Source: a virus. Taken from it: a stretch of 29,253 bases of DNA. The stretch covers positions 1 through 29,253 of the IMG/VR virus record IMGVR_UViG_3300027489_000017, one strand, 5' to 3'. Positions 1 to 29,253 of this stretch are shown here, piece after piece (the first letter of the stretch is position 1; each line of letters starts with the position of its first letter). The position numbers were made by a program, and so were the translations under genes. The notes beneath the pieces were generated by a model, which saw only the letters and a list, made by a program, of their open reading frames with translations, was not told the origin of the DNA and ran no database searches.

Positions 1-1
1 A

Positions 2-25
2 CAAAAACTGTTCGGGAAGGGGTAA
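2..25 (+). CDS. 3' end of an upstream tail gene (partial)
   Basis: An open frame entering from the left edge gives the residues QKLFGKG and stops with TAA three bases before the tape measure start. In long-tailed phages the gene before the tape measure is usually a tail assembly chaperone (the lambda G/T position), so this may be its last codons. Eight codons cannot identify it. The GGAAGGGG inside this tail end is the ribosome binding site of the next gene. Confidence 0.35.
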   Translation, partial: QKLFGKG

Positions 26-28
26 GCG

Positions 29-1933
29 ATGGGAATGTTAGCAAGGCTCGGTGTGGTTCTTGGCCTGGATACGGCAGAGTTCCAAAAAGGGCTATCTGGG
101 GCCAAAAAATCGCTCGATCAGTTTGCCCAACAAATCCCGACTGTGGCAGGTGTGGCCGTCGCCGCTTTCACGGCGATGACGTACAAGGCTTTGCAATATG
201 CCGATGCGATTGCGGATACTGCAAAGGCCAACGACGTTGCTATCGAATCCGTCCTGGCTCTTTCAAAAGGGTTGCAACAAAACGGTGGCGAGGCTGAAAA
301 CGCTGGGAAACTGCTGTCGTCCTTTACAAACAAAATTGATGAGGCCGCGCAAGGTGGTCTGGATGCTCAAAAGACGTTCGCTCGACTTGGCGTGTCTCTT
401 AAAGATTTAGGGTCGTTAGGCATACAGGATTTGTTCGATAAGACGGTCAAATCTATTGCGGCGATGGAAGATCCGATCAGCCGCAATGCGCTGGCGATGA
501 ACGTATTCGGCAGGGCCGCAAAAGGGGTTGATTTTGTTGGATTAGCCGCTGACTCAAAAGAGGCTCGTGCTGAGTTTGCTGAATATGCCGCCGCTGTGCA
601 AAAGGCCGCAGACCTTAACGACAAACTTGCCGCCGCATCCGAAAAAACATTGCTGAAATTTACTACTGCGGTTGCGCCTGCGTTGTCAGTAGTATTTGAT
701 GAATTAAATAAATCGGGTGGTGTTCTTGACAAAATTTCAAGCGGGTTTAAATTCTTTTTGGAAAACATGATTTTTGGGTTCCGTATTTTGACGGATGTAG
801 TCAAAAATACCATCATCATGTTTGACCAACTGGGTAAATATTTAGGTGATATTTTCACTTTAAATTTTGCCACTGCCGGCAAACGGTTTGATGAATACAT
901 GGCTCGTTCACGGGCTGTGACTGAGGAAACAAAACAATTCGGCATCAAACTGTTTGGCATGGGGCCGGAGGAAAAGAAAAAACCAACAACGGCTGTTGGC
1001 CGTCAGGTAAAAGAGGCCGTCGATCCGGAGGCTGAACGCAGAAAAAAAGAGGCCGAACGCCTACGTATTGCTTTAGAAATGGCGAGGCAAATATCGGCTG
1101 AGTACGAACGTCAATCGCAGTTTGAATTGGAGCAAGTAGAGCGTCGAGGCAAATTGCTTGGAATGACTGCGAAGCAACGCGAGATCGAGGAAGCGGTTCT
1201 CGCTGTGCGTGATCGTTCAAGCAAACAACAAACTGATATTGAGGACAAAATTGCCGACGCAATTATTAAGCGCGAAACCGAACTGGCTGAAGAATTGCGA
1301 AAACAAAAACAGATGATTGAGGATCGCACGGAGTTTTTTGTCGAACAAACTCGTCGTGCAATTACTGCTCAACAAGAACAACAGAATTCGTTTTTGTACG
1401 GGTGGGAAATGGCGTACAAACAGTTTGCCGAGGATTCAGAAAATTATTCTAAATTAGGTCAGCAGTATTTCGATACGATGGCTAATGCAATGACAAATGC
1501 CATCACGACTTTTGTCAAAACTGGCAAATTAAATTTTGCAGACTTTACGCGATCAGTCATTCAGGATTTGATTGCGATTCAGTTGCGTATGCAAGCGATG
1601 CAGTTGTTCAAAATGGGTATGTCTGCACTTGGCTGGAGTATCCCTGGCGTTAGCGCAAAGGCTGGCGGCGGTATGGTTAGCGGCAACATTCCTTATATGG
1701 TGGGCGAGAATGGCCCGGAGTTATTTATCCCGCAGGGGGGCGGCTCAATCGTTCCGACAAACCGGCTTGAATCCTCAATGGGTAATGCGCCGAGCGTGGT
1801 TTATAACGGCCCGTATATCGAAAACATGAGTGCTATTGACACACAGTCGGCGGCACAGTTCCTGGCAAAAAACAAAATGAGCGTGTGGTCGGCAAACCAG
1901 TCGGCGTCGCGTTCTGTACCGACGAGCAAATAA
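29..1933 (+). CDS. Tail tape measure protein
   Basis: A 634-residue protein that sets tail length and sits inside the tail tube; it helps DNA exit and entry. The N-terminus (LGLDTAEFQKGLSGAKKSLD) is the usual start of lambda-H-like tape measures, followed by an Ala-rich helical region. A charged coiled coil lies at about 335-440. The C-terminal signature at about 545-570 (AGGGMVSGNIPYMVGENGPE) is the conserved end seen in lambda-type tape measures. The start at 29 has a strong GGAAGGGG six bases upstream. The stop is one base from the next ATG, so the tail genes are co-translated. At about 1.5 angstrom per residue the tail would be near 95 nm (inference). No peptidase or lytic transglycosylase motif is visible. 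Family assignment is firm; the tail length is only an estimate. Confidence 0.93.
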   Translation: MGMLARLGVVLGLDTAEFQKGLSGAKKSLDQFAQQIPTVAGVAVAAFTAMTYKALQYADAIADTAKANDVAIESVLALSKGLQQNGGEAENAGKLLSSFTNKIDEAAQGGLDAQKTFARLGVSLKDLGSLGIQDLFDKTVKSIAAMEDPISRNALAMNVFGRAAKGVDFVGLAADSKEARAEFAEYAAAVQKAADLNDKLAAASEKTLLKFTTAVAPALSVVFDELNKSGGVLDKISSGFKFFLENMIFGFRILTDVVKNTIIMFDQLGKYLGDIFTLNFATAGKRFDEYMARSRAVTEETKQFGIKLFGMGPEEKKKPTTAVGRQVKEAVDPEAERRKKEAERLRIALEMARQISAEYERQSQFELEQVERRGKLLGMTAKQREIEEAVLAVRDRSSKQQTDIEDKIADAIIKRETELAEELRKQKQMIEDRTEFFVEQTRRAITAQQEQQNSFLYGWEMAYKQFAEDSENYSKLGQQYFDTMANAMTNAITTFVKTGKLNFADFTRSVIQDLIAIQLRMQAMQLFKMGMSALGWSIPGVSAKAGGGMVSGNIPYMVGENGPELFIPQGGGSIVPTNRLESSMGNAPSVVYNGPYIENMSAIDTQSAAQFLAKNKMSVWSANQSASRSVPTSK

Positions 1934-1934
1934 T

Positions 1935-2615
1935 ATGAGTCTTAATCAAATCCTGGCAATCAGCGAATCGGTAGGGATTAACGACCAGCGTTTTGTTGGT
2001 CAAGTTCTCAGCCGAAATCAACGGATTACTACGAGCGAAGTGCTGACGGTGGTTCCGTTTCAGTTCACTTTGCGACCGATGCCGTATTTGCTTTATAGCC
2101 AAAATCGTGATTTGTTGAGTTCGTTGCGAGTGCCTGACAAGGCTTTGACGCAATATTTGAATTTTGGCGAAACCGGCTGGCAGGCTTATGTCGATTACAT
2201 GGGTGATATGACACCGGCGCAGATTGCTGGTTGTGCATGGCAAACGGATTCGGCAAATAAATCCCTAGTGCTTGGCGATTTGCCTTCGATTGCGTCGACA
2301 AAATACATCGTAAAAAATGGCGACTTTATGCAAGTCGGCCTGTATTCATACATTGCTACGGCTGACGTTTTGCGTGGCTCTGGCTCAACTGTGACGATTC
2401 CGGTGCATCGTAATTTGCTTACGCCGGTGACCGCTCCGATTGATGCGGTAATCGGTCAGTACGGCACAACTGTCAGTATGGGTGGCGACTCGTATACCGG
2501 CATCACTTTCCCGGTAGTGCTTAAATCTTATCCAACGTATACGCTAATTCCAATGGCAACGGATGCGTATATTCAATGGACTGGTGATTTTGTTGCATAC
2601 GAGGTGGTGCTATGA
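1935..2615 (+). CDS. Minor tail protein (lambda M position)
   Basis: A 226-residue protein of unknown fold, rich in beta-prone stretches, with no signal peptide or membrane segment. It starts one base after the tape measure stop and overlaps the next gene by 4 bases (ATGA at 2612). The position, directly after the tape measure and before two more tip genes, corresponds to lambda gpM or to distal tail proteins, so a role in the tail tip complex is inferred from order alone. Residues such as YLNFGETGWQAYVDYMGDM are not a motif I can tie to a named family. It could equally be a distal tail ring subunit. Confidence 0.7.
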   Translation: MSLNQILAISESVGINDQRFVGQVLSRNQRITTSEVLTVVPFQFTLRPMPYLLYSQNRDLLSSLRVPDKALTQYLNFGETGWQAYVDYMGDMTPAQIAGCAWQTDSANKSLVLGDLPSIASTKYIVKNGDFMQVGLYSYIATADVLRGSGSTVTIPVHRNLLTPVTAPIDAVIGQYGTTVSMGGDSYTGITFPVVLKSYPTYTLIPMATDAYIQWTGDFVAYEVVL

Positions 2616-3253
2616 ACGTCATTACGCCGGTCGATGGGACAAACAACATTCGTTATGCTGATTTTGTGCGTGTAACAACGCCGTCGGCAGAGTATCGGTT
2701 TGCCACCACGCCGATGGCCATTAGTGTGCCTGCGGTTGATCCGTTGCCGTTTGATGCTGTGGGCCAACTGGTAAAGGTCGGCGAGTCTCAGCGCGACATT
2801 AAGAGTACGAGCAACGAGACAACGGTGTCGTTCGTGGGTATCGACACGGCAATGCTTGGGTGGGTTCTCGGACAGGAAATCAAGGGGTCGCAAATTGAAA
2901 TGTGGCACGGGTTTTTCAATACCGATGGCCAGTTGATTACGACGGGCGGCACGGGTGGGCTGTATAAGTTTTTCACCGGATATATTTCGTCGTTCTCAAT
3001 TTCCGAACAGTGGATGGAGGAAGTCCGAGCGTTTGCAGGAATGATTACTGTCAGCGCGTCGTCGATTCAGATGATCCTGCAAAACCGTGTAGCGGGTAGA
3101 TATACCAATGACAACTCGTGGCAGTTTTTCAATCCTGGCGATACGAGCATGGATCGAGTTGCGTTCGTATCAACAATAAACTACCGCTTCGGTCGGCAAG
3201 GTGGTGGCGCACCAGCGGTCGTGCAACCACCAAGACTTCAATCGCTTGAATAA
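2612..3253 (+). CDS. Minor tail / tail tip protein (lambda L position)
   Basis: A 213-residue protein with a beta-rich N-terminal part and a C-terminal segment QNRVAGRYTNDNSWQFFNPG followed by SMDRVAFVSTINYRFGR. This pattern of an Asn-Arg-Ala-Gly-Arg-Tyr-Thr stretch, then a proline-containing loop and an aromatic/Gly/Arg end, is one I associate with tip proteins placed between tape measure and J in marine and freshwater siphophages. It lacks the Cys cluster of lambda gpL, so an iron-sulfur tip is not supported. The ATG overlaps the previous stop (ATGA) and the stop is one base from the next ATG. Function as a tail tip component is inferred from position. Confidence 0.68.
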   Translation: MNVITPVDGTNNIRYADFVRVTTPSAEYRFATTPMAISVPAVDPLPFDAVGQLVKVGESQRDIKSTSNETTVSFVGIDTAMLGWVLGQEIKGSQIEMWHGFFNTDGQLITTGGTGGLYKFFTGYISSFSISEQWMEEVRAFAGMITVSASSIQMILQNRVAGRYTNDNSWQFFNPGDTSMDRVAFVSTINYRFGRQGGGAPAVVQPPRLQSLE

Positions 3254-3254
3254 A

Positions 3255-3689
3255 ATGATTCGGCAAGCAACAAAATACGATAAAACACAAGTCATCGAAA
3301 TGATGAAAGCGTTTCGGGCTGAAAGTCCGATCAGTGCTTTGTACGCAGAGGACGACCCGGAATATTGGGACGCAATGCTGACAAGCATTTTTGCTGGCCG
3401 TGGTGCTGTATTCATTGAGGATGGCAAAGGGTTACTGTTGTCGATGGTTTATCCGAGCATCTGGAGTGGCAAGGTTTTTGGCCTGCACGAGTTGGCGTGG
3501 TATGTGTATCCGCAACATCGTGGGGGGACGACTGGATACCGCCTCGTCAGGGCTTATGTGGACTTCGCCAAAGGGTTGAAAGATTCAGGACGAATTGCGT
3601 ATTTCACACTCAGCAAGATGGTTTCCAGTCCTGCAATGAAATACGAAAAACTGGGGTTCAGAAAAGTCGATGAAAACTGGATTCAATAA
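3255..3689 (+). CDS. GNAT-family N-acetyltransferase
   Basis: A 144-residue protein beginning MIRQATKYDKTQVIEMM, the usual beta1-alpha1 entry of GNAT acetyltransferases. HELAWYVYPQHRGGTTGYRL (about 77-96) fits beta4 plus the acetyl-CoA pyrophosphate loop, with RGGTTG in place of Q/RxxGxG/A. AMKYEKLGFRKVDENW at the end is the typical beta6-beta7 closure. These enzymes move an acetyl group from acetyl-CoA to an amine; the substrate here is unknown. An in-frame start at 3201 exists, but ATG 3255 lies one base after the previous stop and begins exactly at the domain edge, so I prefer it. It overlaps the J-like gene by 20 bases. Its place inside the tail tip block suggests it acts on a virion protein or is a passenger gene; neither is shown. 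Confidence 0.8.
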   Translation: MIRQATKYDKTQVIEMMKAFRAESPISALYAEDDPEYWDAMLTSIFAGRGAVFIEDGKGLLLSMVYPSIWSGKVFGLHELAWYVYPQHRGGTTGYRLVRAYVDFAKGLKDSGRIAYFTLSKMVSSPAMKYEKLGFRKVDENWIQ

Positions 3690-6600
3690 ATTATTTGCGG
3701 TGGTGTTGATGCTGTGTGCATCGGCTCCGGTGTGGGCCATGCCAGCGTCTGTTACGTTGTCCATCATATATGGCGACATGATCCTGGCGGCGAAGGCTTT
3801 GGGGGCGACTGGAGTTGCTGTGGCTTCGTTTGCCATTAACCTCGTGGCGACGGCAATTATCTCAAAGGCTTTTTTCTCTCCAACTCAGCCTGGGATTATT
3901 GATTCGCCAAACCCTGGAAACCGACAGCAGTTGCCGCCTGCTACGGATAACAAATTGCCGATCATTTATGGCACGGCCTGGACCGGTGGCATTGTCACGG
4001 ATTTGAGCATTTCGTCAGATAACCAGCAAATGTATTACGTCATTTCGTTGTGCGAAGTGACGGATAACGGGTCGGACACGATTACGTTTGGCGATATGTA
4101 TTGGGGCGGTAAAAAGGTTAATTTCAATTCGACAAATCAATATGAGGTGGATAGTTTTACGGATGAGTCGACCGGGGCGGTTGATACTGCCGTTGCTGGA
4201 AAAATGCAGGTTTATTTTTACTCGAATGGCTCGAATTCGCCTGTAAATAGTTCACAGACGGCGATCCAGGTTATGCAAACGCCTGGACTGGTTTACGTTT
4301 GGGACGCGACAAAATTGATGACAAATTGTGCGTTTGCGATTGTGCATTTGTCGTACAACTCGGATGCTGGTACGACTGGACTGCAACAAACAAAATTTCA
4401 ACTGACAAACTCTCGCACAAAACCAGGCGATTGTTTTTTGGACTATTTAACAAATGAGGTGTACGGGGCCGCATTGCCGTTGGCTCAAATCGACATCGCT
4501 AGTTTTACTGCTCTGAATACTTATTGCGATCAGTCGTTTGCGTATACGGATGCTAGTGGAAACCCGCAAACACAACCACGATTCCGATTCGATGGGCAAA
4601 TATCACCGGCTCGTACTGTCATGCAAAATTTGCAGGATATGCAAAATTGCTGTGATTGTTTGCTGAGATACAACGAAATTCTGGGTAAATGGGGCGCGAT
4701 TGTTCAGTCATCGACCTATACGGTTGCGATGGCGTTGGACGATAGCAATTTGGTGTCCTCGATTCAAATTTCACCGATTGACATTGCTGGTTCGTATAAC
4801 GTGATCGAGGCAAAGTTCCCAAATTCTACGACTCAAGATACGTTCGACACTGCGACGTTTGACTTGGCAGAGATCGAACCGTCGTTGTTGTTTCCAAATG
4901 AACCTGTGAACAAGCAGTCGGCTTCGCTTGGCCTCGTAAATAATAGCGTTCGGGCGCAGTTAATCTCGATTCGAATGCTGAAGGCTTCGCGGGAAGATTT
5001 GCAGGTAATGGTAAATACAAACTTCACCGGCATCCAGTTAGAGGCTGGCGACATTGTGACGATCACAAACACCAATTACGGGTGGGTAGCAAAGCCGTTC
5101 CGCATTAACAAAATAATTGAGGAATTTGGCGAAGATGCCTCGGTCATTGCAAAATTGACACTGACTGAATTCAATCCGTCTGTGTATGACGATGCGGCGA
5201 TTACGGAATTTCAGCCGTCCCCAAATACCGGCTTGGGCGATCCGACTGTGTTCGGTAGCGTACCGACTCCCACTATCGGGACGCAATATGCAAATGCCCC
5301 GATCCCGTTTTTTGAGTTGAACGTAACGGCTAGTTCGGCAGGTATTATTCAATACGCCGAGGTTTGGTATTCGGCGTTTAGCAATCCTACGACGCCGCAG
5401 TTGATTTTTGCCGGTACTACGGCAGTGCAATCTAATGGGACTCCGTATGCGCCTGGGGCTGTTTTGCCTGTGGTGAATTTGGCAAATATCCCGCAAGGCA
5501 ACTGGTATTTTTTTACGCGAATGATTAACTCGCTCGGGGCTTCGCAGTACAGTCTTGCAAGTACCGTGTTTGCTTGGCGACCGATGACATTCCAGTACGC
5601 AGAGCGATGGCTGTCAATTAGATATGCCGATACAAGTACGGGTGGGGGATTCAGTACTGATCCGCGAAATAAAACGTACTTCGGCTTGCAAAACGTTTCT
5701 GTGGCTACTGGTAGCACAAACCCAGATGATTATGTTTGGTATCCTGCGACGTTTGGTACGGATTTTTATTTGCTGTTTGCTAATCGGCAAAACCGCAAGT
5801 TCAGTTTTGCTGTGGGCGGTGCTGGATTCAATAACCTGGGCGGTGCATTTGTGCCTAGCGAAACGACTGTGTATGACACATCGTTGTGGGCCGCTTTGGA
5901 GGACGGGTTAAATTACATCGACCTGGATCAGCGCACGGGGCAGTTGACGCAAGCGGGAACGACTTCAACCAGTTCGGCTGATGGTTTGCTGAGTGTGACT
6001 AATAATACAAACGGCTCAATGATCGTCGCTTTGGAAAGATTCTTAAATTTTGGCAGTGGTGTTTATAGTAAAAATTTTACTGCGGCGACTTTGACTGTGG
6101 ACATTTATGGGCGCGTAGTTGGATTCAGTTCGCCAGATACGTTCTATTACACCGAAACTGTATTTTCAGCGACGGCGGGTCAAACGACATTTGCCGTGAC
6201 CCATGTGGTTGGGCAAATTTTGGTGTTCCGCAATAGCGTATTGATGCCGACAAGCGAATACACGGAAACAAGTGCAAACTTTGTTTTTACAACCCCATGC
6301 GCGGCTGGCGAAATCATCGTGGTGATAAATATGCGAGCCGTTTCGACAAGCGATTATTATGAAATTCTGAATACAAGCATTGTCTCTGCTGGCTCAAACA
6401 CGGTGACATATTATGTGGCTACGCCTCAACCAATCAATGCTGGCGATTTGCTTTGTTTTGCAAGTACGCAACCAGCATCGACTGACACGCCGACAACATA
6501 TACGGTTGCATCGGTAAACACAACGACCAAAGTTATTACTTTTACTGGATCAATTTCAGGGGCAACTGCTGGATTTAATATCTATCGCAAGCGTTCTGCT

Positions 6601-7059
6601 GGTGCAAGTTATGTTCCTTTTACTAGATATTCTCAAAGCGTAAGTGGAATTAGCGAATTTACGCCGACAACGTTTTCTATTTTAAACGGCTTTGAAAGCG
6701 TGTATATCAATGGCGCACAAATTAACGAGGCTGATTACGACATTGCTGGAGGCTCGTTAAGTGGTTTTCCTGGTTTGGTGACTGGGGATATTGACATCAT
6801 CATGTATGCGCCAAACAACTACAACGTACCGGCAAGCAATGTGACAAACACGACGGTGTATTCTGTCACTGGCGATTTGTCGTATGCTTTCCCGAATAAC
6901 CCATTGTCGATGGAGGTGTACGCAAATGGCGCGTTACTAACAAAGGGTGCGGGTTATGACTACACGGCTACGACTGCGGGATACAACTTGACGGTTGCAT
7001 TCCCAAATAACTTTACATTGCTCAATCAACAAACTTTCGCCCGAGATGGGGCGGCATAA
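3670..7059 (+). CDS. Tail tip / host specificity protein (lambda J-like)
   Basis: A 1129-residue central tail fibre or baseplate hub protein. The segment at about 83-110 (GNRQQLPPATDNKLPIIYGT) followed by MYYVISLCEV is the start of the J-like core known from many siphophages. Residues about 430-520, containing LEAGDIVTITNTNYGWVAKP, match the later hub part. The C-terminal third is beta-rich with SVSGI and PTTYTVASVNTTTKVIT-like repeats, probably fibre domains. The N-terminus is odd: residues 1-23 look like a cleavable signal peptide ending VWA, and 47-66 is a second hydrophobic segment. Alternative starts at 3709 or 3739 would shorten or remove the signal. The weak GAAAAG before 3670 does not decide it. 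Lambda K and I genes are missing between L and J, so part of the I function may be fused here (inference). Confidence 0.85.
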   Translation: MKTGFNKLFAVVLMLCASAPVWAMPASVTLSIIYGDMILAAKALGATGVAVASFAINLVATAIISKAFFSPTQPGIIDSPNPGNRQQLPPATDNKLPIIYGTAWTGGIVTDLSISSDNQQMYYVISLCEVTDNGSDTITFGDMYWGGKKVNFNSTNQYEVDSFTDESTGAVDTAVAGKMQVYFYSNGSNSPVNSSQTAIQVMQTPGLVYVWDATKLMTNCAFAIVHLSYNSDAGTTGLQQTKFQLTNSRTKPGDCFLDYLTNEVYGAALPLAQIDIASFTALNTYCDQSFAYTDASGNPQTQPRFRFDGQISPARTVMQNLQDMQNCCDCLLRYNEILGKWGAIVQSSTYTVAMALDDSNLVSSIQISPIDIAGSYNVIEAKFPNSTTQDTFDTATFDLAEIEPSLLFPNEPVNKQSASLGLVNNSVRAQLISIRMLKASREDLQVMVNTNFTGIQLEAGDIVTITNTNYGWVAKPFRINKIIEEFGEDASVIAKLTLTEFNPSVYDDAAITEFQPSPNTGLGDPTVFGSVPTPTIGTQYANAPIPFFELNVTASSAGIIQYAEVWYSAFSNPTTPQLIFAGTTAVQSNGTPYAPGAVLPVVNLANIPQGNWYFFTRMINSLGASQYSLASTVFAWRPMTFQYAERWLSIRYADTSTGGGFSTDPRNKTYFGLQNVSVATGSTNPDDYVWYPATFGTDFYLLFANRQNRKFSFAVGGAGFNNLGGAFVPSETTVYDTSLWAALEDGLNYIDLDQRTGQLTQAGTTSTSSADGLLSVTNNTNGSMIVALERFLNFGSGVYSKNFTAATLTVDIYGRVVGFSSPDTFYYTETVFSATAGQTTFAVTHVVGQILVFRNSVLMPTSEYTETSANFVFTTPCAAGEIIVVINMRAVSTSDYYEILNTSIVSAGSNTVTYYVATPQPINAGDLLCFASTQPASTDTPTTYTVASVNTTTKVITFTGSISGATAGFNIYRKRSAGASYVPFTRYSQSVSGISEFTPTTFSILNGFESVYINGAQINEADYDIAGGSLSGFPGLVTGDIDIIMYAPNNYNVPASNVTNTTVYSVTGDLSYAFPNNPLSMEVYANGALLTKGAGYDYTATTAGYNLTVAFPNNFTLLNQQTFARDGAA

Positions 7060-7068
7060 GGGGAAAAC

Positions 7069-7806
7069 ATGACACAAGCGTATAACCTGTCGCAACTGGC
7101 GAATAACCTGGATTCATCTGGTCGGCTTGATGCGACCGATGGTTTGGTCAATGCGGTTCCTATTGCTAACGGCGGGACTGGTGCGGCAAACGCAACGTCG
7201 GCTCGAAGCAATTTGGGCTTGGGTAGTTTGGCAACGCTTAACACGATTGACAACGGCAATTGGTCTGGTACTGATTTGAGTGTGTCAAATGGTGGTACTG
7301 GAGTATCGTCGTTAAGTGGACTCGTTTACGGAAATGGAACGTCAGTAATGACAGCGGCAACTGCGGCGCAAATTGTCTCAGCGATTGGTTCTACGGCTGT
7401 CGCAAATGCAACCAATGCTGTCAATGCACAATATGCTGATTCGTTGTCTGGAATTGGCGCAAATCAAACTGTCAAGGCATGGATTGTTTTCTCGTCTGCG
7501 TCAAATATTCCGACGATTATTAACTCGTACAACATTAGTTCAATCATTTCGTCTGTTTTGGTAGGACAAAACGGTATTTTTACAATTACATTTTCAAGTG
7601 CTTTGCCGAGTTCAAATTATGTAATGGCTGGTAGTATGACTGTTAAATATCAAGACTTCACATATTTTGGTCTGCCTTCGTTTACTTCGACAAGTTATTA
7701 CGGTGCGCCGCAATTAAAAACCACAACTCAGGTTCAGGTCACGATGGGTGGTTATGGTGGCGCATTGGCGAATTTTTCCTATGGCACAATTTTGTGGATA
7801 TGTTGA
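7069..7806 (+). CDS. Short tail fibre protein
   Basis: A 245-residue fibre. Residues 31-52 (PIANGGTGAANATSARSNLG then LG) are the classical phage tail fibre repeat, and a second SVSNGGTG copy is at 71-78. Residues 134-245 form a beta-rich C-terminal domain starting VKAWIVFSSASNIPTI and containing FSSALPSSNYVM and VTMGGYGGALANFSYG. The same domain ends the 1219-residue fibre downstream. This class of domain is common at the ends of phage fibres and is likely the receptor-binding tip. The SD AAGGGG lies 5 bases before the ATG, nine bases after the J-like stop. It is probably trimeric like other fibres (family knowledge). Which surface it binds is unknown. Confidence 0.85.
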   Translation: MTQAYNLSQLANNLDSSGRLDATDGLVNAVPIANGGTGAANATSARSNLGLGSLATLNTIDNGNWSGTDLSVSNGGTGVSSLSGLVYGNGTSVMTAATAAQIVSAIGSTAVANATNAVNAQYADSLSGIGANQTVKAWIVFSSASNIPTIINSYNISSIISSVLVGQNGIFTITFSSALPSSNYVMAGSMTVKYQDFTYFGLPSFTSTSYYGAPQLKTTTQVQVTMGGYGGALANFSYGTILWIC

Positions 7807-7809
7807 TTG

Positions 7810-7823
7810 ATGCCTTCGGGCAT
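7810..7823 (+). terminator. UUCG-loop hairpin after the short fibre gene
   Basis: ATGCC-TTCG-GGCAT is a perfect 5-base stem closed by a C(UUCG)G tetraloop, four bases past the stop. Only TTTG follows, so it is a weak terminator at best. It could instead protect the 3' end of the upstream message. Confidence 0.4.
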
Positions 7824-7862
7824 TTGTGGCAAAATTTATAAAAAGACAAGATACCATCCGAA

Positions 7863-7880
7863 CCCTGCAAGTGTGTAGGG
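7863..7880 (+). other. Hairpin in the leader of the 165-residue protein gene
   Basis: CCCTGCA-AGTG-TGTAGGG can pair over seven positions with one G-T wobble. It ends 28 bases before the ATG at 7909, ahead of a very strong SD (GAGGGAGGGG). No T-run follows, so it is not an intrinsic terminator. Function unknown. The 102-base gap (7807-7908) is the longest untranslated stretch in the structural block. Confidence 0.3.
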
Positions 7881-7908
7881 AACGTCACAACCCGAGGGAG
7901 GGGAATCT

Positions 7909-8406
7909 ATGGCAGTCTTTAACAAAAATACACTGTATCAGGTGTCGGGGTTTGATAACCCCATCATTGCTGGCGAATTGGTTTATCAGCAAAAAACGTA
8001 TTGGAATTTAACGTTCACCAACTCTGGTGCAATTCCTGTCGATTTGACTGGCGCAACGATTGATGCTCAGATTGTTCGCCGCCTTTTGTCAAACATTACG
8101 GATACCCGCAACGGGCTGACCTTTGACATTACCGATTATGTCCCTGCGCCTACGCCGGTTCCGCTGACGATTACAAACCGAGATGACCCGACTGGATCGT
8201 TTACCCTAGTAATCGACCAAGATTCTTGGGACATTATTGCTGGCGATCCTGAATTGGACATTTCGGCTCAAAATCCTGTGGGATTTTCTGGTCGAATCAA
8301 AATTGGTTTCCCGTCTTTTGGCGGAACGCCTGAAGATGATGCGATCATCTTTTTGCTGTTCTTAGTTCGCTCTGATGGTGTCGTGAACACTGCGGCATCT
8401 GTGTAA
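7909..8406 (+). CDS. Beta-rich structural protein, probably fibre or baseplate associated
   Basis: A 165-residue protein without signal or membrane segments. [20 protein letters not shown] (about 31-50), followed by IDAQIVRR, resembles the beta-sandwich module found in many phage baseplate or neck proteins, where a chain receives an R-G-D/N-type strand and then 'DLTGATI-A-I'. The rest is rich in D, N, G and P turns. It is preceded by the strongest SD of the region and followed 10 bases later by the large fibre gene, with an AAGGGGCGAAAA spacer. Being between two fibre genes, it may connect a fibre to the tail. I cannot name the family with certainty. Confidence 0.7.
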
Positions 8407-8416
8407 GGGGCGAAAA

Positions 8417-11400
8417 ATGGCAAATTTAAATGTCACGGTTGTCGATGGCAACAACATCAATGTCCAAGTAACTCCGACGCCAGATCAAGTTATTAACATC
8501 GATCGCGGTGTTGCTGGCAATGGTGTTTCAAGCATTGAGGTAGTTAACGAGGGCGACTACGCTTATCTGCAAATCAATTACACGGACGGCACAATCGAAA
8601 CGGTTGGCCCAGTTGGTGTTAGCAGTGAAATCCTAATAAATATCGATGACAACATGGTCAGCATCGTTGCGGTTGCTGACGACCTGACTGTTATCAACAC
8701 GGTTTATGACAATTTGGCCGCAATCAATGATGTAGAGGCAAATATGGCCGCGATCATTGCGGCTCCGACTGCGGCATCTGAAGCGGCGGCTAGTGCGGCG
8801 GCGGCATTGACCAGTGAAACAAATGCGGCTTCATCTGCCGCTGATGCTCTGGCGTCTGAAACTGCGGCGGCAAATTCCGCCACATCTGCCGAAAACTCTG
8901 CATCGAATGCCGCTTTGTCTGCGACTGATGCCGATAACAGTGCTGACATTGCCGCGACTCAGGCAAACAATGCCGCGACGTCTGCTGGTGATGCCGCAAC
9001 GTCTGCCGCAAATGCGTTGGCGTCTGAAATGGCGGCGGCTACGTCTGAGTCAAATGCGGCTACGTCTGCGGCTAATGCTTTGGCATCTGAAAATGCGGCG
9101 GCGGCTTCAGCGGCTGATGCACTTGCATCTGAGACTGCGGCGGCGGCATCTGCGGCGGCGGCTTTGGTTTCGGAAACAAATACGCAAACCCTGTTCGACA
9201 ATTTTGATGAGCGTTACCTGGGCGCGTTTAACTCCGATCCGGCAACGGATAACCAGGGCGACCCGCTGATTGTGGGCGCGTTGTATTGGAATACAGTCAA
9301 CAATGTGATGCGTACCTATACGGGTACGGCGTGGATTACCGCATACGTTCCGTCTACAAATTTTGTTGCCAAGTCACCAACGGCAACGGATAACGCTGTT
9401 GTTCGTTTTGATGGCACGACCGGCTACACGATTCAAAATTCTGGCGTCATTGTTGATGATAGCAATAACGTTGCTGGAAATAGTTTCACTGGCGCGTATG
9501 TACAGATTGACACGGCGGCTACTGAAACACCGGCAGTTGGCAAGATGGTTTGGGATGCCGCGCAGGGAACGATTGCGTTTAATGCTTTGAATGATGGCGT
9601 TGTGCGTATCGGTCAATCGTTGCTGGCTTATGTCACTAATGCTGATTCGGTCACTATCCAAAAGGGGCAAGCCGTTTATTTGTTTGGGGCGCAGGGTGAT
9701 CGTGCGACTGTAAAGTTGGCATCGAACAATGGCGATTCGACGTCTGCAAAAACATTGGGGCTGGCAAACCAATCAATTGCGCCTAATGCTACTGGCTTCA
9801 TCATGTGCCAGGGCGTTATCGGCGGCTTAAATTTGTCTGGATTCACTGCTGGTGATTCTTTGTATTTGGGATCAACTCCCGGATCAATTACAAACATCAA
9901 ACAATACGCCCCCAACCATTTGGTCTATATTGGCGTGGTTGAGCGTGCAAATGCTGGCAATGGGCAAATTTATTTGCGCGTGCAAAACGGATACGAGTTG
10001 GACGAATTGCATAATGTGTCGGCTCAAAGTCCGACCAATGGACAAACGCTTGTCTACAACTCTGTTAGCGCACTTTGGGAAAAGTCAAACGCGCCTGTTT
10101 TGAGTTCGGCAACTGGATTGCCGTTGGAAACTGGCGTCACCGGCGTGTTGGCTGTTGTACATGGTGGCACTGGGGCAAACAATGCTCCCGATGCTCGAAC
10201 AAATCTGGGTTTGGGTAGCGCGGCTGTTTTAAATGCTGGCGTTGCTGATGGCGTTGCCACGTTGGACGGTAGCGGCACTGTGCCGCTGTCGCAAATCCCC
10301 GCATCCTTGCAAGGCGCATTGAGTTATCAAGGCACATGGAACGCATCAACTAATACGCCGACTATTACATCAAGTGTTGGCTCAAAGGGTTATTACTACG
10401 TGGTGAGTGTTTCAGGTAACACCACTATCAACGGTGTTTCCAACTGGGTCACTGGCGACTGGATCGTTTTCAACGGCTCTGTTTGGGAAAAGATAGATAA
10501 CACCGATGCCGTCACTTCAGTAAACGGGCATACAGGCACTGTGGTGCTTGGATATACCGACGTTGGTGCTCCGTCTACAAGCGGAACAAACGCGACTGGA
10601 ACGTGGGCGATTGATATTTCAGGCAATGCGGCAACGGCTGATTTGGCTGACGTAGCAACGGATTTGAATATCAATGGATTGACTCCCGAAACGGCAATTC
10701 AATCTAGCGACTATTTGGTCGTGTATGACGTTTCGGCTGGTGCTAATCGCAAGGCAACGATCAGCGATGCGGCGATTGTTGGGCCGACCGGACCTACGGG
10801 AGCAACTGGGCCTGTGGGCGCGACTGGCCCCGTGGGTCCAACTGGCGCAACCGGCCCTGCGGCAACGATTGCTGTTGGTACGACTACGACTGGTGCGCCT
10901 GGAACAACGGCAAGCGTTACAAATTCTGGAACGTCTGGTGCGGCTGTTTTTGACTTCACAATACCGCGAGGTGATGTTGGGGTTACTGGGCCAACTGGCC
11001 CGACTGGGCCGACTGGAGCAACAGGCAGTCCTGGACCGACTGGGCCAACCGGACCTGTGGGGCCAACTGGAACAGCGGCAACAGTATCTGTCGGAACAAC
11101 CTCAACGCTAACCGCTGGTTCACCTGCGACTGTCACAAATAGCGGTACTTCATCTGCGGCTGTTTTTAATTTTGGAATTCCCAATGGGCCAACTGGTGCG
11201 ACTGGCCCGACTGGAGCAACTGGGCCAACGGGTAGTCCTGGGCCGACCGGCCCTACTGGGTTGACTGGTAGTCCTGGCCCTACTGGGCCAACTGGGCCAA
11301 CCGGACCTAGTGGCCCACCTGGGCCAACTGGGCCAACTGGACCGACTGGACTTGGATATGCCGGGCTGACATCAACCACATCAATTTCTATTGGGCTTTC

Positions 11401-12076
11401 ATCAAAGACTTTTACGGTTAATCAAGCGCAAGGCACAAACGCTTTTGTTGTTGGTCAATATGTTCGTGCCTTTGGCGCGACAACAACCAACTTTATAGCC
11501 GGTCGAATTACGGCTTACACCGGAACGTCATTGACAATAAGCCCGGATTACACTGGTGGCTCTGGTACATTTGCATCTTGGACAATTACGGATACTGGTT
11601 CGCAAGGCGCTACCGGACCCACCGGACCCACCGGAAGTGCCGGACCCACTGGCAGTCCTGGCCCAACCGGCCCCACCGGCGCAACCGGCCCCACCGGACC
11701 TGTTGGCCCACCTGGACCGACTGGGCCGTCAGGCGCAACTGTTGTTCGTGCTTGGGTAAATTTATCTACATCGTCAAATAGTCCATCGATCAAGGCTCAA
11801 TCAAATGTGAGTTCGTTGACCTATACGGGAACTTATGCCGGTAACTATAACGTCAACTTTACAAGTGCAATGCCAAGTGCAAACTATGCGATGTCAAGTC
11901 AATTAACGCAACAATACAACAGCACAGCACTTTTTGGTGTGTGTTCTGTCGCTTCAAATACTGGGATGGGAACACCAATCACAAAATCGACGACTCAGAT
12001 TCAAATTGTGATGGCTGGATATGGAGGCGCATTTGCAACAGTTGGTGACGTAAGCATGATTTTCGTTGGGGGCTAA
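8417..12076 (+). CDS. Large tail fibre with Ala-rich coiled coil and collagen-like blocks
   Basis: A 1219-residue modular fibre. Residues 1-75 form a small N-terminal domain. At 115-253 there is an Ala/Ser-rich coiled coil with repeated SAA(D/N)ALASE units spaced by 14 or 21 residues, i.e. heptads. At 257-305 there is a carbohydrate-fibre-like module ([19 protein letters not shown]). At about 580-601 a fibre repeat [19 protein letters not shown] occurs. Four Gly-Pro-Thr collagen-like blocks lie at about 788-815, 857-885, 923-980 and 1060-1108. Between blocks 1/2 and 2/3 sit two copies of a short beta module. Residues 1109-1219 are the C-terminal domain shared with the short fibre. Collagen-like and coiled-coil repeats make trimeric stalks, so this should be a long flexible trimer carrying a receptor-binding tip. 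The next gene is a likely assembly chaperone. Confidence 0.92.
8761..9175 (+). repeat. Heptad-coding repeat region in the large fibre
   Basis: DNA coding the Ala-rich coil, built of short degenerate units such as GCGTCTGAAA(CT/AT)GCGGCGGC. Four copies of the encoded ALASE(T/M/N)AAA unit are visible. Spacing in multiples of seven residues keeps the coil register, so copy number could change by slippage without breaking the fibre. Confidence 0.7.
10780..11745 (+). repeat. Collagen-like GPT repeat DNA in the large fibre
   Basis: Four blocks of nine-base units coding Gly-Pro-Thr or Gly-Ala-Thr (10780-10862, 10988-11072, 11186-11365, 11597-11745). Blocks 2 and 3 mostly use GGGCCAACT or GGCCCGACT. 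Block 4 mostly uses GGACCCACC or GGCCCCACC. Identical units such as ACTGGGCCAACTGG recur and would allow recombination between blocks. Confidence 0.85.
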
Positions 12077-12077
12077 T

Positions 12078-12485
12078 ATGAATCAGGTAATTATTTACAC
12101 AAACGAAATTGGTGGTGTTGCTGTTTGTTTTCCAACTGGCGAATTACCTATTGAAGTTGTGCAACAAAGAGACATTCCAAAAGGCGTTGAAAGTTTTATT
12201 GTCACAAAAGATTCATTGCCGCCGTGCTTTGATTACGCAATGGCATGGGAACAATCTAATGGTGTCGTGACTGTCAATATTGCAAAAGCAAGAGAGGTCG
12301 CAAAAGAAAAATTGCGATTCGACCGCAAAGAATTGTTTACGTCTTTGGACATTGCGTTTCAACGCGCAATGGAGACTGGCGCAGACACATCTGCAATCGT
12401 TGCTGAAAAACAAAGATTGCGAGACATTACCAATTTGCCCGATTCTTGTAACACGATTGAAGAATTACGCGCATTGTCGGTTTGA
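12078..12485 (+). CDS. Tail fibre assembly / tail assembly chaperone-like protein
   Basis: A 135-residue protein. The C-terminal part FDRKELFTSLDIAFQRAMET, then IVAEKQRLRDITNLPDSCNT and IEELRAL, is the ending shared by many small phage proteins annotated as tail fibre assembly or tail assembly chaperones. I infer that it helps fold or attach the fibre coded just upstream. The N-terminal 60 residues are a small beta-rich domain. I choose ATG 12078, one base after the fibre stop, with GGGGG six bases before it; an in-frame TTG at 12066 would start inside the fibre gene and has no better SD. No membrane segment. Confidence 0.72.
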   Translation: MNQVIIYTNEIGGVAVCFPTGELPIEVVQQRDIPKGVESFIVTKDSLPPCFDYAMAWEQSNGVVTVNIAKAREVAKEKLRFDRKELFTSLDIAFQRAMETGADTSAIVAEKQRLRDITNLPDSCNTIEELRALSV

Positions 12486-12501
12486 TTTTGAAAGAAAAGA
12501 T

Positions 12502-13050
12502 ATGACACAACATCTGCCAATTTGGTATCTGGGCAAACTTGATTCGGAAACCTGCGATCAAGCAAAAAATGATTTGCTGAAATTTCCATTTCACGATGCC
12601 GCAATGGGAGTTAATGGCGAAGTAAAGCAAGAATCGCAACGAAAAACAAACGTGGTGTTTGCTCCGTTTGATTTTTGGCTCGGTAAGGAAATGGAAAAAA
12701 TTGCAATTGAGGGCAACTCGGTTTGCAAATGGAACTATGACATTCCGAGTCGTGAAGCGATTCAGTTTGCTGAGTACAAACCAGGACAGCATTACGATTG
12801 GCACGTTGATTATTTCCCGCTGGCTGGCGGGGAAACGGATCGCAAAGTGTCTGCGGTTTGTTTATTGAATGATCCTAACGAGTTCGATGGCGGGATTTTT
12901 CAAATGCGTTTATATTCTGAGTTCACTGCGCCGCTTGAAAAGGGAACGATTATTGCGTTTCCGTCTATTTTGGAACATCGGGTTACGCCGGTGACGAGTG
13001 GCGTTCGTTATTCTGCAACAATGTGGTTTCACGGGCCGAGGTTTAGATGA
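12502..13050 (+). CDS. 2OG-Fe(II) oxygenase (PiuC/PKHD hydroxylase-like)
   Basis: A 182-residue double-stranded beta-helix dioxygenase. YKPGQHYDWHVDYF carries the HxD iron ligands (H101, D103), and EHRVTPVTSGVRYSATMWF carries the distal iron ligand H159 and the 2-oxoglutarate-binding R169, so the active site is complete. Such enzymes couple 2-oxoglutarate decarboxylation to hydroxylation of a protein, small molecule or base. This one resembles the prolyl-hydroxylase-like group that phages often carry near tail genes. I prefer ATG 12502 (SD GAAAGAAAAG, 16 bases after the previous stop) over in-frame starts inside the upstream gene. Substrate unknown: fibre collagen-like prolines, an iron-uptake or translation target, or DNA bases are all possible. 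The 4-base overlap with the next gene joins it to the lysis cassette. Confidence 0.85.
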   Translation: MTQHLPIWYLGKLDSETCDQAKNDLLKFPFHDAAMGVNGEVKQESQRKTNVVFAPFDFWLGKEMEKIAIEGNSVCKWNYDIPSREAIQFAEYKPGQHYDWHVDYFPLAGGETDRKVSAVCLLNDPNEFDGGIFQMRLYSEFTAPLEKGTIIAFPSILEHRVTPVTSGVRYSATMWFHGPRFR

Positions 13051-13232
13051 TGGCAACGATTAACGAAACGGAAGCAAGGCTTAATTCGCACGAGGCTGTA
13101 TGCGCGATGCGGTACGAACAAATCAATGCGCGGCTAAAAAGGCTCGAAACTGTATTGATTAAAACGGCTGGTGCGATGATCGTTGGCATGGCTGGATTGT
13201 TGGCGGCTATTTTGTTTCATTTCCCAAAATGA
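13047..13232 (+). CDS. Small membrane protein, XhlA/holin-accessory-like
   Basis: A 61-residue protein with an N-terminal charged helix (residues 1-36, coiled-coil prone: INARLKRLETVLIKT) and one membrane segment at about 39-58, ending in FPK. This layout is that of XhlA-type haemolysin accessory proteins and of many small proteins in phage lysis cassettes. It overlaps the oxygenase stop by 4 bases; ATG 13050 is an alternative start. Three bases separate it from the next gene. A role in membrane permeabilisation is inferred from size, topology and position before the holin and endolysin. Confidence 0.65.
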   Translation: MMATINETEARLNSHEAVCAMRYEQINARLKRLETVLIKTAGAMIVGMAGLLAAILFHFPK

Positions 13233-13235
13233 GCG

Positions 13236-13790
13236 ATGGACCCGATCACAGCGTTTGCAATGGTGCAGACCGCCATTGCGGGTGTTCGCAAACTGTGCGC
13301 TGTGGTCAGGGAGGCTCAAGAGGCCGGTAAGGAAGTCGCTGACTTGACGGGGCAAGTGACTGGTTACGTCAGCAAGGTTTTGGAGGGTCAAGACAAACTG
13401 CAAAAGGCCGAGCAGGAAATCCGGTCAAACCCGCCAAAGGGTAAGAGTTTGCAGGTATTGGCGTTCGAGGAAGTCTCGCGCAAAATGGAGTTGAAAAAGC
13501 AGTACGCCGAACTGCGAAATATGATTGTTTACGAACTGGGGTTGCCTGGAGGGTTCTGGGCTGACTTCGAGGAAACACTACAACGAATGGAGCAAGAGGA
13601 TCGGGAAGCGAAAGAGCAGGCAGAATTGCAAAGGATTCAGTCGGAATGGCAACGCAAAAAAACACACGACGACCGACTGGTGTTGCTGGCTCAAATTCTT
13701 ACGGTCCTGCTCGGAGTCGGGTATCTGCTGGCACTGATGTGGGCGATCAGCCTGCATCGGGCGAATCGATTGTGGTTGCCGTGGGCCTGA
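13236..13790 (+). CDS. Coiled-coil protein with C-terminal membrane anchor
   Basis: A 184-residue protein. The N-terminus (MDPITAFAMVQTAIAGVRK) is an amphipathic or weakly hydrophobic helix; residues 110-145 are highly charged (EQEDREAKEQAELQRIQSEW) and coiled-coil like; 148-172 is a clear membrane helix followed by a short basic tail. I have seen similar MDPI-starting proteins in the lysis region of environmental siphophages, but the family has no proven function. A spanin-like or holin-accessory role is possible. The topology (long coil before a C-terminal anchor) is the reverse of a typical Rz i-spanin, which argues against that. The last 145 bases are overlapped by another frame. Confidence 0.7.
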   Translation: MDPITAFAMVQTAIAGVRKLCAVVREAQEAGKEVADLTGQVTGYVSKVLEGQDKLQKAEQEIRSNPPKGKSLQVLAFEEVSRKMELKKQYAELRNMIVYELGLPGGFWADFEETLQRMEQEDREAKEQAELQRIQSEWQRKKTHDDRLVLLAQILTVLLGVGYLLALMWAISLHRANRLWLPWA

Positions 13791-13927
13791 TCGTTTGCAT
13801 GATTTGCATTGCTGGCTTTATGACGCTCACTGGATTTTTGTATGCTGATTTGCAATCGGCTCGGGGCAAAAATAAGATAATAGAACGAAAGATTCAGGCG
13901 GTGATTGAGCGATGCGATCGTGAGTGA
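13646..13927 (+). CDS. Possible overlapping small membrane protein
   Basis: A 93-codon frame that overlaps the end of the previous gene by 145 bases. Residues 42-66 (IVVAVGLIVCMICIAGFMTL...) form a strong membrane helix, followed by a charged tail LQSARGKNKIIERKIQAVIE. The part beyond 13790 is not covered by any other gene, so something in this frame is likely translated. The first 40 residues are Arg/Ser/Thr/Pro-rich and look like a shadow of the neighbour's frame. The true start may be GTG 13772 or ATG 13799, giving a protein of about 51 or 42 residues. No SD is convincing at any of these. Confidence 0.5.
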   Translation: MATQKNTRRPTGVAGSNSYGPARSRVSAGTDVGDQPASGESIVVAVGLIVCMICIAGFMTLTGFLYADLQSARGKNKIIERKIQAVIERCDRE

Positions 13928-13939
13928 ATGGGGGTGCGT

Positions 13940-14440
13940 ATGGACTGGTTAAAACAACTTGCGCCGACGGCGGCTACGTTGCTAGGTGGCCCACTGGCGG
14001 GTATGGCTGTGGACGCTATCGGCAAGGCTCTCGGTATGTCGGATGCGACAAAAGAGCAGGTCAAGGATGTTTTGACGTCTGGGACGGTGACGGGTGAGCA
14101 AATGGCGGTGTTAAAGCAGGTCGAGGCTGACTTGAAACTGCGCCTCAAAGAGTTGGACGTCGACCTGGAAAAAATACAGGCCGCAGATCGTGATTCGGCT
14201 CGTAATCGTGAGATAAAAACTGGCGACAGTTGGACGCCAAGGGTCATCGCCCTGGTGGTGTTTATTGTTTGGGGTGCTGTGAATTGGAAATTGTTCAACG
14301 GCACGATCAGTGGCGATATGCGTGAATTGGTGGCAAGGGCTTTGGGTACGCTCGATGCGACTTTGATGGCCGTCATATATTATTATTTCGGCTCGTCTGC
14401 TGGCAGTAAGGATAAAACGGAAGCGATGGCAAGCAAATGA
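13940..14440 (+). CDS. Holin, 3TM GTA-release type
   Basis: A 166-residue holin-family protein. It opens with a Gly/Ala-rich segment (LLGGPLAGMAVDAIGKALGM), has a charged middle helix (residues about 75-105, containing LKELDVDLEKIQAADRDSAR), then WTPRVIALVVFIVWGAVNWK as a membrane helix and LMAVIYYYFGSSAGSKDKTE at the end. The closing YYFGSSAGSK is typical of the family first described for gene transfer agent release. It would form lesions in the inner membrane that let the endolysin out. ATG 13940 has GGGGGTG six bases upstream and gives the family's usual MDWL start; ATG 13928 is in frame but poorer. The stop overlaps the endolysin ATG by 4 bases. Confidence 0.88.
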   Translation: MDWLKQLAPTAATLLGGPLAGMAVDAIGKALGMSDATKEQVKDVLTSGTVTGEQMAVLKQVEADLKLRLKELDVDLEKIQAADRDSARNREIKTGDSWTPRVIALVVFIVWGAVNWKLFNGTISGDMRELVARALGTLDATLMAVIYYYFGSSAGSKDKTEAMASK

Positions 14441-14865
14441 ATTTAAGCGACCATTTCACCCTGGAAGAATTAACGCATACCGATCATCGGGAGTTGGATA
14501 ACACGCCGAATGATTTGGAAATTGAAAACCTTAAACGGTTGGCTCACTTTTTGGAGGCGATCAAGCAGGTGCTTGGTGGCAAACCGATTATGGTTAATTC
14601 TGCGTTCCGAAGCGAGGCCGTAAATACCGCCGTTGGAAGCAAAAATACCAGTCAGCATAGGGTAGGGTGCGCCGCTGACATTCGTGTTCCTGGAATGACG
14701 CCTGACGAAGTGGTGAAGGCTGTGATGCGTTCGGGGCTGGAATACGATCAGATCATTCGTGAATTTGATCGCTGGACTCACGTTAGCATCCCGAATATTC
14801 AGGGGACGCCTGCTCGCCGACAGGCTTTGATTATCGATAAGTCTGGGACTCGTCCGTACGCTTGA
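14437..14865 (+). CDS. Endolysin, M15-family peptidase
   Basis: A 142-residue VanY/peptidase M15-type zinc enzyme that cuts the peptide of peptidoglycan. SAFRSEAVN at 55-63, SQHRVGCAAD at 72-81 (zinc ligands H74 and D81 in the SxHxxGxAxD motif) and WTHVSI at 113-118 (third ligand H115) are all present. The start NLSDHFTLEELTHTDHRELD is the usual N-terminus of this phage group. It has no signal peptide, so export depends on the overlapping holin gene. No separate cell-wall binding domain is present. The 3' end overlaps the convergent HNH gene on the other strand by 35 bases. Confidence 0.92.
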   Translation: MNLSDHFTLEELTHTDHRELDNTPNDLEIENLKRLAHFLEAIKQVLGGKPIMVNSAFRSEAVNTAVGSKNTSQHRVGCAADIRVPGMTPDEVVKAVMRSGLEYDQIIREFDRWTHVSIPNIQGTPARRQALIIDKSGTRPYA

Positions 14866-15127
14866 GCAAGTGCTCGGTTAAATCGCGCAGATATTCTTGC
14901 GTGACCTCGTAGCGTTTAACAAAACCTTTGTTTCCGAGGCCGTGTACACCCGTGTTGCCTCGGTGATGTTCAGGACACAGCCCAATGACGGGTGCGTTGT
15001 CACGTTTGCCGCCAAGACGTCGAATGTGGTGAATTTCGCAGGGCGTCCCTGGGTGTCCAAGGTAATAGCATAAGATGCAACCCAGATCGGCGACTGCTTC
15101 ATAATGTTTTTTTGTAGAGATATTCAT
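14831..15127 (-). CDS. Ref-like HNH nuclease
   Basis: A 98-residue protein with a zinc/HNH layout: CILC at 17-20, CEIHHI at 30-35, LCPEHHR at 50-56, then NTGVHGLGNKGFVKRYEVTQ. The GVHG...FVKRY ending after an HNH core is that of the Ref (RecA-dependent nuclease) family known from phage P1, here without P1 Ref's long disordered N-terminus. In P1, Ref cuts DNA at RecA filaments; that activity here is inference. ATG 15127 is preferred over the in-frame TTG 15130. It is the last gene of the minus-strand cassette and runs into the endolysin gene from the opposite side. Confidence 0.8.
   Translation of the reverse strand: MNISTKKHYEAVADLGCILCYYLGHPGTPCEIHHIRRLGGKRDNAPVIGLCPEHHRGNTGVHGLGNKGFVKRYEVTQEYLRDLTEHLLKRTDESQTYR
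14864..14875. terminator. Small dyad at the convergent gene junction (weak)
   Basis: GAGC-AAGT-GCTC overlaps the endolysin stop codon and lies inside the end of the convergent gene. The stem has only 4 bases and no T-run follows on either strand. It is the only candidate to separate the two converging transcripts. Confidence 0.2.
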
Positions 15128-15614
15128 CAAATGGTCGAAGCGAGGATTGTGGCAGAGAATAAAAAGGACCGTTACCTACGTCACGAATGTTATCGTCCTG
15201 AAGGAATGTCTCTCGGTCTATCCAGCCCACGAGCCGAACGTGAGTTGGCCGAATTTCGGTTAAGACAAAAACGTCAACGGGCTTTCCACCAGACCATCCA
15301 ACGGCGTTAAGGTTTCCCCCAGGTTGCTTGGTAGATTTGACGTCTATCAGGTTGCCTTTTTTGCTGACGAGATCCGCGCCGAACTTGCGATATTCGCAGT
15401 TTATGTCAAAGAATAGGCCGAGGGCTTTGGCGACTGCGTATTCGGTAATAACCCCGTCAATGGACATTTGCATCGAATCTAGGCTTTGATCCTGGCGACG
15501 TTCTGTGCCGTGTTTGCTTGTCTCTTTGTGCCTGAGTTGCCCAATAAAGTGGCAGATTGCGTACTCGGATGGCGTGATGGGCTGGTCAAGAAAACGACGA
15601 TTGTGATCGATCAT
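15099..15614 (-). CDS. PD-(D/E)XK-like nuclease
   Basis: A 171-residue protein with a restriction-endonuclease-like core. GVITEYAVAKALG (E58) is the N-terminal helix, FGADLVSKKGN (D81) the first acidic strand, and LIDVKSTK (D91, K93) the D-x-K strand, in the order and spacing of PD-(D/E)XK enzymes. Homologues of this type in phages are annotated as nucleases or hypothetical proteins. The substrate is unknown; DNA repair, host DNA breakdown or Holliday junction processing are possible. The ATG overlaps the stop of the upstream gene by 4 bases, and its 3' end overlaps the Ref-like gene by 29 bases. Catalytic assignment rests on motif spacing only. Confidence 0.65.
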   Translation of the reverse strand: MIDHNRRFLDQPITPSEYAICHFIGQLRHKETSKHGTERRQDQSLDSMQMSIDGVITEYAVAKALGLFFDINCEYRKFGADLVSKKGNLIDVKSTKQPGGNLNAVGWSGGKPVDVFVLTEIRPTHVRLVGWIDRETFLQDDNIRDVGNGPFYSLPQSSLRPFDEYLYKKTL

Positions 15615-15946
15615 TGCGTGGCTTTCCCTTCGGCTCTGGCTGATGATTCGAGACTGCGCCAGACTTCGATTTTTGCTTCGGCGGCGACCATGAGAATCCG
15701 CATTGTTTCGTAGTCGGCAACTGCGTCTGATAACTCTTCGAGGTGGGCTTTGTAGTCTGGGTGCGAATAGGCAAACGTCTCTTTGGCAGACTCTGTTTTT
15801 TCTGACGACTGCGCCATCAGCATCGCTTTGATGGTTTTGCGCTTTTCGGTCATGTAAACCATGCGGCCTTTGAGTACGCCTAATTTTTTGGCATTGTCTC
15901 GTATGAAATCAAGTGCCTGAAATGGCGAAATATCGTGTTCTGTCAT
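15611..15946 (-). CDS. Conserved phage protein of unknown function, helical
   Basis: A 111-residue all-helical protein. SAKETFAYSHPDYKAHLEEL, then MRILMVAAEAKIEVWRSLES, is a pattern I recognise from small proteins that sit among replication and recombination genes of many proteobacterial phages; no function is established for them. ATG 15946 overlaps the stop of the zinc-ribbon gene (ATGA), so I reject the longer frame starting at 16072. High charge and absence of membrane or signal segments suggest a cytoplasmic, possibly DNA- or protein-binding, role. Confidence 0.8.
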   Translation of the reverse strand: MTEHDISPFQALDFIRDNAKKLGVLKGRMVYMTEKRKTIKAMLMAQSSEKTESAKETFAYSHPDYKAHLEELSDAVADYETMRILMVAAEAKIEVWRSLESSARAEGKATQ

Positions 15947-16140
15947 TTTTTGCCTTTTAGAGTAAATCCGGTGCGGTTTTTTAGTTCGGCGCAGGTGATG
16001 CAACGCCACATTTTTCTGCCATCGCTGGTACGAACCTGGGTGTCGGCTTCGCGTATTCGACAGACTTGGCAAAATGGTTTTTTTGTTGTCATTTGTTCGT
16101 TTTGTTTGTTAGCAATAATTCTTTTTTTCCAACCTGTCAT
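15943..16140 (-). CDS. Small zinc-ribbon protein
   Basis: A 65-residue basic protein with two Cys pairs, C24-x2-C27 (CQVC) and C47-x2-C50 (CITC), that should bind one zinc ion. The region around it is rich in Lys and Arg, so nucleic acid binding is plausible. ATG 16140 has an AAAGGAAAG SD and overlaps the previous stop by 4 bases; an internal ATG at 16092 would still keep the zinc ribbon. Both ends are linked by ATGA overlaps, so it is translated as part of the cassette. Confidence 0.78.
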   Translation of the reverse strand: MTGWKKRIIANKQNEQMTTKKPFCQVCRIREADTQVRTSDGRKMWRCITCAELKNRTGFTLKGKK

Positions 16141-16805
16141 GTGTTCTTTCCTTTAATTTGATAATCTTTAAATACAGTCCCTTTGGTTGCATCACCCTTC
16201 CAGCATTCGTTTACCCACCCACGTTTGCCTGATTTGTAGGTGCGCCAATGTCCACGTACTTGATGCCGGCGTGGGCTGGCGTGTGTGCCGCCTTGATAGT
16301 CATTTTTTAATTTTGGGGGTTCTATTTCTACTGTGTGCCAATCAAAAGATATTGCTGATTTGCCTTTTAATTGTCGTTTTTGATTTATAAAAGTGCGCTT
16401 TGGAGTAGGGCAGTAACCCTGGGAATGTTTAGCAAGTTTTATCAATACGGCGAGCACCATTCGGTGGACTGGTTTTACATCTTCAAGACTAATTTGTTCG
16501 TTTTTTTGATAAATTCGAAACCCATCGCTGGTAGAAACATAGGCATAGGGCGTAAAGTATTTGCCGCCATGCCACATAGAACAACCGCCGACTGTTACAG
16601 AATCGTTGGCTTTGGTTAGCCATAGGGCAAAATCTTTTCCCTGCGTATCTAAACCAACAATTCCGGTTCTTTTTGATGGCAAGTTCATTAAAAATTCGGC
16701 TGGCACTTTAGTGTCTAATGCAGACTCCATTTGTCCAACATCAAACCATAGTGCTGTTTCTGGTTCTGGAGCAAACTTTACCGCTTTGCAAACTAATGGC
16801 GTCAT
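16137..16805 (-). CDS. Conserved phage protein with C-terminal Arg/Trp-rich motif
   Basis: A 222-residue protein of unknown function. The N-terminal 150 residues form a mixed alpha/beta domain without a motif I can name. The C-terminus HASPRRHQVRGHWRTYKSGK, followed by RGWVNECWKGDATKG and ending DYQIKG, is a module I know from several environmental phage proteins in replication regions; it has no described activity. The His, Arg and Trp content suggests nucleic acid contact (inference). It is joined by 4-base overlaps on both sides. The codons around 16300-16400 are A+T-richer than the flanking genes. Confidence 0.72.
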   Translation of the reverse strand: MTPLVCKAVKFAPEPETALWFDVGQMESALDTKVPAEFLMNLPSKRTGIVGLDTQGKDFALWLTKANDSVTVGGCSMWHGGKYFTPYAYVSTSDGFRIYQKNEQISLEDVKPVHRMVLAVLIKLAKHSQGYCPTPKRTFINQKRQLKGKSAISFDWHTVEIEPPKLKNDYQGGTHASPRRHQVRGHWRTYKSGKRGWVNECWKGDATKGTVFKDYQIKGKNT

Positions 16806-16969
16806 ATCGGTGCGTCCTCAACTTGGTTAAGTTTTTGCAGTTCGTATTCTTTGATTTGCTTGCGTGTCCAGGGCACTGCACCTGTGGCTGGTGGAAAAGG
16901 CCAATTCGCAATTTGCTTTTGTTTTTTGGGTTTGCGTGTTCGTGTGGTGTCGTATGTTTTCATAGTCAT
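16802..16969 (-). CDS. Small basic protein
   Basis: A 55-residue protein (MTMKTYDTTRTRKPKKQKQI...) with a Lys/Arg-rich N-terminus and the motif WPFPPATGAVPWTRKQIKEY. I do not recognise a family. It is supported by ATGA overlaps with the genes on both sides and an AGGA SD, which fit the pattern of the whole cassette. ATG 16963 is a possible second start. Cytoplasmic, no membrane segment; perhaps DNA-binding by charge. Confidence 0.7.
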   Translation of the reverse strand: MTMKTYDTTRTRKPKKQKQIANWPFPPATGAVPWTRKQIKEYELQKLNQVEDAPI

Positions 16970-17175
16970 AGTTCCTGAATTGTGATGCGGTAGGCTTTGC
17001 CTTGCATATCAAGTACGTCTATGGTTTTCATGGTGCTGGCAAATTCGTCATTTGCGCCGAGGTGAAATTGAATTCGCCCGACCTCGTTAAGTATTTGCTC
17101 GCTATCGTTTGTGAGCAAATTTTTCTGGATCAGGTGGGCTATATAGTCGCAATACGCTAGTTTGATTGTTTTCAC
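16966..17175 (-). CDS. Small protein of unknown function
   Basis: A 69-residue protein with a GTG start that overlaps the P-like gene's stop (GTGA) and has an AAAGGC SD seven bases upstream. It begins KTIKLAYCDYIAHLIQKNLL, a helix, and ends in a beta-hairpin-like MKTIDVLDMQGKAYRITIQE. I do not recognise it. It is in the replication cassette and may be an accessory of replication, from position only. Confidence 0.7.
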   Translation of the reverse strand: MKTIKLAYCDYIAHLIQKNLLTNDSEQILNEVGRIQFHLGANDEFASTMKTIDVLDMQGKAYRITIQEL

Positions 17176-17573
17176 TTTTTTGCCTTTAGGTTAAGAGTTG
17201 CGAAAATTTCACAAATGCGCTGGCGGTTCTGGTCGAGTTCTGCCTGCGTCCATTTGCGCTCGATCGCTTGCATTGGTGGTGGCCGATATGACTGTCTAAG
17301 CATCTGCACAAACTGCGGAAGGGTGGGAGGCTCTGTCGGGAGGTTTTCCAGCACCTGCCGAATGGTGTCTGGTGAGTCGTGCCAGCCGCCTAGTTTTTCT
17401 GCCCAGTGGTTCATGGCGTTGACGATGCCTGCGTCATTGCCGTCTGGGAGAATCTGGCCTGTTTTCCACATATTGAGGAATCTCGACCCGTAGTTGCCTT
17501 GCATGGTGGCAAAGATGCGTTGCACCCAGTTATCGGGTAATCGCCGGGACTGATTCGATGATGGTTGGATCAT
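17172..17573 (-). CDS. Replication protein P-like (helicase loader)
   Basis: A 133-residue protein resembling the N-terminal part of lambda P: NWVQRIFATMQGNYGSRFLN (about 15-34), a Trp-rich stretch (MNHWAEKLGGWHDSPDTIRQ) and then LENLPTEPPTLPQFVQMLRQ. The TEPPTLPQF motif is typical of the group. Lambda P (233 residues) brings host DnaB to the origin; this copy is shorter and may lack the C-terminal DnaB-interacting part. Immediately upstream, overlapping by 44 bases, is the DUF1376 protein, which would play the O-like origin-binding part. It acts in replication initiation (inference from family and pairing). Confidence 0.72.
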   Translation of the reverse strand: MIQPSSNQSRRLPDNWVQRIFATMQGNYGSRFLNMWKTGQILPDGNDAGIVNAMNHWAEKLGGWHDSPDTIRQVLENLPTEPPTLPQFVQMLRQSYRPPPMQAIERKWTQAELDQNRQRICEIFATLNLKAKK

Positions 17574-18252
17574 TGGTCAAATTCCTTTCGTCTCCGAAGA
17601 TGGCTCGAGCCGCCGCCAGATTGCGCTCAGGGAAGGCGTTTGCAGTTTTCTGGGGTCTGGATACCCATTCGGCATGAAAACCTTGCCAGCCCCTGGCCGC
17701 GCACTGCTCGATGGCTTGTTGCAAAGTCCAGTTGACAATGCTGGCCTGTTTTTTGATCGCTTGGAGAACTGTCTCGGTCACTGGCCCTGCTCGCTTGGCT
17801 TTCCTGACTTGCAACCAGTCGTCCCAAATCAAGGGGTCAACGTCTATGGGACAAGAAACAGCGGAACGCTGTTTTTTCTTTGGTTCTTGGTTCTTGGTTA
17901 TTGGTTCTTGGTTTATGGTTGGTAATGGGGTGGCATTGGAAGTCTTGTTCCACCGCTTTGCCGCCCCACGCTTGCCTGCGTCCTGCTGTTCGTGAAACTT
18001 GGCGATTTCCTGGTCTGCTCTGCTGTTGCGAAAAAGGTCTCCATCTCGTTCAAACATATCGTGCAGGACTGTCTCAACCGTGTCTGGTGGGGTGCGTATT
18101 CGCCTGGAAATTTTCTCAATGTCCGACATGGCAATGGGTTGCTCTGTGTCATAGTACCAGTCCAACAAACGCCGGTAAGTCAAGTCCTGGTCGTTGGTCA
18201 GGTGGGCTGTTGCGGCCCGGTAATCCCCGATGTGAAATTGGTAATAGTGCAT
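17530..18252 (-). CDS. DUF1376 replication initiation protein
   Basis: A 240-residue protein. Residues 1-100, starting MHYYQFHIGDYRAATAHLTN and containing DLTYRRLLDWYYDTEQPI, are the DUF1376/YdaU domain, a winged-helix-type domain found in phage replication genes. A Gln/Pro-rich linker (about 107-130) leads to a C-terminal region with WDDWLQVRKAKRAGPVTETV and GWQGFHAEWV, a helical module shared by many phage replication proteins. It likely binds the origin and recruits the P-like protein. The SD AAAGGA lies five bases before ATG 18252, and a -10 box sits just upstream. Its 3' end overlaps the P-like gene by 44 bases. Confidence 0.87.
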   Translation of the reverse strand: MHYYQFHIGDYRAATAHLTNDQDLTYRRLLDWYYDTEQPIAMSDIEKISRRIRTPPDTVETVLHDMFERDGDLFRNSRADQEIAKFHEQQDAGKRGAAKRWNKTSNATPLPTINQEPITKNQEPKKKQRSAVSCPIDVDPLIWDDWLQVRKAKRAGPVTETVLQAIKKQASIVNWTLQQAIEQCAARGWQGFHAEWVSRPQKTANAFPERNLAAARAIFGDERNLTNDPTIIESVPAITR

Positions 18253-18288
18253 GATTTCCTTTCGTTTTGTGAGTTAAGGGGCAGAAGT

Positions 18289-18294
18289 ATTATA
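18289..18294 (-). promoter_or_regulatory. Promoter -10 box of the replication genes
   Basis: On the minus strand TATAAT, preceded by TATGTA-like A/T-rich bases and followed by ACTTC, lies about 40 bases before the DUF1376 start. The same TATAATACTTC word is in the divergent promoter at 18683. I see no good -35 at 16-18 bases, so activity may need an activator or a phage-modified polymerase. It would start a transcript separate from rusA. Confidence 0.5.
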
Positions 18295-18303
18295 TACATC
18301 ACT

Positions 18304-18657
18304 TCACGAAACAGGGGAATCTATTACAACCCGGCACTCGCCGCCTTTTTTTTGCTCTCTGCGGACGATAAGCAGGCGATCAACTTGCCCGTCATCTTTG
18401 AACACGCCAGCCTGGGTAAGTGCATCCAACAAAGGTTTGGCAATGTTGTCTATGTCACGAACTCGCTTGTCTGGTGGGTGCAAAAAAACGATCAAATTGA
18501 TCCTGGCATCGCCAAGGCCAGGATGTTCTGAAAGGATAAAAGTTGCTTCGACTTCGGCTTTGAATTCACGCGCTCGCTTGGTGAGGAATCGTTGCGAACC
18601 TTTGAAACCCCAGTACGTATTGACGCTGGGGGGATAAGGCAAAGTTAAATTTAGCAC
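18304..18657 (-). CDS. rusA: RusA family crossover junction endodeoxyribonuclease
   Basis: A 117-residue Holliday junction resolvase. PYPPSVNTYWGF at 7-18 and the catalytic stretch PPDKRVRDIDNIAKPLLDAL (acidic D68 and D70), then GVFKDDGQV with D88/D89, match E. coli RusA (120 residues; D70, D72 and D91 essential). It cuts branched DNA made by recombination or replication and prepares concatemers for packaging. The start is GTG with GGAG eight bases upstream. Its SD lies over the -35 region of the rightward promoter, so the two directions may interfere. It is the first gene of the minus-strand cassette. Confidence 0.94.
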   Translation of the reverse strand: MLNLTLPYPPSVNTYWGFKGSQRFLTKRAREFKAEVEATFILSEHPGLGDARINLIVFLHPPDKRVRDIDNIAKPLLDALTQAGVFKDDGQVDRLLIVRREQKKGGECRVVIDSPVS

Positions 18658-18688
18658 TTGTCATACTCCGGTGGGATGTGTTTATAAT
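18658..18688 (+). promoter_or_regulatory. Rightward early promoter
   Basis: TTGTCA at 18658-18663 and a perfect TATAAT at 18683-18688, separated by 19 bases (two more than ideal), followed by ACTTC. It is in the divergent gap between rusA and the 111-residue protein gene and would start the recombination operon. The nearly palindromic GTATTATA box might also serve leftward transcription. Confidence 0.6.
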
Positions 18689-18694
18689 ACTTCA

Positions 18695-18709
18695 CCACGA
18701 TCATTGTGG
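18695..18709. promoter_or_regulatory. Operator-like dyad after the rightward promoter
   Basis: CCACGAT-C-ATTGTGG is symmetrical in six of seven positions about a central C. It starts 6 bases past the -10 box, covering roughly +1 to +15 of the expected transcript, a typical repressor position. The binding protein is unknown. Confidence 0.4.
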
Positions 18710-18730
18710 CCATTACGAAAGGGTGTAATC

Positions 18731-19066
18731 ATGACAAGATTTGGTAGAGCGTACGACGATTGGCTGGAGGCTTCGTATCAGGAGCAGGCCGACAAAGATG
18801 CGGCGATCGACGAGATTGCAAGCGAACTGATGCAGGACGAGTACAACCCCCAGGACGTCGATGTGTTCCTGGCGGCGATTGACGATGCTTGCCTGTATTC
18901 CATTCGAGAAAAACTCAAAACGATTTTGTCTGAGGGGCAAGGTTACTTGGCCCTGGGCGAAGCAATTTGGGATGCTGTGCACGACCACGAGTTGCGTGCG
19001 GCTAACGCTTTGGCGGCAGAGCGATACAACGCTGGCCTGCGAAGTGACTTTGACGAACCGTATTAA
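18731..19066 (+). CDS. Unknown acidic early protein
   Basis: A 111-residue acidic helical protein (ASYQEQADKDAAIDEIASEL, later DVDVFLAAIDDACL). I do not recognise a family. ATG 18731 has AAAGGG at a good distance, so the longer frame from 18671, which would begin over the promoter, is rejected. It is the first gene of the rightward operon, 22 bases before the DUF1071 gene. An adaptor or inhibitor role would be speculation. Confidence 0.8.
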   Translation: MTRFGRAYDDWLEASYQEQADKDAAIDEIASELMQDEYNPQDVDVFLAAIDDACLYSIREKLKTILSEGQGYLALGEAIWDAVHDHELRAANALAAERYNAGLRSDFDEPY

Positions 19067-19088
19067 ACATTCAAAAGGACTTTCACAC

Positions 19089-19748
19089 ATGAAAAATTTC
19101 AACGACTTGCGGCTTATTAACGTCAATGAGCATGCAGAAAAAAAGGACGGGTTAACGTACCTGTCGTGGGCGTGGGCATGGGATGTGTTCAAACAGCATT
19201 GCCCGGAAGCGCAATACGAAGTGATCAAATCAGTGGCTGGTTTGCCTTATTTCGAAAGTGCAGCAGGTGCGATGGTTTACACCAAAGTGACTGCAATGGG
19301 GCAGACGCACGAAATGTGGTTGCCTGTTATGGACGGCAAAAACAAGGCTATGAAATCGGCCCCGTATACGTACACGGTGCGTGATTACAAAACGAAACAG
19401 ATGGTGGAAAAAACTGTCGAAGCGTACACGATGTTTGACGTTAACAAAACGCTCATGCGTTGTTTGGTGAAAAATCTTGCGATGTTTGGCCTGGGGCTGT
19501 ATATCTACGCTGGCGAAGATTTGCCAACCGAGGGCGAACCCGAGCCGATTGATTTGGTTCCGTTGCTGGCAAAAATTGATCAGGCGTTAACGCTGGACGA
19601 GTTGCGTATGGTCTATGTGGCCGCCGTGAAAGAGGTGCGCGGCGATCAGCCTTCGATGAGGGCTTTAGAGTCTGCAAAGGATGAGCGTAAAAAAGCAATT
19701 CAGGACTCTGCAAAAACGGAAGGGGCGCAAGATGGCGAGACAAATTAA
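19089..19748 (+). CDS. DUF1071 single-strand annealing protein (Sak3-like)
   Basis: A 219-residue protein of the DUF1071 family, related to the Sak3/Erf-Rad52-type annealing proteins of phages. LTYLSWAWAWDVF (22-34), WLPVMDGKNKAMK, and NKTLMRCLVKNLAMFGLGLY followed by IYAGEDLP are the family's landmarks. It would coat single strands made by the YqaJ exonuclease coded two genes on and pair them with complementary DNA. The acidic/charged C-terminal 60 residues probably bind partners. ATG 19089 has AAAAGGA upstream; the earlier in-frame ATG 18861 lies within another gene. The last 17 bases overlap the next gene. Confidence 0.9.
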   Translation: MKNFNDLRLINVNEHAEKKDGLTYLSWAWAWDVFKQHCPEAQYEVIKSVAGLPYFESAAGAMVYTKVTAMGQTHEMWLPVMDGKNKAMKSAPYTYTVRDYKTKQMVEKTVEAYTMFDVNKTLMRCLVKNLAMFGLGLYIYAGEDLPTEGEPEPIDLVPLLAKIDQALTLDELRMVYVAAVKEVRGDQPSMRALESAKDERKKAIQDSAKTEGAQDGETN

Positions 19749-19938
19749 GGGCTGGAGGTGGTTCACCTCGTCGTTGTCTGTGGGCGTCGTGATGGTAGAG
19801 GATGAGTACGACGGCCTGCTGTATTACATTGGCCCATCAAACAACAACGATGAAGTCAAGGACGTGGAATGGATTGCGTCGTGGGGCGCAAAATTTCCGA
19901 AATCGGCTGGCGATGTTCTTTTTGGGGTTCAAAAATGA
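19732..19938 (+). CDS. Small unknown protein between annealase and exonuclease
   Basis: A 68-residue beta-rich protein (QIKGWRWFTSSLSVGVVMVE, then WIASWGAKFP). Its SD is GGAAGGGG and the start overlaps the DUF1071 gene by 17 bases. The stop overlaps the exonuclease ATG (ATGA). Small proteins with a KGWRW-TSSLSVG start occur in other phages without known function. Its place suggests it may modulate the recombination pair. Confidence 0.75.
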   Translation: MARQIKGWRWFTSSLSVGVVMVEDEYDGLLYYIGPSNNNDEVKDVEWIASWGAKFPKSAGDVLFGVQK

Positions 19939-20561
19939 ATCAGCCATTCATTCATGTAGAACAGGGCACACCGGAGTGGAAAGCGGCTCGAATGGGTCAT
20001 GTGACTGCTAGCGGCATCGCTAACGTGATGGCAAAAGGCAAGGACAAATCCGAGGCTGTGACTCGTTACAAATACAAGGTCCAGATAGTGGCCGAGCGTA
20101 TGACTGGCGTAGCGGCTGAGTCGTATGCGAGTGCGGCTATGGAATGGGGTGTCGAGCAAGAGCAATATGCGGTAATTGCATACGAGGCTGTGCTCGCTAC
20201 TTTGGTGGACAAGACTGGGTTTTGGCTACACCCCGAAATTAAATGGCTGGGCGTGTCACCTGACCGCTTGGTCGACACCGATGGGCTGGTCGAGGTGAAG
20301 TGTCCGAACACGACTACGCACCTCGGGTATCTGTTCGAGAATCGAATCCCGCCTGAGTATTACAAGCAGATTCAATGTCAACTGTGGGTGACGGGTCGTC
20401 AGTGGTGCGACTTCGTTTCCTACGATCCCCGACTGCCCAAGCGTAATCAGTTGCTGATTGTGCGGACAGGCCGCGATGAAAAACTCATTGCGGAAATGCG
20501 TACCGAGGTCGAAAAATTCCTGGCCGAAGTCGAATCGTTAATCATCAAGTTGGAGTCGTAA
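19935..20561 (+). CDS. YqaJ-family recombination exonuclease (lambda Exo-like)
   Basis: A 208-residue PD-(D/E)XK exonuclease. GTPEWKAARMGHVTAS at 11-26 is the N-terminal hallmark, MEWGVEQE at 69-76 holds the conserved Glu, and SPDRLVDTDGLVEVKCPNTT carries D110 and E120-V-K122. YYKQIQCQLWVTGRQWCDFV completes the core. All catalytic residues are present. It would degrade one strand from DNA ends for the DUF1071 annealing protein, as in the lambda Red system. It starts at ATG 19935 with a 4-base overlap on the gene before. Confidence 0.94.
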   Translation: MNQPFIHVEQGTPEWKAARMGHVTASGIANVMAKGKDKSEAVTRYKYKVQIVAERMTGVAAESYASAAMEWGVEQEQYAVIAYEAVLATLVDKTGFWLHPEIKWLGVSPDRLVDTDGLVEVKCPNTTTHLGYLFENRIPPEYYKQIQCQLWVTGRQWCDFVSYDPRLPKRNQLLIVRTGRDEKLIAEMRTEVEKFLAEVESLIIKLES

Positions 20562-20563
20562 TC

Positions 20564-20866
20564 ATGGAAGAAAACCCGATAACTGAAAGCATTAAGCATT
20601 TGCAACATTGTGGCTGGACGAAGGACGAAGCAAGGAATTTGCTCAAGGCTTTGTATAGCGATGATGCGGAGCAACTATGGGAGTTCGCCCCAGAGTGGAT
20701 CGAAATGGTCGGTGAAGCAAAAATGCAAATTGCAATGTATGAGGTCGTTGCAAAGGGGCTGGCGAATGTAACTAAGCGCGATGGCGAATGGTTCTATGCG
20801 CTGTCAAAAACTGGTGTCGAAGTTGGTAAGCAATTAGAGGAAGGGCAAGAAAATGGCGGTCAATAA
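20564..20866 (+). CDS. Unknown protein between exonuclease and SSB
   Basis: A 100-residue helical acidic protein: a DUF-like start [20 protein letters not shown], a middle [20 protein letters not shown] and a C-terminal [20 protein letters not shown]. No motif that I can name. It starts 2 bases after the exonuclease stop and overlaps the ssb start by 14 bases, so it belongs to the recombination operon. A DNA-repair accessory role is inference. Confidence 0.78.
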
Positions 20867-21284
20867 ATTTATCGGTATCGGAAACCTGGGACGCGACGTA
20901 GAGTTGCGGTTCATGCCTGACGGCAAGGCTGTGGCGAATTTCAGTATCGCTATTTCTGAAAAATACAAAGACAAATCGACTGGTGAGCAAAAAGAGGTCA
21001 CCGAGTGGGTCAACGTGGCTTTGTTTGGGCGGCTGGCTGAGATCGCTGGCGAGTACCTGGGCAAAGGATCAAAGGTCTACATTGAGGGCAAACTCAAGAC
21101 GGAAAAATACACGAAGGACGGCATCGATCGGTACTCGACCAAAATCATTGGCGAAAAAATGGATATGCTGACCTCAAAAGGGGAGAGCAAACCGAGCCGT
21201 GCCGAAGGTGCTCAAGCCGCCCAGGAAAAAGCGAAGGCAAATCCAGAAGGGTTTGACGATATGGACGACGACATTCCGTTCTAA
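20853..21284 (+). CDS. ssb: Single-stranded DNA-binding protein
   Basis: A 143-residue SSB. The OB-fold starts at [20 protein letters not shown] and includes [34 protein letters not shown] and [16 protein letters not shown]. The last 35 residues are a disordered Ala/Lys/Asp tail ending DDDIPF, the acidic tip by which SSB calls in other replication proteins. It protects single strands at the fork and for recombination. The SD GAGGAAGGGC is inside the preceding gene. Confidence 0.97.
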
Positions 21285-21293
21285 GGGGCTGAT

Positions 21294-21443
21294 ATGGCAC
21301 ACATCGTTGGATTGTTCTGCATAGGGGCGTGGCTGACTCACATATTTACCTGTTTCGCTACTGCCGCCTGGGGGTTCCTGCTGGCTGGGGCGGTGTTTTT
21401 CCCGATAGGGATATTGCACGGGTTTTACCTGTGGTTCACCTAG
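21294..21443 (+). CDS. Small membrane protein (49 residues)
   Basis: MAHIVGLFCIGAWLTHIFTC, then AWGFLLAGAVFFPIGILHGF. Two membrane helices with few charges, ending YLWFT. Proteins of this size with a GAWLTH...GA-FFP-G-HG pattern are common in the early region of phages and have no known function. SD AAGGGG is 5 bases before the ATG and the start is 10 bases after ssb. It is too short for routine ORF calling but its pattern is one I recognise. A terminator follows 31 bases later, so it ends the recombination operon. Confidence 0.82.
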   Translation: MAHIVGLFCIGAWLTHIFTCFATAAWGFLLAGAVFFPIGILHGFYLWFT

Positions 21444-21474
21444 AATGACGGGATTGCAGTAGCCATGCAAGTTC

Positions 21475-21504
21475 GCCCTGGGTTCGCGCCTGGGGCTTTT
21501 TTTT
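21475..21504 (+). terminator. Rho-independent terminator after the recombination operon
   Basis: GCCCTGGG-TTCGCG-CCTGGGGC forms an 8-base stem with two G-T wobbles, followed by eight T (21497-21504). It ends the operon from the 18683 promoter and separates it from the promoter at 21558. Confidence 0.85.
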
Positions 21505-21529
21505 GCCTGCGTATTGACCCGTCAGTCAT

Positions 21530-21559
21530 AAATAGTTGCAAAAATTTGCGAAATAGTTT
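21530..21559. promoter_or_regulatory. Direct repeats around a palindrome before the second promoter
   Basis: AAATAGTTG at 21530 and AAATAGTTT at 21551 are 21 bases apart, two helical turns. Between them lies GCAAA-AA-TTTGC (21538-21549), a perfect palindrome. The second repeat touches the -35 box. This is the layout of an activator or repressor site; the protein is unknown. Confidence 0.45.
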
Positions 21560-21586
21560 GTAACGAACCGAAATCCGTGGTGTAAT
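21558..21586 (+). promoter_or_regulatory. Second rightward promoter
   Basis: TTGTAA (21558-21563), 17 bases, TGTAAT (21581-21586), followed by ACTTC as in the 18683 promoter. It precedes the small-gene operon starting at 21629. Confidence 0.65.
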
Positions 21587-21591
21587 ACTTC

Positions 21592-21609
21592 TATGGCGAT
21601 GTTGCCATA
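21592..21609. promoter_or_regulatory. Operator-like dyad after the second promoter
   Basis: TATGGC-GATGTT-GCCATA is a perfect 6-base inverted repeat starting 5 bases past the -10 box, in the same place as the dyad after the 18683 promoter, though the sequence differs. It may bind a regulator or form an mRNA 5' hairpin. Confidence 0.4.
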
Positions 21610-21628
21610 TTTTGAAAACGGAGCAATC

Positions 21629-21838
21629 ATGAAAAAGCAATCAAACATTTTGGGCCTGTTCGTAGTGGTGTCTGCGGCAGACGACGCTACTGTGTATCAG
21701 GTGATGGAAAAGCACGAACACGCACCTGTGTATCTGTTGGCGTACAAAACGCCGATCGGCATGGTGTCTGGTGGCTGGATGGATATTCATTACATGAAAG
21801 CCGCCACGCCTGCACAAATCCAGGCCGCTGGCTATTGA
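21629..21838 (+). CDS. Small unknown protein
   Basis: A 69-residue beta-alpha protein (MKKQSNILGLFVVVSAADDA, later PVYLLAYKTPIGMVSGGWMD). I do not recognise it. ATG 21629 with AACGGAG at a good distance is preferred over the frame's upstream ATG 21593, which lies inside the dyad next to the -10 box. It is the first gene of the second rightward operon and is followed at once by a terminator hairpin, so it may be made in excess of the genes behind it. Confidence 0.75.
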   Translation: MKKQSNILGLFVVVSAADDATVYQVMEKHEHAPVYLLAYKTPIGMVSGGWMDIHYMKAATPAQIQAAGY

Positions 21839-21847
21839 TTAACCCCG

Positions 21848-21868
21848 GGGGCTTCGGCCCCTGCTTTT
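21848..21868 (+). terminator. Intrinsic terminator or attenuator
   Basis: GGGGC-TTCG-GCCCC, a very stable 5-base stem with a UUCG loop, then TGCTTTT. It lies between the 69-residue gene and the next gene, whose ATG is only 13 bases beyond. With four T it is likely partial. Confidence 0.65.
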
Positions 21869-21880
21869 AACGGAGTAAAC

Positions 21881-22081
21881 ATGAGAAAAGAATTCACACG
21901 ACACGGCGGGGCTTTTGATCGTGGCTCTGCGGACAAGTATTACGGGCGTTCATTCGATCCGCATTACTTTGTGGGGGCTACGTATGAGTCAGAAAAAATC
22001 GTCGTTCTGACCGACGAGGAAGTGGCCGCGTATCGCCTGGGCTATGACAGCACGACTAATCAAAAGGACTGGGGGCGTTGA
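21881..22081 (+). CDS. Small conserved phage protein (RHGGAFDRGSAD type)
   Basis: A 66-residue protein with the line RHGGAFDRGSADKYYGRSFD then PHYFVGATYESEKI and AAYRLGYD. I recognise this arrangement (His-Gly-Gly-x-Tyr/Phe-Asp-Arg-Gly-Ser-Ala-Asp, Tyr-Tyr-Gly-Arg, Pro-His-Tyr) from small proteins in early regions of proteobacterial phages; function unknown. SD CGGAG precedes the ATG. It ends 2 bases before the next ATG. Confidence 0.82.
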   Translation: MRKEFTRHGGAFDRGSADKYYGRSFDPHYFVGATYESEKIVVLTDEEVAAYRLGYDSTTNQKDWGR

Positions 22082-22083
22082 TC

Positions 22084-22245
22084 ATGAAAAAAATCCTGGC
22101 CTCAATAGCAATGTTTTTGTTCACTGGTTTGCTGGGCGTGTTTTTCGCGTTCATGCTGTTGGAGTGGGCGGCTGGCTGTGGCGAAACGTATGTGGACTCT
22201 AAAGGGGTCCGTCATGCAAACGAATGTATTTTTTTGAGCAAGTAA
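22084..22245 (+). CDS. Small membrane protein with Cys pair
   Basis: A 53-residue protein: basic MKK start, membrane helix at about 4-27, then LEWAAGCGETYVDSKGVRHA and a second Cys (NECIFLSK). The two Cys (C32, C48) could form a disulfide if the C-terminus is periplasmic. I know similar small proteins with an EW-GCGE-(Y/W)VD--GVRHANEC pattern from phage early regions; function unknown. It starts two bases after the previous gene. It may act in the inner membrane on host transport or superinfection (inference). Confidence 0.8.
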   Translation: MKKILASIAMFLFTGLLGVFFAFMLLEWAAGCGETYVDSKGVRHANECIFLSK

Positions 22246-22268
22246 ACGAAACGAAAGGAAACGAAAAA

Positions 22269-23228
22269 ATGGCACACGAACTTACGATCCGCGAAGATGG
22301 TTTCACCGAAATGGCGTTTGTTGGCAAGACGCCCTGGCATGGCTTGGGGCAAGAGTTGACGCAAGGCGCAACGATTGATGAATGGCGCAAGGCCGCTGGC
22401 ATGGACTGGTCTATCAAATCCAGCCCTGCTCGGTTTACGTCCTGTCAGGGTAACGATCAATTTTTCCCTGGTCAAAATGTTTTGCACCGCAGTGACAATG
22501 GCCTGCCGCTGTCGATTGTGTCGGATAGGTACAAACCCGTACAGCCACGCGAAGTGCTGGATTTTTTCAAGGACTTGGTAGAGGAAGCAGGGTTCAGGTT
22601 GCACACTGCTGGCACGTTGTTTGGCGGCAAACGGCTGTGGGCACTGGCTGAGACTGGTCGATTCGGTGAAATCACGGCAGGCGACGGTGTGGGTGGTTTC
22701 CTGCTGTTGTCTACGTCTGCCGATAGGACGCTGGCTACGACGGCTCGTTTTACGACTGTGCGGGTGGTTTGTAACAATACTTTGAGCATGGCGACTAAGG
22801 ACAGCACGAATTGCGTGTCGTTTACTCATGCGCGAGTGTTCGATCATGACCTGATGAAAGCAAAACTCGGCAAGGCTGTGGCCTCGTTCGATGGATTCAT
22901 GCTGATGGCTAAACACCTGCAAAAGCAACGAATCGCTGAGAGTGCGGCAAAGGACTTTGTGCGCCAAATCGTGCTGACTGCCGATCAACTGAATGACGAC
23001 TACAACTACGAGAAAAACCGCCCGTTCGCCAAAATCATGGACTTATTCCGTGGCGCGGCGAAAGGGGCCGATATTGTTGGCGATACGAAATGGGGTTTGC
23101 TCAATGCCGTGACCGAGTATTACGATCATCACAGCCCTGCTCACACTGCTGATGCCCGACTCAATACTGCGTGGTTCGGCACGGGTGATGCGGCAAAGGC
23201 AAAAGCGGTCGACCTGCTGATGGCGTAA
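22269..23228 (+). CDS. DUF932 protein (phage/plasmid-like TIGR03299)
   Basis: A 319-residue protein of the DUF932 family, widespread in phages and plasmids, function unproven. FVGKTPWHGLGQELTQGATI near the N-terminus, LSIVSDRYKPVQPREVLDFF, and TTVRVVCNNTLSMATKDSTN are the family's landmarks. ATG 22269 has AAAGGA upstream. The protein is large and well conserved, so it should be important; roles proposed for relatives include effects on recombination or host defence, none shown. It is the longest gene of the early plus-strand block and is followed 10 bases later by two small genes. Confidence 0.92.
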   Translation: MAHELTIREDGFTEMAFVGKTPWHGLGQELTQGATIDEWRKAAGMDWSIKSSPARFTSCQGNDQFFPGQNVLHRSDNGLPLSIVSDRYKPVQPREVLDFFKDLVEEAGFRLHTAGTLFGGKRLWALAETGRFGEITAGDGVGGFLLLSTSADRTLATTARFTTVRVVCNNTLSMATKDSTNCVSFTHARVFDHDLMKAKLGKAVASFDGFMLMAKHLQKQRIAESAAKDFVRQIVLTADQLNDDYNYEKNRPFAKIMDLFRGAAKGADIVGDTKWGLLNAVTEYYDHHSPAHTADARLNTAWFGTGDAAKAKAVDLLMA

Positions 23229-23238
23229 GGGGATTGGC

Positions 23239-23490
23239 ATGACCAGAGATGACATTATCCGCATGGCGCGGGAGGCTGGGCTACCGGCTTTTCTTTATCC
23301 TCAATTGATTGCGGAAACGGACTGGAAACTAATTGAACGCTTTGCCGCCCTTGTCGCCGCCGCAGAACGCGAGGCGTGTGCGAAGGTTGTGGATACCGCC
23401 AAAGCAGACGAAGCAGATTGGGACAGCAACGATTGGAATCAGGCCGTTGAGTTCTGCGCCGCACGAATTCGAGCAAGGGGACAAGCATGA
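23239..23490 (+). CDS. Small protein with EREACAK...RARGQA ending, copy 1
   Basis: An 83-residue helical protein. It starts TRDDIIRMAREAGLPAFLYP and has AAEREACAKVVDTAKADEAD, with ARIRARGQA at the end. Proteins with an 'AEREACAKV...AIRARG' line are common in phages; their function is unknown. It overlaps the next gene by 4 bases (ATGA). Its C-terminal half is paralogous to the next protein. AAGGGG precedes the ATG. Confidence 0.82.
   Translation: MTRDDIIRMAREAGLPAFLYPQLIAETDWKLIERFAALVAAAEREACAKVVDTAKADEADWDSNDWNQAVEFCAARIRARGQA
23470..23490 (+). repeat. 21-base direct repeat, copy 1
   Basis: CGAGCAAGGGGACAAGCATG plus A, at the end of the first EREACAK gene. It codes RARGQA, holds the SD AAGGGGA and ends in the ATGA that starts the next gene. 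Identical to 23676-23696. Confidence 0.85.
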
Positions 23491-23696
23491 ACATGATTAC
23501 AGTGGATCAAGAAACACTAAAGAGAATGATTGCTCAGGCTGTTGAGGCCGAGCGTGAAGCGTGTGCAAAGGTGTGTGAAAAGATTGTTGATCGTCCTGCT
23601 GGCTACAACGGTCAATGGGAAGGCTACGGCAATACCAAGACGCACATGACTGGATATGAATGCGCCGCCGCCATCCGAGCAAGGGGACAAGCATGA
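23487..23696 (+). CDS. Small protein with EREACAK...RARGQA ending, copy 2
   Basis: A 69-residue protein. AVEAEREACAKVCEKIVDRP, a Gly/Tyr-rich loop, then CAAAIRARGQA. It shares EREACAKV and the RARGQA end with the 83-residue protein just upstream, the ends being identical at DNA level over 21 bases; the N-terminal parts differ. Function unknown. It overlaps both neighbours by 4 bases. The extra Cys residues (C23, C27, C60) are not arranged as a zinc site. Confidence 0.82.
   Translation: MNMITVDQETLKRMIAQAVEAEREACAKVCEKIVDRPAGYNGQWEGYGNTKTHMTGYECAAAIRARGQA
23676..23696 (+). repeat. 21-base direct repeat, copy 2
   Basis: Identical to 23470-23490. It ends the second EREACAK gene and supplies SD and start codon for the 32-residue zinc-ribbon gene. 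Confidence 0.85.
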
Positions 23697-23791
23697 TGTG
23701 CGAACACTGTGGATACCGCCGAGCGATGCGTGGATTGATCGTTTGCCGCAAATGTTTCCGCGAATTTGGAGGCGACAACGCGATGGCTTGA
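23693..23791 (+). CDS. 32-residue zinc-ribbon microprotein
   Basis: MMCEHCGYRRAMRGLIVCRK then CFREFGGDNAMA. Two CxxC knuckles (C3/C6 and C18/C21) would hold one zinc. The ATG overlaps the previous stop and uses the SD inside the 21-base repeat; ATG 23696 is a second choice. Too small for most gene callers, but the tight coupling and the intact zinc site support it. It may bind nucleic acid or modify a host protein complex. Confidence 0.72.
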   Translation: MMCEHCGYRRAMRGLIVCRKCFREFGGDNAMA

Positions 23792-23817
23792 CGATAGTAA
23801 TAATTCCCGAGTATCAT

Positions 23818-23850
23818 CCCCCGGTGTATTACATACCCGGGGGTTTTTTT
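23818..23850 (+). terminator. Terminator hairpin that contains the next gene's SD
   Basis: CCCCCGGTGTAT and ATACCCGGGGG pair over at least seven G-C base pairs (hairpin 23818-23843), followed by seven T (23844-23850) and directly by ATG 23851. The right arm's GGGGG is the only SD for that ATG, seven bases upstream. So the hairpin both ends the upstream operon and hides the ribosome site of read-through message. Confidence 0.85.
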
Positions 23851-24090
23851 ATGGCAAATGCGGTACGAAAAGTGCGAGAGGTTTTTCGTGCGGCTCAATG
23901 TCCGTTGACTTTGTTGGAAATTCGAGAGGCGATGCCCGAGTTGAAGCAAAGTCAAATCTCGATGGCTTTGTGTTACTTTAGGCGTCAGCGATATGTGACT
24001 CGTGAGCCGGTTAAAAACGAAAATACAAAAGGCCGGCGAACGGTCTGGATGTATACGTTTTATGAGACCAGACTGCCTGCTGATGCCTGA
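23851..24090 (+). CDS. Winged-helix-like DNA-binding protein
   Basis: A 79-residue protein. VREVFRAAQCPLTLLEIREA, then KQSQISMALCYFRRQRYVTR and a hairpin GRRTVWMYTFYE. This is the helix-turn-helix plus wing arrangement of small regulators (recognition helix near SQISMALCYFRRQ). It likely binds DNA and could be the phage's transcription switch, perhaps at the dyads near 18.7 or 21.6 kb (inference). The ATG follows a terminator hairpin and T-run that also hold its SD. The upstream in-frame ATG 23656 is rejected, since it would overlap three genes. Confidence 0.78.
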   Translation: MANAVRKVREVFRAAQCPLTLLEIREAMPELKQSQISMALCYFRRQRYVTREPVKNENTKGRRTVWMYTFYETRLPADA

Positions 24091-24355
24091 GTGCGAAACG
24101 TGCCTAGAAGCGGCAAAAAACCCGATATATGGTGGGTATCACATGAAGTGCTACGGATGCCGCGATCGGTTGCTGATGAACGAGCCGTGTAAACTTTATC
24201 GTCAGATTTTGGCGAAGATGCTGGAAAAATACGGGGGCGATGTGCCTGACTGGAAACGTGAACCCAGTTGCGGTTGTAAACTGTCGTGCAAACGCCGACA
24301 ATACGTTCGTCAGGGTGAAATCGATCAAAAAATGGTGCGTTATGCCTATAAGTAA
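24062..24355 (+). CDS. Cys-rich zinc-binding protein
   Basis: A 97-residue protein with CETC (11-14), CYGC (30-33), C43, and a CGCKLSC cluster (C70, C72, C76). The first four Cys look like a zinc knuckle pair; the later ones may hold another ion. I do not recognise the family. ATG 24062 (weak SD GGATG) is my choice; ATG 24083 would still keep all pairs. It overlaps the preceding gene by 29 bases and the next by 14. Likely a nucleic-acid or protein-binding adaptor. Confidence 0.65.
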   Translation: MRPDCLLMPECETCLEAAKNPIYGGYHMKCYGCRDRLLMNEPCKLYRQILAKMLEKYGGDVPDWKREPSCGCKLSCKRRQYVRQGEIDQKMVRYAYK

Positions 24356-24845
24356 AAAATCCGACGGGTGGTATTGGGGTGGCAAAGGGCCGTTTGCGAC
24401 AAAGCAAAAAGCAATCGATGTGGGCCGTGCCGCCCATGCGTCTGGTTACAAGGGAGAATCCGAAATGTTGGATATAAACGCAACGGCTCAATTTGTGGGG
24501 ACGATGTTGCATTCTGCGACCCTGGCTCACTTTAAGCATTTCCAGGTCGAGGGCGTGGGGTCTGATGCCGCGCACCGTGCGTTGTCGGACTATTACGAAA
24601 ACATCCCCGACTTAGTGGATATCGTGACCGAATCCATCCAGGGTGCATACGAGGAATTGGTGGGGCCGTACCCATCAGCCTTTGGTAATGTGGATCGTGA
24701 ACCGCTGGACTACATTCGTGGTCTGCGTGACTATGTGCGTCAAGAGCGTAAAAAACTGCCGCAAGACTCTGAAATACAAAACGAAATTGACGGCATAGCG
24801 ACGTTACTTAACCGGACGGTATACCGACTTAAATTCCTGAAATAA
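24342..24845 (+). CDS. DUF5856 family protein with N-terminal KSDGWYWG module
   Basis: A 167-residue protein of two parts. Residues 6-38 (KSDGWYWGGKGPFATKQKAI, then ARA-HASGYK) are a small module found in many phage proteins. Residues 50-167, with FVGTMLHSATLAHFKHFQVE, HRALSDYYENIPDLVDIVTE, YEELVGPYP and LLNRTVYRLKFL, are the DUF5856 helical bundle, which resembles ferritin/Dps-like four-helix proteins and is common in large and medium phages. Metal binding is not shown: the H57/H63/H66, E70 and E86 cluster would be the candidates. Function unknown. The start overlaps the Cys-rich gene by 14 bases. Confidence 0.8.
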   Translation: MPISKKSDGWYWGGKGPFATKQKAIDVGRAAHASGYKGESEMLDINATAQFVGTMLHSATLAHFKHFQVEGVGSDAAHRALSDYYENIPDLVDIVTESIQGAYEELVGPYPSAFGNVDREPLDYIRGLRDYVRQERKKLPQDSEIQNEIDGIATLLNRTVYRLKFLK

Positions 24846-24863
24846 AACGAAGGGCGACACGAA

Positions 24864-25658
24864 ATGACACGAATGCAGGTGGTTTACAAAAATGTCGAGA
24901 CTCTGAACCCCTACGGAAATAACAGCCGTACACATTCGGAAGATCAAATCGACCAAATCGTTGCGAGTATTAACGAATTCGGGTTCACGAATCCGATTCT
25001 GATTGACGAAGGCGACGTAATCATTGCAGGGCATGGACGCCTTGAGGCCGCAAAGCATCTGGGCCTGGAGGAAGTGCCAACAATCACTCTGGCTGGCCTG
25101 ACTGACGAGCAAAAAATCGCCTACGTCATAGCCGATAACAAACTTGCGCTCAATGCTGGCTGGGACGAAAAACTGCTGGCCGTCGAACTTAGTTCGTTGC
25201 AATCCGTTGGGTTTGATGTATCGCTAACGGGTTTCAGCAAAGAGGAATTGCGCGACCTGCTGGGGGTGGGCGATGGTAGTTCTGACGAACTGGAATACTC
25301 GAAGAAAATTGATACGCCTGCGTATACGCCGAAAGGCGATAAACCCAGTTTGTCAGAGTTAACAAGTACGGACAAGTACGCACAATTTGTCTACAAGATC
25401 GAACAATCGGCTCTGCCTGATGACGAAAAAGAATTCCTATTAACTGCCGCCCGTAGGCATATCGTATTCGATTACGCAAAAATCGCTGAGTATTACTGCC
25501 ACGCCTCAAAGGAAATGCAGGAATTGATGGAGGATTCGGCCCTGGTCATCATTGACTTTGAAAAGGCTATCGAAAACGGGTACGTCATCCTGTCGAAGCA
25601 ACTCGAAGGAATTTATTTCGACTCATACGAAGGCGACGACGATGGCGATGAAGCATGA
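24864..25658 (+). CDS. ParB-like domain protein
   Basis: A 264-residue protein. Residues 4-100 form a ParB/Srx-type domain: LNPYGNNSRTHSEDQIDQIV, FTNPILIDEGDVIIAGHGRL (GHGR is the ParB box II position) and IAYVIADNKLALNAGW. In phages this domain is often fused to DNA methyltransferases. Here the C-terminal half (about 145-250: YTPKGDKPSLSELTSTDKYA ... RRHIVFDYAKIAEYYCHASK ... IENGY) has no methylase motifs. The RRHIVFDYAKIAEYY-type tail is one I know from ParB proteins next to phage modification genes. It overlaps the glycosyltransferase gene by 17 bases. Possible roles: marking sites for base modification, or a nuclease/NTPase; box II could bind nucleotide. Confidence 0.85.
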   Translation: MTRMQVVYKNVETLNPYGNNSRTHSEDQIDQIVASINEFGFTNPILIDEGDVIIAGHGRLEAAKHLGLEEVPTITLAGLTDEQKIAYVIADNKLALNAGWDEKLLAVELSSLQSVGFDVSLTGFSKEELRDLLGVGDGSSDELEYSKKIDTPAYTPKGDKPSLSELTSTDKYAQFVYKIEQSALPDDEKEFLLTAARRHIVFDYAKIAEYYCHASKEMQELMEDSALVIIDFEKAIENGYVILSKQLEGIYFDSYEGDDDGDEA

Positions 25659-26496
25659 AAGGTTTTGCGCTTTTATCCTGACGCATGGTCGAGCGAATCG
25701 TGTCTATACGTACAAGACTCTCAAAAAGTCTGGGTACACTGGCCCGATTGTCATCGTGGTTGATAACGAAGATCGAACGATTGATGAGTACAAAAAAGTA
25801 TTCAAGGATCAGGTCTACGTCTTTGACAAAAAAGCGATGGCCGCAAAGATCGACGAGGGCGACAACTTTCAGGATCGACGAGCGATCATCTATGCGCGAA
25901 ATGCGTGTTTCGAAATCGCCGAGGCATTCGGGTACGAATACTTCATCCAACTGGATGACGACTACACCGACTTTCGTCACAAAAAAAACCACCTCGGGGA
26001 ATACTGCGACAAAAAAATCCACGACTTCGACGCCGTAATGGACGCCATGCTGGACTATTACAAGTCGATTCCTGCGTTGACGATTGCGATGGCCCAGGGC
26101 GGGGACTTTGTTGGCGGGAAAATGGGCAACTCGTGGAGAAAACCAAAGCGTAAAGCAATGAATAGTTTTATCTGCTCTGTGCATCGCCCGTTCAAGTTTT
26201 TTGGTAGGGTAAACGAGGACGTTAATACGTATACAAACTTGGGTTCCCGTGGCGGGTTATTCCTGACGATGATGAGTCTGGCACTGCAACAAAAGCAGAC
26301 TCAGACGAATAGCGGCGGCATGACAGAGATGTACCTGGACAGCGGAACGTATGTGAAATCGTTCTATTCTGTGATGTACCAACCCTCGTCTGTGCGGGTA
26401 GGGATTATGCACAGCAAGAACGCCCGTATTCATCATCAGATTACTTGGCGTAATACTGTGCCCCGTATTTTGGCCGAAGAATACAAAAAGCAGTAA
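25642..26496 (+). CDS. TET-associated-type glycosyltransferase (TAGT-like)
   Basis: A 284-residue GT-A-fold glycosyltransferase. FILTHGRANRVYTYKTLKKS, GYTGPIVIVVDNEDRTIDEY, the DEGDN...RRAIIYARNACFEIA stretch and FIQLDDDYTDF (metal-binding DDD at 105-107) are the sequence of the TAGT group, which Iyer, Aravind and co-workers linked by genome context to glycosylation of hydroxylated bases in phage DNA; the eukaryotic GREB1 C-terminal domain is a relative. E192/D193 (VNEDVNTYTNLGSRGG) may be the catalytic acidic pair. The start at 25642 has GAAGG eight bases upstream and lies at the domain's beginning. It overlaps the ParB gene by 17 bases and touches the HNH gene (shared base in TAATG). No TET/JBP or methylase gene is in the window. 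Activity not shown. Confidence 0.82.
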   Translation: MAMKHERFCAFILTHGRANRVYTYKTLKKSGYTGPIVIVVDNEDRTIDEYKKVFKDQVYVFDKKAMAAKIDEGDNFQDRRAIIYARNACFEIAEAFGYEYFIQLDDDYTDFRHKKNHLGEYCDKKIHDFDAVMDAMLDYYKSIPALTIAMAQGGDFVGGKMGNSWRKPKRKAMNSFICSVHRPFKFFGRVNEDVNTYTNLGSRGGLFLTMMSLALQQKQTQTNSGGMTEMYLDSGTYVKSFYSVMYQPSSVRVGIMHSKNARIHHQITWRNTVPRILAEEYKKQ

Positions 26497-26969
26497 TGCC
26501 GAGCATCCCATCTACCCCGTACTGTGCCGAACTAGGGTGTAAGAATCCCAGGTCAAGGCTCAATGGGTTCTGCCTGGAGCATGGGGGTAAAAACAAACAA
26601 AAGTACGACCCCAAGTACAACGCCGCTAGAAAAGAGCAAAGCCGCTTTTATAAATCTAGGCAATGGCTGACTCTACGCCAGATTCAACTAAGTAAGTCAC
26701 CACTATGTGTGGGATGTAGCGCAGAGGGTGTTATTACTGCGGCGAATACTGTCGACCACCTATTCCCTTGGACACAGATAGGCGAGACTGCGTTCTTTAT
26801 AAATAAATTCCAGTCGCTGTGTAATATGCACCATGCAACCAAGACACAACTCGAACAGCATGGGATATACAGACGCTTTGGTAGACCCGAGGTCGATTAT
26901 TCTGTGGAGGACTATGCAAGAGTCGTGGGACTCGACGAGCCGACGGCGGACGGACGGGCCGAAACTTAA
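26496..26969 (+). CDS. HNH endonuclease next to terminase
   Basis: A 157-residue HNH protein. N-terminal Cys/His pattern PYCAELGCKNPRSRLNGFCL then EHGG; after a basic linker, CVGCSAEG, VDHLFPW, NKFQSLCNMHHATKT is the complete HNH core with a CxxC...CxxHH zinc site. In cos-type phages of the HK97 kind the HNH nuclease is coded beside TerS and is needed with terminase for cos cutting and packaging. The start shares a base with the TAGT stop (TAATG). The last residues run 90 bases from the preferred TerS start. Confidence 0.9.
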   Translation: MPSIPSTPYCAELGCKNPRSRLNGFCLEHGGKNKQKYDPKYNAARKEQSRFYKSRQWLTLRQIQLSKSPLCVGCSAEGVITAANTVDHLFPWTQIGETAFFINKFQSLCNMHHATKTQLEQHGIYRRFGRPEVDYSVEDYARVVGLDEPTADGRAET

Positions 26970-27030
26970 ATTTTGAACGCCCTGAAAGAGCAAAGCCGCC
27001 CACTGAATCTTCTGCAATGTAATTTGACCA

Positions 27031-27045
27031 TGGGGGGTGTCCCCA
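27031..27045. other. Inverted repeat between HNH and TerS (cos region candidate)
   Basis: TGGGG-GGTGT-CCCCA, a perfect 5-base inverted repeat, in the space between the HNH stop and the preferred TerS ATG. The cos site of HNH-type siphophages is typically just upstream of TerS. No end data are available, so this is only a position-based candidate. It might also fold to modulate TerS translation. Confidence 0.3.
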
Positions 27046-27059
27046 AGTATTATTGCGGC

Positions 27060-27530
27060 ATGAACAAAAAACCGCCTGAACTGCATCTCGTCGACGGCAC
27101 GACCCCGCGAAAAGGGATGCCTGCGTCGTTACCCGATACGCTCAAGAAAAGAATCCCCAAGGCCGAATGGGTGGATAACCCCGAAGCGTGGGACAAGTCA
27201 AAATTCATTGAGGAAACCTCGGAATTTTTGTACGACGTCTACGGCATAGGGAATAACCAGGACAAGCACACGCTGGCTATGCTGGCCGACCATATCGATA
27301 CGTACGTTCAGTGCACCAGGGCGATTAAAAAGGGCGGGATTGTGACCTCGTTCAATAATGGGCAGACGATTGGCCCGAATCCGTATCTGACTGTGCGAAA
27401 TAAAACGATGACTCTCATCATTCAACTGATGAACGAACTCGGGCTGACGCCTCGGAGTCGCTTGTCGGCTGGCAAATCTGAGGACGAAAGTCCGGTGGCT
27501 CAATTCCTGCGAGGCCCGTTAGCGCAATGA
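27060..27530 (+). CDS. terS: Terminase small subunit (P27 family)
   Basis: A 156-residue P27-type small terminase. KKPPELHLVDGTTPRKGMPA at the start is the family's 'P-ELKLL-GT' opening; a helical core (FIEETSEFLYDVYGIGNNQD, LADHIDTYVQCTRAIKKGG) and ELGLTPRSRLSAGKS follow, the last being the typical C-terminal line. It recognises the phage DNA end and feeds TerL. ATG 27060 starts exactly at the family N-terminus; ATG 27030 and a TTG at 26973 are in frame but lack support. No clear SD is seen at any of them. The stop overlaps the terL ATG by 4 bases. Confidence 0.9.
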   Translation: MNKKPPELHLVDGTTPRKGMPASLPDTLKKRIPKAEWVDNPEAWDKSKFIEETSEFLYDVYGIGNNQDKHTLAMLADHIDTYVQCTRAIKKGGIVTSFNNGQTIGPNPYLTVRNKTMTLIIQLMNELGLTPRSRLSAGKSEDESPVAQFLRGPLAQ

Positions 27531-29197
27531 ATTGGCAAGATGGGGTGGCGTATGCCCACGCTGTGGCGAAGGGTGAAATTAACGTCTGCAACGATGTGCG
27601 GCTGGCGTGCCAAAGGTTTATTAACCAACTCGAAAATGCCGAATGGGAATGGGTGTTCGACCCGAGGTTTCCTGCTCACGTTATACAGTTTGCCGCTACT
27701 TTGAAGCATACGAAGGGGCCGCAGGCTGGCGAACCGATCGTCCTGGAACCATTTCAACTGTTGCTGATTTGCGCCGTGTACGGGTTCAGGTCCAAAAAGG
27801 ATTTGAACAAACGAATGGTGACGGACGTCATTCTGTTTATCCCTCGAAAGGCTGGTAAGTCGACGCTTACTGCTGTGCTGACTCTTTACGAATTGCTGTG
27901 TGGTGAGGCTGGGCCAGAAGTGTTTACGCTGGCGACTAACCGCGAGCAGGCGACGATTGTGTTCGATGCCGCCAAAGGATTCGTTGAGGCCATGCCTAAA
28001 GAATTGGCCGACCTGTTTAATCCGAGCAAATACAGTATTAGTAAACGGGGCGATTCGCAGTCTATGTTCAAGGCTTTGAGTCGGGACACAAAAAAATCGG
28101 GTGACGGAAAAAACCCGTCGTGCGTGGTGGTGGACGAAGCCGCGCAAATTGTCGATCGCAACTCAATCGAGGTTTTGCACTCCGGTATGGTGGCCCGTCA
28201 GAATCCGTTAAGGGTCTATATCACGACGGCCTCGTTTACGAAGGACACTAAGTTTTACGAAGATTTGTCGATGTTGCAGTCGATCCTGCGAGGCGAGGCG
28301 TCTGACAATCCGAGGTGGTTTGGCCTGTTGTATGGGCTTGACCTGGGCGATGACTGGCGCGAGCCGATAAATTGGGCCAAGGCCAATCCGATGCACGGCA
28401 TATCGGTATTCGAAGATGCGATCCATGCCCGTGCTGAGGAAGCGAAGCACAAGCCAGCCGCGCTTAACGAATTCCTGTGTAAGACGCTAAACGTCTGGGT
28501 GTCTGCGAATGCCGCTTGGCTGGATCGTGCCCATTGGGATGACCCGGTGTGCCATATCCAGGTCCGCAGGCCTGAACCGGAAGCGTCGTTTATTGGATTT
28601 GACTTAGCGGCGACCCGTGATTTAAATTCGGTCTGCACGTTAAATCGATTCGGGGAGGATGATTACGAAGCGGAATGGCAGTTTTTTTTACCCGAGGAAA
28701 GTCTGCAATTCATACCAAAGCATTACCTCGACATTTTCAGGGTAGCAATTCAGTCCGGTATCTTGAAATTGACCGAGGGCAACGTGATGGACGACCGCGA
28801 AATAAGCGATTATATTATTAACCAGCAATGTAATAGGTACAACATCAAGGAAGTCGGATACGATGCCTATAACGCCGCCTCGCTGGTGGCACGGTTGCAC
28901 GATGGTGGGGTTCCGGTGAAAAAAGTGGGCCAGGGTATGGCGGTGCTGAATAACCCGAGCAAATACATCGAAAAATTGATTCTTAACAAAAAAATCAAGC
29001 ACGATGGCAACCCGTTCCTGGGCTGGCAACTTGGTAACTGCGAATGCTACACGGACGTTAATGGAAATATCAAAGTTCGCAAGAATGAGGCCGATAAAGC
29101 CGCGAAAGTTGACGGAATTATCTCGATGATTATTGCGGCTCACTGTGCTTTGGACAATCCTTTTGTGAGCAACAGTTTCGGTTTTAGGTCGTTTTGA
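27527..29197 (+). CDS. terL: Terminase large subunit
   Basis: A 556-residue packaging motor and nuclease of the HK97 type. The ATPase half has Walker A at 107-113 (RKAGKST) and Walker B at 200-204 (VVVDE), with an adenine motif around FQLLLICAVYGF and a coupling motif near YITTAS. The nuclease half starts at about 355 (FIGFDLAATRDLNS, D359), continues with VGYDAYNAASL and ends with ADKAAKVDGIISMIIAAH (third acidic residue). All catalytic positions look intact. It pumps DNA into the empty head through the portal and cuts the concatemer. ATG 27527 overlaps the terS stop. Confidence 0.96.
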   Translation: MNWQDGVAYAHAVAKGEINVCNDVRLACQRFINQLENAEWEWVFDPRFPAHVIQFAATLKHTKGPQAGEPIVLEPFQLLLICAVYGFRSKKDLNKRMVTDVILFIPRKAGKSTLTAVLTLYELLCGEAGPEVFTLATNREQATIVFDAAKGFVEAMPKELADLFNPSKYSISKRGDSQSMFKALSRDTKKSGDGKNPSCVVVDEAAQIVDRNSIEVLHSGMVARQNPLRVYITTASFTKDTKFYEDLSMLQSILRGEASDNPRWFGLLYGLDLGDDWREPINWAKANPMHGISVFEDAIHARAEEAKHKPAALNEFLCKTLNVWVSANAAWLDRAHWDDPVCHIQVRRPEPEASFIGFDLAATRDLNSVCTLNRFGEDDYEAEWQFFLPEESLQFIPKHYLDIFRVAIQSGILKLTEGNVMDDREISDYIINQQCNRYNIKEVGYDAYNAASLVARLHDGGVPVKKVGQGMAVLNNPSKYIEKLILNKKIKHDGNPFLGWQLGNCECYTDVNGNIKVRKNEADKAAKVDGIISMIIAAHCALDNPFVSNSFGFRSF

Positions 29198-29227
29198 TAT
29201 ACCATTGTCGGAAACTGGGGGTCAAAA

Positions 29228-29253
29228 ATGGGAATTCTGGACATTTTTAATAG
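29228..29253 (+). CDS. Portal protein, first codons (partial)
   Basis: ATG with GGGGG seven bases upstream, coding MGILDIFN before the window ends. Portal proteins of HK97-type phages often begin MG(L/I/F)LD-(I/L)F, and portal is the expected gene after TerL. Only eight residues are visible, so the identity rests on start sequence and position. Confidence 0.65.

Follow-up and report, generated by a model that had tools for sequence, protein, structure and literature searches.

TET-associated glycosyltransferases (TAGTs) were reportedly proposed by Iyer et al. in 2013, who may have noted ParB neighbours. The TAGT of phage T6 glucosylates glucosyl-HMC DNA and adopts a GT-A fold according to a published model, and the same 2026 paper counted "solitary" TAGTs, their function unknown, in 288 phage genomes (PMC13216743). 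This beta-glucosyl-HMC-alpha-glucosyltransferase matches Pfam family PF20691 over its full length (37 bits) and is encoded next to dCMP hydroxymethylase and together with an alpha-GT, while in gp9-gp12 of the Synechococcus phage S-CBWM1 a PF20691 enzyme and sugar-nucleotide genes form a TET-TAGT cluster with TET/JBP adjoining the TAGT. The TAGT described here differs from both in its surroundings: its gene follows one for a protein combining a ParB_N module with a domain that we term TPD (TAGT-partner domain), while T6 has neither TPD nor ParB_N and S-CBWM1 has no TPD near its TAGT.

The locus lies in the IMG/VR record IMGVR_UViG_3300027489_000017, a linear viral sequence 29,253 bases long, the whole of which is called the window in the following. 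Its left end is situated in the tail region, starting with a tape measure gene (29-1933), its right end carries the gene for the large terminase subunit (TerL), head/portal genes are missing, and no overlap between the two ends was found. A GNAT-like acetyltransferase gene (3201-3689) within the tail module overlaps both of its flanking genes. The unit itself consists of two genes on the plus strand. The first (24864..25658) encodes the ParB_N-TPD protein (264 aa, pI 4.35, AlphaFold2 pLDDT 86), whose residues 1-135 (24864..25268) constitute ParB_N with a GHGR motif, a score against PF02195 above the cut-off (29 vs. 26.3 bits) and the Noc/ParB CTP switch fold (E 6e-7), and whose residues 143-264 (25290..25655) constitute the acidic, helical TPD (H170-256 in the AlphaFold2 model). 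The protein thus shares ParB_N and its fold with ParB partition proteins and differs from them in its C-terminus, which is TPD; a parS-binding HTH domain was not found using Pfam, nor was there any PDB match beyond ParB_N. The second gene (25642..26496) encodes the TAGT (284 aa, pI 9.25) and starts with the ATG at 25642 or, alternatively, at 25648. With the former start it overlaps the first gene by 17 bases (25642..25658), just as the earlier note had described. Downstream and outside the unit, an HNH gene (26496-26969) precedes the Pfam-assigned genes for the small terminase subunit (TerS, 27060-27530) and TerL (27527-29197), both on the plus strand.

Judged by sequence and model, the second protein is a genuine TAGT family member with GT-A fold and DxD motif. 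It scored 124.4 bits against PF20691 (cut-off 27.5) and 260 bits against phrog_842, and it contains all of the motifs HGR, VDNED, RRAIIYARNA and LDDDY, which together with a DDD motif had led the earlier note to the same assignment. Structure prediction, which that note had suggested as a check, yielded a confident AlphaFold2 model (pLDDT 92.4, pTM 0.90) from an alignment of 81 relatives. In Foldseek comparisons the model matched the PDB entries of the GT-A transferases LARGE1, AvpGT, GalNAc-T2 and SunS (E ~1e-4), among which AvpGT is a nucleoside 3'-O-glucosyltransferase (PMC11959488), and reached TM values of up to 0.86 with phage proteins of PF20691; a PDB sequence search using the TAGT profile gave no match. 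Thirty-five columns are invariant across the 81 aligned relatives, among them D106, D107, D193, K239, H264 and H265. The first two belong to the DDD metal/nucleotide-sugar motif D105-D107 (25954..25962), which follows strand 100-104 of the model, H264-H265 (26431..26436, in strand 262-267) are the predicted metal/phosphate ligand, and the ED motif E192-D193 (26215..26220) is predicted to provide the catalytic base of what would be an inverting enzyme. Its activity would probably be that of a glycosyltransferase using a nucleotide-sugar of the host. Median dN/dS values are low (0.07 for TAGT, 0.10 for TPD, 0.12 for ParB_N), indicating purifying selection, and because of these values and the 35 invariant columns the gene pair is not a chance reading. 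Transfer of function from T6 is remote, because BLASTP and hhalign revealed neither pairwise nor profile similarity between the TAGTs of T6 and the window, and T6 TAGT was therefore rejected as a close functional model.

TPD became apparent from comparison with a homologue in Vibrio phage phiKT1024, where ParB_N is gone and only about 110 C-terminal residues are kept. The domain has no Pfam or PDB match of its own, in agreement with the earlier note that considered it nameless, but it does lie inside a known PHROG, because phrog_620 spans residues 1-245 of the ParB protein. A search seeded with TPD retrieved TAGT in all 80 close loci and, among 78 more distant ones, in 77 (157/158 together), the sole exception being a contig that ends one base past TPD. 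Conversely, searches seeded with TAGT found TPD in all but one of the 80 closest viral loci at the first threshold and in all 37 loci from GTDB genomes. After pooling and dereplication the set comprised 186 loci, all with TPD; ParB_N was detected in 136 of them, and some of the 50 missed by the HMM used contain a diverged ParB_N. Pairwise distances of TAGT correlate with those of TPD (r=0.74, partial 0.72, Spearman 0.41; n=70) and hardly with those of ParB_N (r=0.25, partial 0.04, Spearman 0.15; n=70), despite ParB_N and TPD sharing one polypeptide chain. Median isoelectric points among the relatives are basic for TAGT (9.0) and acidic for TPD (4.7) and ParB_N (4.8). When 15 window genes were tested in 88 relatives, only those for ParB-TPD and TAGT occurred in all of them, while none of the others was present in more than seven; DUF5856, HNH, DUF932 and the recombination genes were consequently rejected as parts of the unit. 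Within the TAGT branch to which the window belongs, TPD is thus an obligate partner of TAGT, as linkage, co-evolution and opposite charge demonstrate, and the two probably touch each other directly. The suspicion in the earlier note that the C-terminal domain of the ParB protein travels with the transferase and is its true partner has been substantiated.

Obligate pairing, co-evolution, opposite charge and a small, overlapping upstream partner would also be displayed by a toxin-antitoxin-like or anti-defence pair, with TAGT as a harmful glycosyltransferase and the acidic, upstream-encoded TPD as its inhibitor. We regard such a role as highly improbable, given that the pair is located among late genes beside the terminase, that donor-making and radical-SAM genes are inserted in the unit and that tandem TAGTs occur.

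With regard to ParB_N, the affiliations lie with DNA modification. This module is widespread among annotated DNA methyltransferases of phages, and its copy in the window shares 61-62% identity with ParB_N of annotated DNA methylases from other phages. These fusions (phrog_498) carry a methyltransferase domain in place of TPD and the separate TAGT. Alongside further DNA modifiers, ParB-like domains have been reported from CmoX neighbourhoods and methyltransferase fusions (PMC12783734), and ParB-like DpdB belongs to Dpd systems (PMC12839542). The unit is widespread, and it precedes the terminase genes in phages infecting widely different hosts, namely Lactobacillus phages c5 (directly after cos) and jlb1, JNU_P11, Porphyromonas phage005b, Nocardia phage NTR1 and Rac-type Escherichia coli phages, and lies further upstream of TerL in Haloarcula virus HHTV-2. 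For 67 relatives, families of the large terminase subunit were the commonest Pfam assignments of the two genes downstream (17, 13 and 10 members). Mycobacteriophage Nigel encodes an overlapping pair at the same place: gp1, whose ParB_N closely resembles the NTR1 module and whose C-terminus is other than TPD, and gp2 (locus L295, 776-1744) immediately precede TerS and TerL. Annotation of gp2 as queuine tRNA-ribosyltransferase/tRNA-guanine transglycosylase was rejected, since Tet_JBP is its only, albeit weak, Pfam match (26.5 bits, below cut-off); an HxD...H...R pattern is present and we consider the protein to be a Tet_JBP-like oxygenase. We take the position ahead of the terminase to be a modular slot that accommodates DNA-modifying enzymes, and the methyltransferase fusions as well as the place before the TET-like oxygenase of Nigel suggest that ParB_N is an exchangeable targeting module.

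Neither TET/JBP nor thymidylate-synthase-type or methylase genes were detected among the window proteins scanned, matching the earlier note, although absence from the window alone proves little because the head/portal part of the phage is missing. More informative are the relatives. The TET linkage that defines TET/JBP-TAGT hypermodification systems was tested and found in none of 47 carrier records, several of which are complete genomes, while the same search detected TET/JBP in S-CBWM1 and Nigel. A recognisable hydroxymethylase was likewise absent from all 47, complete genomes included, setting the carriers apart from the T-even glucosyl-HMC system with its dCMP hydroxymethylase. The only carrier with a member of the thymidylate-synthase family is Vibrio phage W04 (191 kb), whose score of 234 bits is closer to that of a true thymidylate synthase than to that of the T6 hydroxymethylase (56 bits in the same search). 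N6/N4 methylases occur in six and C5 methylases in two carrier records. PF13640, the family of the 2OG oxygenase encoded in the window, was found in none of 48 relatives. As TET/JBP, recognisable hydroxymethylases and this oxygenase family are all absent, the missing hydroxyl-maker is a property of the class and not of an incomplete contig, contrary to what the earlier note had considered. The survey it had proposed thus showed a pairing that is nearly universal in this branch and occurs without TET.

Some relatives contain additional genes in or next to the unit; the window unit itself is devoid of cytidylyltransferase, radical-SAM, second TAGT, epimerase and second glycosyltransferase genes. 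A cytidylyltransferase domain (PF01467) is present in 14 of the 186 dereplicated loci, nearly always between ParB-TPD and TAGT. It is usually fused to histidine phosphatase and has glycerol-3-phosphate cytidylyltransferase as best PDB match, which hints at a CDP-linked sugar donor. Fusions of histidine phosphatase with a TagD-like cytidylyltransferase were seen at this position in loci L106 (8341-9279), L133, L140, L144, L160 and L119. An apparent fusion of ParB-TPD, phosphatase and cytidylyltransferase in L104 possibly arose by deletion or frameshift and was excluded as fusion evidence. Two or more TAGTs occur in about 13 loci; a sugar epimerase (L128, 1561-2400) and a group-1 glycosyltransferase (L130, 9174-10433) are encoded immediately 3' of TAGT in single loci. 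Directly 3' of TAGT, ten of the dereplicated loci carry a radical-SAM gene (L012, 10843-11808; L019, L207, L226, L261, L271, L272, L277, L278 and L281; four or five have tandem TAGTs). The first of these is the closest relative of the window, with 80% identical TAGTs, and its radical-SAM protein best matches BtrN and, with lower score, cytosylglucuronate decarboxylase in the PDB, which is only suggestive of sugar tailoring. The same neighbour could serve a two-step hypermodification, in which an unrecognised host or phage enzyme, such as this radical-SAM protein, makes a base hydroxyl to which TAGT then adds the sugar, as in the TET-TAGT and T-even systems. To our knowledge, every DNA glycosyltransferase whose function is understood acts on a base hydroxyl that is already in place, and S-CBWM1 exemplifies TET adjoining TAGT. 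Such a sequence of events nevertheless appears unlikely in view of the enzyme survey described above and of the window and most relatives having no radical-SAM neighbour, and we know of no host hydroxymethylation across such different hosts.

In the region 8417-13050, the window encodes a tail fibre with collagen repeats (1219 aa) followed by a P4H-type 2OG-Fe(II) oxygenase (12280/12502-13050). The latter had been put forward earlier as a source of the base hydroxyl and was rejected as partner of TAGT, as its family is lacking in the 48 relatives named above and the gene itself in all 88 of the larger set. Adjoining the fibre gene, it is more plausibly a protein hydroxylase, and the phage possibly hydroxylates its own collagen-like fibre. 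A fibre thus hydroxylated would be one conceivable substrate if TAGT glycosylated protein (terminase, capsid, fibre or a host protein) with the ParB protein as specificity or chaperone subunit, and the protein glycosyltransferases GalNAc-T2, SunS and LARGE1 are among the fold neighbours in the PDB. On the other hand, with the fibre gene in five of 88 relatives and the oxygenase gene in none, neither travels with TAGT, no single protein besides TPD is common to all carriers, and the other associations of ParB_N are with enzymes that modify DNA, making a protein target decidedly unlikely.

Context and family membership thus point to DNA modification as the best reading, as the earlier note had proposed. 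Based on linkage and co-evolution of TPD and TAGT, the fusions of ParB_N with methyltransferases and the Nigel ParB_N ahead of a TET-like oxygenase by the terminase, we propose, with a probability of about 0.5, that the two genes form a compact unit for DNA glycosylation in the late phase, in which TPD would serve as adaptor and ParB_N as an exchangeable module for targeting; its sugar, acceptor, timing and benefit are likewise what we infer. The acidic TPD would bind the basic TAGT, an inverting GT-A enzyme drawing on host nucleotide-sugar, and ParB_N would bring it to the phage DNA, which, as suggested by the slot beside the terminase, would be modified after replication and just before packaging. 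The modification would most likely block restriction or another DNA-directed defence. A 5-hydroxymethylpyrimidine is excluded as acceptor in the carriers insofar as it would be made by phage TET or thymidylate-synthase-type enzymes that can be recognised; the acceptor may be a base or sugar position that carries no modification, or a group provided by the host or an unrecognised enzyme. Tentatively, and with considerable doubt, TPD-TAGT may place the sugar directly on unmodified phage DNA (a base amine, a ring position or the deoxyribose 3'-OH), independent of hydroxymethylation, steered by the ParB_N/TPD adaptor and with CDP-linked donors and radical-SAM tailoring as options. The failure to find a hydroxyl-forming enzyme, the remoteness of T6 TAGT, the acidity of ParB_N-TPD without a DNA-binding HTH and the lack of ParB_N in many loci speak against DNA glycosylation.

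Of 5426 complete E. coli genomes, 887 (about 16%) contain the unit in a prophage, counting matches that cover no less than 80% of the query DNA; a plasmid search gave no match. In these genomes ParB-TPD and TAGT are complete, in contrast to the decayed Rac prophage of E. coli K-12, where ynaK, a truncated ParB_N, is the sole remnant. RefSeq names the E. coli TAGT "GREB1-related protein" and, in a strain with broken ynaK, a separate TPD reading frame "transcriptional regulator" (WP_085442742.1); the truncated ParB_N and this separate frame were noted in loci L247 (2543-2806) and L246 (3331-3834). Decay is also evident in Lactobacillus phages: in LL-Ku (L011, 90-938) a deletion has joined the beginning of the ParB gene to a central part of the TAGT gene, and in phiLdb and Ld17 TAGT is also split or truncated. 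Loss in some lineages and strong purifying selection elsewhere would be easier to reconcile with a conditional role, e.g., in counter-defence, than with an indispensable step of packaging.

A large class of "solitary" TAGTs is therefore not solitary: these enzymes come with a partner domain of their own and with an exchangeable module that DNA methyltransferases also possess, and their genes typically lie beside those for packaging. With the known hydroxyl-makers absent from this class, the target of glycosylation becomes a sharp question, and as carriers include E. coli prophages, a lactic phage and a haloarchaeal virus, it is one that can be tested in ordinary laboratories.
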